A stretch of DNA of 64,000 nucleotides from Symbiodinium natans. Its lineage: Eukaryota; Sar; Dinophyceae; Suessiales; Symbiodiniaceae. Under the pieces are notes generated by a model that was not told where the DNA came from, ran no database searches, and saw nothing but the letters and a program-made list of their open reading frames with translations. This document shows positions 1 through 64,000 of the stretch, one piece after another; the stretch's first letter is position 1; every line of letters starts with the position of its first letter. The DNA lies in the NCBI GenBank assembly GCA_905221605.1, contig CAJNDS010002524.1, positions 903,634 to 967,633 of the forward strand. Reading direction: 5' to 3'. The position numbers and the translations under genes were made by a program.

Positions 1-188
1 CATGCCACTACCCTGAGAACAGACCACAGGTACGCCCGCGAGCTGACGGACAAAGTGACGTCAGCCGAACTTCGGAAACACATGGAATCCAGGACAGGAT
101 TCCACAACCCCAAGTTGTTGAGTTTTGGAGTGTGGCGTATGTCGTGCGGCGCGTACATCGATGCGAACCGGGAACGGGCATCCAGACA
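1..188 (+). CDS. Partial internal exon, unidentified protein
   Basis: Frame 1 is open from the window edge to a stop at 205-207. The translation is protein-like and includes YARELTDKV, ELRKHMESRTGFHNPKLLSF and WRMSCGAYIDANRE. The exon probably ends at 188, where a GT donor (189-190) follows in phase 2, just before a hairpin element begins. The left part lies outside the window. I do not recognise the family. Exon status is inferred from frame, composition and donor. Confidence 0.5.
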
Positions 189-190
189 GT

Positions 191-355
191 CCCAGGGGAC
201 CAAATGAACCCTAAAATCGGGTCATACACCTTATAATAGTACTACATATTTAATTCATCTACCCCTATCGACCCTTTTTTACTACTACATAGTTCCTAGT
301 TCCCATGAAGGTACGTGCACCATGAACCATTTTAGGTTTTAGGATTCATGTGGTC
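191..355. mobile_element. H4 hairpin element (MITE-like)
   Basis: The left arm begins GGGGACCAAATGAACCC (about 194). The right arm, near 318-353, reads as its imperfect inverse ending in GTGGTCCCC. The interior holds AT-rich TATAATAGTACTAC-type sequence. Related arms occur at about 30690, 38711, 38830, 40743 and 45903. It probably lies in the intron following the exon at 1-188. Confidence 0.55.
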
Positions 356-447
356 CCCTTAAGGGCCTGGCCATTCCATTTGGAGGCCCCGACACCCAAG
401 CCATAGCTGCCAGGGTCTAGAGGGCTACGCCCATGCTTCCTAAGAGG

Positions 448-530
448 GGTTCAGGGTTTAGGGTTTAGGGTTTAGGGTTTAGGGTTTCGGGTTTAGGGTT
501 TCGGGTTTAGGGTTTCGGGTTTGGGGTTTG
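448..530 (+). repeat. TTTAGGG tract with TTTCGGG variants
   Basis: About ten tandem units, first pure TTTAGGG, then alternating with TTTCGGG. Transitional variants of this kind are common across the window. Confidence 0.9.
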
Positions 531-544
531 ATGGTTCCATATTT

Positions 545-715
545 CTAAGGTTGGAACCGGGCCCTTCGCATGGTCCCTTATAGCCTTGTGTACAGGACTC
601 CGAAGCATAGGCCCTTATTTTGTATAGCGTATGTAAGGGTGATATAACAAGGGGCCCAAATTGAGGGCCCTTACTTGCGACCCTAGATGCTTCCCATCTG
701 TTATGTCGAGCCCTT
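545..715. repeat. H3 dispersed repeat, copy 1
   Basis: A segment rich in GGGCCCTTA and its inverse, with a central TATAGCGTATGTAAGGGTGA. Two related copies lie at 42595-42735 and 60850-60950. The copies share order and spacing of the blocks but are well diverged, as expected of an old mobile family. Confidence 0.55.
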
Positions 716-753
716 GTAGCACAGATCGGTGCACTTGAGAGCGCCTGAAGAAG

Positions 754-849
754 ATAACCGCCGCAGTTTCCAGAAGCCTTGCTTCAGGGCGCCGGGATGG
801 GTTCAAGACACAGCGCAGATGGGCTGTATTCGACCACCAGCCGCCTGGG
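754..849 (+). CDS. Candidate internal exon
   Basis: It follows an AG (752-753) and precedes a GT (850-851). The 32 codons are open and read ITAAVSRSLASGRRDGFKTQ followed by RRWAVFDHQPPG. A second frame is also open through here, so the frame choice rests on composition. No family recognised. Confidence 0.35.
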
Positions 850-1075
850 GTCTGGGAATTTGGGGTTTCGGTGTTTACCCTAAACCTCCCCAAGAAAATT
901 ATCCATCAACCGAAGCCTGAATCCCCAGTGCCCCGCCTGCACGCCGCAAAGTCTGAGGTTTAGGGCTTAGGGCTTAGGGCCTGAAGGTTCTATTTTGCTT
1001 GGAGTACTGTAGGGGATGAAGCAAACTGCCCTGAAGGTACCACATAGGAGCCCTGCTCTGGCTTGAGGGTGGTTT

Positions 1076-1205
1076 GGGGGTTTAGGGTTTATAGGGTTTA
1101 TAGGGTTATAGGGTTTACAGGGTTTATAGGGTTTATAGGGTTTACAGGGTGTACAGGGTTTACAGGGTTTACAGGGTTTATAAGGTTTATAGGGTTTAGG
1201 GGTTT
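1076..1205 (+). repeat. Degenerate GGGTTTATA/GGGTTTACA array
   Basis: About 14 units of a 9-bp variant in which TA or CA is added to the telomere-like heptamer. The same 9-mer expands to a larger array at 11759-12085. Confidence 0.85.
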
Positions 1206-1235
1206 CCGGCTGCCTTGATTTCGACTCCTCTGTAG

Positions 1236-1278
1236 GATCGAGACTATGCGAGAAGAGCAGCGGGAGAGCGCGAAGGAG
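1236..1278 (+). CDS. Candidate exon, charged helix
   Basis: It lies between TGTAG acceptor (1234-1235) and a GC donor (1279-1280). It reads IETMREEQRESAKE, strongly helical and charged. Entry phase 2, exit phase 0. Confidence 0.4.
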
Positions 1279-1358
1279 GCTCTTTCACCGGGTTTAGGGT
1301 TAAGGGTTTAGGGTTTAGGGTTTAGGGTTTAGGGTGCCATGTGCGTTGGCGCATGCAT

Positions 1359-1513
1359 CTTAGTAGCCCAGTGGTACCCTTTTCCCTGTTTTTGGTTCTG
1401 GCTTCCCTTATGAAGTAGCCAACCCAAAAAGAGGTGCCCTTCTTAGGGTTTAGGGTTTAGGGTTTAGGGTTTAGGGTTTAGGGTTTAGGGTTTATGGTTA
1501 CTGGGCTACCGAG
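1359..1513. mobile_element. H5 hairpin element interrupted by a telomere-like tract
   Basis: The terminal inverted repeats are CTTAGTAGCCCAGT and ACTGGGCTACCGAG. Both sides carry GCAT, consistent with a 4-bp target-site duplication. The interior matches the copy at 40312-40428 (GTGGTACCCTT, AACCCAAAAAG, GTGCCCTTCTTA). Where that copy has TAATA, this one carries seven TTTAGGG units. Confidence 0.75.
1446..1494 (+). repeat. TTTAGGG tract (7 units) nested inside the H5 element
   Basis: It replaces about five bases of the H5 interior. The flanks CTTCTTA and TGGTTACTGGG match the uninterrupted copy at about 40400-40420. The TTA before the tract could have served as seed. Confidence 0.85.
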
Positions 1514-1824
1514 GCATGAACAGTAAACGCCATGAAGCCTTGCAACCCAAACCCTGAAGCCCTCTAGACCCTGAATGACCCCATATCCCGCTTCTGGACG
1601 GCTTCCAGCACCCTTCGGAGGAAAAATCACGGAACGGTTTAGTTTACGGGTTTAGGGTTTAGGGTTCAGGGATTCGGGTTTAGGGTTTATAGGGGTTTCC
1701 GAACACCTAATCCTCCACGCCTGTAAGCCCCCTTGCCATGCCTTTCTGGGCAAGAGAAGTTGCGCGTTGGCATAGGCCTGGCCCGCAAGCCCGCAACTCG
1801 TCATTCAGAGAACTGCCCGCAATA

Positions 1825-2090
1825 GACCCCTAAACCCTATACACCTTCTAAACCCTAGAAACCCTATAAACCCTAGAAACCCTATGAACCTATATAAACC
1901 CTGTACACCCTACGAACCCTTTAAACCCTACAAACCCTATAAAACCCTATAAAACCCTATAAAACCCTATAAAACCCTATAAATCCCTTATCCCTAATCC
2001 CTATAAACCCTATAAACCTTATAAACCTTGTAAACCCTAAAGCCCTAGACCCTAAACCCGAAAAACACGAAAACCCTAAACCCTAAACTC
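1825..2090 (-). repeat. CCCTATAAA/CCCTAAA degenerate array
   Basis: A mix of CCCTATAAAA 10-mers, CCCTATAAA 9-mers and CCCTAAA heptamers, with single-base variants. It is the reverse-orientation counterpart of the GGGTTTATA arrays. Confidence 0.85.
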
Positions 2091-2164
2091 CTCGAAAGAG
2101 GTGGCAATGGCATCGCCTCGTCCTCCCGCAGTGCTCTCCAGTAGCGCTCTGGCTCCAGCATTCA

Positions 2165-2311
2165 GGGATGGGCTATTAGGCCTTAAAGGTCCCCAAAATG
2201 AACCCTATACAGGGCCTTTCAAGGGATTACAGGGTATAATAGCATCTCCATATGTGAACCCTATAAAGGGTCTTTCTAAGCGGTTTTTGGGGTATAATAG
2301 TGGCCATCCTG
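2165..2311. mobile_element. H9 hairpin element
   Basis: It begins GGATGGGCTATTAGGC and ends with TATAATAGTGGCCATCC. Internally it contains AATGAACCCTATACAGGGCC, and a cleaner copy with a 17-bp terminal inverted repeat lies at 26577-26666. It reads as non-coding. Confidence 0.6.
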
Positions 2312-2361
2312 GTTGTGTGGGGAGAGAGGTGCCTGAAGGTTCATTCGGGTGCCTGGAAGTA

Positions 2362-2480
2362 GGGTTTGGGGTTTAGGGTTTAGGTTAGGGTTTAGGGTTT
2401 AGGGTGGGGGTTTAGGGTGGGGGTTTAGGGGTTCGAAAGGTTAGGGTTTAGGGTTTAGGGTGTAGGGCTAAGGGTTTACA
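2362..2480 (+). repeat. TTTAGGG tract with variants
   Basis: About 14 units with GGTTTAGGGTGG and other variants. The 2481-3230 stretch holds only short tracts in both orientations and no supportable gene. Confidence 0.75.
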
Positions 2481-3235
2481 AATACTGTACGTACGAATCC
2501 AGAGAGCCCAATGCCTATCAGGATCCTTAAAGCTGCACAACAGGTAGGAGTCCAACTCCAAAGCAAAACCCTGGGGTTTTAGGGTCTGTAGGGGATTGGG
2601 TCTAGGGTTTTTGGCTTTTGGGGCTTTCAGGGTTGTTAGGGTTTTCTAGGGCTTTCTAGGGGTTTATAGGGCTTATAGGGTTTATGGTAGGGTTTATAGG
2701 GTTTAAGGTTTAGGGTTCATGGTTTGTAGGGTTGATACGAAGTGTGGCATCCTGGTGCCGTCTGATCAGCTTTCGGCCACGACCCTCGTACTCGTAGGTC
2801 ATAGGTTCGGGACGCGGGTCACTGAAGAACAACCCCAAGCTCTCAAACCCAAGGAACCCGAAACCCCTAAACCCTAAACCCTAAACCCCAAACCCCTAAA
2901 CCCCTAAACCTCAGAACTACTCTGGGCTGTTGGGGGGCGCTTGCGCGGCTCAAGAGCTTGTGTTATTTGTGATACCGACAGAGTTCCCTAAAGCCCCTGA
3001 ACCCTAAACCCGGTTACCTATAGCGGGTACCCTAAAGCCCTGAGGACCTTGAATCCTCTAAGCGCAGAACCCAGCAACTGCACGTCCGCAGTGGCGCGTG
3101 AGGCGTCCTACGCCTGGCCGCCGGTGTTCAATGCAGGCAGGGTGGAGATTAGGGTTTAGGGCTTAGGGTTAAGGGTTTAGGGTTAGATGAGGTTTCAGAT
3201 GCAACATTCTCTTCAGCTCATCCAAAGTATGCAGT

Positions 3236-3352
3236 AGTCGTCGTCGCTGCCGTCTTCGTCGCCGCCGCCGCCTGCGCCGCCGTCGTTGTCGTCGTCGTCG
3301 TCGTCGTCATCGTCGCGGCTATGGTAGTGGTAGTGGTGTGGTAGTGGTATTG
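3236..3352 (+). repeat. GTC then GTA/GTG trinucleotide microsatellite
   Basis: CGTCGTCGT-type triplets with GCC interruptions pass into TGGTAGTGGTAG triplets. No long frame is supported on either side, so it is probably non-coding. Confidence 0.8.
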
Positions 3353-3539
3353 GTAAAGCAGTTTTTTGTTTAAGCGACTGAAAGCTCAAGTTTCAATTCG
3401 TCCGAAGCTCGAGTCTTCTGAAGCTCTCAACCCTATACTTGGAGGTTCATGGTACCTATTCACCAATCAGGGGCAAACCGATCAGGACGGCGTATGGGGG
3501 CGGATGGCACACTGCCTTCGGCAAAGGCCGTCGAACCCC

Positions 3540-3805
3540 CCTAGCCTTCGTCGAAACCCTTGGCCTTCGTCGAACCCCCGTCCCGGCCCTTGTGGCCTTC
3601 GTCGAACCTCCGGCGTTCATTTAGCCTTCGTCGAACCCTCGCGTTTTTTTCGGGCTTTGTCCTGGCCTTTTGTATCGGCCTTCGTCGAAACCCCCTCCCC
3701 CTTCGTCGAACCTCCCGGCCTTCGTCGAACCTTCGCCCGGCCCCCCGGCCTTCGTCGAACTTCGTCTCGGCCCGTTGGTATCCCGAGTCTTCGTCGAAGT
3801 TCCCC
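3540..3805 (+). repeat. Minisatellite with core GCCTTCGTCGAACC
   Basis: About 12 irregular copies of CTTCGTCGAAC separated by variable C/G-rich spacers. Several frames on both strands stay open through it because the core lacks stops. Confidence 0.8.
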
Positions 3806-4485
3806 GGCCATCCTGCTCTTCGGCCATCCTGATGTGTTTTCCCCTTAACCAATTATAACTGGACTTTTAACTGTACTATTAGGGCACTTAACGGACTTCT
3901 AAGTGGGTTTCAAGTACGGTTAGAATTATTGAATAAGTCCATGAACCTCCAAGTAAGCCCCAACCCCTAAGCCTGAGATGCCCGTGCCCAAGCTACGAAT
4001 TCGACTCTGACCGCGGAGGGTCACAGCTCCCTTGTGAACTCCAGCATGGTTTCGGGTTTAGGACCGAGAGTTCAGGGTTTAGGATGGAGGGCTATAGGGC
4101 GCAAGGTTTATGGAGGTTTCCATACCCTATTGACCCCTACGTCCAAACGCTGGAGGTCTTACACCTTGCACTCTAAACATTCTTGGAGGAGGTTCCTGGG
4201 TACTGAAACCCCAACTATAAGTCTACTTATAGCCTGCTTGGGAGGACCTAGGGGGTTTAGGGGGCTTATGAGTACAGTTATACTTGGGCTTATAAGCACC
4301 CTGAACCTCCCAGTATCAGCACTCCGTGCGTTGTTGCAGGTGCCCCGCAGGCGGAACCTCGGCCCATTTCACCAGAGGCCCCCGAAACAAATGCGCTTGG
4401 CCAAAATCCCACGAACCCTTTCAAGTTTAGGGTTGAGAAGCCCTTATGCCAATTGAGCTTCAGGAAACTCTAAACTTAAATTCTA

Positions 4486-4745
4486 CCCGAAACCCTAAAC
4501 CCTAAACCCTAAACCCTAAACCCTAAACCCTAAACCCTAACTCGCAGCTAAAAGCAGGAAGGTAAGCCAAACAGTTTTTCTAGCCCTTGCGATAGGACTT
4601 TATATCCATGACTCGAGGACCTTGCAAGGGCCAGGATGCCCAGTAGTACCCTGGTTTAGGGTTTAGGTTTTAGGGTTTAGGGTTTAGGGTTTAGGGTTTA
4701 TAGGGTTTAGGGTTTAGGGTTTAGGGTTTAGGGTTTAGGGTTTAG
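4486..4745. repeat. Opposed CCCTAAA and TTTAGGG tracts
   Basis: A CCCTAAA tract at 4491-4540 is followed about 120 bases later by TTTAGGG at 4650-4745. Transcribed RNA could fold into a long stem. The 3806-4485 stretch shows no supportable exon. Confidence 0.85.
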
Positions 4746-4784
4746 CTATTCTTTGCAGAGTAACTACTAACTGCTTAAGAACCC

Positions 4785-4828
4785 CTAACATAACAAAGAC
4801 TCTTCCTTATAAGCGTACTACAAGGATT

Positions 4829-4860
<32 letters not shown>

Positions 4861-4915
4861 CTTTTGGGGTTCTTGAGCAAATTTAGTAGGTAAGGGTTCT
4901 CAAGCAAATAGTAGG
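4785..4915. mobile_element. H7 element with 32-base T run
   Basis: It carries AACCCCTAAC, TCTTCCTTATAAGCGTACTA and GGGGTTCTTGAGCAAAT, shared with copies at 10635-10700, 11265-11345, 34040-34130 and the permease intron at 16104-16223. The T run occupies 4829-4860. The 4916-6100 stretch is degenerate CCCTAAA sequence without a supportable gene. Confidence 0.6.
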
Positions 4916-6111
4916 TAAGGATCTACAAAAAGACACGCGCCCCTCTTTTGTTTGGCGCTTAGGTTGTTTGGAAACCTGTTCATCGACCACAAGGGGCTGC
5001 TCTACAACCCTAGACCTTAAGACTCTAAAGCCTTCAACAAGTAAACCCCAAACTCTAATCCCTAAACCCTGAACCTTGACCCTAGACTACTAAATTCCCG
5101 AGCCCTACACCTGAAACCTCAACCCCAAATTCCAAAACCCTTAAACGCTACAACCCCGAACCCTAAAACCCTGTGCCCTAAACCACTTAGATCCTGAACC
5201 CTAAGCCCTAAGCCCTCAAACTCTGAACCCTAAACCCTAAACTCCAGATTCTTAATCCCTGAGACCCTGAATCCTAAAACACAGACCCGTAAACCTCCGA
5301 ACCCCTCAAGGCCCAAAAAATCCGAACCCTAAAGCCTTGAACCATAAACCCTTAAACCCTAAACCACAACCTTGGAGCTGAGGGTTTCTTGGGGGCTCTC
5401 TCGGCCCTCCACACTTTAAGGGTTAGTCGGGTTATAAGGAGGGTGAAGATGTTTAGGGTTTAGGGTTTGGGGTTTGGGGTTTGGGGTTTAGGGTTTAGGG
5501 TTTAGGATGGTAGGCCCTTAGGACGTTTTGCATTTTCCCTTTTTGGATTTATGAGGATCATATTAAGAAACATTTTCCGAGGGTTTTAACAGGCATCCTG
5601 GCCATAGCCTACTTTGGGGTGCTTATCACCCTACTTATAAGTACCGACATGAACCCTAAACCCTAAACCCTAAACCCTAAACCCTAAACCCATGAACTTC
5701 CGAGTTTCTCTTTGGAGGCTCGGACAGCATGACGATGAACATTGCCCCGACGGTGATCCCGTCCGGGTTTTGTTGGTTAGGGCTTATAGGGCTTCTAGGG
5801 CTTATCGGGCTTACAGGGCTTATAGGGTTTAGGGTTGCGGGTCTTTTTGGCAAGCTCAAACCCAGAGAACCAGAGAAGACCCTTATTTCCCCCCCCCCCC
5901 CCCCCCTTTTCAGGAAGACAAGTTGCCCTCAAATCGCCCCCAGGCGCCTCGAAACCCCACAAACCCTAAACCGCATGCCAACATCGGAAGCCGAAACAAA
6001 AAACTCACCAATATGAGGTCAAGGTGCTTTCCTTAGCTAAGAGACCTTTCAGCCTATATTCAGGGGCATTGACGGCATTTTGGGCTCCTTTGTGCCATTT
6101 AACATGCAAAC

Positions 6112-6181
6112 ATGGCAGCGCTCCGGTCGGCCCGCCAGGCGTCATCGCTTCTGCTGGGGCTCCCAGCTTTGCCAGTATTCG
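6112..6181 (+). CDS. Candidate first exon with hydrophobic N-terminus
   Basis: ATG at 6112 opens a frame reading MAALRSARQASSLLLGLPAL then PVFG, followed by a GT donor at 6182. The start with basic residues, then Ser/Leu-rich hydrophobic sequence, resembles a signal or transit peptide. The downstream exon is not identified. Exon status is an inference. Confidence 0.4.
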
Positions 6182-7500
6182 GTGTAGGGCTTAGGGTTGT
6201 TCTGGGTTGTTAGTGCTTTTTTATGGGGTTCTGCGCGCCATGAAGGGATTTCAGGAGACCCTTCTGGATCACAGCCGACGCTTTGGGGCCCCCAATTGCC
6301 CTAAACTAGGCACGGTAGACTTTCTGAAAGGCCCTAAGTGCTGTATGTGTATACTTGGGATCAGGCTTACGGTTCTTCTGGGGTGCCCCGCGTCCGTCAG
6401 GCCTACGTAGGTGGCAAACCTCGCCCCCACAACTCGCTGCAAAAGTCGGCTAATCCCTAAACCCTAAACCCTAAACCCTAAACCCTAAACCTGCAGAGTT
6501 GTACCCCAAGCCCTCAAACTCCGGGTTCAGGGGGCGGAAACCTCCCTAAACCCTATAACCCTAAACCCTAAACCCTAAACGCTGTTGGATCAGGAATCGC
6601 TTGAGTGATGGCCAGCCCCACCCAGCCGGAGACCCAGTTCGGGTCTAGGGTTTAGGGTTTAGGGTTTAGGGTTTAGAGTTTAGGGTTCAGGGTTCAGGGT
6701 TCAGGGCTTAGGGTTTGGAGGGTCTAGAGGGGTTAGGGTTTACAGGATTTATGGCTCTGATATAGGGTTTGTCTGAGGGTTCAGAGACCACGTGGACACA
6801 GGATCGAACCGAGCCTAAACCCTAAACCCTAAACACTAAACCCTAAACCCTAAACACTAAACCCTAAGCCCTAAACCCTTTGTTGCGAAGCTTTGGAGGT
6901 TCATATGGGTACTTAGAAGTCGGGTTTACGCAGGGAAACTGTGGCTATCACATGTTATTGTCTTATTTTGGTACTTATAACCCTACAACTCATAGGTGCC
7001 CTCCAAGTAGCCCTAAACCCCTAAGCCTTAAACCCTACACACGAGTAACTTGATGAACCTTCGATTCCAGTAGCCCTAAGCCCTAAACCTTAAAACCTTC
7101 AAGTAGATTTATTCATTCAGGCCCCAGACTCGGTGAATCCCTGCGCTAAGGCTCCAGTTGCCGTTCCTTTCCGACTTTTAGCGGTTTCAGATTTAGGGTT
7201 CAGGGTTTAGGGCTGCAAGTTCAGGACTTTGGAACCTCCAAGAGGATCCGCGAGGGACTGATCCCCCAAGCTGGGTCCTTAAGGTGGGTGTGGGGTACGG
7301 GGCTGCGGGGTTTTAGGGGGTGTTCTAACGGGCAAGGCAGCTAAGACCCCAAGCTACGCCTGAAACTGCTGAAGAGAACCCGAAGCCTCCTAAACCCTAA
7401 GCCTCCTAAACCCTAAAGCCCAAACCCCAAACCCCAAACCCTAAACCCTAAACCCTAAACCCCTATATGCCTAAACCCCTAAACCCTAAACCCCTGGCAG

Positions 7501-7558
7501 CACAGACTCTTGCGCCGAGCAGGTGGAGACCCTGCCCTGCGAGGATCCTGTTGAGCGG
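7501..7558 (+). CDS. Candidate Cys-containing exon
   Basis: It lies between a GGCAG acceptor and a GTGTGT donor and reads TDSCAEQVETLPCEDPVER, 19 codons with entry phase 2 and exit phase 0. The CxxQxETxPC pattern is reminiscent of thrombospondin type 1 repeats, but one short exon cannot establish that. Confidence 0.45.
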
Positions 7559-7847
7559 GTGTGTGTCCGGGGCCTCGGCTAGGGTTTAGGGTTTAGGGTT
7601 TAGGGTTTAGGGTTTAGGTTTTAGGGTTTAGGGTTCAGGGTGTAGGGTGTAGGGTGTAGGGCTTAGGGATGTATGTCCTGCACAAAACGCTTGTTTGTCT
7701 GATGGTGGGTGGGGGGGGGCTAATTAGGGTCTTAGGGTGGATATGAGAACAGGAAAGTGTTAACCAATCAACCTCTAGGGGGGATGGTGGGGGGCAAGGG
7801 GTGGTCTTCCAACTTCTCAGAGTTGGAGAGGCAGTTAGGTTCTTCAG

Positions 7848-7902
7848 GGCTTGCTCGGACTTCCGTCGTGCGGGCGCGTTCAGTGCGCTGCGAGAATTCA
7901 AA
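7848..7902 (+). CDS. Candidate exon
   Basis: It is bounded by a TTCTTCAG acceptor and a GC donor (7903-7904) and reads ACSDFRRAGAFSALREFK. Entry phase 2, exit phase 0. Confidence 0.4.
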
Positions 7903-8397
7903 GCTTAGGTTTAGGAGATCACCTGCAACAATTTAAGGGGCCAAGCTAGAGCTTGATGTTGTTTCGGTTTGCTGGCTCGGCCTTGTGCCTCGCTGGAATT
8001 GCTCCGAGATACAGTGCTCTGTGCTGCTAGCCTGGCTTTCGGATCTCGGACGGCCAGGGTCGGGTCCTGACTCGCTTTCGAAGCCTGGGGATGGGCTTTC
8101 TCCTGGGCTTTGAACAATCCAAGTGTAGGGTGTATACGGTGACTCCCAGACTCTACAGAATCGTATGCTAAAACCACCTAAGTATGGGGGCGTAACCCCC
8201 CCCCCCCCCAAAATAGTAGGCAAATGGAGCCGAGGTAGGGATCAGGTTTTAAAGTTTGGGGTGTAGGGTTTATGGTTCAGGGGCCCTCTTCAACGCCCAC
8301 ACGAATTAGGACCCTGAGGGGTGCTCTTCTTGCTTCTTCTGGGAGATAGGTCTCCTTTTATAATAACAACCCGAAGCCCTGAATCCACAATGACGGG

Positions 8398-8494
8398 CTG
8401 GTTCTTACTAGGAATGAGGGAATGAGGGCCCTACATAATCCCTTAACAGGATATACCTAGGGCCCGAATTCCCTCATTCCCTACTAAGAACCAG
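8398..8494. mobile_element. H8 perfect-looking hairpin element
   Basis: The 97-bp element has arms CTGGTTCTTACTAGGAATGA and the inverse TCATTCCCTACTAAGAACCAG less one base, both continuing through GAGGGAAT. The loop contains GGGCCC pairs. GGG lies on both sides. The right arm resembles that of the permease intron-5 element (15700-15729). Confidence 0.75.
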
Positions 8495-8982
8495 GGGGAA
8501 GAACTTGAGGGAGGGAAGGCTGAAGCGTACATTCTGCTTCCCGTCATTTGCCCTCAGAAAGTAGGTTCCTCATAGCTCAGAATACCCCCCCCCCCCAAAA
8601 AAAAAAAAAAATGTTTTTTTAGCGCTTTGAGTTTTCGAATTTGGGTTTCGGATGTGCGGGCCAGTTTCGAACAATTCCACCCATTACGTTTTCGGGGGCT
8701 CCGGCGCATAAGAGGTTCTAGTACGGGTCCTCCAAAAGCTACGAAAAGAAGGGGCCCTTAGTGATTTAGACAGCTCCACATAAACCCCGCTTCTCGGTAA
8801 GCCTTGAGATCACAGGCCCCCCTTTCCGGAGCCCTAAACCCAGAACCCTAACCCCTAAGCCCCGTAAGCCCGAAGCCCCGAAAACCCCTAAGCCCTAAGC
8901 ACCGAACCCCCTTAAGCACCCCTCAACCCCTATAAGCCCTATGCCCGACAGAGGGCTTCGAAGTTTCAATCTGAGCCCCCAG

Positions 8983-9063
8983 GTATGCAACATCTTCCTG
9001 CTCAAGGGTTGCCTGGAGTTCGCCGACAGACCTGGATTCGCGCCCCCGCAGCGACGGCGCGGG
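8983..9063 (+). CDS. Candidate exon
   Basis: It follows CCCCCAG and ends before GTTTCAG. The 27 codons include VCNIFLLKGCLEFADRPGF, then a basic PPQRRRG tail. Phases 0 and 0. No family recognised. Confidence 0.45.
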
Positions 9064-9322
9064 GTTTCAGAGATTTTTCGGGCCTACAAGGCTTATAAGG
9101 CCCGAAAGCTTAAGATCGCAATGTCCCAAGATCCTAAGAGGTGAGGAGGAATCTTGCAGAGCATTGCCCCCTTCATTAAGGAATGTACTTCAAAGCAACT
9201 TCGGGACCCTAAGTGAGGGTTTCGGGTTTGGGGTTTGGGGTTTAGAAAGTTTAGGGTTTGGGGTTTAGGGGGGATTGGGCTCTCTGGGTACCCACTGCAT
9301 TCTGGGATCCCCTATTCTGCAG

Positions 9323-9369
9323 CTGCTGGCCCAAGCAGGCCATGCTTTGGGGACCCCTCAGCCCTGCAA
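9323..9369 (+). CDS. Candidate exon
   Basis: It is bounded by a TTCTGCAG acceptor with pyrimidines upstream and a GTATTG donor. It reads LLAQAGHALGTPQPC, with exit phase 2. Confidence 0.4.
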
Positions 9370-10137
9370 GTATTGTGGGTTTAGGGTTCAGGGTTTAGCG
9401 TTGACCCGCAAGCCCTAAAAATCACAGAATTTACGGTTGAGTCCACACCGGACCATGAGCCTCGAAATCCTGACACGCCAGACCTCTGAGACGCACCTGA
9501 CACCTGCCCTCCACCATCAAAGCCCTCAAAACGCTGAAGCCTTTTACATTAGAACCCTTCCGCCGGACTTATACTTGGAGGTTCAGGGTACTTGTAACCC
9601 CAATTATATCCGTAAGTACTTAGAGAAGCCCCCTGTCCCCTAAACCTGCAAGTACCTCGAGGGGCCCCAAGAGCTTGAGCACCCCTTGCCATGTCGTTGC
9701 CGGATCCCATGCGGCCGCTCTCGGCTCGGCCAAAACGGCCCACCACGAGCGGCGGAGGAGGGGAGAGCTCCGGGCTTAGGGCTTCGGATTCTCTTAGCCC
9801 TAAACCCAAGCCGGGTTGACAATCTTGGGGTAACCCCTAAACCTTGAACCCAAAACCCCAAAACCCTGAACCCTACACCCCCCCCAAAGCCCTGCAGGGT
9901 CTAGCGGGTTTTTGGGTTTAGGGTCTACATGAAGCTCATAGCCAGCTCTAGAACACGCAAAGGAACCTCCATTTCCGAATAAGCCGAAGCCGTCGACCCC
10001 AAGACCTTTAACTCGCTTAGGGTTCAGGATTTAGGGGGAGAACTAGGGTTCACAGGGGTTACTCTGGAAAGCTCTAAGCCCTTCATCCCCAGAAGCAGGC
10101 TCTTGGGGCCCAAATGCCGCTGGTCTGTGCGTTTCAG

Positions 10138-10196
10138 GCTTGCCACCGCGCCGCCTCACTGAGTGCGTCGAGCGCGACGACGAGAAGCTCTTCGGG
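10138..10196 (+). CDS. Candidate exon
   Basis: It follows GCGTTTCAG and ends before a GC donor. It reads LPPRRLTECVERDDEKLFG, with the open frame continuing AFLGPE. Entry phase 1. Confidence 0.5.
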
Positions 10197-10484
10197 GCGT
10201 TCCTCGGGCCAGAACTAGGGTTTAGGGTTTAGGGTTTAGGGTTTAGGGTTTAGGGTTTAGGGTTTAGGGCATTGGGGGCCTGATAGGGCTCAGCGCGTTC
10301 GAGTCCTGGGGTTTAGGCCTGTAGGGCTTCGGGGTCCTTGGGGTTGATTAGGGTCTCAGGGTGTAGAACCGGGTTTTAGTTCTCAGGGGTTTAGAGATCT
10401 CCGTTTAGGTGGCCCTGGTCTGATCTCCCGAAAAATACCCTAAAGCCTCCACCCTGAAGTCCTGGACCCTATGCTTCCTTGCAG

Positions 10485-10565
10485 ACCTGGGAGAGCTGTC
10501 CTCCCCGCTCTCCTCTGCCTTGTGCCGCCTCTGTCCGACTTCTGTACTGAAACCCACCACAACAG
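10485..10565 (+). CDS. Candidate exon with consensus donor
   Basis: It is bounded by CTTCCTTGCAG and G|GTGAGG. The 26 codons include LGELSSPLSSALCRLC and PTSVLKPTTT. A diverged block sharing GCCGCCTCTGTCCGA lies about 400 bases downstream (10871-10950), suggesting a local duplication. Confidence 0.45.
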
Positions 10566-10634
10566 GTGAGGCTACTTGCGAGCCGCCCTCCGAACTACGC
10601 TTTGCTTGGGAACCCCCGCCCAAAAACCACAAGA

Positions 10635-10700
10635 ACGATTCTTCTTGATAAGGGTAATACAGGGACTGCTATTCTTCATTCTTCTGGCGTTCTCTCTATC
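10635..10700. mobile_element. H7 element copy (partial)
   Basis: It contains AAGGGTAATACAGGGA and CTATTCTTCATTCTTCTGG, as in the permease intron-7 element. A further copy lies at 11265-11345. Confidence 0.5.
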
Positions 10701-10969
10701 GTTCCCTTAGCAGTATAGCCTTTATTACGCTCACTTGTTCGTGTCACTAACGCGTTTACTTAATACTTAATATCTGAGATTCAATCGCTGGTTCAGCGTT
10801 TCAATCCTATGAGTACAGTTATAATTGGGGGTGCTAAGGGACCCTGAACCTCCAAGGTGGGTGTGTTCAGCCTCTATTCTTCTTGGGCAACTTAGCCCCC
10901 CAGAGCCGCCTCTGTCCGAGCTCTGCCCTATATGGACGCCCACCAGAAACTGGTTGCTTAGGAACTACC

Positions 10970-10995
10970 CCCCCCCCCCCCCCCCCCCCCCCCCC
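10970..10995. repeat. Poly-C run of about 26
   Basis: An uninterrupted C run with no coding support. Similar runs occur at 29357-29391 and 51006-51055. Confidence 0.9.
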
Positions 10996-11092
10996 GCCGA
11001 GAAAAGTACAAAGTACAAGAAATGTTCTTCCTTGCTGCGTCAGCCTTTGAAGGAATTTACTATCTCATATGTTCTTCCTTGAAACGGTAGTA

Positions 11093-11225
11093 TACTTGGA
11101 GGTCTAAGTCTAGGGTAGTTATAACCCCAACTATAACTGCACTTATAAGTCCCCTACGTCCCCTCGTCTAAGTAGGTTATAATAGACTTATATTTGGGGT
11201 AATACGTACCAATGAACCTCCAAGT
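11093..11225. mobile_element. H1 hairpin element
   Basis: The left arm is TACTTGGAGGT and the right arm ATGAACCTCCAAGT. Secondary inner pairs TTATAACCCCAACTATAA and GTTATAATAGACTTATA are present. It is a complete member of the commonest hairpin family here. Confidence 0.7.
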
Positions 11226-11344
11226 TTGCTTGGGAAGCACCCCCCCTAAGAAAAAGCACAAGATATCTTCCTCCTTACAAGGGTAGTATAGGCTAAAGGG
11301 ATTGTTCTTCATTCTTCTGGGGCTCTTAAGCAAAAAGTAGAGAA

Positions 11345-11760
11345 GTAGGATTTTGTTTTACCATTTGCAACCCTAAGCCGTAAGCCCAAAACCCAAAACC
11401 AAGACCCAAAACCCAAAACCAAAAACCCAAAACCCAAAACCCAAAACCCAGAACCTACCCTCAGCCCCAAACCCAAACCCTAAATCCGAAACCAACCCCA
11501 AAGCCTTTCAAAAAACCCAAATCCGTAGCGAAGGGTTTTTGCAACCTTGATACTGAGAAGTCGGCTTGGGGTTCGTAAGGTAAACCTTAACACCTAAGCC
11601 TGCAAGCCCTAAACCCTAAAAACCTAAACCCTAAACCCTAAACCCTAAACCCTAAACCCCTGTAGGCAGCTGGAGTTTCGGCCGCAATCTGCTTCTACCC
11701 ACATCTCCGACTCACTGCGCTTCTTGGACGTTCCTGAATCGGGTTTTGAAATGAAGGCTC
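11345..11760. repeat. AACCCAAA-type and CCCTAAA repeats, no gene seen
   Basis: Degenerate ACCCAAA units (11370-11460), then a CCCTAAA tract (11605-11660), then about 90 bases of unassigned sequence. Confidence 0.6.
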
Positions 11761-12085
11761 TCATGTTGGGTTTAGGGTTTGGGGTTTAGGGTATAGGGTT
11801 TAGGGTTTATAGGGTTTAGGTTGTAGGGTTCATAGGGTTTAGGGTTTATAGGGTTTACAGGGTGTAGGGTTTATAGGGTTTATAGGGTTTATAGGGTTTA
11901 TAGGGTTTATAGGGTTTATAGGGTTTATAGGGTTTATAGGGTTTATAGGATTCATAGGGTTTATAGGGTTTATAGGGTTTATAGGGTTTATAGGGTTTAC
12001 AGGGTTTATAGGGTTTACAGGGGGGTTTATAGGGTTTATAGGGTTTATAGGGTTTATAGGGTTTAGGGTTTATAGGGACTAGGGA
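11759..12085 (+). repeat. GGGTTTATA 9-bp array
   Basis: About 33 units, mostly GGGTTTATA with TTTAGGG and GGGTTTACA interruptions. It is the longest run of this 9-mer in the window. Confidence 0.9.
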
Positions 12086-12418
12086 CAGGGTTTAAGTTCC
12101 TGCTGGGGCTGCCTCTCGGGTGCGGGGGTATAGCATCCCAACCGAGAAGAGGTGCTACATAGGAACATGAGGTGGCAATGCGTTCAACAACTGTTAGGCT
12201 CTTGGATTCTTCGTTCTGGCAGATGCTGCAGTAGCTCAAGTTATCAGATCGTCGGCCGTCATAGGGTCACTTCTCTAAGTTTATATTAGGGTCCCTTTGC
12301 GGGTTACTGTTATAAGGCTACCCTCAAGTTGGGTACCCAAGAAGCAACCAGAATTTTCAGAACTCACCATACAGCTTGGCTGCAGTACGCCACAGAGCCC
12401 GAAGCCCCCACGGGCTGA

Positions 12419-12509
12419 CTACTTGGAGGTTAAATTGTAGGGTGACTCTGGTTATAACTTTTTTTGGGTGCTTATGAACCTACAAAAGTACCCATGAACC
12501 TTCAAGTAG
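12419..12509. mobile_element. H1 hairpin element
   Basis: The arms are CTACTTGGAGGTTAA and CATGAACCTTCAAGTAG around a 60-base interior with GGTTATAAC. It lies about 280 bases upstream of the permease start codon. Confidence 0.65.
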
Positions 12510-12738
12510 CCTGGAGAGTGTATTAATCTGTCAGGAGGGCTGCAAGGGGAAGATCTTAGCTCTCTACCCCAAGGCTCAAATGTACTGCCATATTGGTTTG
12601 TACATTGTACATCGGGAGCTTGGTAAAGTTAGGTCTCCTTCCCCTAAAACGAGTCTACCTTGGGGCGTTTTGGGTGCGATCCGTCTAAAGCAGACTAGCA
12701 AACCTCTACGCCGGCTCAGCCTTTGCCACTATACAGCT

Positions 12739-12752
12739 TGCTTGCTTGGTAG
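12739..12752 (+). promoter_or_regulatory. Possible trans-splice acceptor of the permease
   Basis: A CTTGCTTGCTTGGTAG stretch ends in AG at 12751-12752, 34 bases before the ATG. Dinoflagellate mRNAs receive a spliced leader at such sites. This is an inference from position and the T/C-rich run. Confidence 0.3.
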
Positions 12753-12786
12753 ACCATCTCCGCATCCTCCTCCGGTCCTCGGCGCG

Positions 12787-15700
12787 ATGGGCGGCATGTC
12801 TCAGGTTGGGGCGGCGGAGAAGCAGACCCGGGACTCCCGGACAGCCTCGATGCTGGAGATTTTGGGCCTCAAGGGCAACTTCAGCCACCTGAACCTGTCG
12901 GACCCCTTCAACGTGCACAAGCTGGGCTCCAGCTACGCCACCGAGATCCGTGCAGGCTTGACGACTTTCTTGGCCATGGCCTACATCCTTCCGGTCAACA
13001 GCGGCATGCTGAGCCTGGCCGTGCCTGACATGAAGGAGCAGCTTGTGTGTGCCACGGCCCTCTCTGCCTTCTTTGGCTGTTGGTTCATGGGCCTCCTGTC
13101 CAACTTCCCCTTCATGCTTGCGCCAGGCATGGGCACCAATGCCTACTTCACCTTCAGCATCGTCTTGGGCCGTGGACTCCCATGGCAAGCCGCCTTCGCG
13201 GCCGTCTTTGTGGCGGGCTGCCTCTTCACCCTGCTCAGCGTCACGGGCATGCGGACACTGCTCATCCGGCTCTTCCCCACAGGCATCAAGGAAATCATCG
13301 GGGCAGGCGTCGGGCTCTTCCTGACCTTCATCGCCTTCCAGGGTTCCGAGGGCATGGGCATCTCCGTCGCAGATCCCGCCACGCTGGTGAAGCTGGGCTC
13401 CTTGAGCTCAGCCTCCTACGACTCGGCGAAGATGTGGATGAGCCTCCTGGTGCTCATAGTCACAGCCACCCTCATGGCTGCCAAGGTTCCTGGGGCCCCC
13501 TTGGTCGGCATCGTCTTTGGAACCGTGGTGTGCTGGATCGAGGGCTGGGCGCACGGCGTGGAAGGATCCGTCTTCGGCTACCCCTTCGGTACCGGAGGCG
13601 ACCGGTCCGCTGATGACTTCCACATCTTCGTGCCCACCGGCATTGCCCCGCTGCTGCAAGAGAAACGTAGAACAACCAACCAGGGGTCTTCACTGATCTT
13701 CCCCGTCTTCTCCCCTCCTTCTCGAACTGCACAGGTTTCCCAGCCTGCCCCTATATCGATCCCCCTATATAGATCATCCGTAGATCAGAGCCTGCCTTTA
13801 GCAGACGCTCGAATCCTGCAAGACTTCACATGTACAACGGTTTCGAGCCTTACTTAGGCCCCAAACCCGAAAACCCTGCGTGGGACCCCTTAGTTTGCAG
13901 GCATAGCCTATAAAACTGTAGGTAACAAAAAGTGTCCCAGGTATAAACCCGAAGCCTGACCCCAACAAAGCGCTCTAAACCCTAAACGGCCCTAAACCCT
14001 AAACCCTACAACCCCTGAGACCTAGAAACAGGCCACAAAAGCACTCTAAACCCTAAACGGCCCTAAACCTAAACCGTCGATGCCGGCAACGAGGTCGCCA
14101 AGCCTTCTCTGGAGGGCCTCGCCGGTGCGCTTTGGGAAGGCTTTGAGTGGGCCCCTTGGCAGTTGCAACCCTAAACCCTACACCCTAAACCCTAAACCCT
14201 AAACCCTGAGGCTCGAAGGCCTCTTATTTTTAAGGGTTTTCGGGCCAAAAGGCCTTCTCATGCAAGGTTTTGGGGCTATCTTGAGCCTGAGGGGGTCATG
14301 TTGAAGGGAGGGGTGCTGCTGAATTAGGGGTTTAGGGTTTAAGGTTAGGGGTTCAGGGTTCAGGGTCCAGGGGAGTTCCTATCATGAGGATAATGAGGAT
14401 GCGAGCACCTGTGTTCATCTTGTACATGTGTGGAGGGAGTTCGAGGAGGAGTGTTGTTGGAGGGCTTCTCCGTTCGTGAACGCCTCGGCTTTGTGGTAAC
14501 TTTTGAAGGCCACATGGTGTATACAGAGTGCAGACTTGCCGAAAAAAGAAGGCTTTCCATCCGGACACCAGTGCCACGTTTTGGACCGCCGTGGCGACGT
14601 TCTGTTGCCTGGAGATGCAAGCAGCACGGAGTGCGGTTCCTTCTAACTGTTACAGTCGCCGGTTGTTTTGCCGAGCTTCCTTCCAGACGTCCCGGTCTAA
14701 GGCTACACCGACCTCCTCGACTCCTCCGGCACATTCTTCGCGGTGGCGAAGGTCGCAGGGCTCACAGACAGCCACGGCAACCTTCCCCTGGCCCGTCAGA
14801 ACATGGCCTACCTGGCGGATGCGCTGGCCATGCTGGCTGGGAGCTTAGACCCTAAGGGTCCATGTACCTATATGGTATATAATTGCCCTCAAAGGGGTTC
14901 CCATATGGTAGCCTCAGGGCCCAAGTATGTACTGTATAGGTACATGGACTCTTTAGAGGAGAGTTTAGAACATTGCTGGTCTTTCAAGTATCCTATACTG
15001 CCAGGGACCTAATAGTTGGGATAGAGCAAGGGCCCCATAATTAGGTGCCTGGAAAGATAGGGTCAAAGAGTGCACATCCTTAGTTGTAGAGTAGGTAACC
15101 TCTAGCTTTATTGGGGGAATATATAATCCCCTTCTAATCCCAAAGGTTAACCTTTAAAGATCCCTTGGTACTGGACAACTAGGCATACACTAAGCCTCCA
15201 CCCAAACCCTAAACCATAAACCCTAAACCCTAAACCTTAAACCCTAAAGCCTAAAGCCTAAACCCTAAACCCTAAATCCTAAACCCTAACCCCCCCGAAG
15301 GTGGGCTCAGTGCTCGGCGTCTCAACGGTCGCCACCTTTGCGGAGTCTACGGCCGGGGTCGCAGATGGCGCCAAGACCGGCCTGGCCTCGCTGGTGACCT
15401 ACTGTTGGTTAGTACTTGGAGGTTCATGGTACTTAGTAACTAAGTATAACTGTACTTACAAACCACTTATAGGCCCCTTTTAAGTGCCCAAATATGGTTA
15501 GAAGTACAGTTATAAGTACAGTTATGTTTTACTAAGTACCATGGACCTCCAAGTAGGGGATGATGGAATGAGGTACCCCATTATAGTTATAATCCCTGAA
15601 AGGTATATTTAATAGGGTGATATAGGGAATCCCTTGAAAGGTATACTTATATGGGGATGGGTACCCTGTTCTATTACAGGGTATATAGTAGAGGGATATT

Positions 15701-16484
15701 GGTTCCCTCATTCCCTACTAACCAACAGTGAGGTGACGGGCACCTGCTTCCTGCTGGCCATTCCCTTCTCCCCGGTGGTCTCCGCTGTGCCGGGGCTTTG
15801 CAGATTTGACCCCGACTCCTTGGGTGCGTTTCCGACCTTAGGGTTTAGGGTTTAGGGTTTCGGGTGTTGCGAGGTCCATATTCTAGATAGGTGAGCTCGT
15901 CGAGTCGTGTGACGAGGACACCTTGAACGAAACCCTAAACCCTAAACCTTATACACCCTAAACCCTAAACCCCAAACCCTAAACCCTAAACCCTAAACCG
16001 ATTCTGAGCCGAGGTCCCTCCGCTGGCCTCCGGGCCCATCCTCTGCCTCCTGGGCGCCATGATGTGCAGCTCCGTGCGGGGCGTGGACTGGGACGACTTG
16101 GAGGACTATTAAAAATGCTTCAGAACCCTCCGAAAAATAAGCAAAAACACATTCTTCCTTATAAGGGTAATATAGGGATTAGGTCTTTTTTATTCTTTTG
16201 GGGTTCTTAAGCAGATAGTAGAGGAGTCCGTGCCGGCCTTCGTGGCCATGATCACCATGCCCTTCACTTTCAGCATCGGCTACGGCATCATCGCCGGCTT
16301 GGTCTTGTGGGCCTCGATTCAGGTCCTGCTCGCTCCCCTGCGGCTCTACCGTGGAGAGAGCCCCATGGTTCGAGTTCACATGCTTTGGGCTTCTGCCTTT
16401 GTCGAAAGCAAGGATGACAAGCTGGAGAACGGCAAGGACACCCCCAGCACCATCACCCCGAGCCAGTCATCCTCCGAGGTCTAA
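12787..16484 (+). CDS. AzgA-like purine permease (NCS2 family), 8 exons
   Basis: Exons are 12787-13659, 14094-14146, 14572-14603, 14702-14835, 15301-15393, 15733-15786, 16014-16103 and 16224-16484: 1590 nt, 529 residues plus TAA, all phases agreeing. AzgA-type carriers bring adenine, guanine or hypoxanthine across the plasma membrane. Family signatures in order are FLAMAYILPVN (61-71), APGMGTNAYFTF (112-123), IGAGVGLFLTFIAF (171-184), FCYTDLLDSSGT (319-330), LGVSTVATFAESTAGVADG (369-387) and PAFVAMITMPFTFSIGYGI (447-465). Membrane segments are many and hydrophobic, the tail hydrophilic (KDDKLENGK). Family length is about 450-580. Donors are GA (introns 1 and 7), GC (intron 4) and GT elsewhere. 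Exon 3 is only 32 nt. The start at 12787 is preferred over upstream in-frame ATG 12580 because the sequence before it is not protein-like; 12796 is an alternative. Confidence 0.9.
13660..14093 (+). other. Permease intron 1 (GA-AG)
   Basis: The donor is CAA|GAGAAAC and the acceptor AACGAG|GTCGCC, placed by matching the protein family and phase 0. It carries CCCTAAACGGCCCTAAA-type repeats duplicated at 13975-14000 and 14046-14070. The GA donor is the least certain boundary in this gene. Confidence 0.6.
14147..14571 (+). other. Permease intron 2 with opposed telomere-like tracts
   Basis: GT-AG; the split codon GA|T gives Asp. A CCCTAAA tract near the 5' end (14168-14210) faces TTTAGGG-like sequence (14329-14370), so the transcript could pair within the intron. 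Confidence 0.7.
14836..15300 (+). other. Permease intron 4 (GC-AG) with nested hairpins
   Basis: The donor is CTG|GCTGGG and the acceptor CCGAAG|GTGGGC. It contains a hairpin with arms GGGTCCATGTACCTATA (14856) and TATAGGTACATGGACTC (14935), then a CCCTAAA tract at 15200-15290. Confidence 0.75.
15394..15732 (+). mobile_element. Permease intron 5: introner-like element with TSD
   Basis: The intron (GT-AG) carries terminal inverted repeats ACTGTTGGTTAGTA (15401-15414) and TACTAACCAACAGT (15716-15729). The hexamer GGTGAC occurs at 15393-15398 and again at 15732-15737. The donor GT lies in the left copy and the acceptor AG just before the right copy, so splicing removes exactly one copy plus the element and restores the frame (SLVTGTC). 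An H1 hairpin (15413-15555) is nested inside, followed by an H8-like right half ending CCCTCATTCCCTACTA. Confidence 0.8.
15413..15555. mobile_element. H1 hairpin nested in permease intron 5
   Basis: The arms are TACTTGGAGGTTCATGGTAC and GTACCATGGACCTCCAAGTA, with further inner pairing (TTAGTAACTAAGTATAAC, GTTATGTTTTACTAA). It is one of the best-preserved H1 copies. Confidence 0.8.
16104..16223 (+). mobile_element. Permease intron 7: H7 element acting as intron (GA-AG)
   Basis: The termini are imperfect inverted repeats (CTATTAAAAATGCTTCAGAA against TTCTTAAGCAGATAGTAG). GAGGA lies at both edges (16101-16105, 16221-16225). The interior matches H7 elsewhere (TTCCTTATAAGGGTAATATA). No GT exists at the exon edge, so a GA donor is required to reach the conserved exon 8. 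Confidence 0.75.
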
Positions 16485-17534
16485 GCAAGCCGCAAGAGCC
16501 TCCTTCCTTCTCATGGCGCTCCACGCGTGCATCGTGCACACGGCACGTGTACAGGCATGTCGCCGCGTTGCTTGTGCCATCTTCTTGTATTGTAGTGCTC
16601 ATGCCGATTCCGCTTGAATGTACAGGCGTGTCGCGCAGCCTAAGGGGGCTGGGTGACCTCAGCAGATGGCCTGTCTAGCGGTCCTCACTGTCATGACAAT
16701 TTGACTGCAAGCGGTTTTTTCTCTGTGCAGACGCACGCCTGGCGAGGCCTGCACTCATGCTGCACGACTTCAGCCGCCGCAAAAGGGCGAGCGGCAGGTG
16801 TGTGCAAGAAGTTGCCATCTTTTCCAGTCGCAGATGTGCACGCAGTGTCACTGCGACGTGAGCGAAAATGGCATCGAAGTACTTCGAGCTCCAAAGTGAC
16901 AACCTCTCGGAGTGCTAGCCGAAGCAGTCCCCAGCAGCAATCGCAAGTTCTGGCCAAGTCTTCTTAAAGCAAACTTAAAAGCACTCTCCATGCCGCTGCG
17001 AACCGCCAGCACACATGGCATGGCGGCGCAGAATTCCCTGCAAGTTGTGGTGTATCAACTTCAGCTTTATCTTCCTACTGGTAGGAACTTGCCCCTTAGC
17101 AATTAATTACCCTAAACCCTAAACCCTAATTAAACCCTCAACCCTCCAAGGTGGCGATCGCCAGGCGCGCGGCTAAAAGGAGTTAGCAGCTTGGGAGCTT
17201 TCAAGGGCTTGGAAGCCGGAGGTGGGGATGTCAATCCTGTTAGGGTTTAGGGTTTAGGGTTTAAAGGGTTTACGGTGACTGTTTTCAAACATGTGGAGGG
17301 CGGGCCCAGGCCACAAGCCACAGAGGTAGTATAAAATATCTATTTAATTTCCGTGTGTTTAAATGTATAATCTAAGTGCCCTTGCTTTGCCCTGGCACTT
17401 GGGGCAACTCGCCGACGCCTGGAATTGGTTTTGGTGCTTTTCAGTGGTTTGGATAGAAAAATACTCGAGGGGCTCTCGGGGGGCCTTTGGGGTTGCTGGG
17501 CTTTTGCAGGCTTTTCAGGGCCGTGGGAAGCCAG
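16485..17534 (+). other. Permease 3' flank, no gene seen
   Basis: The first few hundred bases are probably 3'UTR. Frames open here (for example 16653-16967) are low-complexity Ser/Arg/Cys-rich and unsupported. Short tracts occur at 17110-17130 and 17239-17265. A motif at 17322-17365 (GAGGTAGTATAAAATAT) recurs on the far side of the satellite array at 20337. Confidence 0.5.
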
Positions 17535-20162
17535 AAAGTCCTAGGTTTCTGTGGGCTTGGGGCCTTTCAGGGGTGGGAAGAAGCCAGAAAACACCCTAGG
17601 ACAATGTCCTAGGTTTCTGTGGGCTTGGGGCCTTTCAGGGGTGGGAAGAAGCCAGAAAACACCCTAGGACAATGTCCTAGGTTTCTGGGTGGGGCCTTTC
17701 AGGGGTGGGAAGAAGCCAGAAAAACCCTAGGACAATGTCCTAGGTTTCTGTGGGCTTGGGGCCTTTCAGGGTGGGAAGAAGCCAGAAAACACCCTAGGAC
17801 AATGTCCTAGGTTTCTGGGCTTGGGGCCTTTCAGGGGTGGGAAGAAGCCAGAAAACACCCTAGGACAATGTCCTAGGTTTCTGTGGGCTTGGGGCCTTTC
17901 AGGGGTGGGAAGAAGCCAATAGGACAATGTCCTAGGTTTCTGGTGCTTGGGGCCTTTCAGGGGTGGGAAGAAGCCAGAAAACACCCTAGGACAATGTACT
18001 AGGTTTCTGGTGCTTGGGGCCTTTCAGGCGTGGGAAGAAGCCAGAAAACACCCTAGGACAATGTCCTAGGTTTCTGGGGCTTGGGGCCTTTCAGGGGTGG
18101 GAAGAAGCCAGAAAACACCCTAGGACAATGTCCTAGGTTTCTGTGGGCTTGGGGCCTCTCAGGGGTGGGAAGAAGCGAAAACGCCCTAGGACAATGTCCT
18201 AGGTTTCTGTGGCCTTGGGGCGTTTCAGGGGTGGGAAGAAGCCAGAAAACCCCCCAGGACAATGTCCTAGGTTTCTGGGGCTTGGGGCCTTTCAGGGGTG
18301 GGAAGAAGCCAGAAAACACCCTAGGACAATGTCCTAGGTTTCTGGGGCTTGGGGCCTTTCAGGGGTGGGAAGAAGCCAGAAAACACCCTAGGACAATGTC
18401 CTAGGTTGCTCTTTCAGGGGTGGGAAGAGGGCAGAAAACACCCTAGGACAATGTCCTAGGTTTCTGTGGGCTTGGGGCCTTTCAGAAAACACCCTTGGAC
18501 AATGTCCTAGGTTTCTGTGGCTTGGGGCTTTTCAGGGGTGGGAAGAAGCCAGAAAACGCCCTAGGACAATGTCCTAGGTTTCTGTGGGCTTGGGGCCTTG
18601 CAGGGGTGGGAAGAAGCCAGAAGACACCCTAGGACAATGTCCTAGGTTTCTGGGGCTTGGGGCATTTCAGGGGTGGGAAGAAGCCAGAAAACACCCTAGG
18701 ACAATGTCCTAGGTTTCTGTGGGTTTGGGGCCTTTCAGGGGTGGGAAGAAGCCGGAAAACACCCTAGGACAATGTCCTAGGTTTCTGGGGCTTGGGGCCT
18801 TTCAGGCGTGGGAAGAAGCCAGAAAACAGCCTAGGACAATGTCCTAGGTTTCTGTGGGCTTGGGGCCTTTCAGGGGTGGGAAGAAGCCAAAAAACACCCT
18901 AGGACAATGTCCTAGGTTTCTGGTGCTTGGGGCCTTTCAGGGGTGGGAAGAAGCCAGAAAACACCCTAGGACAATGTACTAGGTTTCTGGTGCTTGGGGC
19001 CTTTCAGGCGTGGGAAGAAGCCAGAAAACACCCTAGGACAATGTCCTAGGTTTCTGGGGCTTGGGGCCTTTCAGGGGTGGGAAGAAGCCAGAAAACACCC
19101 TAGGACAATGTCCTAGGTTTCTGTGGGCTTGGGGCCTCTCAGGGGTGGGAAGAAGCCAGAAAACACCCCAGGACAATGTCCTAGGTTTCTGGGGCTTGGG
19201 GCCTTTCAGGGGTGGGAAGAAGCCAGAAAACACCCAGGACAATGTCCTAGGTTTCTGGGGCTTGGGGCCTTTCAGGGGTGGGAAGAAGCCAGAAAACACC
19301 CTAGGACAATGTCCTAGGTTTCTGGGGGCTTGGGGCCTTTCAGGGGTGGGAAGAAACCAGAAAACACCCAGGACAATGTCCTAGGTTTCTGTGGCTTGGG
19401 GCCTTTCAGGGGTGGGAAGAGGCCAGAAAACGCCCTAGGACAATGTCCTAGGTTTCTGTGGCTTGGGGCCTTTCAGGGGTGGGAAGAAGCCAGAAAACGC
19501 CCTGGGACAATGTCCTAGGTTTCTGTGGGCTTGGGGCCTTGCAGGGGTGGGAAGAAGCCAGAGAACACCCTAGGACAATGTCCTGGGTTTCTGGGGCTTG
19601 GGGCCTTTCAGGGGTGGGAAGAAGCCAGAAAACACCCTAGGACAATGTCCTAGGTTTCTGGGGCTTGGGGCCTTTCAGGGGTGGGAAGAAGCCAGAAAAC
19701 ACCCTAGGACAATGTCCTAGGTTGCTCTTTCAGGGGTGGGAAGAGGGCAGAAAACACCCTAGGACAATGTCCTAGGTTTCTGTGGGCTTGGGGCCTTTCA
19801 GAAAACACCCTTGGACAATGTCCTAGGTTTCTGTGGCTTGGGGCTTTTCAGGGGTGGGAAGAAGCCAGAAAACGCCCTAGGACAATGTCCTAGGTTTCTG
19901 TGGGCTTGGGGCCTTGCAGGGGTGGGAAGAAGCCAGAAGACACCCTAGGACAATGTCCTAGGTTTCTGGGGCTTGGGGCATTTCAGGGGTGGGAAGAAGC
20001 CAGAAAACACCCTAGGACAATGTCCTAGGTTTCTGTGGGTTTGGGGCCTTTCAGGGGTGGGAAGAAGCCGGAAAACACCCTAGGACAATGTCCTAGGTTT
20101 CTGGGGCTTGGGGCCTTTCAGGCGTGGGAAGAAGCCAGAAAACAGCCTAGGACAATGTCCCA
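17535..20162. repeat. 68-bp satellite array, about 38 units
   Basis: Unit length is about 66-70 bp. Each unit contains GGGGCCTTTCAGGGGTGGG, AAGAAGCCAGAAAACACC and the palindrome CCTAGGACAATGTCCTAGG (8-bp arms, 3-base loop). Units vary by small indels and point changes. Blocks are duplicated at a higher order: 18401-18844 matches 19717-20160, and the variant around 17991 recurs around 18971. Apparent long frames on both strands are by-products of a near-multiple-of-three unit. Confidence 0.95.
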
Positions 20163-20460
20163 GGGCTGAAAGCCTCCAAGCCATTACAAAAGTCTAAGCC
20201 CAAACCCCAACCCACAACAACACCTTCACCGACAGCAGGCAGCCGACGTCGTGGACGACCCCGTTTCCAAGGGGGTAATTTTAGTGGTGATGGTTTCCGG
20301 GTGTTTAAAAAAGGGGCGGCCCCACCCAACCCCTCACGGAGGTAGTAGAAAATATTTGTTTTATTTACTTAAATGTCCGCAATATAAAATAGGCACCGTA
20401 GGGTTTAGGGTTTAGGGTCTAGGGTCTAGGGTTTAGGGTTTAGGGTTTAGGGTATAACAA
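20163..20460. other. Right flank of the satellite array
   Basis: Unique sequence to about 20395, including a GAGGTAGTAGAAAATAT motif like that at the left flank, then a TTTAGGG tract (20399-20455). No gene supported. Confidence 0.5.
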
Positions 20461-20462
20461 GA

Positions 20463-20502
20463 AGAAGAAGAACAGCCGGCCCCGAATGAAAGACTCGTTG
20501 CG
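20463..20502 (+). CDS. Candidate basic exon
   Basis: It reads KKKNSRPRMKDSLR and ends at a GTAAGG donor. The acceptor is ambiguous within the AAG repeats. Confidence 0.3.
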
Positions 20503-20741
20503 GTAAGGGGAGTCAGGCTCAGGGTTTTCGGGTTCGTTGTTTTCCGCTTAAGGTTGAAGTTTAATGTTGAGAATACATGGCGCATGGAAGAAACCTCGCT
20601 TGGTTTGGGAGCACAGACAACCTAACACCCCCCAGCTTGAGGGGCATCAGGGTAGTATTGTTCCGGTATGCCGTTGCTTCTTGCTACCTCAAAGATCGCT
20701 TTCCTCCTCAGGGTTTGTTCTGTCGCCGGGTCTGAATACAA

Positions 20742-20908
20742 GTGGGGGGTGGGGGGGGGGGGGGGGGTGGCGGGGGGGGCGGGTGGGGGGGGGGGTGGGG
20801 GGGGGGTGGGGGGGGGGTGGGGGGGGGTGGGGGGGGTGGGGGGGGGGTGGGGGGGGGTGGGGGGGGTGGGGGGGGTGGGGGGGGTGGGGGGGTGGGGGGG
20901 GGTGGGGG
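20742..20908 (+). repeat. G-run array (GGGGGGGT units)
   Basis: About 20 runs of 5-9 G separated by single T. It has strong G-quadruplex-forming character on the + strand. The open Gly/Trp/Val frames are artefacts. Confidence 0.95.
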
Positions 20909-21219
20909 GCCAAAAAGGGTTCCATCTCAACCGAAGCCCTGAAGCCTAGACTGTAAACACTAAACCCTAAAACCCTAGAACCCTAAAACCCTAAAACCCT
21001 AAAACCCTAAACACCAAACCCGAATCCCTAAAACCTGAACCGTGTGTAGGGAGTTGCAGGTCGACACAATGTCAGAAATTCTAGGCTTGCAGCGTTGACA
21101 GGGCTGTAGGGGCTTTTATTAAGACTTCCAAGTAGGGGTTCCGGGTTTAGGGTTTAGGGTTTAGGGTTTAGGGTTTAGGGTTTAGGGCGAGTAGGGTGCC
21201 TTGCCTGCTCTGAATGTAG

Positions 21220-21261
21220 GCCGGCCTCTGGCTCACCGCGGAGATCGAGCGTTTTCGTCAG
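21220..21261 (+). CDS. Candidate exon
   Basis: It is bounded by TGTAG and a GC donor and reads AGLWLTAEIERFRQ. Phases 0 and 0; an open frame continues past the donor. Confidence 0.4.
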
Positions 21262-21445
21262 GCGGCCCATGGCCCCGGGGGTTCAGCCTTCTTGGGCTCG
21301 AAAACTTTCAAGCTCAAGCCCTAAACCCTGAACCCTAAACCCTGAACCATAAACCCTAAACCCTATTCATGCCAGTAAGGAACCAGGCGTTCTACTCCTC
21401 GCCCGCCACCCGTATCCCACCTCTCAAAGCATCTCGAGAGTGCAG

Positions 21446-21484
21446 AGCTTCCGGGAGTCCCTGGAGCGCCCAACCCCAGAGTGG
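21446..21484 (+). CDS. Candidate exon
   Basis: After TGCAG it reads SFRESLERPTPEW, then a GC donor. The frame stays open in both directions, so the boundaries are soft. Confidence 0.35.
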
Positions 21485-21539
21485 GCTCAGAGTGCCCAGC
21501 CCCGGAGTCCTGTAGGGTTTAGGGTTTAGGGTTTAGGAT

Positions 21540-22140
21540 TTAGGGTTCAGGGTTTGGGTTTAGGGATGCTCGAAGTGAAAGAATTTTAAGCATCTTGTCG
21601 TAGCCCTGCGTAGCCCTCAACCTGCAAACAAGGTGCAGCAATTTTGGGGATTCTAGGACTCAGGGATTGGGATGATGGGTCTATAGCCTTTGGGGTCCCT
21701 AAACCCTTAACCCTTAAACCTCATGCACCCTGAACCTGGCAAGCGCCACAAAACATGAAGCCCTGAACCTTAGGGTTATGAGTGGGGTTGGTGTATATCT
21801 GGGGTGTTTAGGATTTAGGGCTTTGGGTGAAGGGTTCAGGGGGAAGTATGGTTAGAGCCTTATTTAGGAGCACGTAATTAAAAACCCGAAACCTTAAACC
21901 ACTTAGACCCTTTTTACACCCCAAAATAGAATAGAATACCCCTATTTTCGGAAGTACCCATGTGAACCTCCATGTAGATGCCGAGCCCGTACGAGCCCGC
22001 TTTCCCGGGACTTGTTTTAAAGAGGGCGCCTCTTTACTGCTTCAGGGTTTAGGGTTTAGGGTTTAGGGTTTAGGGTTTAGGGTTTAGGGTTTATAGGGTT
22101 TAGGGTTCAGGGTTTAGGGTTCAGGGTTTAGGGTTGAGGG
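21540..22140. other. No gene seen; mixed short tracts
   Basis: Short telomere-like variants, unassigned sequence, and a TTTAGGG tract with TTCAGGG variants (22044-22145). GAGCCCGCTTTCCCGGGA at about 21993 recurs at about 22374. Confidence 0.5.
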
Positions 22141-22179
22141 TTTAGGGAGCAGCACAGTAGGCAAGTCTTTGCTCACAAG

Positions 22180-22434
22180 GTGAAAACGCGAGGCAAATGT
22201 GCAGACCGCACAAATCGCCAGACCAAAACACACCAAGCAACCAAAAACCCAAAAGCAACAGCAGGAACTGAACCCCGCCGAAAACTAGCGAGCGTAACGC
22301 AACCCTCCGGCTCAGAACTCGACGAAGAGGAACTAGTCGCAGTCGATCAGTCGAGAAAAATGGCCAAATCGGGAGCCCGCTTTCCCGGGAGGCCTTCCGC
22401 GAAGAGGCTGGCACCTGCCCTGGGCCCAGAGCTG
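22180..22434 (+). CDS. Open frame, possible exon
   Basis: 85 codons are open, with a hydrophilic mid part (SGSELDEEELVAVDQSRKMA) and a basic tail. The antisense frame is also open. No splice sites clearly favour it. Confidence 0.2.
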
Positions 22435-23411
22435 TAGGGTTTTTAGGGTTTGAGGTTTAGGGTTTGGATTAAGCGGGGCGTCCTCGACCTTCAGGGCTTA
22501 TGGAGGTCAGAGTTTAGGTCTTATAAGGTTTGGGGTTTTGGGTTTTGGGTTGAAAGAGTTGGGGTTCCAGGGTTGTTTATTTCTTCCTCATGATAGATTG
22601 TTTCTGATAGTGGACACTTGGTCGATTTCCAGACGAGATCCTTCAACGGTATCTCAGCTTCATTTGGCTGAGCTTTTTCCTGGTTGAACGTCTAGCTGTT
22701 GAGTTTTTTTCAGCTGACACGCCCAAGCACCCCCAACATATCACTGCCAAGATCTTTAGTATGGGGGACCTTTCATGTAGGAAACTCCCGTCTGGGTAAT
22801 CAACAGTGTCCGAACTAACCACGCAGATGAAAACCCTAAACCCCAAAACCCTAAACCCTGAACCCTAAACCCTAAACCCAAACCCGAAAGCCACATCTGG
22901 AAGCCCAGAGAACCAGCAGTCATGAGATTCCTCGTGTCAGCCCGAAAACAGCCCCAGGAACCCGAAGCCCTCCAGTGAACGCCTCGCCAGGGCTCAGCCC
23001 TCTAGGCCTTCAAGACCCTGCATGAGCCCTACATCCCGAGACTTCCCCAAACCAGAAACAACCCCTAAACCCCAAACCCTAAACCCTAAACCCTAAACCG
23101 TAAACCCTAAACCCTAAACTCCCTAAATCCATAAATCCCTAAACCCCTAAACCCCTAAATCCACAAATCCCTAAACCCCTAAAACCAACATCTTCTTCAA
23201 CTCCAGCAGCCACACAGCATGGGCTCCTATACCCTATATAGACCCCTTCAGAAGGCGGGTTGATTCTGAACCCTAAACCCTAAAACTCTAAAACCCTAAA
23301 CCCTAAACCCTACACCCTAAACCCTAAACCCTACTAAGAATGGGGCCGAAGAGCCCCTAAACCCTAAACCCTACTAAGAATAGGACCGAAGAGCCCATCC
23401 TGGACGAAAAG

Positions 23412-23504
23412 GCCTCGAGACGCTTCGCGAGTCCATGCGCACGGCGGGCATCGCGCAGCTGCACCACCAGCCGCTTGGAGCGCGGAAGTCCGCGCCATGG
23501 GGAA
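23412..23504 (+). CDS. Candidate exon
   Basis: It follows GAAAAG and ends before a GT donor (23505). The 30 codons read LETLRESMRTAGIAQLHHQP then LGARKSAPWG, helical at the start. Entry phase 1, exit phase 1. Confidence 0.45.
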
Positions 23505-23535
23505 GTTTAGGGTTTAGGGTTTAGGGTTTGTTCCA

Positions 23536-24395
23536 AAGTGCCGCGGTCCCGACCCGCGCCAGGGAGTGGTGGCGGGTCGGGCCGCCTCGGTGCAGCGGAT
23601 CCCACCCCAACCACCCAAACTACCACCTTTTTCGGGTTTAGAGCAGTCTACCCCCCACCCCCCTGTCAAGGGGGCTTTCACCTCCACTCTCCCCGATGGC
23701 CGGGGTGGGACGTACTGCTGCTGTTGCTTGAGCCTACACTGTCCTGGATCCAAACTTCTGTGTTTAAGACACCCTCAAGGCCATAGCTAAGCCAGGGCAA
23801 GCCCCGTGTCGGTTTTTCCAACCCGAGCCATGTTGGTCGCAGGACTCCGGAATAACCCGGATGAGATGGAGGGAATGCGGCGGGGGCAGCCCTGGCAGGC
23901 GCAACCCTGGCGTGCAACCCCGGCGAGGGCAACATTGCCAGCACCCTGCCAGAATAATAGAGTACTTTGGCAGGGAGCTTGTGATTCCTTCATAGAGAAG
24001 GACGACAAAGCCTTGCAAGCGCGCAAGGAGGACCAGGTTGTCTGGGAGGGGCGTCAATGAGAAGGTGCACAAGTAGGCGACATGGTGCCGGGGTTGGTGG
24101 TGGGGGGCAACCCTGAAGGGGGAGGGGGCGGGGGAAACCCTGGCAGGGACAACCCTCACAAGGGCAACTTTGGGGGGCGACCCTGGCGGGGCAGACCTGG
24201 TGGGCAACCCTGGCGGGCGCAAACCTGTCAACTGCAGAGAGCAACCCTGGAAAGTTGGAAAGAATTTTGGGCGCAACTGGTAGGGCAATCACCCTGGCGG
24301 GGGCAACCCTGGCGGGGGCAACCCTGGCGGTGATGGGGGGCAACCCTGGCGAGGCAACCCTGGTGGGGGGCCACCCTGGTGGGGGCGACCCTCGC
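23536..24395. repeat. Long-period duplicated segment, copy 1
   Basis: It contains TACTGCTGCTGTTGCTTGAG (about 23711), AAGCCCCGTGTCGGTTTTTC (about 23800), AGAATAATAGAGTACTTTGG and CCTTCATAGAGAAGG, in the same order as in copy 2 (24395-24740). CAACCCTGGCGGG units connect the blocks. Confidence 0.75.
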
Positions 24396-24740
24396 TATGG
24401 CTGGGATGGGATGTACTGCTGCTGTTGCTTGAGCCTACACTGTCCTGGATCCAAGGCCATAGCTAAAGCCAGGGCAAGCCCCGTGTCGGTTTTTCCAACC
24501 CGAGCCAGGAGATGGAGGAATGCGGCGGACCAACCCTGGCAGGCGCAACCCTGCCAAGGGACATTGCCGGCGCCCTGGCAGAATAATAGAGTACTTTGGC
24601 AGGGAGCTTGTGGTTCCTTCATAGAGAAGGAGGACGAAGCCTCGCAAGGAGGTGACATGGCGCCGGGGCTGGGGCAACTTGGCGGGGGCAACAACCTGTT
24701 TAGAGAATCTTGCAAGTAGACCCTAGCGAGGGCAACCTTG
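24395..24740. repeat. Long-period duplicated segment, copy 2
   Basis: A shorter version of 23690-24100 with an internal deletion of about 25 bases and fewer minisatellite units. Together they make a higher-order repeat around the 15-bp minisatellite. Confidence 0.7.
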
Positions 24741-25318
24741 AGAGGGGACAACCCTCACAAGGGCAACCCTGGCGGGGGCAACCCTGCCGGGCAAATGTGA
24801 GCAATCTTGGCGGGGGCAACCCTGTCACCCTGGTGAGGGCAACCCTGCAGAGAGCGACCCTGGAAAGTTGGAAACGAATTTTGGGCACAACTGGCAGGGC
24901 AACCCTGGCGGGGGCAACCCTGGCTGGCGGTTGGTGGGGGCAACCCTGGCGGGGGCAACCCTGGCAGGGGCAACCCTGGTGGGGGCAAATGGCGGGGGCA
25001 ACCCTGGCGGCAGCAACCCTGGCGGGGGCAACCCAATCGCGGAAGCAACCCTGGCGGGGGCAACCCTGACGGGGGCAACCCTGGCGGAAACAACTGGCAG
25101 AGCCAACCTGGTGGGGGCAACCCTGGCGAACCCTGGGGCAACCCTGGCCAGCAACCCTGGCAGGGGGCAAGCTTGGCGGGGGCAACCCAAGGGCAACCCT
25201 GGCGGGGGCAACCCTGGCGGGGGCAACCCTGGTGGGGGCAACCCTGGTGGGGGGCAACCCTGGCGGGGGCAACCCTGGCGGGGGCAACTCTGGCGGGGGC
25301 AACCCTGGCCTCCCCCGC
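24740..25318. repeat. 15-bp minisatellite GGCGGGGGCAACCCT
   Basis: About 33 units, mostly 15 bp, some 12-18 bp. Because 15 is a multiple of 3, frames on both strands stay open: one gives ATLAG pentapeptides, another GGGNP. The antisense frame is equally open, so I treat it as non-coding. Confidence 0.85.
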
Positions 25319-25401
25319 CGGGGTGGCGTGTCGGGGGTTTAGGGTTAATCCATTATTACATTGTGCCCTATGGCTAGCAGGGATGCATCAGGTGTGGCAA
25401 A

Positions 25402-25433
25402 CTCGATCTGCTTGGCAAAGCAAGCAGATCTCG
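25402..25433. repeat. Short hairpin
   Basis: TCGATCTGCTTG and CAAGCAGATCTCGA pair around GCAAAG. A GGCCGCC/GGGCGGCC pair follows at about 25459-25482. Function is unknown. Confidence 0.5.
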
Positions 25434-25534
25434 AAGCGGTAGCGTTCAGTTGTACCGGCCGCCGCCTGGCGCGGGCGGCCTATGGTTTAGGGTTTAGGGT
25501 TTAGGGTTTAGGGTTTAGGGTTTAGGGTTTAGGG

Positions 25535-25620
25535 CTACTTGGAGGTTCAGGGTACTTATAACCCCAATTGTATCTGCAATTACTTGTAAGCCCCCGAAGT
25601 CCCCCAAGTCCTCCAAGTAG
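25535..25620. mobile_element. H1 hairpin element adjoining a TTTAGGG tract
   Basis: The arms are CTACTTGGAGGTTCAGG and CCCCAAGTCCTCCAAGTAG. A TTTAGGG tract (25484-25532) abuts its left end with no spacer. Confidence 0.7.
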
Positions 25621-26264
25621 GTTATGAGTAGGGTTCATAAGAGTGTAGCTCGGGATCAGGTGGTTGAGGGTCTAGCGGCTTATGGATTTCGCACTGTTGC
25701 ACCGTCCGCCACTCTGTATATAGAGCTTTGTACCATGGCATGTCTTTTTTCGGCAGATCATGAGGTAATCCTGAACCCTAAACCCTAAACCCTAAACCCT
25801 AAACCCTAAACCCTAAACCCTAAACCGTTTAGGGGAACCCCACTTCGTGGGCCAGATGCAGAGGTCGCCAGGTGTGCATTCTTGAATTAACTCGTGTAAC
25901 TGTAGCAATTAAGCAAAACGGGTTTAGGGTTTAGGGTTCAGGGTTTAGGGTTGAAGGGTCTGTGCATCCATACTTACTTGCGTGAACTTCCTTAACAGCC
26001 CGAGTTGAAGCATAACCCCAAACCGAAATAAGCCCATACGGGGTTTTCCAGTAGGATTCGACATAATTATCATTCAGTCTACATGGGGTTTTTTACTATA
26101 GAGCAGCCTGAAGCGGCTACTCATTGTTACTTGTCGACAGGTCGCAGCCTCTGACACACATTGCAGCAAAACCACTATAGGGCCCCTTTTTGGGGTGGGT
26201 TACTAGGGTTTAGGGTTTAGGGTTTAGGGTGATAAGGTGAGGCTTTTTGGGGCCACGAGCGCAG
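25621..26264. other. No gene seen
   Basis: A CCCTAAA tract lies at 25775-25825. The rest is unassigned, moderately AT-rich sequence with no supportable exon. Confidence 0.5.
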
Positions 26265-26329
26265 GTTCGCTGAGCAGCACAAGAACGATACCGACGACAT
26301 CCAGAAGCTGAGATGCCGGGCGGCAACTT
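26265..26329 (+). CDS. Candidate coiled-coil exon
   Basis: After GCGCAG it reads FAEQHKNDTDDIQKLRCRAA. The frame reaches a stop at 26330, so the exon must end earlier, at a GC donor (about 26318) or a GA donor (26330). Charged and helical. Confidence 0.4.
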
Positions 26330-26443
26330 GAGTTTGGGGGGTTTAGGGTTTAGGGTTTAGGGTTTAGGGTTTAGGGTTTGAGGTTTAGGCTTTAGGGGTT
26401 TAGGGTTTGGGGTTTGGGGTTTAGGTTTGTAGGGTTTACAGAG

Positions 26444-26506
26444 AGACTGCAGACCAGCGTAAGGGTTAAGCCCTTCGATGATTTGCCAGCAGCTGACCTT
26501 TTCATG
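26444..26506 (+). CDS. Candidate exon
   Basis: It reads RLQTSVRVKPFDDLPAADLF then Met, followed by a GC donor. 21 codons, phases 0 and 0. Composition is very protein-like. No family recognised. Confidence 0.5.
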
Positions 26507-26576
26507 GCGCAGGGGTTTCGAAGCCCTGATGCCAGCTACATTCCCTACGCCCGGAACCCTAAACCCGAAACCCTAG

Positions 26577-26666
26577 ACCAGGATGGGCTATTAGGCATTC
26601 AAATCGCCAAAATGAACCCTATGAAGGGCCTTTTAAGGGATTATAGGGTATAACAGCCCATCCTGG
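26577..26666. mobile_element. H9 hairpin element, 90 bp
   Basis: Terminal inverted repeats ACCAGGATGGGCTATTA and TAACAGCCCATCCTGGT match at 16 of 17 positions. The inner pair CCCTATGAAGGGCC/GGGATTATAGGGTA is shared with the copy at 2165-2311. Confidence 0.75.
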
Positions 26667-27410
26667 TAACCCTAAACCCCAAACCCCAGATTCAAAAAGA
26701 GTGAAGCCTCGACGCCGCATAGGAAGGCTACGTTAGTTTAGATTCTCCGCGTGTGTCGGGATGGTCACTTGCACGACCTGGTGACTTGGCGTTTCGGGCT
26801 TGGAGGGTAGAACTATAACCCCCCTTAGGCTTTTTTATATGTGCATAAGGCCCAGGGAATACATACAAACATCATTTTCATGAGGTACTAAGGGAGTATA
26901 GAGAATTTGCTTGCGATGTGAAATGGTGCATTTTTGTCTTCAGATAAACGTAGGATGCCCAGAAGTGTCCCGCATTCCCACTTGCAAGGGCTCGTGGACC
27001 CCGTTAAACATTAAGCACCTGTATTGCAGCTACGTTTCCGGCCCTTAGACCGTCATCCCTCTACCCCGGCCAAGCCACAGTCCTTTCCTTAAGAACCCGA
27101 AACCTACTTTTCGTAGCTTACTACTGTGAAACCCTTAAGAGGTTTCTTTGGACACCTACAAAAACAGTAGGCTTTGTGTTCTTCTGGTAGACCCTAACAC
27201 CCTAAACTCCTAAACCCCTAAGTCCCCAAACCCCTAAACCCCGAAACTCCTACACCCCTAAATCCGCAGTCCTCCGAGCCTCGGGGACCCAGGGGTAGGC
27301 CCTTGATGCATTTTTTAGGGTTTGGGTGTCCCTTCAACACCACCTGTAAACCAAAAAGGGCAGCCTTTTTTATTCCTGGGTTACTCCTGGGTCTAGGTTT
27401 ATTCACCCAG
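26667..27410. other. No gene seen
   Basis: Unassigned sequence with few telomere-like units except CCTAAACCCC variants at 27190-27250. Confidence 0.5.
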
Positions 27411-27459
27411 GAGAGCATGTGGAGGAGCTCTTTCGCCTGAACGCTCGACTCCGGCAGCA
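27411..27459 (+). CDS. Candidate coiled-coil exon
   Basis: It is bounded by TTCACCCAG and a GT donor and reads EHVEELFRLNARLRQ, heptad-like. Entry phase 1, exit phase 2. Confidence 0.5.
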
Positions 27460-28061
27460 GTGCCGACCCCAGGGTTACAGGGTTTCGGGGTGTAGGGTTT
27501 GGGGTTTAGGGTTTAGGGCTTCGGGGTGTAGATTGGCGAAAAGGGACAGGGGGCTGAGGGTCTAGGGGTTTTGGGGTTTAGGTATATAAAGGGTCTTAGG
27601 GAAAGGTCTTCTTAGGCCTTCCATGGAATGTTGGTCAAGTGGGGGCTAAGATCAACGCAAACCAACCCTATGCCTTCCCCAAATGAAACCCTAAACCCTA
27701 AGGCCCTAAGACCTCCGGGACCCTGGCATTGGTAAAACAACAAAAGATAGAAGAACCACCCTAAACCCTAAACCCTAAACCCTAAACCCTAAACCCCTAA
27801 ACACCTAAACCCCTAAACCCCTAAACCCCTAAACCCCTAAACCCCTAAACCCCTAAACCCCTAAACCTGAAACCCTTGCCCCTCACCTTCCCAAGCACTC
27901 ACACTCTCAAGCCCTAAATTCCCGAAACCGACACCCGAAAGCCCCAGCCAGGCCGTAAAGGGACCGAAAACCCTAAACCCTCAACCCTAAACCCCGGGTT
28001 TAGGGGACGGTGTATCTAAAATGTTGGCTTTAGGCTTCTTGGGGCTTCTTTTGGGGTGTAG

Positions 28062-28119
28062 GTCTCGCTCTGGAAGGACCTTGGACCAGCTCAGTAAGGA
28101 AGAGATGGACAGGCAGACG
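28062..28119 (+). CDS. Candidate exon
   Basis: It reads SRSGRTLDQLSKEEMDRQT and ends at a GC donor. Entry phase 2, exit phase 0, which agrees with the next candidate exon at 28825. Confidence 0.4.
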
Positions 28120-28148
28120 GCTTTTTTTTCTTGGCCAGGGTTTGGGTG

Positions 28149-28312
28149 TAGAGGGTTTAGGGGGCTGAGAGGGCAAAGAGGGTTTAGAGGGTTTAGAGGG
28201 TTTAGAGGGTTTAGAGCGTTTGGATAGAGCGTTTGGAGGGTTGAGGGTTTGGAGGGTTTAGAGGGTGTAGAGAGTTTAGAAGGCTTAAAGGGAGTAAAGG
28301 GCTTAAAGGTTC
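28149..28312 (+). repeat. TTTAGAGGG variant array
   Basis: GGGTTTAGA 9-mers drift through GGTTGGAGG and GGCTTAAAG towards the homogeneous array that follows, a visible gradient from telomere-like repeat to a new satellite. Confidence 0.8.
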
Positions 28313-28455
28313 AAAGGGTTGAAAGGGTTGAAAGGGTTGAAAGGGTTGAAAGGGTTGAAAGGGTTGAAAGGGTTGAAAGGGTTGAAAGGGTTGAAAGGGT
28401 TGAAAGGGTTGAAAGGGTTGAAAGGGTTGAAAGGGTTGAAAGGGTTGAAAGGGTT
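28313..28455 (+). repeat. GGGTTGAAA 9-bp array, about 16 units
   Basis: Nearly perfect 9-bp units; the open VER frame comes from the unit length. It ends by returning to TTTAGGG at 28452. Confidence 0.95.
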
Positions 28456-28514
28456 TAGGGTTTAGGGTTTAGTGGGTTTAGTGGGTTTGGGGCATAGAGT
28501 GTACAGGGGTCATA

Positions 28515-28597
28515 GGGCTTAGGTCATAGGGCTTAGGGCTTAGGGCTTAGGGCTTAGGGCTTAGGGCTTAGGGCTTAGGGCTTAGGGCTTAGGGTTA
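28515..28597 (+). repeat. GGGCTTA heptamer array
   Basis: About 11 units differing from TTTAGGG by one base, uniformly, so a variant unit has been amplified locally. Confidence 0.9.
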
Positions 28598-28824
28598 TGG
28601 AGCTTCAGCCCCTAGCCCTGTAGGCCAGGGAACACAACCTCATGAGACAGCATCGACTTTCAGGTTTCTTGTTGTGGGAAACCCTCAGGCCCAAGCCTTC
28701 AACCCGAAACCCTAACCCCTCAACCCTAAACCCTAAACCCCCAACCCTAAACCCTAAGCCCCTAAATCCTAAGACCCTAAACCCTAAACCCTAAGACCCT
28801 AAACCCTAAACCACCTGCCTCCAG

Positions 28825-28903
28825 AGGTGCCGTGACTATATGACGGGCACTTGTGATGCCATGAAGAAGATGCTGGAAAGCCAGATGATGCTCCAATGCA
28901 CGA
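28825..28903 (+). CDS. Candidate coiled-coil exon
   Basis: It follows TGCCTCCAG and reads RCRDYMTGTCDAMKKMLESQ then MMLQCT, with a GT donor at 28904. Entry phase 0, exit phase 1. Confidence 0.5.
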
Positions 28904-29353
28904 GTTTTGCACCCGAAACCCAAAACCCTAAACCCTAAACCCTAAACCCTCAACCCTAAACCCTAAACCCTAACCCTAGCCCTAAACCCTTAAGGGTGCA
29001 TAGGGTTTAGGGTTTAGGGTTTGCCTGCTTTGACTGAAGCACTAGAGTCCCAAAGCTCTATTGTAAAAGGGTTGGAGGTTTTGGGTTTAGGGCTTTGGGT
29101 TTAGGGCTGGAGCCCTAAAGGCTCCAGGACACTACAGACCTCGAAGCCCAAAAGACACCAACATCCCAAGACCCCTAGAAGCCCTACTGTAAACACCCTC
29201 AAGCCGAAAGCCGCATGTCGCAAAGCCCTAGTTAAAGCACTACCCAAAACCCTAAACCCAAAACCCTTTACAAGCTCTGAAGGCTGCAGGGCCAGGCATG
29301 AAGTTAGGGGTTAAGGAAGATAAGCCCCACACCTCCATGCTCCCCCTTCCCAT

Positions 29354-29391
<38 letters not shown>

Positions 29392-29931
29392 AGCCCCCTT
29401 CTCCAACACCCCTGAACCCTAAACCACAGAACCCTAAACCCTAAACCAAAAAAACCCAAACCCTAAACCCCTTTGGGTTTGGGGTTTGGGCCTTTCCCTT
29501 TGCCCCTCGGTGGTTCATGGTGGGCTTTGGGTTTGGGGTTTCCCCCTCTTACCCCCTGTGAACCTCCCTGGTAGGGGAGCCTGCAACACCTTGAGAGCGG
29601 GTCTCCAAAACCCCCGGAGGCTAAACCCTAAACCCTAAGCCTTATGAAGCACTGAACCCTAAACCCTAAACACCCAACTCTAAAGTTAAGGGTTGTTTTT
29701 AGGGCTTAGGGTTTAGGGTTTTTGGGTTTCCCTAGGTTTAGGGGTTTTTAGGGTTAAGGCTTTAGGGTTCAAACTTGAACCCTAATACCCTACTTGGTTG
29801 TTCACCAGGGTACTTTTCAGTAGGGAGACAAGTAGGGCAACTATGGTGAGAACCTCATCCCTAAACCCTAAACCCTAAACCCTAAACCCTAAACCCTAAA
29901 CCCTAAACCCTAAACCTTCAAGTACACCCAG
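28904..29931. other. Probable intronic sequence with tracts and a poly-C run
   Basis: CCCTAAA (28920-28990), short TTTAGGG, a C run of about 35 (29357-29391), then further mixed tracts and a CCCTAAA tract at 29862-29915. No exon supported. Confidence 0.55.
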
Positions 29932-30036
29932 GAAGGACCAGCATCTCCGGGTGGAAAGTACCGCCGAGCTGGCCGCGGACCGGGCGGCGATGCAGTGTGC
30001 GCGGATGGCGTCCTGGCGTTCAATTCTGGGGGCCGA
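29932..30036 (+). CDS. Candidate coiled-coil exon
   Basis: After TACACCCAG it reads KDQHLRVESTAELAADRAAM then QCARMASWRSILGAE. The 3' end is uncertain (GT at about 30019 or GC at about 30037). Ala/Glu/Arg-rich and helical. Confidence 0.5.
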
Positions 30037-30300
30037 AGGCACCCTGCAAAGGGGTTTAGGGTTTAGGGTTTAGGGTTTAGGGTTTCGGGTTTAGGGTACC
30101 TTAGTAGGAACCATAGAAGTATGAGGGTATCATGACACCCTTGTTAAGGTTCGTTTCGGTGTCAGGATGTAGGGGTGAGGGCTTAGGGAAGTTTTGGGCT
30201 TTACGTCCTTACCCCCTCCCTCAAGTACTTTTCAAGATGTGGAGTTGTCGAAGAATAAGAATAACGACAATGATGAGAATCGACAATCTCAATATGGATA

Positions 30301-30430
30301 ATGATTATTCAGGCAGTCCCCGCACCCACCCCACCCACGCACCGCACCCATGCACCCACTCACCCACTCACCCACGCGCCCACGCGGGCCCACGCGCCCA
30401 ACCACCCACCCCACCCGACGCCACCCCACC
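30301..30430 (+). repeat. CCCAC-rich low-complexity stretch
   Basis: Repeats of CACCCACC and CGCCCACG. Open Pro/His/Thr frames here look artefactual. 30440-31190 holds several tracts and an H4 left arm at about 30690; an open stretch at 30976-31065 (DVTKTAGSGDVAILAAGG) may be an exon but lacks clear borders. Confidence 0.55.
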
Positions 30431-31190
30431 TGATTATTCAAAGCCAGCTCCGAGGTACAAGAACAGTGGCCGACCTTGAAGGACCTTGCCAGCTCAGGGG
30501 GTTACGTGGTTTAGGGCTTAAAGCCTTGTTGAGGAGAAAGGCTCTCAAGGGTTTTCGGGTGTACCTGAAGCACCCCCTACATGATTTGCAAGTTTTTAGT
30601 ATGTCCACCCTAAACCCTAAACCCTCTGTAGGATTCTTAGGCAACGTACAGCAGCTTGAGGTATAGGGAGGGCCTCGCGCTCCCTGGGGGACCAACTGAA
30701 CCCTGAAATTGGGGTCATATACTCCCTATAGCCCTATACTACTAGGTTTCCGATTAAGGTATATGAACCCTAAACCCTAAACCCTAAACCCTAAACCCTA
30801 AACCTTAAATCCCAAAAGGTTGCACTTGGAACCCAAGGTGAGATTTGAATGGCGTTCCAAATCCCAAGGACCAAGCCCTGCAGCAAGGTTCGAGATGGGG
30901 TTTAGGGTTTAGGGTTTAGGGTTTAGGGTTTAGGGTTTAGGGTTTAGGGTTTAGGGTGCAAGAAGTCCAATCTGTGGGGAGAGGATGTGACGAAAACCGC
31001 CGGGTCAGGAGATGTGGCGATTCTGGCGGCAGGAGGACGGCTGCAGCTGTGGCACACTCTAAGGGTCCATCTAAACCCTAAACCCTAAACCCTAAACCCT
31101 AAACCCTAAACCCTAAACCCCTGTTACTTGGAGCCTAATAGGCTATCATGTGGGAACCCCTTAAAACCCCTGAAACCCAGAATATCATAG

Positions 31191-31210
31191 ATATATATAT
31201 ATATATATAT
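31191..31210. repeat. AT microsatellite
   Basis: A run of AT repeats. Similar runs lie at 33857-33872, 36203-36222 and 38217-38233. The 31211-31909 stretch has tracts and an unsupported open frame (31253-31462). Confidence 0.8.
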
Positions 31211-31909
31211 TCATATTATACTTCCGGGCTGGGTAGTTGACCTTTAACCTTTTTGATTATGTACTTAACCGGTTTGGGCTCGGGGCCCCCAAGTATACGT
31301 GCATTGACCCTTAGGGTTACAGTCACAGACATTGCCGTAAGCCCCCGGAAGCTCCAGGTTCAATCTGCTTCGGTTGTCGCGGTTGGCATCTACTATGTTT
31401 CTTCCAGCAGCCCGCGTTCTTTTGACTGTGCTGCCTCTTCAAGGAACCGGGAAAAACCCTAAACCCCAGAAACCCCCCCCCCCCCTAGACCAGATCTTCA
31501 TTTGCATAGACTGACAACCCCGGGAAGCAGAATCTGCACAGCGCTTTAGGGTTTAAGGGCTTGAGGATATTGAACCCGAACCCTAAACCCTAAACCCTAA
31601 ACCCTTCTCGCGAGCTCCTGGGGGTTGATCAACATGCTGTGCCCTTGTTCAAGTCAACTCTAACACGACACTCTACTACCCAGAACCTGTCTACTCTGCT
31701 CTACTCTTGACAAACGCATGAGCCCTGTGACCAGACTCTGATGTACCCTAAACCCTAAACCCTAAACCCTAAGCCCTAAACCACAAACCCCTAAACCCCT
31801 AAACCCCTAAACCCCTGAACCCCTAAACCCCTAAACCCCTAAACCCCTAAACCCCTAAACCCGAAACGTTTTGTGTTTGGGGACCTCCGCCTCACGGTCG
31901 ACTTGGCAG

Positions 31910-31991
31910 GACCAGGATCGCTGGGCCTCCCTGAGCTCACAGATCGCTGACTTGCGCAGCCTGCTTCAGCAGACCTCCAAGGCCCCGAAAG
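31910..31991 (+). CDS. Candidate coiled-coil exon
   Basis: It follows ACTTGGCAG and ends AAAG|GTTTAG. It reads DQDRWASLSSQIADLRSLLQ then QTSKAPK. Entry phase 0, exit phase 1. Its 3' part is duplicated at 32437. Confidence 0.55.
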
Positions 31992-31995
31992 GTTT

Positions 31996-32230
31996 AGGGT
32001 TTAGGGTTTTGCTGTGATAGGGCGTAGATGCTGTGAAGGTTAGGTTTCGGAACAAGCTCGAAAGCTTCGTGAGGTGCGAAGAGCAGCATTGGCCCGATTG
32101 TGGACGGCCATCTAACACTTTTCTCCCACGCCACGCCGTCCGAGGCGGCAAAGCCACCCAAACCTATTCCTTTTAGGGTTTAGGCCTAAACTCAGACAAC
32201 AGCCCACTTCTAAAAACTTAGGCAGTTTCA
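31996..32230. repeat. Dispersed repeat D1, copy without H5 insertion
   Basis: It shares with 40212-40610 the blocks GCTGTGAAGGTT, GGCCCGATTGTGGA (uninterrupted here), GGCCATCTAACACT, CCACGCCGTCCGAGGCGGCA and CTAAACTCAGACAACAGCCC. It preserves the empty site of an H5 element and a short form of a CCCTAAA tract. Confidence 0.75.
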
Positions 32231-32304
32231 GGGAGGGTTGCAGCAAGTTTCAGAGGGGCGGGCTCTGCCAGGCACCCAGTCAGAGGAAAGGGGGCCAGGG
32301 GGGG

Positions 32305-32400
32305 GGGGGGGGGGGGGGCAGGGGGGCCAGGGGCGTCAGGGGGCCAGAAGAAAACCAGGGGCCAAGGGGGGGTCAGGTGGTCAGGGGGCGCCAACCAGGT
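32305..32400 (+). repeat. GGGGGCCAGG-rich low complexity
   Basis: G runs and CAGGGGGCC units, with G-quadruplex potential. No coding support. Confidence 0.7.
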
Positions 32401-32436
32401 CCCAAAAACTGATTTTGATATTAGGGGTTAACCCAG

Positions 32437-32466
32437 CCTGCTTCAGGAGACCTTCAAGGTTTTTCA
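32437..32466 (+). pseudogene. Exon fragment duplicated from 31957-31990
   Basis: CAGCCTGCTTCAGGAGACCT followed by TCAAGG matches the 3' half of the upstream exon with a few substitutions. The frame is not maintained beyond it. 32467-33512 has no supportable exon. Confidence 0.5.
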
Positions 32467-33512
32467 AGGGTTATAGGGGGTTTCCATGGGGTGGTATTAG
32501 GGTTTAGGGTTTAGGGTTTAGGGCTAGGGTTAGGGGGGTTCATAGGGGGTGGTATACTAGGTACCTAGGGAGCCTTAATGAAGCTTGGGGAGCCTTAGGG
32601 AGGAGCGGGGAGCTTTGGGTTACGTACCACCCTTGAAATCCCCTCCTCTAATGAAGGAGACTTCCAAGGCCCATGAAACAATGTGGGAATGGGCGTTTCC
32701 GAAAATAGGGGTGCCCCATTTAGGGTTTCGGGTTTAGGGTGTAAGGAGGTTCCTATAATACGGATGATCGTATTTTGGGGTATACTAGGGGTTAACCCCA
32801 ATTCAGTGAAATGGCATGTCGACAGGTAGTTCTCGACATTGCGGTCCTAGATATAGCACGGCCACCCTTTTGGGGGTCCTAATACAGAAACTACCCTAAT
32901 TAATGGTTCAGATTTGTTTTGTATGCTTTTCATTTTTTATAAGGATGATTATTCTGAGCATTACGGATAGGCGCTCAGACCCACCGATGATGAGGGCGAC
33001 CGGGGTTTAAGGTGATTGGGGCCGAGGGGCAGAGTGAAGGAGGGTTGTTGAGGGTCTTTTATGGGCCCTTGATATGGTCATTTATTCAGGGTTGGACCGA
33101 GTTTTCGGCTGGAAGGTTTTGAGGGTGAACTCCGCTTAGCACAGCGAACGGGGTGGCTGGGTTCCTTCTGAGCACTTGCTGTTTCGTGCAACGCCCCGGA
33201 CGCTGCAAACCTGCACGCCTCAGCTCCATGTAGAGACAGGCTTTTTGAATAGGTTCGGGGAGCAGTGTTGACAGGGGTTCTTTTTTTTGTTTGGGGGGAG
33301 GGGGGGTGCAATAAAGTTGACTGCAATGACCGGGTTTATTGGGACAGTTTTTGTCTGCGTCTAGCTTAGCCAAAGACTAAATTTCTAAACCCCTACCATG
33401 TGGTACCTGTTCAGCGTTGTGTACTTCGACCCCGATAGGTAACCACCAAAGCAAATACCTTAGAGGGTTTAGGGTTTAGGGTTAGAGCCTTCAGGTTAAG
33501 CCCTTTGGCCAG

Positions 33513-33575
33513 GAAGCCCAGTGTGCCACGGACCAGCACGCAGCAGCGGTGTCCTCGCAGCTCTCGCATGTGGAG
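33513..33575 (+). CDS. Candidate coiled-coil exon
   Basis: It is bounded by GGCCAG and a GC donor and reads EAQCATDQHAAAVSSQLSHV then Glu. 21 codons, phases 0 and 0. Confidence 0.5.
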
Positions 33576-33901
33576 GCCCCTAAACCCTAAACCCTAAACT
33601 CTAAACCCTAAGTGAGCTTGGGATTCAGGGTTTAGGGTTTAGGGTTTCGGATTCCATGTGGCCGGTTCTCAAAGCGACGGCCTCGTTTAGGGTGCTGGCG
33701 TATATACTAGATACTAGGGTTTAGGGTTTATGGTTTAGGGTTAGGGACCGAACTTGCGAGGAGCCCACCATGTGATGCTCCCAACATGCTTTTTTTCATA
33801 CATGCCAGAAACCTTAGGAACCCAAAGCCTAAGCAAACAGCTACAACGTAAATATAAATATATATATATATGTCAATTATGTCAACATACATATATATGA
33901 C

Positions 33902-34004
33902 TTGGGATGTCCCCCCTTATACTAGCAGTCCTGAATAGGGATTGTAGCACCCCTACAATCATCCCTACTTCGGACTGTTAGAATAAGGGGGGAACATCTC
34001 CCAA
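33902..34004. mobile_element. H2 hairpin element
   Basis: The arms are TTGGGATGTCCCCCCTTATA and TAAGGGGGGAACATCTCCCAA. The inner pair CAGTCCTGAATAGGGATTGT/ATCCCTACTTCGGACTG is shared with copies at 36976, 52781, 55711 and 59083. Confidence 0.75.
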
Positions 34005-34039
34005 CTTACAACCACAACCTACTACTTGCCTCAGAACCC

Positions 34040-34215
34040 CAAAAGAATGTAAACAAAGAATCATCATCCCTATATTACCCTTAACAAGGAAGAATATTCT
34101 GTTCGGGGTTCTTAAGCAATTACTTTGTGGTGCTTTACTGTAACTTTAGATCCTTGGCCTTTTTTGGGTTTATTGGGTTTCTTAACAAGGCAGCTAAAAG
34201 TTTAACTTATAGCTA
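34040..34215. mobile_element. H7 and H6 elements in tandem
   Basis: An H7 block (CATCCCTATATTACCCTTA, GGGGTTCTTAAGCAAT) is followed by an H6 block (TTTGTGGTGCTTTACTGTAA, GGGTTTATTGGGTTTCTTAA). H6 also occurs at 55855-55925 and 61766-62045. Confidence 0.6.
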
Positions 34216-34229
34216 CCGTGATAAGTGCA

Positions 34230-35163
34230 GCCAAGATTGGTAGTAACGTTTGCAGCCCTGGCCTTGGTGGGCCGAAAGGCGAAAGTCGTCGAGCAGGTGA
34301 CGGCTGCGCTGAAGCAAGAGGCTTCGGCTTCGTAAGAGTTTGGGGGGGGGGGGGGGGGGGCGTCCTTGCTTTGTCCAACTCACCGAACCCTAAGCCCAAA
34401 CCCGAAGCCCTAAACCCGAAACCCGAAACCCTAAACCCTAAACCCTCCTGTAGAACCTCCAAGCCCGGAGACTCCACTCCTCTCTGAGTTGTGGCCAATG
34501 TCGACCCCTTGCATTGTGCAGCTGACCATATGGTGATTTCCGAAATTCGGGTACCTCATTGGGCTCCTGATGACAAGGGAATCCTCCTATTTTAGGGGTC
34601 CCCTAGTTTCGCAACGCCCCCCCCATTTAGGTCTTTGCGCAACTAGGGGACACTAAAATTAGGATTCCCTTATCATAAGGACCCCCAGAAGGTGCCCTAA
34701 TTTCGAAAACCACCCTTATCTTCCTTGATTCTATGAGAGATCGAGGTTTTTAACTAGTGTCCCTCTTTATTCTCCCAAGTTGGGCAGAATCCCCCTTACA
34801 GTAGTTCCGGAAGCCAGCATGTGATTCTAAACCTTGCAGCCTCGCGAGCTCACAAAGCCTGAAGCCCTAAGCCCGAACTTGACTTCTAGACCCGTACAAC
34901 CTGATGCCTCCGAGTGGTTGCAAAGAATCTCTGATGACAGGCAAGGTCAGGTTTACCTGGGACTCTATTTACCTACAGTTTCGTAGCAACTATCCCTGTA
35001 ATTCGTAGGTACAACCCCATAAAACCTGTGGGTAAACAGAGTCCCAGGTTTCGGGTTACCCTAAACCCTAAACCCTAAACCCTAAACCCTAAACCCTAAA
35101 CCCCAAACCCTAAACCCTAAAGTTTCCGGGTTGAGGGTGCAACGTCATGCTCTCCTTGCGCAG
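34230..35163. other. No gene seen
   Basis: It includes a G run (34342-34360), CCCTAAA variants, an inverted pair around 34565-34690 (CCCCTAGTTTCGCAAC against GCAACTAGGGGACACTAAAA) and a hairpin at about 34955-35050 with arms CCTGGGACTCTATTTACC/GTAAACAGAGTCCCAGG. Confidence 0.6.
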
Positions 35164-35243
35164 CTCGGTGAAGCGAACAACTCGCTGCTGGCGCGGCTTC
35201 CGGACTACCTCCGAGACATCGAGGCTGGGCAAGAGCTTTCACG
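35164..35243 (+). CDS. Candidate coiled-coil exon
   Basis: It follows CTCCTTGCGCAG and ends before GTTTAG. It reads LGEANNSLLARLPDYLRDIE then AGQELS. Entry phase 0, exit phase 2. A strong acceptor and good composition make it one of the better candidates. Confidence 0.6.
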
Positions 35244-35322
35244 GTTTAGGGTTTAGGGTTTAGGGTTTAGGGTTTAGGGTTTAGGGTTTAGGGTTTAGGG
35301 TTTAGGGTTTAGGGTTTAGGGG
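35244..35322 (+). repeat. TTTAGGG tract starting at a splice donor
   Basis: Eleven units; the first unit supplies the GT of the donor (CG|GTTTAGG). The same arrangement is seen at 31992, 43123 and 51524. Confidence 0.8.
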
Positions 35323-36090
35323 CTGACTCTGGGAGCAGGGAAAGGAGAAGAAGCCCTACACTCTGAGATTGAACCCTCGATGACTGCCCTGTCTGTGGAT
35401 ACAGATATGCTTTCTCCCAGCTAAACATCGGTCTGATCTTGAGTTGTTTTGAATACCCTTGTGTTTAGGATCATCACCGTCATCACCATGTTCAATGATG
35501 GAACATGTTTGACTCAATGTGAAGTAGGGGCCCGAAAGTGCATATACATACAAGGTGGGGCCCCCTAGTTATAAGTAGAGTGACAAGAGCCTAATAAGAG
35601 CCCTAAATTGGGTTATCAGGATCCTAAATTAGGTTACAGTTCCCTTAACTACAGGTAGTGTAATAAGGGGGCCCACCCTGTATATGTTTTGCTATAGGTC
35701 TTGGCAAGTGTATGTATAAGGAGAGACTCGCAATCGAAGCCCCTAGTTTTTGTGTCCTCATGCGTCCTTGCAACCGAAAGATTGGGTACCCCTACACCCT
35801 AGACCCTAAACCCTAAACCCTAAACCCTATAAAGAGTGGGCCGCGGGAAGTCTAGGCGGCTACACTTGCTTCGGAAGGGCCACGCTCAGAGCTTCCGCGG
35901 TATCATGCTCCGGCACATGGGACTAGGGAGCGATGAAGCCCTATACCGGTGTGGGGTTTAAGGGTTTAGGGTTGGGAGTTTAGGGTTTAGAGTTCAGGGT
36001 TTAGGGGGTTTAGGATTTAGGGTTTGGGGTTTAGGTTTAAGGGTTTAGGGTTTAAACCCTAAACCCTAAACCCGACGACCCTCCGCCAAG

Positions 36091-36186
36091 AAACAGAAGG
36101 CGGAGCTCCGGGTGCTGCCGGAGCGACTCTCCGCCGCCGTGGCCGCCGCCGCGCCGCCGCCCGGAGCGCCCAGGGAGGCGGTGGAG
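36091..36186 (+). CDS. Candidate exon, helical then Ala/Pro-rich
   Basis: It is bounded by CGCCAAG and a GC donor and reads KQKAELRVLPERLSAAVAAA, then APPPGAPREAVE. 32 codons, phases 0 and 0. Confidence 0.5.
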
Positions 36187-36975
36187 GCCCTTATCTATAG
36201 TTATATATATATATATATATATGCTATTACTTTTTTTAGGTATAAATAGGGTTTAGGGTTTGGGGTTTAGGGTTTAGGGTTATGGTACCCCCCCCCCCCC
36301 CTGGATCCACCGTTTTTTGTGTGTTTTTCCTGCTCGGGTGCTCAGTGACACGATCCAGGTGATGCTGATCCAGGGGTAAAGGGTTTAGGAGTTATATACT
36401 TACTATATAGACTTTTTGGCACAGATATGCATACACAGATTCGTACACACACACACACACACACCTCCTCAGGTATGTTTTTCAACTTTGGCTTTGTTGC
36501 TGCGGGGTTTCTGTTTGGAGTTGTTGTTTGTCTTTTCTGTGGTCGTTGAATCATAGGACTTAGGTGTTTGAAGCTTTTATGGATTTAGAGTTTCAGGGTT
36601 TGAAGCTTAATGAGACTTTGGAGCCTTCAGAAGGGTGGGAAGTTGAGAGCTCAGGGTTTAAGGTTTGTTTGGGGTTTAGGTAGGGTTTTAGGGTTTAGAG
36701 GGCAGAAGTTGACGGTGCTTGTTGACAATTGAAGTAGCCCCACATGGTTGCTGTCTGGGGTTACCGTGGTTCACGCACTACAGGGCTCAGGGCATCAAAT
36801 AGTACATGCCCTGTTTGGGCCTTATTTTGGCAGCCCCAAACCCAAAACCCCAAACCCTAAGCCCCAAACCCCAAAGCCCAAACCCTAAACCCCAAAACCC
36901 TAAACCCTAATTTCTGCAGATTGTTGACGCTTCTGGGGGCCCGGGCCGACTTTGGGGGAGGTAGGGTCTTTAGTA

Positions 36976-37061
36976 GCGCGTACTAACAGTCCTTACTAGA
37001 GATTATAGTACACCCTTTTATAATCCCCATTAAGGACTGCTAGTAAAAGGGGAACATTCCA
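36976..37061. mobile_element. H2 hairpin element
   Basis: The pair TACTAACAGTCCTTACTAGA and TAAGGACTGCTAGTA surrounds GATTATAGTACACCC/TTTTATAATCCCC. Confidence 0.7.
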
Positions 37062-37377
37062 CGCTATACCCCTTAGTTGGGATACTTGCAAGCTGCTTGC
37101 AGGTACAAGTGAACCTTCCAGCGAGGGTTTTGGGTTTAGGGTTTAGGGTTTAGGGTTTAGGGTTTAGGGTTTGGGTTTTGGGTTGAGGGGTTTGGGTGTA
37201 GGGCAGGGCAGTGGCGAGCTGAACCACCCACAGCCAAAACACGACAAGGCTGCCCAAACCCCACGAGTTTCAGCATGGCCCAAGGGTTTAGGGTTTAGGG
37301 TTTAGGGTTCCTCTACACTATAAGCAGTAAACCCTAAACCCTAAGGCACATTTAGCAAAGCTGGACTTCCTGTTCAG

Positions 37378-37428
37378 GCAGTTGTGGCGCAACAACTTGC
37401 GGTGGTGCGCAGCACGTTGGATGAGAAG
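37378..37428 (+). CDS. Candidate coiled-coil exon
   Basis: It follows TGTTCAG and ends AAG|GTGGG. It reads AVVAQQLAVVRSTLDEK. Phases 0 and 0. Confidence 0.5.
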
Positions 37429-37814
37429 GTGGGACCCTCCACAGGGCTTAGGGCCTTGGGGCTTCAGGGCGAAAGATGTTGTTTTTTAAGGTGTTTTCCC
37501 GGTTCTTGGTTGATTGGGGAGCTTAGAGGTCGTATAGCTTAAGAGCCCCCAAGAAATACTTTAGGAGCCAATGACAATAGATTCCTCAAGCCGCCTGCAA
37601 AAAAAGGGTTTTGGGGAGACGTAAACCCGAACAGTGTCGATGCGATTATTCTGGGGAGCTTATTCGTGGAGTTGGGGCAACCAAATATCCCAAGCCGTAA
37701 ACTTGACATGTAAGCCCTAATGCCTGAACCCTACAGTAAGCCCAAGAAATGGTTGTGATTAAGTTTGGGTCCTGTTGAGGGATCGGGGCTGGGGGGGGGG
37801 GCTTGCCAGCCATG

Positions 37815-37945
37815 AACCCTAAACCCTAAACCCTAAACCCTAAACCCTAAACCCTAAACCCTAAACCCTAAACCCTAAACCCTAAACCCTAAACCCTAAA
37901 CCCTAAGCCCTAAGCCCTAACCCTAAACCCTAAACCCTAAACCCC
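37815..37945 (-). repeat. CCCTAAA tract, about 18 units
   Basis: Nearly pure heptamers with two CCCTAAG and one short CCCTAA unit. It is among the longest tracts here. Confidence 0.95.
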
Positions 37946-37974
37946 CAAAAAGGGGTTCTCAGGGTTTCCAAAAG

Positions 37975-38052
37975 CCGCTGCGAGGTGCTTCCGTGCCTCG
38001 ACGGGTGTTCCCTGCAACATCTGTCTGACAAGCTCGAGGACGAACATGGGAC
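37975..38052 (+). CDS. Candidate exon, soft boundaries
   Basis: After CAAAAG it reads RCEVLPCLDGCSLQHLSDKL then EDEHG. No clear donor before the TTTAGGG tract at 38054. Confidence 0.35.
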
Positions 38053-38609
38053 TGGGTTTAGGGTTAGGGTTTAGGGTTTAGGGTTTAGGGTTTAGAGTTT
38101 AGGGTTTAGGGCTAGGGTTTAGGGTTTAGGGTCTACTAGGGTTTAGGGATTAGGGTGTAGGGTGTAGGGTGTAGGTAACCTTTTAACCTTTTTTTTTATA
38201 TAGAGTCCTAATATATTTATATATATATATATAAGGTTAACATTTTTTGGGCTAGGGGTATTCAGCCCCTAAGAGGACGAACCTCTGCCGGTTTGGGCCG
38301 AAAACCCCAGAACCCTGGTTTTGGGTTTTCTTTGGTTTAGGGTTTAGGGTTTAGGGCTTAGGGTTTAGGGATTAGGGTTTAGGGTTTAGGGTTTAGGGTT
38401 AGGGTTTAGGGTTGCGGATTAGGGTTTCCATGTCTGTTTGGCTGGACATCATGGGACTCTACCTCGGACCCCTTGGGTTGTACCCTTGTGTTTGCGGACC
38501 CTGTTTAAAGCTTCTTACGGGAATATAAGGGCCATAGTAGGAGCAGATTAAGGGAAACCTCATAGGTGCACATCCTTGGGGGTCCGAGAATAACTCCCTT
38601 GAGAGCAGG

Positions 38610-38631
38610 TCCGTAGCAATTTTCGCTCAAG
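38610..38631 (+). other. Relic dinoflagellate spliced-leader sequence
   Basis: It matches the 22-nt dinoflagellate spliced leader at 20 positions; C9 is A and G15 is C. It begins TCCGTAGC and ends GCTCAAG, in the sense orientation, 58 bases before the glutathione S-transferase ATG. Known relic leaders mark reverse-transcribed, trans-spliced mRNAs reinserted in the genome. The downstream gene nevertheless has introns. Confidence 0.8.
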
Positions 38632-38689
38632 AAGGACCCGCAGCGCGTCTGAGAGCGGCATCAGCCAGTAGCCCTTGAGCATCCAGACC

Positions 38690-41644
38690 ATGCCCAACTT
38701 CAAGTTCCTTGAGAACCAAATATGAACCCTAAAGTTGGGTTTAAGGTTTCTAGGGTTTGGGGTTTAGGGGTCATGCACCCTATACTACTACAAGCCCAAT
38801 TAAGGTACATGAAATGCTCAACTACCAACTACAAGTTCCTTGAGGACCAAATGAACCCTTTCAGTTGGGGGGTCATAGACCCTCTACCACTAGCATCCAA
38901 AGACTTGGGGGTCATATGCCCCATACTACTGTAAGCCCTATAAACCCTATAAACCTTAACCCCTAAACCCTAAGCTCGCCCTCGTTCTTAAACCCCTCAT
39001 CCCTTTTAAGGTTTTCGACCCTACAAGCCCTTTTGGGCTTCCCCTAAACGCTAAACCCTAAACCCTAAACCCTAAACCCTAAACCCTAAACTCTTCGCCG
39101 CCAAGGTTGACCTACTTCGACATCCGCGGGCTCGCCGAGAATGCACGCATCTTCTTCGCCGTGGCGAAGCAGCCCTATGAGGATGTCAGGCAGCCCTCGG
39201 GTTTAGGGTTTAGGGTTTAGGGTTTAGGGTTTAGGGTTTAGGGTGTAGGGTTTAGGGTTTAGGGTTTAGGGTTTAGGGTTTAGGGTTTAGGGATGAAGAT
39301 GCCAGGCTTTCTTTCTCGTTTGGGACACCTGGCGACTTCAGCACCATCAAGCGCCCGGAGTTCCTTGGTCCAACCGTAACATTGGGGTCATCTACCTTAT
39401 ACGAAATCTGCTGTTGCAAGATAAATGAACCCTGTACCCGAAACCCGAAACCCTAAACCCTAAACCCTCAACCCTAAACCCTAAACCCTTTTTAGGGGCT
39501 CCTTTGACCCCAAGGTTTGACGAGATGAAGGCGAAGGGTGAGCTGGACATCTCTCTGGGCAAGGTTCCGCTTCTGGATTCTCGGCTTAGGGTTTAGGGTT
39601 TGAGGTTTAGGGTTTAGGGTTTAGGGTTTTAGGGTTTAGGGTTTAGGGTTTAGGGTTTAGGGTTTAGGGTTCAGAGTTTGGGGTTTAGGGTTTAGGGCAT
39701 CTGTTTTATACTTCCCGTTTTTTCGTGAAGATGGGTTTGAGAGCATCACATCCTTCAGCAGTTTTTCACATCCATTAACATGTTGCAGTGTTTTTGCATG
39801 GGCCGGCCTTTTATTGCACGGAATCATGTCCAGAAACATCAGCGTCCAGCAGATGCAGCCCGAAAACCCGAAACCGCGAAGCCCCCAAACCCCCAAACCC
39901 CCTAAACCCTAAACCCTAGACCCTAAACCCTAAACCCTAAAACCCCCAAAACCCTAAAACCCTAAACCAGCCCAGGAGGTGGACGGTGTGAAGGTTGGAC
40001 AGTCCAAGGCCATCGAGCGCTTCCTCTCCCGGGAGCTTGGGCTGGCTGGTTCCAGCCCCATTGAGGGCGCACAGGCTTGGGTAGCCTACCTGGGGGGTTT
40101 AGGTTTTAGGGTCTAGGGATTTGGGTTTAGGGTTTCGGGTTCAGGGTTCGGGTTTAGGGTTTCGGGTTCAGGGTTCGGGTTTAGGGTTTGGGGTTTGGGG
40201 TTTAGGATTTAGGCTGTGATACTGGTATGGCGCAGAAGCTGTGAAGGTTGGGATGCAGGCCAGCCTCGAAATTCTTCGGTGAAATGCGACGAGCAGCCAT
40301 GGCCCGATTGTCTTGGTAGCCCAGTGGTACCCTTTACCCTTTGTTTTGGTTCTGGTTATGGTTTCCCTGATAACATAACCAACCCAAAAAGGGTGCCCTT
40401 CTTATAATATGGTTACTGGGCTGCCAAGTTGTGGAGGGCCATCTGACACTATTATCCCACCCCACGCCGTCCCAGGCGGCAAAGCCACCCAAACTGAAAT
40501 TCTTGCTAGGACCTAAACCCTAAACCCAAAAAAAAAAAGCCTAATCCCTAAACCCTAAACCCTAAACCCTAAACTCAAGTTCATTGTCTACTTCCAAACA
40601 ACTTCTTCCGTTACCGATGCCAGGCCAGTTCCCCGGGTGCAGAGGGTGCCAGGGTCCGTCTTAGGGGTCGCAAAGGGTCCCGCGGTCCCCTGATCCAGGG
40701 GGCCGCCTAGGCCTTGAGTTTAGGGTTTAGGGCACCCCACCTCGGGGATCAAAAACTGAACCCTCAAGATGTGGTCATGTACAGGCTTCCTTGTAGGGTA
40801 TATGAAGCCTAAGCCCTTTTGGGGTTCATCTGGTCCCCCAGGCAGTGGTGCCCTTTGGCCCTTTTTCTTGGGGTGCAAGGTTCCTATTCTAAAGTATCAC
40901 CAGCCCCCCAAACAAGGGTGCCCTGATTTAGGAAAAAATGGTTCCTGGGCCACCAAACAGGTCGACCAGCTCGGCGAGACAGTCCGCGACATCAAGGATG
41001 CATACCAGAAGGTTCCGGGGTCTTGGTTGGGAGTTTTTGTTGCGCTGGCGTGGGTGCATGAACCCCATATAAGTAACTGGATGGTCATCTTAAACGACAT
41101 CGATTTCATGGCTCAGGTTCGTGGGCTGCAAGACGAGGAAGAGAAGAAGAAGGGCATGGAGAAGTGGTTCGCAGAAGACCTCCCCAACTGGTGCAAGCTG
41201 GCGGAAAAGTCGCTCCCCGCCGGACCTGGACCGTTCATGGTTGGTGGCAACTTTGTCATAGTTGGGTAACATTCTCCTTTTTTAATGGTACTTAACACCC
41301 AATAAGGAATAAAAGACACATTTTTTAATGTTATCCCAACAATGAACTAGGCAAAGTGTCGGCTGCCGACTTGCTCTTCTACACCCTCCTCCTCGCCCCC
41401 GGATGCTTCTTCGACAACACCGAGGGCGCGAAGGCTGCTTTCCAGGAGTCTAGATCAGTGTTAGGGATCCTTTTTACTTTTTGGGTTATGGGCTTTCTTA
41501 TATATGGACAAAAAGGATCCTTTTTTTCTTCCTAGGGGAACAGGGATTAAGGAGTGCCCGAAGATGAAAGCTGCGCTGGAGGCGGTGGATGCTCTCCCCC
41601 AGCTGCAGGAGTACCTCAAAGCGCGCAAGGTGACTCCCTTCTGA
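38690..41644 (+). CDS. Glutathione S-transferase, sigma-like, 9 exons
   Basis: Exons are 38690-38703, 39106-39189, 39306-39359, 39515-39575, 39976-40074, 40961-41011, 41117-41246, 41351-41445 and 41552-41644: 681 nt, 226 residues plus TGA, phases consistent throughout. The product conjugates glutathione to electrophiles in the cytosol or isomerises related substrates. The start MPNFKLTYFDIRGLAEN has the sigma-class catalytic Tyr at 8. KVPLLE carries the cis-Pro (69), QSKAI the glutathione-binding Gln-Ser (80-81), and GKVSAADLLFY the N-capping Ser and Asp (168, 171). About 200-230 residues is the usual length. Donors are GT (introns 1, 3, 6), GC (2, 5, 7) and GA (4, 8). The 14-nt first exon is the least certain but gives a very typical N-terminus. 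Confidence 0.88.
38704..39105 (+). other. GST intron 1 with tandem H4-type blocks
   Basis: Two blocks begin AGTTCCTTGAGAACCAAATA (38703) and AGTTCCTTGAGGACCAAATG (38833). The second is preceded by CCAACTACAAG, a near-copy of the exon end CCAACTTCAAG, so part of exon 1 with its donor seems duplicated. A CCCTAAA tract ends at 39090. Confidence 0.6.
39190..39305 (+). other. GST intron 2 (GC-AG), nearly all TTTAGGG
   Basis: It is 116 nt, of which about 95 are TTTAGGG units. CAGGC occurs at both splice junctions. A telomere-like tract thus makes up almost a whole intron. Confidence 0.85.
39576..39975 (+). other. GST intron 4 with opposed tracts (GA-AG)
   Basis: TTTAGGG near the 5' end (39584-39695) faces CCCTAAA near the 3' end (39899-39966), so the splice sites could be brought together by an RNA stem. 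The donor CTG|GATTC and acceptor CCCAG|GAGGTG are supported by phase; an AG three bases later is possible. Confidence 0.7.
40212..40610. repeat. Dispersed repeat D1, copy with H5 and tract insertions
   Basis: It matches 31996-32230 but is interrupted by an H5 element (40312-40428) and an expanded CCCTAAA tract (40509-40575) at the CCTAAACTCA site. It lies within GST intron 5. Confidence 0.75.
40312..40428. mobile_element. H5 element with 4-bp target-site duplication
   Basis: Terminal inverted repeats CTTGGTAGCCCAGT and ACTGGGCTGCCAAG (13 of 14 pair). TTGT flanks both sides. The related empty site at about 32098 reads GATTGTGG with a single TTGT, so insertion with duplication of TTGT is directly visible. 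Confidence 0.85.
40743..40955. mobile_element. H4 element followed by an H5-like element in GST intron 5
   Basis: An H4 pair (GGGGATCAAAAACTGAACCC against GGGTTCATCTGGTCCCC) spans 40743-40839. An H5-like block (CAGGCAGTGGTGCCCTTT, AAACAAGGGTGCCCTG, GGTTCCTGGGCCACC) then runs up to six bases before the splice acceptor. Confidence 0.6.
41012..41116 (+). other. GST intron 6, 105 nt, flanked by AGGTTC
   Basis: GT-AG. AGGTTC occurs at both junctions (41010-41015 and 41115-41120). No clear terminal inverted repeats remain, and no telomere-like repeat is present. Confidence 0.75.
41247..41350 (+). mobile_element. GST intron 7: introner-like hairpin (GC-AG)
   Basis: 104 nt. The arms TAGTTGGGTAACATT and AATGTTATCCCAACAATGA pair, with further T-rich/A-rich pairing. 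GGCAA lies at both junctions (41246-41250, 41350-41354). The GC donor lies in the left repeat copy. Confidence 0.8.
41446..41551 (+). mobile_element. GST intron 8: introner-like element (GA-AG)
   Basis: 106 nt. An inner inverted pair GGATCCTTTTT and AAAAAGGATCC is present, and AGGAGT occurs at both junctions (41444-41449, 41550-41555). The donor must be GA to maintain the conserved C-terminal frame. Confidence 0.75.
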
Positions 41645-42033
41645 GATTGTGCCCGAATACGAGCACGCCCTCCAATGGTTAGATGTTTTAAGCCTGCAGG
41701 GGGAATGACTTGAGTGGCAGAGGCTTCGCCTAGCCCCATCAACCCTTGCACTCGACGAAGATGCAACTGGAGAGAGACAAAGAAATGCAGGTTAACTCAT
41801 ACATCCCGCCAGCGACTTGATTGACCACTGAAACACAATTTATAAAAAGAACAGAACGCCTACTTGAAGGTTCATGGGTACTTGTAGGCAGTATGCAGGG
41901 TTGGCAGTAGCATGATGGTTCCAGTCATAGTTGCCCTATTCATAACCCTAGTTATGCCCTAAGCCTAAACCCTAAACCCTGAACCCTGAACCCTAAACTG
42001 CCAAGCAACCCCTTTTGGTTCTCCCGTCGAGAG
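41645..42033 (+). other. GST 3' flank, no gene seen
   Basis: 3'UTR of undetermined length, an H1 left arm at 41860 (CTACTTGAAGGTTCATGGG), and a short CCCTAAA tract at 41966-41998. Confidence 0.5.
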
Positions 42034-42075
42034 GACGCACTGCAAGTCGAGCAGATGAAGCAGGAGGCCAATAGG
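42034..42075 (+). CDS. Candidate coiled-coil exon
   Basis: It reads DALQVEQMKQEANR between CGAGAG and a GC donor. Phases 0 and 0. Heptad-like. Confidence 0.5.
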
Positions 42076-43076
42076 GCAAACTGCATCTTTCATGGGTTCC
42101 CCTACAACCCCCCTCTATACTAGCCCCCCTAGGGTTTAGGGTTTAGGGTTTGGGGTTTGGGGTTTGGGGTTCCCCCCCGAAAAATTCCCACCTGAAATCA
42201 CCTCAATTAAGCTTAATGATCTCGAAACCCTAAACCCTAAACCCTAAACCATAAACCATAGCCCCTAAACCCTAAGCCTTAACCATGTGGGGAAACCTAG
42301 GGGGGTAGTAGGGGAATCCATGCAGCGTGCTGTCGTCCCTTCAAAAGGCCTAAATCCTAAACACCAAGCCCTGGAGAACCTAAACCCGACACTAGGGTTT
42401 AGGGGATGAGGGTTCAGGGTTTAGGGTTCAGGGTTGGGGGTTGGGGGTTTGGGGTTGACTTGTGGCTGATTAGGGTTCACGGGTCACAGCGTGATAAGTT
42501 CCCTTGCGAGCGGGGTCTACGCGGAGGGCTTCATAGCTTTGAGCCCACCGATTCCCTGAACACCTTAGACCCTAGGCCCTAAACCCTAATTATCAGGTTG
42601 GAACCATGGGCCCTTAGTAATTATGGTCCCTTACCCTTGTTTAAACGGGATTTAAAGAGATCCGAAGTATGGGCCCTTATTACGTATAGTGTACATAAGG
42701 GTTATATAACAGGGGACCTAAATTGAGGGCCCACACTTCAGATCCCCTACTAATACTATGCAGTTGGGCTTTTGGGTTTCCAGGCATGGAGATGGAGGTG
42801 AGGGAGGGGTTTCGGGGTTTAGGGTTTAGGGTGCAGGGTTATGGTTCAAAAAGGCCGGACAGCAAGCGCAGTGCCATTGCCAAGCTGAGATCCCAAAACT
42901 TGCAAACCCAAACCCCTAAACTCAACCCCTTCCAACACCCTAAACCCTTAAAGAAGGTCCCTAAACCATAAACCCTGAACCCTGAACCCTGAACCCTGAA
43001 CCCCACAAACCCAACAAACCCCCACAAAACCCCCCGAAACCCTGCAAAGCTCGTCAAAACCTTCAGATCTCCGCAG
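42076..43076. other. Probable intronic sequence with H3 element
   Basis: It contains mixed short tracts, a long hairpin pair around 42107/42297 (CCCCTCTATACTAGCCCCCC and AGGGGGGTAGTAGGGG), and H3 copy 2 at 42595-42735. No exon supported. Confidence 0.5.
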
Positions 43077-43122
43077 GTCCAGCGCTCGAGTCAAGAGGCT
43101 GAGGTCGCTCGTCGCTGGGAGG
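43077..43122 (+). CDS. Candidate coiled-coil exon
   Basis: It is bounded by TCCGCAG and G|GTTTAG and reads VQRSSQEAEVARRWE. Entry phase 0, exit phase 1. The donor GT is the first unit of a TTTAGGG tract. Confidence 0.5.
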
Positions 43123-44680
43123 GTTTAGGGTTTGGGGTTTAGGGTTTAGGGTTTAAGGTTTGGGGTTTAGGGTTCAGGGTTAGGGTTTAGGGTTTGGGGT
43201 TTAGGGTTTGGGGTTTGGGGTTTGGGGTTTTGGCAGCTGGTGGTGTTGAATTTTTTTGGAGCAAAGCCACATGCGCTTAAGCCCCTCTAAACTCTAACAC
43301 GCCCTGACTGGGGAACGCTTGGGGCGTCGGCTCCCATTCTCAGTCTCTAAGCGCCTATGAAGCAAAGGAACGGCAGGCTTTTTCTTGTGGGGGGGACCTC
43401 CCTAAACCCTAAACCCTAAACCCTAAACCCTAAACCCTAAACGGACCAAAAAACCCTCGTTCGACCCCGAGGTTCTACTTGGAGGTTCATGGGTGTTTAT
43501 AACCCCGTGTAGGGTTTAGGGTTTAGGGTTTAGGGTTTAGGGTTTAGGGTTTGGGGTTTGGGGTTTAGGGTTTAGGGGTACGTATTCCTAGGTTCCCTCT
43601 TGGGTCTAGAGTAAGTGTGCCCTAGGAAGCCTGGGCATCGAAACCTGCAGGGCGTAGGGTCTAGGGTTTGTAGCCCTTGTTGCTTTAGGCTTTAGGGTTT
43701 AGGGTTTAGGGTTTAGGGTTTGGGGTTTAGGGTTTGGGGTTTCTGTCCCTATACTCTGTAAGGCCCTAAACCCCAAATCCAAAAATAGCCCTGGGTGAAC
43801 TAAACCCCAACACCACTTAAAGCCCCTAAGCCCTATGATGCCGAAAGCCTCGAAAGCCCTCGGCCCCTCCGCAAAGCATACCTATTTTTTGGTAGCCTAG
43901 TGGAACCCTTTTGCCTTTAGTAAGCCCTTATACCCCCTTTTTGAGGTTTAGTTCCCTCATAAAACACATTAAACCAAAAGTGGCGCCCTTCTTATTTCTT
44001 GTTCATCTTGGGTCGATGCTGGGGTCCCAGTTCCCAAAATGGTTGCTAGACCCTGAACCCTAAACCCTACACCCTTAACCCTAAACCCTAAACCCTAAAT
44101 CCCAGCCCAAACCCCGCAAACAAAACGAAGGTGGCAAAGCTTCACTCGAGACGCTTTGAAGGTCTGCGGCCTACCTCTTGTGGGTTAGGGTTTAGGGTTC
44201 AGGGCTCAGGGCTCAGGGCTGTTGGGGTGTGAGAGGGTTTGGGGCCTTCTGTTTGGAGGGCTCAGTGCAAGCTAGTAGTTACGAACAAGTGGTCATCGGT
44301 AGTACAACTGAAGATTTAGGTTTTTACTTACGCCTGCAGGGTGACCGAATGTGGAGGGAAACCCTAAAAGCTGATAAGCCCTAAACCTCAAGAAAACGCC
44401 GAACGCCTGGCAACATACCCCCGCACCTTCTAAACCCTCCACACTATAAACCCTCCACCCGAACCCTAGTTAAGGCCTCAACCCCAAATCCCAATGTTTG
44501 AGGCCTGCAAGGTCGTCACAGTTCCAGGGCTCTCTACGGTGCTAGCATCATGCCATCCAAGATTCAGTGGCTCCTCTCCCATACAGTAGTATATACGAGT
44601 CGGCAAGATGTTGCCGTGCTAGGTGAGTATGCGTAGTTCTGTAGTTCCTTGTACGAATTGCTGAGTGTACATGTGTGTAG
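43123..44680. other. Probable intronic sequence
   Basis: TTTAGGG/TTTGGGG tract (43123-43240), CCCTAAA (43402-43442), an H1 left arm (43475) cut by a TTTAGGG tract, TTTAGGG (43690-43745), an H5 relic (43902-44045), CCCTAAA (44045-44100). A possible exon at about 44135-44175 (VAKLHSRRFEGLRPTS) lacks clear borders. Confidence 0.5.
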
Positions 44681-44800
44681 GAGGCCCTGTTTGGGGATAC
44701 AAGCAAGGTTATCGAAGCCACCTTGAACACTCGGAGCCTACCTCGAAAAGCCCTGGCAGTTGAAATGTCGGACCTTCGCCTGGAGCTCAAGCATCTCAAG
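44681..44800 (+). CDS. Coiled-coil exon, 40 codons
   Basis: After TGTGTGTAG it reads EALFGDTSKVIEATLNTRSL, then PRKALAVEMSDLRLELKHLK, and ends AAG|GCGGGT (GC donor). Phases 0 and 0, matching the next exon. Clear heptad pattern in the second half. Unidentified coiled-coil protein. Confidence 0.65.
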
Positions 44801-44844
44801 GCGGGTCACCGCGCAGGGGGTGGGGATGAGGGTTCAGGGTTCAG

Positions 44845-45330
44845 GGTCTGAAGGGTTTAGGGTTTAGGGTTTAGGGTTTAGGGTTTAGGGTTTAGGGTTC
44901 AGGGTCTGAAGGGTTTAGGGATAGGTTCCTTCAGGACCCCCTTTTGAGGGTTTCTAGGGCTTAGGGCTGGTCCATACGGAGACTCAGGGGGGGTTTTGAG
45001 TTTTTCCCTTTCACGCACGGTCCCTCTTTAGAGGTACCTTAGAGTCTACCCAAAGGCTCCAATGTAGTTCCTTTTTGGGTTAGTTATAGGGGATTTTAGT
45101 ATGCTACCCCAAAAAGGTACTACATAGGAGCCTTTGGGTAGGCTTAGGGTTGAGGAAGGTCCCTTTACAGGTACCTTAGAGTCTAGGTTTAGGGTTGAGG
45201 GTGTAGGGCTAAGGGTTTAGGGTTTAGGGTTTAAGGTCTGGGGTTTAGGGTTTAGGGTTTAGGGTTTAGGGTTTAGGGTTTAGGGTTTAGGGCTTAGGGT
45301 TTAGGGTTTAGGGTTTCGGAAGTTTAGGGT
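44845..45330 (+). repeat. TTTAGGG tracts around an H-type inverted segment
   Basis: Tracts at 44858-44900 and 45185-45315 bracket a segment with GTACCTTAGAGTCTACCCAA, AGGCTCCAATGTAGTTCC and the inverse GGTACTACATAGGAGCCTTT. The GTACCTTAGAGTCTA block occurs twice (45041, 45170). Confidence 0.7.
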
Positions 45331-45383
45331 TTGGGGTTTGGGGTTCCGGGTCTGTCTCTGGCTTCCGGGTCTGTCTCTGGCAG

Positions 45384-45440
45384 CTCAAGGCCGTCATGCA
45401 AGACGCGGGCCGGCAGAAGGAGGTGCCCAGCTGCAATCTG
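45384..45440 (+). CDS. Coiled-coil exon, 19 codons
   Basis: It follows TCTGTCTCTGGCAG and reads LKAVMQDAGRQKEVPSCNL, then a GT donor. Phases 0 and 0, so it joins 44681-44800 without a frame change. GGGTCTGTCTCTGGC is tandemly duplicated just upstream (45349, 45367). Confidence 0.6.
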
Positions 45441-45446
45441 GTCATC

Positions 45447-45610
45447 CTAAACCCTAAACCCTAAACCCTAAACCCTAAACCCTAAACCCTAAACCCTAAA
45501 CCCTAAACCCTAAACCCTAAACCCTAGACCCTAGACCCTAGACCCTAGACCCTAGACCCTAAGCCCTAAACCCTAAACCCTAAACCCTAACCCTAAACCC
45601 TAAACCCCAA
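45447..45610 (-). repeat. CCCTAAA tract, about 22 units, with CCCTAGA block
   Basis: Pure CCCTAAA flanks a homogeneous block of about six CCCTAGA units (45524-45560), again a locally amplified variant. Confidence 0.95.
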
Positions 45611-45902
45611 ATCAGAGGGGCCGCCTTGTAATCAAGACCCCAAAAGGGACCACAGTTTTGAGAAGTGACGATAAAAAACAGCCCTATAAGATCCGAAAAT
45701 TCCCGCCAAAAAGCCCGAAAAGTCTCTTAAGCAAAAGCCTCAAGGCCCCACGCAAGGTGTGTAGCACTTGAGACCCTAAGCTCAAAAAGACAAGCAAGCA
45801 CAAGACTGCAGGGTTTAGGGTTGAGGGTTGAGGGTTGAGGGTTTAGGGTTTAGGGTTTAGGGTAGACTCCCAAGAACCTGAGCCTTCCGCCCGAAAGGAT
45901 GC

Positions 45903-46195
45903 CCCTTTAGGGACCAAACGAACCCTAAAGTTGAGTTTATAGGGTTTTGGGTGTAGGGTGTTGGGTTTTGGCTTTTGGGTTTCGGGGTCATCTACACTAG
46001 ACACGATGATAATTCCTATTGAGGTTTAGGGTGTAGGGTTTTGGGTTTTGGGTTTAGGGGTCATATACCCTAGACACGATGATAATTCCTATTGAGGTCT
46101 ATGAACCATGAAGCCTCTTTGGGGGTTTAGGGTTTAGGGTTTAGGGTTTAGGGTTTAGGGTTTAGGGTTTAGGGTTTCACGTGGCTCCCCCAAAA
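45903..46195. mobile_element. H4 element with internal duplication and nested tract
   Basis: The left arm is AGGGACCAAACGAACCCTAA and the right end CACGTGGCTCCCCC. CTAGACACGATGATAATTCC occurs twice (46000, 46074). TTTAGGG units (46128-46176) interrupt the right half. Confidence 0.6.
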
Positions 46196-46225
46196 TGGTT
46201 CGAACCCTGCGTGCGCAAATGCTAG

Positions 46226-46257
46226 GAAGCGGAGAGGCCCCTTGGCTGCGATGGGAG
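46226..46257 (+). CDS. Candidate 32-nt microexon
   Basis: It lies between GCTAG and AG|GTTTTG. It reads EAERPLGCDG and converts phase 0 to phase 2, which fits the preceding exon (45440) and the following one (46639). Alternatives in the region exist. Confidence 0.3.
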
Positions 46258-46449
46258 GTTTTGCAGGAATTCCTAAGAACCGAATATTTAGGGTTTAGGG
46301 TTTAGGGTTTAGGGTTTAGGGTTTAGGGTTTAGGGTTTAGGGTTTAGGGTTTAGGGTCGAAACTCTCACCAGGGTTTCGAGGCTTTCAGGGTGTAGCCCC
46401 AATAGATGGGTCGATTTTGCTGAGCTTGTTGGGGGGGCGGGCGGGGTAG

Positions 46450-46524
46450 GACTGGCTCGCGTCGCTTCGCGCCGCGGAAACGACCTTCCCCCACCCTGCT
46501 TGTGCCCTACGGAGGCTCTTTGCC
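46450..46524 (+). CDS. Candidate exon
   Basis: It is bounded by GGGGTAG and GTAGGT. In phase 0 it reads DWLASLRAAETTFPHPACAL then RRLFA; in phase 2 a Pro/Arg-rich sequence. Both keep the local phase chain. Confidence 0.4.
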
Positions 46525-46638
46525 GTAGGTTTCCCGGTTTTTGCTCGGCCCCTTAACCCTAAACCCTAAAACCTAAACCCTAAACCCTAAACCCTAAACC
46601 CTGGCTGTTTGGGGTTTAGGGTTTCATGCTGCATTCAG

Positions 46639-46726
46639 GATCCAGCGAGAGCTCTTGCGGAAAGTCCGCGAGATTGAGGGCCGCCCCTCGTCAGAGACCG
46701 GTGTGCTTCACAAGCGATTTTGCAAG
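46639..46726 (+). CDS. Coiled-coil exon, 29 codons
   Basis: It follows CTGCATTCAG and ends AAG|GTTTGC. It reads IQRELLRKVREIEGRPSSET then GVLHKRFCK. Entry phase 2, exit phase 0. Probably the same gene as 44681-45440. Confidence 0.6.
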
Positions 46727-46736
46727 GTTTGCAGGA

Positions 46737-46858
46737 TACCCTAAACCCTAAACCCTAAACCCTAAACCCTAAACCCTAAACCCTAAACCCTAAACCCTAA
46801 ACCCTAAACCCTAAACCCTAAACCCTAAACCCTAAACCCTAAACCCTAAACCCTAAAC
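46737..46858 (-). repeat. CCCTAAA tract, about 17 units, near a donor
   Basis: Pure heptamers starting ten bases after the splice donor of the preceding exon. Confidence 0.95.
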
Positions 46859-47844
46859 CTGAACCCGGTTCTCCTCGCTCTTGTTTCCCCGGAGATTTGC
46901 ATCCTAAACCTTGAGTTGGGCCCGACCTTCCGCTACAAATGGGGTCCTTCAGGGCTTAGGGTTTAGGGTTTAGGGTTTAGGGTTTAGGGTTTAGGGTTTA
47001 GGGTTTAGGGTTTAGGGTTTAGGGGGAACCTTCAAGAAACTTTTGGGAGCCTTAGGGAGTAGTGGGGAGTATTAGGGAACCTTGGGCTACATACCTCTTT
47101 GAACCCCACCTCCCAGGAGTTAGGAGTTGACAGCTCTCTCTGCAAGCTGCGAGTCCTTTGAATCCACGGTGGACCCGAAGCCCCATAAACCCTGTACATC
47201 CTGCAAAACTATACAAACCTGTAAAAATCTCACAAGCCCCATATATCAAAACCCTAGAAGCATTTTTTAACTTTAAAACTTCTATGAGCCTTAAAAACTC
47301 TATATAACATAGGCGCCCGAAACCCCACATCAACCCCATATAAAACCCTATAAGCCCTGCGTTTGTAAAATCCTACAAGCCTTAAAGCCCCTACAAGCCC
47401 CAGCCTCGACCAGACGGTTAGGGTTTAGGGTTTAGGGTTTCGGGTTTAGGGTTTAGGGTTTAGGGTTCTGGACCCCAGGGCCCTCAACTTTAGCCTTTAG
47501 GTCTGTTGAGCGAGGGTTTAACTATAGGGTTTCGGATGTCTTGGGCTTAGGGTCCCGGGTTTCGGGTTTCGGGTTTAGGGTTTAGGGTTTAGGGTTTAGG
47601 GTTTAGGGTTTAGGGTTTAGGGTTTAGGGTTTAGGGCCATGTCGAGTCCCGCCGAGGCACTTCAAGAGGATTCTGTCGCTTCAGTTTAGTGGCGCTCTTG
47701 CATTGCGACCTGCGTGGGGGTAGGGCACATGGCCCAGACTTTAAAGCCAAGTCCCCTATGAACCATACACCCCGAATCCTAAACCCGAAACGCCTAAACT
47801 CAACCTTAAACCCTAAACTCTAAGCCCTAAACCTTGCTTCTCAG
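46859..47844. other. Probable intronic or intergenic sequence
   Basis: TTTAGGG tracts at 46958-47022, 47419-47470 and 47569-47635. MSSPAEALQEDSVAS at 47639-47685 with a GT donor could be a start exon, at low confidence. Confidence 0.45.
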
Positions 47845-47883
47845 GCGGCAATCTTCACATCGATTTGCAACGCGGAAGCCCCA
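47845..47883 (+). CDS. Candidate exon
   Basis: It is bounded by TTGCTTCTCAG and a GA donor and reads AAIFTSICNAEAP. Good acceptor; short. Confidence 0.35.
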
Positions 47884-48384
47884 GATCTTTTTTAGGGGGA
47901 GAGGAGACTGCTGGTCTTGGAGACTTGCCAAGGCTGTAGTTCCTTTTGCTTCGGGTTTATGGGGTTTTATTGGATTTTGGGGTCTAGTGTTTCGGGTTTA
48001 GGGTTTATAGCGGGTAGGGCATGGATGGCTTATTAGCAGAATTCGGAGACATGCCGAAGAAGGGGATACATTTGGGCTCGTTGTGCATACACCCTGAACC
48101 CCAAGCCCTGGAGCCTACACCCGCGCTGCTTTTGCATAGTGCGCGATGCATAAAAGCAAGAGTGTCAATTGAAGGTGGTTCCAAGGTTGCGAGTTTGGCG
48201 AAGTGCCTAAGTTTGTCAGTTGAACGTGTCTCAACACGAGGGTGCCCCCCCCCCCCCCCCAGAATGCTTATGCCCTTGTTTAGGTTCTTGCATAAACCCT
48301 GTTAAGCCACCGCATATACCCAATTAAGCCAAATAGAGCCCTAAAGCCTAAACCTTAAACGGATTTGTCTTAGGTTACAAAAAG

Positions 48385-48441
48385 GATGTTTCTTCCACGT
48401 GCACCGACATCGGAATTTTCCTGACCTGGCCGATGGCTGAG
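48385..48441 (+). CDS. Candidate exon
   Basis: It reads DVSSTCTDIGIFLTWPMAE between AAAAAG and a GC donor. Phases 0 and 0. Confidence 0.35.
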
Positions 48442-48527
48442 GCTTTAGGATTTAGGGTTTTGGGGTTTAGGGTTTGGGGTTTAGGGTTTGGGTTTAGGGT
48501 TTAAGGTTTTAGGTTTAGAATCTCGAG

Positions 48528-48565
48528 AAGCCTCCGTAGCCAAATGGCTGGCCAACGCGGCTCAG
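48528..48565 (+). CDS. Candidate exon
   Basis: It reads ASVAKWLANAAQ between CTCGAG and CAG|GTGGTG. CCGTAGCCA inside it resembles the start of the spliced leader, probably by chance. 48566-49183 has no supportable exon. Confidence 0.4.
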
Positions 48566-49087
48566 GTGGTGTCGCCGAGGTGTGCAAGGGGAGCCTCAGC
48601 AGCAACTGTGTGCCACCACATATTTTGTTGCGCCCAACAGTGTAGACCCTAAATTCTAGACAATACCCTATATACTGCACCCTGTGCAGACCCTAAACCC
48701 TGTTGGGTTTAGGGTTTAGGGTTCAGGATCCAGGGTTGAGGGTTGACACTTCCTAGTTGCCACCCGATTCTGCTTCAGTATTTTCTGGAGATTTGCCCTT
48801 CGCGAAACTGGATGCGCATCCTCGTATCTCAGGGGGCGGTACCATAGTAAATCGAGTATACAGTCAGAAGCGTTGTAGGTGTGTAGGGAACCTTTTGGGA
48901 AAGGCTAGCCTTTTTTGGCTCAGGGTACTCTGCAACTATTGAAGTTGCCACCTGATGTTGACACGAAGAACTTGAGTGAGTTTCATGGGTGATGAGAAAG
49001 ACATACAGCAATCCTGATTCCATGGGTACATCAACGGCTGGCAAATTCCAGGACAATCCTCCTCAACCCTAAACCCTAAACCCTAAA

Positions 49088-49163
49088 CCCTGAACCCTGA
49101 ACCCTGAACCCTGAACCCTGAACCCTGAACCCTGAACCCTAAACCCTAAACCCTAAACCCTAA
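49088..49163 (-). repeat. CCCTGAA block inside a CCCTAAA tract
   Basis: Seven CCCTGAA units between pure CCCTAAA units, a homogenised variant block. Confidence 0.9.
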
Positions 49164-49183
49164 TCCTGCTTGCACATGGCCAG

Positions 49184-49245
49184 GTTCGACTTCAAGGCCA
49201 AGAAGTCTGACGACACGTATGTCAAGTTGGCGGATGCTGCTGCAG
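49184..49245 (+). CDS. Candidate exon
   Basis: It follows CATGGCCAG and ends GCAG|GTGACG. It reads FDFKAKKSDDTYVKLADAAA. Entry phase 2, exit phase 1. Confidence 0.5.
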
Positions 49246-49254
49246 GTGACGTTT

Positions 49255-49695
49255 AGGGTTAGGGTTTAGGGTTTAGGGTTTAGGGTTTAGGGTTCAGGGT
49301 GTACGGTTTAGGGTTTAGGGCTTGGGGTTTAGGGTTTAGGTGCAGGTAGGATGCTGGGGCACCTGAAGTGGACCTCTTGACAGTTACGCATACTTATAAG
49401 TGGGGGTTAGGGGTTTCGGGGTTTAGGGTTTAGGGTTTAGGGTTTAGTGTTTAGGGCTAGTTGAAGGTTCATGGGTACTTAGAAGTAGGGTTAGAAGTGC
49501 CTGAGAAAAAAGTGCTATATGCATAGCTACCTCACTCATGCCCAGCCTCGAAGTCGAGGCTACACAGTCGCAGCAGCGTAACTGGGTTTTGGGTTTTGGG
49601 TTTAGGGTTTAGGGCTAGGGTTTAGGGCTTAGGGTTTTAGGGGTTTAGGGTTTAGGGCTGAGGGTTTAGGGCTTAGGGCTTAGGGTTTAGGGTTG
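49255..49695 (+). repeat. TTTAGGG tracts with an H1 arm between
   Basis: Tracts at 49255-49340, 49410-49460 and 49588-49695. An H1 left arm (AGTTGAAGGTTCATGGGTAC) at 49460 lacks a partner. Confidence 0.75.
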
Positions 49696-49929
49696 AGGGT
49701 TTACATGCCAACTCCAGAGTTGCGCCACCCGAATCCCAGCCCTCCTCCCCAACTGCCGCCAAGTTTCTATTCAGGGCACCAGGAAACCCCCTTGTGTGGG
49801 TAGTTGATGGTAGTTGCTGGTTCTAGGTCACTGGACACACTAGTGCGAGCTCAGCGAGCTCACGGGGAAAATGCGAGGTAGGTTCGCGAATTGAGCGTGG
49901 AAATTTGAGGTGCCCGCTTGGGAGTGTTG

Positions 49930-50545
49930 GGAGGCTCGCCCTGAAAGGCCCTCAGAGTAAACAGTTCAAAAAAAGCTGTGTTTTTGAACTTTCAGGGTCC
50001 GAAAATTCAACAAACAAAGGTTTTCGAACTTTCGCTTGTTTAGTGAGGCCAGGGGACTCGAGCCAACCACTGTTGGAGCCATAGGTTTCAAGGCAAGCCA
50101 GGTCCCCTTAAAAGTTCCAAAAACCCTTGTTTTTTGATCACCTCAGTTTGTGGGGGTCTGGAATGGTGACCCCTGAAATGGGGTTAGGACCATTTTAGAC
50201 CTTTCCCAGCTTACCCATTTCACGTCAACCCTGAACTGAAGGGTCTCACGACCTTTCCGTTGTGGTCTAGATAGAGAACTTAGAGAACCAAACCACAGCC
50301 AACACCGACAAGTCCATCACCAACAACGGGTCTGAAATGGGTTTTTCAAAATATACCCAGCTCCCAGGAAAAGCCACAGTTAGGGGTCCACAATGGGGCC
50401 CCAACCCCAGCCCCTCACAAACTGAGGGCGTGGTTTTTGAATTTTCGGGTGCTGAAAGTTCTAAAAACAGGGAGTTTTTGAACTTTTCCGTCTTGGGGCC
50501 TCCCAGCCAGGCAGGGGGATTGTGGGTTCGGTCTGGTTGGATGTG
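49930..50545. repeat. Imperfect inverted repeat of about 600 bp
   Basis: The left half has CAGTTCAAAAA, TTTTTGAACTTTCAGGG and TTGATCACCTCAGTTTGTGG. The right half has the inverses CCTCACAAACTGAGGGCGTG, GGTTTTTGAATTTTCGGG and GTTTTTGAACTTTTCCG. It has no telomere-like units. I see no coding sequence. Confidence 0.65.
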
Positions 50546-50737
50546 GCTGGTTCTGCAAGGTTTTGATTGCGGCTGCTGCGAGGTACTGTTTCCGCGAGGT
50601 AAGTGTTAGTTCCGCGAGGCATGCATGCTTAGTTTTGAAATCTGAATCAAAGAATTTGAGGTGCGAGGTAAGAATTATTAGAGTTTGCACAGTAGGTAAC
50701 CTTTGAGCCAGCATGTGAGAAGTTTCGGTTGGGACAG

Positions 50738-50835
50738 GTGCGAATACCATGACAGATCTGCTGCAACTGCACGAGCTTCTGAACGCTCCCATGGCGCCTC
50801 GGCTAGCGGCTAGCTACGGTGCGTTGGGGGCGTGA
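50738..50835 (+). CDS. Candidate 3'-terminal or single exon
   Basis: After GGGACAG it reads GANTMTDLLQLHELLNAPMA then PRLAASYGALGA and a TGA. The ATG at 50749 could also be a start. No family recognised. Confidence 0.4.
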
Positions 50836-51004
50836 CTCGCTGAACTTCATAAAATCTGCCCCATGGCCAATCGACTGCTAACCTTCGAGGGTTAAGGGCC
50901 CTGGAAGGGGTGCCCTAAACCCTCTCTAGCCCCCGAACCCTTTCCTTCCAGAGACCCAGTTCTGGTGCCGAAACCCTTAAGCCGAAATCCTAAACCCTAA
51001 ACCC

Positions 51005-51005
<1 letters not shown>

Positions 51006-51055
<50 letters not shown>
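51006..51055. repeat. Poly-C run of about 50
   Basis: It is the longest homopolymer here; exact length is prone to sequencing error. Confidence 0.9.
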
Positions 51056-51144
51056 TGGAAGGTGGTATTCAAGGTTCACAGGTCGGGCTCAAAAGGAGTT
51101 TCGGGTAGATGCGGCTACCAACCCTGCAGCCCTTCTTGGGACAG

Positions 51145-51192
51145 GTTACTGAGGCTGGAGTTTGTTCACCCTGATGATGCCCGTTTGAACAG
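51145..51192 (+). CDS. Candidate exon
   Basis: It follows TTGGGACAG and ends AACAG|GCGTTT (GC donor). It reads LLRLEFVHPDDARLN. Entry phase 2, exit phase 2. Confidence 0.5.
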
Positions 51193-51466
51193 GCGTTTAG
51201 GGTTTAGGGTTTAGGGTTTAGGGTTTAGGGTTTAGGGTTATTTCATCTCTCGCTATCTCCCTTTGTCTCTGTCCTTTGTCTCTCATCCTTCTAATTAAGA
51301 ATCCTTAAACCACTCAAACCCTAAGCAGATCCCGAAACCTTAAACCGACTTAAACCCGAAACCCTAAACCCTAGATCCAAAACCCTAAACCCTAAACCCT
51401 AAACCCTAAACCCTAAACCCTAAACCCTAAACCCTAAACCCTAACCTGTAACCTGTCTCCCTCAAG

Positions 51467-51523
51467 CTGAGCCAAGGTTGTGGAAGGCCTGGCTTGCTGC
51501 GCCGTGCCATTCTGGGATTCCAG
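51467..51523 (+). CDS. Candidate exon
   Basis: It follows TCTCCCTCAAG and ends CAG|GTTTAGG. It reads LSQGCGRPGLLRRAILGFQ. Phases 0 and 0. Confidence 0.5.
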
Positions 51524-51544
51524 GTTTAGGATTTCGGGTTTCGG

Positions 51545-52120
51545 GTTTCGCGTTTAGGGTTTAGGGTTTAGGGTTTAGGGTTTAGGGTTTAGGGTTTAGG
51601 GGGTTCCTTCACTTCTCGCTTGTAGTTCAGCCTTCTGTTGGGTCTCATGGTGGGTAGTCAGGGTTCGGGTGGGAGGGACTCCCGAATTCTAAACATAGGG
51701 TTTAGGGTTTAGGGTTTAGGGTTTAGGGTTTACGGTTAAGGGGTGCTGGCCGGACCGTATTATGCACGGTTGGTTTTTGTTTGAGAGGGCCGGGGGGGGG
51801 GGGGGAACGTTGGTAGAAGTTATAGAGAACTGCCTTGGGGATCAAATGAGCTCTTAAAGGGCTCATGGTTTACCTACCTGAATAGGAATTATTGTAGTAT
51901 AGAGCGTGGTTTAGGGCTTGGGGTTTGGGTTTGGGTTAAATTCATTGTAGGGTTCAGGGTGTAAACCTGAGAGAGTGTGGGGTTAAAGTTAAGGGTCTCA
52001 AGGTTTCGGGCTTTAGGGAATCTCAGAATTTTGGCTTAGGGTTTAGGGTTATGGTTTATGGGGTTGATCCTGTTGGGTGCTGAGTTCGGGGCCTGCCGCC
52101 CATGCTTTACAATCACAACT
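51545..52120. other. No gene seen; tracts and an H4-like arm
   Basis: TTTAGGG tracts at 51550-51605 and 51697-51732, a G run, an H4-like arm at about 51838 (GGGGATCAAATGAGC). Confidence 0.5.
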
Positions 52121-52123
52121 AGA

Positions 52124-52296
52124 ACCCTAAACCCTAAACCCTAAACCCTAAACCCTAAACCCTAAACCCTAAACCCTAAACCCTAAACCCTAAACCCTAA
52201 ACCCTAAACCCTAAACCCTAAACCCTAAACCCTAAACCCTAAACCCTAAACCCTAGACCCTAGACCCTAAACCCTAAACCCTAAACCCTAGACCCT
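52124..52296 (-). repeat. CCCTAAA tract, about 24 units
   Basis: One of the longest tracts in the window, with a few CCCTAGA units near its end. Confidence 0.95.
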
Positions 52297-52331
52297 GACT
52301 CCGACATGGGGGCAAGCCCTCAACGCTGCAG

Positions 52332-52393
52332 GCCATATCAATGGCCGCGATAGCGCGAAGCTGCAGACGCAGACCGACAGCCGCGCCAAACTG
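52332..52393 (+). CDS. Candidate exon
   Basis: It is bounded by AACGCTGCAG and CTG|GTGCGA and reads HINGRDSAKLQTQTDSRAKL. Entry phase 1, exit phase 0. The frame is open on both sides (WGQALNAAG before, VRSCRDE after), so it may be larger. Confidence 0.5.
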
Positions 52394-52427
52394 GTGCGAA
52401 GCTGCCGGGACGAACCCTAAGCCCAAC

Positions 52428-52481
52428 GGTTTAGGGTTTAGGGTTTAGGGTTTAGGGTTTAGGGTTTAGGGTTTAGGGTAC
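52428..52481 (+). repeat. TTTAGGG tract
   Basis: Seven units. It faces the CCCTAAA tract at 52585, about 100 bases away. Confidence 0.9.
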
Positions 52482-52585
52482 TCACACCCAGCCTCCCAGT
52501 GCACCCCACGTCCGAAGCCCTCACGGCCCCTGAGACCTGAGGCCCCAAACCCAAGAAGCCTTGAAACCCTCAAGATCCCGAAGCA

Positions 52586-52780
52586 AACCCTAAACCCTAA
52601 ACCCTAAACCCTAAACCCTAAACCCTAAACCCTAAACCCTAAACCCTAAACCCTAAACCCTAAACCCTAAACCCTAAACCCTAAACCCTACACCCTACAC
52701 CCTACACCCTAAACCCTAAACCCTAAACCCTAAACCCTAAACCCTAAAACCCTAAACCCTAAACCCTAAACCCTAAACCC
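52586..52780 (-). repeat. CCCTAAA tract, about 27 units
   Basis: It includes three CCCTACA units in a block. It ends exactly where an H2 element begins. Confidence 0.95.
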
Positions 52781-52905
52781 TCTCCCCTTATACTAACAGC
52801 TCCTTAATAGGGATTTTAGTTTCCCCCCCCCCCCCCCCCTATTATAATCCCTATGAAGGGCTGCTAGTAGAAGATTTCTAGCAGCTCCTGAATAGGGATT
52901 CTAGT
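52781..52905. mobile_element. H2 element plus a second H2 half
   Basis: The arms CCCCTTATACTAACAGCTCC and AAGGGCTGCTAGTAGAAG pair. A further CTAGCAGCTCCTGAATAGGG follows at 52877, the start of another copy. Confidence 0.65.
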
Positions 52906-53910
52906 AATGTTGCACCCGGTTTAGTGGATGGGACCGCTATTATGCGATGTTCCGGAAATCTTATATAGAACCCCCCATTGTTTAGGGTGGTCCTCAATTA
53001 TGCGATGTTGCCGGGCCTGGGATGAAGGGCGGGGGGCCCGGGAGCCAAAAACTAAAACAAAAATTGAAAAAGAAACTCCGGATTTTTTGGTGTCCAGCTT
53101 TATTTAGATTCCTTTTAAAATTTCATTACGGAACAGGCCCCCCCAAACAATTTTCCAAGGGAGTAGCCCACGAGCTGCCCTGATTCGCTTTAGCAAGTTG
53201 TTTCGGTGGCCCGCATTATTGCGGAGCCCGGCCTCCCATGAGCTACAAAGCCTGGAAAGCTTAGGGTTTAGGGTTTAAGGTTTAGGGTTTAGGGTTTAGG
53301 GTTTAGGGTTTGAAAGCTTGAAAGCTTGCCCTCAACCCTCGACCCCTAGCCGCCCTACACCCAGCCCCGTCCCAGACCCTAACCCACATTATTCAGGTTC
53401 CCGGAAAACCCCAAAATTGGTTGGGGGGGGGGACTCCTGGACACTAAAGCGAGTCCAGCATTACTACCTTTTTTTTATCATCCCTATTCAGGACTGTTAG
53501 AACAAGGGGGAACATCCCAACCCTAAACCCTAAAAACTGAATCTCCTCTTCTATAAGGGGGGGAACGCCCAACCCTAAACCGCAAACCCGAAACCTGAAG
53601 CTCTTAAAAGCCCCCCTCCGAACGAACCCCTAAGAACCCTCAAGTGTTTTCAGGAGCCTTGAGGGCCCCTTAAGAAGCTTAGGGTTTAGGGTTTAGGGTT
53701 TAGGGTTCAGGGTTCAGGGTTTTGGGTTTTGGGTTTAGGGTGTAGGGGTACCCCTCAAGACCCCTTAGGAACCCTTGGTACCCCCAAACCCGAAAGATTG
53801 AGAACCCAAAAACTCCAAGATGAGTAAAGCCCTAAACCCTAAACCCTAAACCCTAAACCCTAAACCCTAAACCCTAAACCCTAAACCCTAAACCCTAAAA
53901 CAAATCCAAG
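52906..53910. other. No gene seen
   Basis: Two related blocks with GGACCGCTATTATGCGATGT (52930) and GGTCCTCAATTATGCGATGT (52990), telomere-like tracts at 53263-53310, 53680-53720 and 53827-53898, and partial H2 arms at 53488-53520. Confidence 0.5.
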
Positions 53911-53975
53911 ATGAGCTGATCAAGAAGGGCATGCAGCCGGAGCACGTGGCTGCCAAAGGCTTCAAACGGGTTGAG
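53911..53975 (+). CDS. Candidate exon, possibly 3'-terminal
   Basis: After AATCCAAG it reads ELIKKGMQPEHVAAKGFKRV then Glu. It may end at a GA donor (53976) or run two codons further to the TAG at 53979-53981. Entry phase 1. Confidence 0.45.
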
Positions 53976-54055
53976 GATTAGGGTTTAGGGTTTAGGGTTT
54001 AGGGTTTAGGGTTTAGGGTTCCGAAATTTAGGGATTTAGGGTTTAGGGTTTAGGG

Positions 54056-54320
54056 AAAGTTTAGGGTTTTGGAGGTTTTTGGGTTTTGGAGGTTTGGGGT
54101 TTTGGAGGTTTAGGGTGTTGGAGGTTTAGGTTTTGAGGTTTGGGGTTTGGAGGTTTGGGGTTTGCGGGTATAGCGTTTGGAGGTTTAGGGTTTAGAGGTT
54201 TGGGGTTTGGAGGTTTAGGGTTTGGAGGTTTAGGGTTTGGAGGTTTAGGGTTTAGAGGTTTGGAGTTTTAAGGTTTGGAGGTTTGGAGGGTTGGGGTTTT
54301 GAGGTTGGGGCTTAGGGTTT
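54056..54320 (+). repeat. GGTTTAGGGTTTGGA minisatellite
   Basis: Units of about 14-16 bp alternate GGAGGTTT with AGGGTTT/GGGGTTT, a compound derived from the telomere-like heptamer. Confidence 0.85.
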
Positions 54321-54425
54321 GGGGTTTGGGGTTTGCGGGTTGGGCGCGTTTTCCGGTTTTGGGCGATTCGAGGGGGCTGGGGCTTTGCAGCCCAAAACCC
54401 TAAACCCTAAACCGAGTTCGGCGCG

Positions 54426-54554
54426 ATGGCCTCAAGTTTGCTTCGATATCTGCCGAAAAAATGTGTAGATATGATCGGGGTCCCCAGTCTGTCGCCTGAG
54501 GAGCACGTGCAAAAAGGGAACGCTTACACCCTTCTGTTGTGGTATAGACCTAAG
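54426..54554 (+). CDS. Candidate first exon
   Basis: The ATG at 54426 opens 43 codons, MASSLLRYLPKKCVDMIGVP then SLSPEEHVQK and GNAYTLLLWYRPK, followed by AAG|GTGAGT, the strongest donor in the window. Third positions are less GC-rich than in other exons. No family recognised. Confidence 0.5.
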
Positions 54555-54978
54555 GTGAGTATAGTGCCGAAGCATCAAAAAGCAACAAGTTGTTCGTTAG
54601 CAGTTTCGTTAACCCTCAGGCTCCCAAAAGCCTGCGAAATTGAAATCATCCGTCGTAAATGGCACAATATACATAATTCCATATTCTTACAATATTCAAA
54701 TAGTCATCGTATCTATGACATATAGAATATAGACCCCAAACCCTGAGAATCTAAGAAATATTCAGGGGTAGGGTCAATTCCTTCCTGCTAAGAGGTTAAG
54801 GGGTATATGGGTTTTGTATGTTGAATTCTTCTAAACCCTAAACCCTAAACCCTGAACCGCCTAAACCCCAAACCCTAAGCCCTAAACCCTAACATGTGCG
54901 GGGTATGTTGAACTATTCTTAGAGAGAATGAACTGGAGGGTTTCAGGGTGTTGGGAAGTCGCCGCTCACTGCCACCAG

Positions 54979-55031
54979 GTTTGCCTGGGAACAAGGGAGT
55001 CAACCGCGCCTGCGCGACCTGGCCCTGCAAG
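54979..55031 (+). CDS. Candidate exon
   Basis: It is bounded by ACTGCCACCAG and CAAG|GTTTAG. It reads FAWEQGSQPRLRDLALQ. Entry phase 2, exit phase 1. Confidence 0.5.
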
Positions 55032-55197
55032 GTTTAGGAGTTAGGGTTTAGGGTTCATGTTAGGATGCGGTGATGAGGAACCATGGTGGACATTGATTTT
55101 CTTGTTATGGGGTTAGGTTTGGGGGGTTGGGGGTTTGGGGGTTTAGGGTTTTGGTTTAGAGGTATCCCGTATAGTGCTAGGTTACTCTGAAAAATAG

Positions 55198-55311
55198 GTA
55201 TACACCGCCGAAGGGCACCCTGACTTCACGGACCCAACACCAGGCACTGAGCTTGACCAGGAAACTGTGGCAACGCCCGAAGAGAGGTGCCTAAAGCGCA
55301 CTAAGAACAGT
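55198..55311 (+). CDS. Candidate exon, 38 codons
   Basis: After AAAATAG it reads VYTAEGHPDFTDPTPGTELD then QETVATPEERCLKRTKNS, ending at a GT donor. Acidic then basic; no domain recognised. Phases 0 and 0. Confidence 0.55.
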
Positions 55312-55322
55312 GTTGTGTGGAG

Positions 55323-55423
55323 TTTAGGGTTTAGGGTTTAGGGTTTAGGGTTTAGGGTTTAGGGTTTAGGGTTTAGGGTTTAGGGTTTAGGGTTTAGGGT
55401 TTAGGGTTTAGGGTTTAGGGCTG
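55323..55423 (+). repeat. TTTAGGG tract, about 14 units
   Basis: Pure heptamers beginning 12 bases after the preceding donor. Confidence 0.95.
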
Positions 55424-55710
55424 TAGTCACTGTAGTTTAGAATAGAGTTTCAGGTGGAATTAGTGCCCCCCCCCCCCCTCTGCCCCCCTATGCACCAAAT
55501 TGACCAATCCCGAATATCTTCCTTTCAACAACCCTTTTGAGCCCTCTGAGTCACCTTCTACACCCGTTTGAGTCTAACAAGGACGCAAGGTACTTCCCCT
55601 GCTGAAATTGTTCTCAACTGAAAACCCTAGACCCTAAACCCTAAACCCTAAAAAGGTTTGAGGGCTTTCGGGCCCAAGGTTTGGACCCTAAGCCCCAAAC
55701 CCTAAAACTG

Positions 55711-55814
55711 GGGATGTTCCCGTCTACACTAACCGTCCTTAATAGGGATGATAGTAGGGGGGGTACTTGCAATCCTTTTTTAAGGACTGCTAGCATGAGG
55801 GCGCGTATCCCAAC
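55711..55814. mobile_element. H2 hairpin element
   Basis: It has GGATGTTCCCGTCTACACTA and AAGGACTGCTAGCATGAGGG with a terminal ATCCCAAC. An H6 block follows at 55855-55925. Confidence 0.65.
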
Positions 55815-55925
55815 CCGAAGCCCCAAGCCCGATAGACCCTACATACATGTCTCCTTTGTGGTGCTTTACCGTAACTTTAGATCCTTAGCCTTTCTGGGTT
55901 TATTGGGTTTCTTAATATGGCAGTA

Positions 55926-56296
55926 ATTCAATCCTAAACCCTAAACCCTAGACCCTAAACCCTAAACCCTAAACCCTTCTGAGTGCAACCAAGTTCTCAT
56001 CCTGGCTCAGGTGCTGGTGCGCTTCGAGCTGAGTCAAGACAGCTAGGCCCGTGCGATGCTCATGACTCATGCGAACCTTACAGCGGTGCGCCTCCGAAGC
56101 TGGGGTTTGGGGTTTGGGGTTTGGGGTTAGGGTTTAGGGTTTAGGGTTTAGGGTTTAGGGTTTAGGGTTTAGGGTTTAGGGTTTAGGGTTCAAACGGTTT
56201 AGAGTTCAACCTATATATTCATCCTTCCAGAGTTCCCACGCTTCCCCCTTTCTGCAGTACCTGTATTCACTCCACACTCCCACTATAGGCTTTGAG
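55926..56296. other. Tracts and a possible small exon
   Basis: CCCTAAA (55934-55976) and TTTAGGG (56130-56190). VLVRFELSQDS after CTGGCTCAG at 56010 may be an exon, at low confidence. Confidence 0.45.
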
Positions 56297-56395
56297 CTGA
56301 CTTTGTGGGCTGCCCTACTGGTCAGGAGAATGACGTCGAACGTGTGTCTAGCCTTGCGATTGGAGAAGTACGCCTGCACAGCTTGTTCAACATCC
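56297..56395 (+). CDS. Candidate exon, 32 codons
   Basis: It is bounded by CTTTGAG and a GTAGGC donor. It reads DFVGCPTGQENDVERVSSLA then IGEVRLHSLFNI, very protein-like. Entry phase 1, exit phase 1. No family recognised. Confidence 0.55.
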
Positions 56396-56897
56396 GTAGG
56401 CTTTCGCCAAACGCAGTAGACCTAAACCCTAAACCCTAAGCCCTAAGCCCTAAACCCTAAACCCTAAACCCACCTATGCCCGGAGAAGCCCAAAGTCTGC
56501 ACCCTGAACACGTACGGAAAATGCCTACTTACTCTGAGGCCTGGGGCCTACAAAGGCACAGATAAGAAACCCTGAGCCAACTCCCAAACCCGTAACCCTT
56601 AACCCTAAACCCTAAACCCTAAACCCTTAACCGTAAACCCTATATTTATGTTGGGCTGTATATGGAGCCCTTGGCAAAGAGCTTTTGGAAGTGAAAATGT
56701 GGTGGACTGCTTCGACCTACGGAACCATGCCCCAAACTGCAAACCCTAAGTCCTCAACCCTGTAAACCCTAAACCCTACAAACCCTGTAAACCCTGTATA
56801 CCCTATAAATCCTAAACCCTAAACCCGAAACCCGAAACCCGAAACCCTAAACCCTAAACCCCTACCCTAGAAAGAAGGCCTATGTAAGTTTGAACAG

Positions 56898-56927
56898 GTC
56901 GCCGCATCCTCACCGCCACGGCCCAGG
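56898..56927 (+). CDS. Candidate small exon
   Basis: After TTTGAACAG it reads RRILTATAQ, with a GC donor or a longer open continuation (GKGSHVPQ). Confidence 0.35.
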
Positions 56928-57261
56928 GCAAGGGCAGCCATGTGCCTCAGGGTTTACAGGGTTTACAGGGTTTACAGGGCTTAGGGTTTAGGGTTTTAGG
57001 GTTTAGGGTTTAGAGGTTCGCTTGAGCGTTTATACGGCTAAACTGGCAACCCCCGTTCTTCAGATTACGTTCCTTGCAGGCTCAAACGGCAGGGAGAGTT
57101 TAGGGTTCAGGGGTTCAGGGTCTACAGGGCAGGGTTTACCACCCGTCTTTTCCGGAGTCCCCGACCATCAACCCTCTAAGCTCCCAACTCTAAACCTACA
57201 GGGCTTCATTCCCCAAGCTGGAGACCTAAGCCCGGAACCTGTCAGGGCTTCCGAGGTTTAT

Positions 57262-57304
57262 TTATGTGTGTGTGTGTGTGTGTCTGTCTGTCTGTCTGTC
57301 TGTG
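57262..57304 (+). repeat. GT then GTCT microsatellite
   Basis: About nine GT followed by six TGTC units. Confidence 0.9.
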
Positions 57305-57570
57305 TTTCGGGCCTGGGATTCATCTTATTATTTTTTTCTTGGGGGGGGGGGGGGGAAGGAGGGAGGGTTCATGTGTCTGGGGTGTTTGGGGGCCTAGGGT
57401 CTCAGGTCTGACACCACTTCTGGGTGATTAAACAAGGTGCATTCAGCAGTTTTTTTGCGCAATGTTCCACCAAGCCAGGGGTTTCGTTTAGGGTTAAGGG
57501 TTTAGGGTCTAGGGTTTAGGGTTTAGGGTTTTTTGCCCTAAACCCTAAACCCTAAACCCGAAATCCCAAG

Positions 57571-57628
57571 CCCTCGCCAGCGACACCCCAGCCTCGCTTC
57601 GACTGAAGCGAGCAATGCTTGCTCAGAG
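57571..57628 (+). CDS. Candidate exon ending at an H1 element
   Basis: It reads LASDTPASLRLKRAMLAQ, ending CAGAG|GCTTAC (GC donor). Entry phase 1, exit phase 2. The H1 element begins two bases after the donor. Confidence 0.45.
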
Positions 57629-57631
57629 GCT

Positions 57632-57806
57632 TACTTGCAGGTTCCTTTGGGTACTTACAAGTAGGGTTTAGGTTTGAGGGTCTCAACCCTAAACCCTAAA
57701 CCCTCAACCCTAAACCCTCAAGTGATTAGCAGGGCAACGATGGTTACAGCCTTGCTGAGGGCACTTACACAACCCTGCTTGCAAGTATCCATGAACCTTC
57801 AAGTAG
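57632..57806. mobile_element. H1 element, probable intron, with nested tract
   Basis: The arms are TACTTGCAGGTTCCTTTGGG and ATCCATGAACCTTCAAGTAG. CCCTAAA units (57685-57720) interrupt it. The right arm ends in AG and an open frame continues (NFDGQ). Confidence 0.6.
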
Positions 57807-57809
57807 TAA

Positions 57810-58630
57810 CTTCGATGGACAAGTTCTTAAGGGGTTACTGCGGGGCTAGCGAACCTACTTATAAAGGCCTTCTTTGGGTTCCCCAAGCCCTAAGCCCCTG
57901 GAGAACTGGCTGACTCCGAAGTCCAAAAACAGCAGGGCTCCTCCCCAAGTCCCCCCGAACCCCCAGAGTCTTAGGGTTTCGAGTTTAGGGTTTAGGGTTT
58001 AAGGATTAGGGTTTCGAGTTTAGGGTTAGGGGCCAGGGTGAAGGATTTATCCCCTGCCGGCAGGCAAAATTCGCTTGGCGATGCTCAGTGGCGCCGTTTA
58101 CATCTGCAATTACTTTCTGGTTGATGGGTGCAGGGTTGAGGTTTAGGAAATCAGAATCTTGGTCCAAGGTTTTGCAGATTTTGTAGCCGCATGCTGATCG
58201 GCGAACAAACGCTGGTAACTTGGCATGCGTAGAGATTTCAATATGATGGCCACCGTCAGTCCGTAATGATGTGCACTGGCGATGAGTGCCGCCTACTGGC
58301 TTGTACAGTGAGGTTGAGGTCATTTATTGTGTCACTATCAGCGTAACATCCCTAATAGTTCTATGGTCTTACATTCTTTCATAGGGCTAAGGTCGCTGTC
58401 CCTTAAACACTCAACCCTAAAGTCCAATCCTTGGGTTGGGGTCCCCCCCCTTCCCGAGCCAGTGAATTCGATTCAGCGTCCACATGCGAAAACAGAATCA
58501 GGAGTTGGGCCCTTAAGCCTTTAGGGTTTAGGGTTTAGGGTTTAGGGTTTAGGGTTTAGGCTTTAGGGCGGGTTTGGCGTAGCTTGTTCTAGGGCCTAGG
58601 GTCTGCGTGCAGTAGGCTGCAGGGTGTAGG
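57810..58630. other. No + strand gene seen
   Basis: An antisense frame at 58006-58323 (105 codons) is open and of mixed composition but has no start context or splice support. A TTTAGGG tract lies at 58520-58560. Confidence 0.4.
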
Positions 58631-58631
58631 G

Positions 58632-58760
58632 TACTTGGAGCTTCAGGGTACTTCTAACCCCAATTATAACTGCACTTATAAGCCTCCTACGAAGTCCCCG
58701 AAGTAGGTTACAAGTAGACTTATAGAAAGGGGGTTCTAGGTACCCATGAACCTCCAAGTA
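58632..58760. mobile_element. H1 hairpin element
   Basis: The arms are TACTTGGAGCTTCAGGGTAC and GTACCCATGAACCTCCAAGTA less one base. Complete and well paired. Confidence 0.75.
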
Positions 58761-59082
58761 AAGATCTGCCCTAAGGCTCTTGGGCCCTCAAAACCCCAGG
58801 AATTGAGACCCCAGAACCCTCCTTAGGAGGTACCAGTTCCTCTGTAGGAGGTTCCTTGGAGCCTTAAGGAAGTAGAGATCTGGGTAGGGTCGCTTCTCTG
58901 GTTGACCATCGTGGTGCTTCGCGTGTGCTTCTGAACCCAGCGAGGTCCAGGTGCCTTGAGACCTCTTAAGGGTTTAGGGTTTAGGGTGAAACCCTCAGCG
59001 GTGGCGTTGTAGGATGTGGGGCTGTCCGGTTTTCAGGGTTCAGGCCGGTTTTAGAGTTGGTAGGGTAAGTTAGGGTTGTAGG

Positions 59083-59157
59083 TTGGGATGTTCCCCCCTT
59101 ATACTAACAGCTACTAGCAGTCCTTAACAGGGATTATAGTATCCCCTATTCGAATCC
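59083..59157. mobile_element. H2 left half truncated by a CCCTAAA tract
   Basis: GTTGGGATGTTCCCCCCTTA and CAGTCCTTAACAGGGATTAT are present. The right half is replaced by CCCTAAA units from 59157. Confidence 0.65.
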
Positions 59158-59305
59158 CTAAACCCTAAACCCTAAAACCTAAACCCTAAACCCTAAACCC
59201 TAAATTTAAACCCTAAACCCTAAACCCTAAACCCTAAACCCTAAACCCTAAACCCTAAACCCTAAACCCTAAACCCTAAACCCTAAACCCTAAACCCTAA
59301 ACCCT
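59157..59305 (-). repeat. CCCTAAA tract, about 20 units
   Basis: Nearly pure, with one AAATTTAAA interruption at 59202. It directly abuts the H2 half-element. Confidence 0.95.
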
Positions 59306-59537
59306 GGACCTGGTGCGCTTGATCAGGTTCAGGGTGCACCGGCACGGCAGCCTATACCCTAAACCACCCTAAGCCCGGAGTACTGGAAAAAGGGTTTAGG
59401 GCTAGGGTTTCGGGTTTCGGGTTAGGGCTAGGGTTTAGGGTTTAGGGTTTCGAGTTTAGGGTTAAGGGTTGGGGCTTGGGGTTTCGGGTTTCGGAACTCC
59501 ATGGCGCCCCTTGTAACCCGCTGTCCCTTGCCGCCAG

Positions 59538-59580
59538 GTGACATTCCTGAAAGACCGGTCCGTGCGTGAGGGCCGGCTGG
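59538..59580 (+). CDS. Candidate exon
   Basis: It follows CCCTTGCCGCCAG and reads VTFLKDRSVREGRL, ending at G|GTGGAT. Entry phase 0, exit phase 1. Confidence 0.5.
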
Positions 59581-59689
59581 GTGGATTTAGGGCTTAGGAA
59601 GTGTTGCGGATTAGAGGGTTTAGGGTTTAGGGTTTCGGGTTTAGAGTTCAGGGAGTTAGGGATTTGGAAGATTTCTTAGTAGCTGAGTG

Positions 59690-59760
59690 AGTACACTTTA
59701 CACTTTTTGGGATACTATAATCCCCTATAGAACTGAAAGTGTACACTTTTGGGGGGGGCT
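59690..59760. repeat. Short hairpin repeat
   Basis: AGTACACTTTACACTTTTTG and AAAGTGTACACTTTTGGGG surround GATACTATAATCCCC. Not assigned to a family. Confidence 0.5.
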
Positions 59761-59817
59761 TATGAACTCGGCAACTAAGATTTGGGGTTTAGAGGGTTTA
59801 GGGTTTGGGGCTTGCAG

Positions 59818-60381
59818 GAATGCATGGATGCTTTCATCTAGGACGAAACTGTTTACTGCTGAGGAAGTTTCAGGTTTTGGGAGTTAGGGTTTACAAGAAG
59901 GTAAACCCTAAACCCTAAACCCTAAACCCTAAACCATGTGTAATTAGGACCTATAAGCGGAGCTTTGCTTTAGGGTTTAAGGTTTAGGGTTCGGGGTTTG
60001 AAGTTTACAGCTGAAGGCTTAATCCGAAGAAGAAGATTCCACCCCAGTAAGCCCGAACAAAGTGCCAGATCCCTGTACATGCTGAGCTCCACTCGTCTTG
60101 GCTTGTGTTGCCCTACCTGACCTAGCCAGCCCTTGAAGTTTAAACTGTAGTTTTTTTTGGTTTCCGTATGTGGTCGGAATAGTGAAGTTTGACCTCTTTT
60201 TGCTTACTCCGGATATTGGAGAAGTAGGTTGCCAAAATAGCAAGAAACCTGTATCCCTAAACCACTTGGGGGATTCTTAGTAGACCATGCGGCTTTCGGT
60301 TATAAGATGTTGGCCGGAGCTGAGATGGCGCTCAAGTTGCCTATGCAAGCGGAAACGTGGGCCATCGTCTTCAGAGCTTAA
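59818..60381 (+). CDS. 3' end of a gene: two joined exons
   Basis: Exon 59818-59873 follows GGCTTGCAG, reads NAWMLSSRTKLFTAEEVS and exits in phase 1 at TCAG|GTTTTG. Exon 60284-60381 follows TTCTTAGTAG, enters in phase 1 (making Asp), reads HAAFGYKMLAGAEMALKLPM then QAETWAIVFRA, and ends at TAA. The junction gives SDHAAF. The intron carries CCCTAAA (59903-59935) and a short TTTAGGG-like stretch. I do not recognise the family. Confidence 0.6.
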
Positions 60382-60465
60382 AGAGCCGTCATGGCTGTGG
60401 CTTGAAGGTTGGGGAGGGATGGGGGTGGTGAGAATGCAGGGCCTACTGAGCGCAGGGTTTAGATT

Positions 60466-60580
60466 TACTTGGAGGTTCATGGATACTTATGAGTAGGGTT
60501 ATGCAGGGGTTAACTATGGTTAGAACCTTCGGTAGGGTACTTAAAACCCTACTTGCAACATACCCATGAACCTCCACGTA
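60466..60580. mobile_element. H1 hairpin element
   Basis: The arms are TTACTTGGAGGTTCATGG and CCCATGAACCTCCACGTA, with inner GTAGGGTTATGCAGGGG/CGGTAGGGTACTTAAAACCC. Confidence 0.7.
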
Positions 60581-60654
60581 CGCCTTGGGTTTCAGTTGAT
60601 CTCAATCTGGGGCCGCGTTGGGGAACCCTAAAGCTAGACTGCCCTCGAGAAGTC

Positions 60655-60950
60655 TTAGGGTTTAGGGTTTAGGGTTTAGGGTTTAGGGTTTAGGGTTTAG
60701 GGTTTAGGGTTTAGGGTTTAGGGTTTTGGGTTGTAACTTGTGAGGAACCATCAAAAATGTAATCTTCAGCAGGGGCTTCCAGGAATAGTTGGTAGTTCTA
60801 GGATTTAGGGGTTTAGGGTTTAGGCTTTAGGGTTTAGGGTTAAGGGGTAGTTGCATGGTCCTTAGTGTGGTCCCTTCCCTCCCTCAAAAGGTTCTGACGT
60901 ATGGGCCCTTGGGTCGTTCGGGGTATGTAAGGGGTATATCAGGGTGCCCT
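60655..60950. repeat. TTTAGGG tract then H3 copy 3
   Basis: Ten TTTAGGG units (60655-60725), and the H3 blocks GCATGGTCC, TATGGGCCCTTGGG and GGGGTATATCAGGG at 60850-60950. Confidence 0.6.
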
Positions 60951-61077
60951 TTTACCGGCCCGTATTCAGTTTGTTTTGTTTGTTCAAGTTCAGCTTTGGT
61001 TGTTTAGGGCTTCAAAGAGTACATGCAACTCGCTTGACCCTTAACCAGGGAGACCCCCCCAACCCCCCCAAACCCCA

Positions 61078-61275
61078 ACCCCTAAACCCTAACCCGAAAC
61101 CCTACACCCTAAACCCTAAACCTTGAACCCTAAACCCTAAACCCTAAACCCTAAACTCTAAACTCTAAACCCTAAACCCTAAGCCTAAACCCTAAACCCT
61201 AAACCCTAAACCCTAAACCCTAAACCCTAAACCCTAAACCCTAAACCCTAAACCCTAAACCCTAAACCCTAAACC
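61078..61275 (-). repeat. CCCTAAA tract, about 25 units with variants
   Basis: Variants (CCCTACA, CTCTAAA) at the start pass into a pure run of about 12 units at 61185-61275. Confidence 0.95.
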
Positions 61276-61319
61276 CTTCGCCTTGAAAACTCCTTTTTAG
61301 GGATTTGGGGCCCGAATAG

Positions 61320-61377
61320 ATGTACGCTCCGCTCGGCTCAGCCACCGGTGTGACGAAGCCCAGGACTCCAAAGCCCG
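61320..61377 (+). CDS. Candidate exon, frame uncertain
   Basis: It lies between GAATAG and CG|GTTTAG. Phase 1 reads VRSARLSHRCDEAQDSKA; phase 0 would start MYAPLGSATGVTKPRTPKP. Both are open. Confidence 0.4.
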
Positions 61378-61448
61378 GTTTAGGGTTTAGGGTTTAGGGT
61401 TTAGGGTTTAGGGTTTAGGGTTTAGGGTTTAGGGTTTAGGGTTTAGGG
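61378..61448 (+). repeat. TTTAGGG tract starting at a donor
   Basis: Ten pure units; the first supplies the GT. Confidence 0.9.
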
Positions 61449-61765
61449 AAGCCCCCCTGACTTCTGGATCCGTCCCTCCACTCCCTAGCGGCCTAAACTC
61501 AAGCTCCAACACACTATGAACCTTACCAAGCCCCCTGAACCTTGAGGCCCCTCCGAAGCCCGAAGAACTAAACCCGCGAACCCTAAACCCTAAACCCTAA
61601 ACCCTAAACCCTAAACCCTAAACTGGCCCTAAACCCTAAACCCGAAACCCTCAACTTTAACCATCCAAAGACTAGGCCTCGCCAAAGTAGACGGGGGTGG
61701 GCCGACGCCATGACTCGCGGACGCGTGACCACAACGGTCACCCGGCCCCAGCTGGCTCCAAACTT

Positions 61766-62045
61766 TGTGGTGCTTTACTGTACCTTGATCCTTAGCCAAA
61801 CCCTGTATCCAGAACTGGGTTTTGGAGTTTAGGGTTTAGGATTTAGGGTTCATTGTGTAGGGTTTAGGGTTTTGGAGTACTGTACTTTATTACTTTTTTT
61901 GGTTTTGGGTTCCGATTATAGCTACTTTACCTAAAAAGTATATACTTTTTTCTAGGGTCTATCTACTCCGAAGCAGGGTTTAGGTCCTTAGCCTTTTTGG
62001 GTTTATTTGGGTTTCCTAGTAAGGCAGCTAAGTTTTTTTAATATT
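61766..62045. mobile_element. H6 element with internal insertion
   Basis: The H6 left part (TTTGTGGTGCTTTACTGTAC, 61766) is separated from its right part (GGGTTTATTTGGGTTTCC, 61997) by a segment with ACCTAAAAAGTATATACTTT that recurs at 63868-63985. Confidence 0.55.
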
Positions 62046-62129
62046 ATAGCTACCCTCCTAAGTGCAGCCATGCAAAGGCTTCAAGGCTTTAAGGCCCTGG
62101 CAGAATACACTCTCAGGGCTTAATTACTT

Positions 62130-62680
62130 GGATTTAGTGGTTTTTTTCTTTTAATTGATCAAAACTAAATAAAAAACATCAAATTTTTAATTCACTAGTT
62201 AATCAGATTAAGTGGACTAAGTGCATCAGTTCAATGAACAAAAATGTTGTTTCGTTTAAATAAGGAAATCGAACCAGTCAGTGTCTTTTTGGCTCATGCA
62301 AACTTTGATGCCCTGCATTTAGGCTCACACCGTGCCTTTGCGCTGTAAAACATTCCCAATGTGTTTTGGCATGGGAGTCAACTGACTTAAACTATGTAAA
62401 CTATTGAAATGGACTAAAAAAAGTTTAAAAAAAAGGCAAATAAATGAACCAAATTGCTAAATGTAAGGAAAGCAATTAAACTAATTAAAGTATTTAAATT
62501 TCTTCAATGAATTTCAATACGTTTAAACGATTTAATTTAACTAAAATGCGTAAACCAATTAGAAAAATGGATTGCTTGAATGATGTACACTTGTAACCAA
62601 TTAAGAATAATGAAAATGTGTAAACTGAATTAAACTGAGTAGACTCAATTACGAAAATGAATTTAAAACAGACAGCCTGG
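62130..62680. other. AT-rich island
   Basis: About 550 bases rich in AATTAA, TTTAAA and AAACTAA words, contrasting with the GC-rich surroundings and free of telomere-like tracts. Stops in all frames rule out a long coding region. Confidence 0.8.
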
Positions 62681-62689
62681 GCTCCGCAG

Positions 62690-63867
62690 GGTTTAGGGAT
62701 TACTTTTTAAGGGCTTTTTCTGGGGTTAGGGCTTCAGTGATTCAGGGCTTTTACAGGCTTAGAGGGTTGCAGGGATTTGTGGCATTCTGATTGCTGTTGC
62801 CAAGGAGGCCTTGTACCCACTGCAGTAGAGCAAGCCAGCCTCTGCATTTCAGATTCAACTCCCAAAGCTACAACAAGCGTCAAAAGCATCTAAAATGTGC
62901 ATGAAAACGGGTTGGCCCTGGGGTATCGGGTTGTAAACCTTATAGGGTTTATAAACCCTGAACCCTAAACCCTAAACCCTAAACCCTAAGCCCTGTAGAG
63001 TTCAGGGTTGTAGGTTGAGGTTTAGGGTTTAGCGCGGTGCTTGAGGGGAGTTGGTGTGGTGGATGGCTCCTGTTTTTCCCCCCATGCTTCCAGGGTTTAG
63101 GGTTTAGGGTTTAGGGTTTAGGGTTTAGAGGTTCTAGTAACCTAATGAATGGGTCCCAGGAAGCATAGGGTTATGCAGGTTAGCGTACCTTGTAGGACAT
63201 ACGCGAATAGATGCGGGTTCTGTGGGTTACGTAGGGATCCTCCAGTCCACCCACTTAAAAACCCCAAACTGCAAACCCCAAACCCTAACCCCTAAACCCT
63301 AAACCCTAAACCCTAAACCCTAAACCCTAAACCCTAAACCCTAAACCCTGTTTGTTCAGGGGTGTAGGGTTCCCCTTCAGAATTTCGATGTTCCGGATTT
63401 GAGGGGCCTCCTTTGGCTCCGGAACATTTTCACCAAATGACCCCTGTAGCGTTCAACTTTCGGGTTTAGGGTTTAGGGTTTAGGGTTTAGGGTACAGGAG
63501 TTAGGCTTAATAAGTGGAACTATCAGCACCCTAAATTAACAGGTTATAACAACCGTTCTTACAGGTGCCGATTGAACCTCCAAGTACCACAAAATGCTGA
63601 TGTCAATGGGAATGGGCCTCTAAGTCAGCCCCGGGTGTCGGGTGGCTTGAGGGTTGCGAGGTCATTATGTGTGTGTATTTGTGCACCTCTGATCGCCAAC
63701 CCTCGCGTAAACCGGTTAGGGTTTAGGGTTTAGGGTTTAGGGTTTAGGGTTTATAGGGTTTAGGGTTTAGGATTAGCCCAGCAACCTTGAGGGACTGCCT
63801 TGCTTGACTCAAGGTCTTCCTGGGAATTGGCGCGGCAAGCTGCCTCCTGCCAAGTCCTTATCCTGGG
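62690..63867. other. No gene seen; tracts
   Basis: TTTAGGG at 63093-63127, 63464-63492 and 63716-63752, and CCCTAAA at 62958-62990 and 63282-63350. A few open frames lack splice support. Confidence 0.5.
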
Positions 63868-63985
63868 TTTTGGAGCACTACACTTTAATGCGTTTTTTCT
63901 GGCTCTGGGCTCCTATTATCGCTACTTATACCTAAAAAGTCTATACCTTCCAGGATCTACTTCGAAGCAGGGCCTTAGTAGAGAT
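63868..63985. repeat. Second copy of the 61874-61985 segment
   Basis: It shares TTTTGGAGCACTACACTTTA, ACCTAAAAAGTCTATACCTT, CTACTTCGAAGCAGGGCCTT with the earlier copy, which has TTTTGGAGTACTGTACTTTA and CTACTCCGAAGCAGGG. The window ends soon after in CCCTAAA. Confidence 0.65.
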
Positions 63986-64000
63986 TCCCCTAAACCCTAA

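Follow-up and report, generated by a model that had tools for sequence, protein, structure and literature searches.

A GST gene of the dinoflagellate Symbiodinium natans carries both a relic of the spliced leader (DinoSL) and eight introns, and comparison with its relatives suggests that it is a working gene which arose when a trans-spliced mRNA was reinserted into the genome and which owes its introns to later introner insertions, a reading to which we assign a probability of about 0.68. The gene lies in a stretch of 64 kb, hereafter the window, with all its features on the forward strand. As judged from their genomic copies, introns 7 and 8 are introner insertions into uninterrupted exon, that of intron 8 being very recent. 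Every ingredient of this history (relic retrogenes, introners) is already known; here they make up a tagged retrogene lineage in which each intron insertion can be dated singly relative to the divergence of the gene itself, a combination through which a model of retroposition followed by intron regain becomes testable genome-wide.

In the proposed mechanism, a trans-spliced GST mRNA would have been written back into the genome, the leader relic being what remains of that event. Introners, non-autonomous DNA elements that are short and bear terminal inverted repeats (TIRs), would then insert into the gene and duplicate 4 bp of exon each time. The terminal AG of the element would become the 3′ splice site and the duplicated target, when starting with GT, GC or GA, the 5′ splice site, so that splicing would restore the exon exactly.

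The relic leader occupies positions 38610-38631, where 38611-38631 match CCGTAGCCATTTTGGCTCAAG at 19 of 21 bases and, once the T at 38610 is added, the D-prefixed form is matched at 20 of 22. Our leader scan thus bore out the match reported by the first-pass annotation, 58 nt before the ATG at 38690, and found it to be the sole one with three or fewer mismatches on both strands of the 64 kb; none of 100 shuffles yielded any. Leader-RNA genes have a GT donor after the leader. The relic is instead directly followed by AAGGACCC, with no GT donor, and therefore does not look like a copy of a leader-RNA gene. This same sequence opens the 5′ UTR (38632-38689), as it does in the sister paralogue C2066, which has a decayed relic (13/21) at the homologous junction; across GCTCAAG|AAGGACCC both genes are identical over 15 nt, and only 0.4-0.8% of AG-ending sites score as high as the decayed relic. 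Retroposition would accordingly be common to both sisters or repeated, and it may have been inherited from their ancestor or be the window copy's own. For the older paralogue C1002, the best upstream leader match is also 13/21, unremarkable given the length searched. A possible second, older relic at 38666-38686 (14/21) is no more than a weak lead, since nine other places on both strands of the window score 14-16/21.

Joining of the nine exons (38690-38703, 39106-39189, 39306-39359, 39515-39575, 39976-40074, 40961-41011, 41117-41246, 41351-41445 and, with the stop codon, 41552-41644) gives an open frame of 226 aa, in agreement with the exon and intron count first proposed. This frame is colinear with homologues once the eight introns are removed, and they are probably spliced out. 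The first protein model, of 232 aa, hit the GST_N and GST_C domains above cut-off (PF02798, 34.1 bits; PF14497, 53.7 bits). No transcript of the gene appeared among the best 120 of 278 protein matches, where the top identity was 93%. By splice type, the introns comprise three GT-AG, three GC-AG and two GA-AG, and all 25 introns modelled in the three GST genes are GT/GC/GA-AG. Scans of the window for tRNAs and Rfam families gave 0 and 0, and a search for relatives in viral contigs produced 11 pattern matches, of which 0 were confirmed.

Evidence for insertion comes from intron 8 (41446-41551, GA-AG, 106 nt, at CDS nt 588), whose bounds were set by comparison with homologues. It is composed of a 4-nt duplicated target, GAGT, and a 102-bp mobile element at 41450-41551. 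A genome search returned 499 first-look candidates, and all of the 40 scored matched (39 besides itself, 96-99% identical), starting mostly at base 4 or 5 and running in every case to base 106. All 12 copies inspected align over bases 1-102 of the element, and the target site duplication (TSD), GAGT/GAGT here, is 4/4 in ten of them and 3/4 and 1/4 in the remaining two. Compared as inverted repeats, its ends agree at 8 of 12 positions in register, and a strong inverted repeat (11/11, p < 1/500) sits some 20-30 nt inside the ends. Intron 8 thus differs from the scored members of its family by 1-4%, against a dS of 0.57 between the window gene and C2066. Intron 7 (41247-41350, GC-AG, 104 nt, at nt 493) has the same composition, with the duplicated target GCAA and a 100-bp element at 41251-41350. 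Here the search gave 1714 first-look candidates, and the 40 scored again all matched (39 besides itself, 84-89% identical), mostly from base 3-5 to base 104. Among eight copies inspected, seven align over bases 1-100 and five have a 4/4 duplication (the others 3/4, 2/4 and 3/4); a further copy, in L021, is flanked by TGAA/TGAA. TIRs are present (8/12 in register; p < 1/500 in a wider search). For both families pooled, 20 of the 78 other places were inspected, and 15 of these 20 show perfect 4-bp duplications, in 13 different words. Since nt 493 and 588 were, on this comparison of copies, uninterrupted exon when hit, position sharing there is not homology, and both insertions are independent of the paralogues' introns at these positions.

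The other introns offer less complete signatures. Intron 1 (38704-39105, GT-AG, 402 nt) shows a GTTC/gttg repeat (target match 3/4), CTTG..CAAG ends and an inverted-repeat agreement of 7/12 in register; intron 3 (39360-39514, GT-AG, 155 nt), a GTTC/gttt repeat (3/4), CTTGG..CCAAG ends and 6/12; and intron 6 (41012-41116, GT-AG, 105 nt, at nt 363), an AGGTTC repeat including a 4/4 match to the GTTC target and 6/12, with no TIR found in the wider search (p 0.996). Such partial insertion signatures suggest that these three are older introners. At the splice junctions of intron 2 (39190-39305, GC-AG, 116 nt), intron 4 (39576-39975, GA-AG, 400 nt) and intron 5 (40075-40960, GC-AG, 886 nt, at nt 312) there is no 4-bp TSD, the target matches being 2/4, 2/4 and 1/4; introns 2 and 4 are presumably gains, of unclear origin. 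Intron 2 shows a longer imperfect direct repeat, GATGYCAGGC (9/10), and is made up to 80% of exact TTTAGGG-type heptamers, although telomere-repeat insertion as an intron source was rejected because repeats of this type fill 18.4% of the window and the heptamers are thus not distinctive. The inverted repeats detected in introns 1 and 4 by the wider search are also of the telomere-repeat kind. In a 290-kb genome sample (less 38 kb), a relative was found for intron 7 and for parts of intron 5, together with repeat-like matches for parts of intron 4; absence from this sample means little, as intron 8, with hundreds of candidates genome-wide, has none in it.

Direct repeats at several junctions, claimed from the beginning, also emerged from the statistics. 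The first four bases of the window gene's introns agree with the first four of the next exon in 23 of 32 cases, against 15.7 expected (permutation p 0.011), and a run-length test gave p 0.0026. Target bases 3-4 alone agree in 8 of 16 (5.0 expected, p 0.093; with the 25 introns of all three genes, p 0.065), and in 18 of the 25, with 8.2 expected (p 0.0001), the donor has the same base at its second position as the exon that follows. Inverted repeats in the expected register sum to 50/96 in the window gene against 36.1 (p 0.0005), a value that is optimistic because the register was chosen after sight of a nested element in intron 5 and of introns 3 and 7. By the same test the paralogues' introns show none, and the 25 introns together no excess (106 vs 100.5, p 0.22). 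The copy searches for introns 7 and 8 are independent of this register test.

The two GST paralogues found and modelled allow the intron positions to be compared. Each of the three genes contains 8-9 introns, and the sites mostly differ from gene to gene, with as many introns in C1002 as in the window gene. The sites of introns 1-4 are empty in both C2066 and C1002, the nearest introns to that of intron 4 lying 3 nt (C1002) and 10 nt (C2066) away. Three of the eight positions are also used by C2066 (introns 5, 6 and 8) and two by C1002 (introns 7 and 8), nt 588 being occupied in all three; conversely, of the nine positions of C2066, six are empty and three occupied in the window gene. The first-pass annotation had proposed that the introns were gained after retroposition and had suggested a search for paralogues lacking them; these do exist for introns 1-4, and neither the older paralogue nor the sister shares all the positions. 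Its proposal is largely upheld, namely for introns 1-4 by their unshared sites and for 7 and 8 as element insertions, and is not established for introns 5 and 6, whose positions are common to C2066.

The extent of the similarity between both sisters would be in keeping with an mRNA stage that spanned the gene from end to end, at or before their split. Similarity spans the 5′ UTR, the CDS and the 3′ UTR (alignable at 41645-41770), the global alignment of the 5′ UTR beating 1000 of 1000 shuffles (p 0.04 without its first 8 nt). For the 75 nt that follow 41770 the test yields p 0.096 and further on there is nothing; no similarity was detected in the flanks (upstream p 0.19 and 0.80, downstream p 0.68). 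A-rich 26-mers (16-17 A) start at 41830-41832, near the end of the weak similarity, and a look by eye revealed no convincing insertion-site duplication. Homology of the introns at shared positions was rejected after comparison of seven pairs, six of them again with another scoring, none showing detectable similarity. Those shared with C2066 gave p 0.28, 0.78 and 0.82 in the first scoring and 0.45, 0.37, 0.83 and 0.87 in the other, a 7237-nt intron being represented by its two ends only. The lowest value, for intron 8 against that of C1002 (0.025 and 0.08 under the two scorings), is moot because intron 8 is a recent element. Assuming simple neutral change, the simulated power of these tests was 0.85-1.0 for 105-400 bp and 0.60-0.88 for 60 bp; turnover of flanks and introns is rapid in genomes of this kind, which makes missing similarity weak evidence.

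We infer an intron-erasing step at the mRNA stage. Under its fullest form, passage through mRNA would have cleared the gene of introns, and elements would then have re-occupied nt 312, 363, 493 and 588, positions used by the paralogues' introns, a tentative proposal to which we give somewhat less than even odds. Position sharing, indeed, cautions against the simplest form of regain, with a total overlap of 7 against 2.4 expected under a simple site model (p 0.007; 3 vs 1.1 between the window gene and C2066, p 0.054). Position parsimony and the three-fold occupation of nt 588 would favour an ancestral origin of every position that two paralogues have in common, with later transposons only replacing intron contents, but introns 7 and 8 hold just the four duplicated exon bases and a single full-length element, and nothing is left of any earlier intron, which contradicts such replacement for these two; we regard it as very improbable. 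The same excess of sharing counts in favour of a cDNA that rewrote the 5′ end only, through recombination or gene conversion, leaving an intron-free 5′ half with the relic that later took introns 1-4 and a 3′ half with ancestral introns 5-8. A clean divide between unique introns 1-4 and position-sharing introns 5-8 speaks for this history, yet the insertion of introns 7 and 8 into uninterrupted exon means that the 3′ half was free of introns at those points, whether through loss or from the start. Moreover, codons 1-71 lie in one exon in both paralogues anyway, so an intron-free 5′ part needs no rewriting, and the 5′ part has the larger dS against C2066 (0.79 vs 0.42), the reverse of what recent conversion of the 5′ end by C2066 mRNA would give. 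Rewriting of the 5′ end alone seems unlikely.

Two further alternatives concern the retroposition itself. It is improbable, in our view, that the retroposed molecule was a trans-spliced pre-mRNA whose splicing was incomplete and which carried along introns 5 and 6 and perhaps an older nt 588 intron, later lost. Dinoflagellate relic-leader genes with introns are known and are read, in passages of PMC6050394, as having kept them, and introns 5 and 6 do lie at sites common to C2066, but the introns at sites shared by the window gene and C2066 have no detectable sequence similarity, with a simulated power of 0.60-1.0 depending on length. Somewhat less doubtful, though still not favoured, is that no retroposition is relevant to the introns, the relic being an old family mark, the window gene and C2066 DNA duplicates, and introner gain and loss continuing in both. 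Being common to C2066, the relic need not mark the window copy; the intron count is 8-9 in each of the paralogues, with sites that mostly differ, and C1002, with its unremarkable leader match, has as many. Against this, detectable similarity to C2066 ends about where an mRNA would, and the window relic is better kept (mismatches at 2 vs 8 of 21 positions; p 0.067, Fisher's test), as expected if it had been renewed.

In such genomes, a shared intron position is no evidence of common intron descent, which bears on the dating of retrogenes and on the use of intron positions as markers. If erasure and re-occupation did take place, positions shared by dinoflagellate paralogues would mostly reflect convergence, governed by insertion hot spots or exon tolerance, and retroposition and introners would together erase and rewrite gene structure in a recurring cycle.

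Parts of this picture have precedents. Dinoflagellate retrogenes marked by relic DinoSL are treated in passages of a review (PMC6050394) and of a transcriptome survey (PMC12014239), which also record intron-containing cases and GST among the retrogenes of Gymnodinium catenatum. The relics described in the former lie at -50 to -100, much like the one reported here, 58 nt before the start codon. Where the review regards introns in the retrogenes of dinoflagellates as having been retained, and speaks of 'novel or inherited' ones only for retrogenes generally, two introns of the window gene trace to later insertions. The portions of Gozashti et al. 2022 (PMC9860276) on Symbiodinium microadriaticum describe introners with a 4-bp TSD, TIRs, an element-borne 3′ splice site and a TSD-derived 5′ splice site, the same as here, although our families, from another species, are likened to them by mechanism and not by sequence. 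Introner elements of Amoebophrya, in the sections of PMC7789003 concerned, likewise show inverted repeats and 3-5 nt direct repeats over exon borders, but they are described chiefly among introns with non-canonical splice sites, unlike the 25 GT/GC/GA-AG introns modelled here. In Prorocentrum cordatum, the relevant part of PMC10666404 reports intron ends with inverted repeats and 3-5 nt direct repeats as well, from genome-wide statistics rather than a single retrogene. Parallel gains by fungal introner-like elements, as covered in part of PMC4457414, put fresh introners where other genes have ordinary introns, as observed here, although the fungal elements are described in PMC9860276 as devoid of TSD and TIR, and our comparison is among paralogues of one genome.

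Finally, the element nested in intron 5 is a 117-bp TIR element at 40312-40428, flanked by the TSD TTGT at 40308-40311 and 40429-40432. A strict window-wide scan for TIRs with a 4-bp TSD retrieved two elements, and only this one after telomere-type ends were dropped; the same scan also gave one in 2 of 10 shuffles, and hence no excess by itself. Support for the nested element comes not from the scan count but from a paralogous empty site at 32098-32101.

In the window's GST gene (hereafter W), the relic spliced leader and the nine exons of the first-pass annotation were both borne out. The relic at 38610-38631 keeps 20/22 identity to the dinoflagellate spliced leader, with 58 nt between it and the ATG; it is the sole match with ≤3 mismatches on both strands of the window, a level reached by 0/100 shuffles, and the sole place with at least 17/21 leader matches in the 290 kb scanned (window included, 38 kb being N). 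The exons join to an open 226-aa GST frame, with Pfam GST_N and GST_C_3 found in the first gene model and the bounds of intron 8 (41446-41551) set by agreement with homologues. Among the best 120 of 278 matches, the closest named protein is S. natans GST1, at 93% identity and 85% coverage; this public protein (P0003) stops just beyond the nt 588 point, its last exons being absent.

Searching the own genome in six frames (759-Mb assembly, 2543 contigs; 22 candidates scored, E ≤0.001) revealed two more GST loci, named C2066 and C1002 after their contigs, for which gene models drawn by hand with tblastn as guide gave nine and eight introns, one of them, at nt 588 of C2066, being 7237 nt long in this model. 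All 25 introns of the three genes are GT/GC/GA-AG, and the next exon always starts with G. A 34-protein tree places W and C2066 as sisters (support 100/94), adjoined in an open fork by the homologues P0001 and P0002 (97/87), and pairs C1002 with a GST of S. necroappetens (100/100), so that C1002 branched earlier; dS is 0.57 between W and C2066 (dN 0.034) and 1.47 between W and C1002. Since the branches of W and C2066 are alike (0.042 and 0.039) and dN is low, W looks functional. Two Effrenium voratum homologues carry oddities, a repeated AYED near codon 30 (P0007) and three added residues behind codon 116, the site of an intron in C1002 (P0014), which might be introner duplications mis-drawn in gene models.

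The introns of W lie at CDS nucleotides 14, 98, 152, 213, 312, 363, 493 and 588, those of C2066 at 223, 312, 363, 399, 433, 479, 547, 588 and 647, and those of C1002 at 216, 348, 399, 432, 493, 527, 588 and 614. The suggested check, to look for GST paralogues that lack these introns, had a mixed outcome: the first four positions are empty in both paralogues, where codons 1-71 form one uninterrupted exon, but each of the last four recurs in at least one of them, and judged solely by position introns 5-8 would be called ancestral. Under random insertion honouring site classes (AG|G, other G|G, remaining |G), the three gene pairs show 7 coincidences against 2.4 expected (p 0.007), and W-C2066 3 against 1.1 (p 0.054), a surplus that could reflect insertion hot spots, tolerance or the re-use of ancestral sites after loss. 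Shared-site introns compared between paralogues under two scorings showed no sequence likeness beyond shuffles, with the one exception of intron 8 and its C1002 counterpart (p 0.025; second scoring 0.08).

Introns 7 and 8 are, minus their first four bases, elements of 100 and 102 bp. A first look in the own genome gave 1714 candidates for the former and 499 for the latter; of 40 scored in each case all matched, 39 being other copies at 84-89% identity for intron 7 and 96-99% for intron 8, whose matches mostly start at base 4 or 5 and all reach the last base. Of these 78 further copies, 20 had their flanks inspected, namely the 12 best-ranked ones for intron 8 plus 8 from the ten best for intron 7: alignment crosses the full element in 19, and a perfect 4-bp direct duplication, in 13 different words, occurs in 15, the remaining five agreeing at 3/4 (three), 2/4 and 1/4. 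A further intron 7-type copy, ~44 kb off within the contig of W, is bordered by TGAA at both ends. Introns 7 and 8 are thus insertions into a then-uninterrupted exon, that of intron 8 long after W and C2066 split. The intron 8 nucleotide is nevertheless occupied in both paralogues, and that of intron 7 in C1002, so that for these two introns a shared position is not homology. The proposal that the introns were gained after retroposition is largely upheld for introns 1-4, 7 and 8, while introns 5 and 6, which share C2066 positions, may or may not postdate it.

The elements end in CT...AG. Insertion duplicates 4 bp of target, the terminal AG would supply the 3' splice site, and the upstream target copy, needing a G(T/C/A) start, the 5' splice site, splicing being predicted to restore the exon; this is the same mechanism as published for S. 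microadriaticum introners, in the excerpted text of PMC9860276. The donor should therefore repeat the first bases of the next exon, and GC and GA donors would be explained. Across the 25 introns, the second donor base equals the next exon's second base in 18 (8.2 expected, p 0.0001) and four-base agreement is 62/100 (47.0 expected, p 0.0004), with 19/50 for bases 3-4 only (13.7 expected, p 0.065) and p 0.06-0.62 in stretches 4-20 bases further in. The direct repeats noted earlier at several junctions are complete in introns 6, 7 and 8 and reach 3/4 in introns 1 and 3, but only 2/4, 2/4 and 1/4 in introns 2, 4 and 5. In a register picked after looking at the data, inverted repeats are in excess in W (50 against 36.1 expected, p 0.0005) and not in C2066 (26 against 32.1), C1002 (30 against 32.0) or all 25 introns (106 against 100.5, p 0.22), which suggests that the W introns are younger as a set.

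For intron 6, with its perfect duplication, a wider search for an inverted repeat found none, and the ends of intron 5 lack an insertion signature. Nested in the latter is a 117-bp element (40312-40428, duplication TTGT), whose empty site, a single TTGT, lies at 32098-32101 within a paralogous part of the window; a relative occupies 1359-1445. Intron 1 contains, at 38825-38869, a second copy (85% over 47 nt) of the stretch 38694-38739, which comprises the exon 1 end and the adjoining 5' splice site, so that a second potential donor is present. This copy would read P-N-Y-K, intermediate between PSYK of the family and PNFK of W, and the duplication suggests that intron 1 is not very recent.

Regarding the retroposition, C2066 keeps a 13/21 leader remnant 57 nt before its ATG, a score reached by 0.4-0.8% of AG-ending sites, and GCTCAAG|AAGGACCC is identical in both genes. 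Either a single retroposition left its relic to both W and C2066, or a C2066-type mRNA that had received a fresh leader at this acceptor was later copied back to give W; the better-kept relic of W, with 2 mismatches where C2066 has 8 (Fisher p 0.067), leans slightly towards the second alternative. Similarity between the two spans the 5' UTR, the CDS and ~125 nt of 3' UTR (p 0.096 for the 75 nt beyond), and none was detected in flanks and introns. At this divergence, simulated power for an orthologous intron (60 trials each) was 0.85-1.0 at 105-400 bp and 0.60-0.88 at 60 bp, assuming simple neutral change, and real transposon turnover would reduce it. About where the weak C2066 similarity stops, an A-rich stretch (41830-41857; 16-17 A in 26, with 0.15% of the window's 26-mers having at least 16) is possibly a decayed poly(A). 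Just before the ATG, 38666-38686 is 14/21 leader-like and could be an older relic; C2066 scores 11/21 near the matching place, and nine other window places score 14-16.

Dinoflagellate retrogenes with introns were already known and interpreted as intron retention in the excerpted text of PMC6050394, where the wording 'novel or inherited' introns concerns retrogenes generally. A survey of five dinoflagellate genomes, as cited in the excerpts of PMC11453091, found recently active introners in four, and for fungi, parallel gains through introner-like elements have been described (PMC4457414). The dinoflagellate papers PMC11453091 and PMC10666404 mention both introners and retroposition and, in their excerpted text, treat them apart; among the open-access papers whose full text pairs retrogenes with introners, none is by its title on dinoflagellates.

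One copy of the intron 7 element (L050) has TTTAGGG-like flanks and the target duplication TTTA, and these elements therefore insert into telomere-type repeats too. Exact TTTAGGG-type (plant-type telomere) heptamers make up 18.4% of the window (1-64000), in both orientations and in each 2-kb bin bar 18001-20000.
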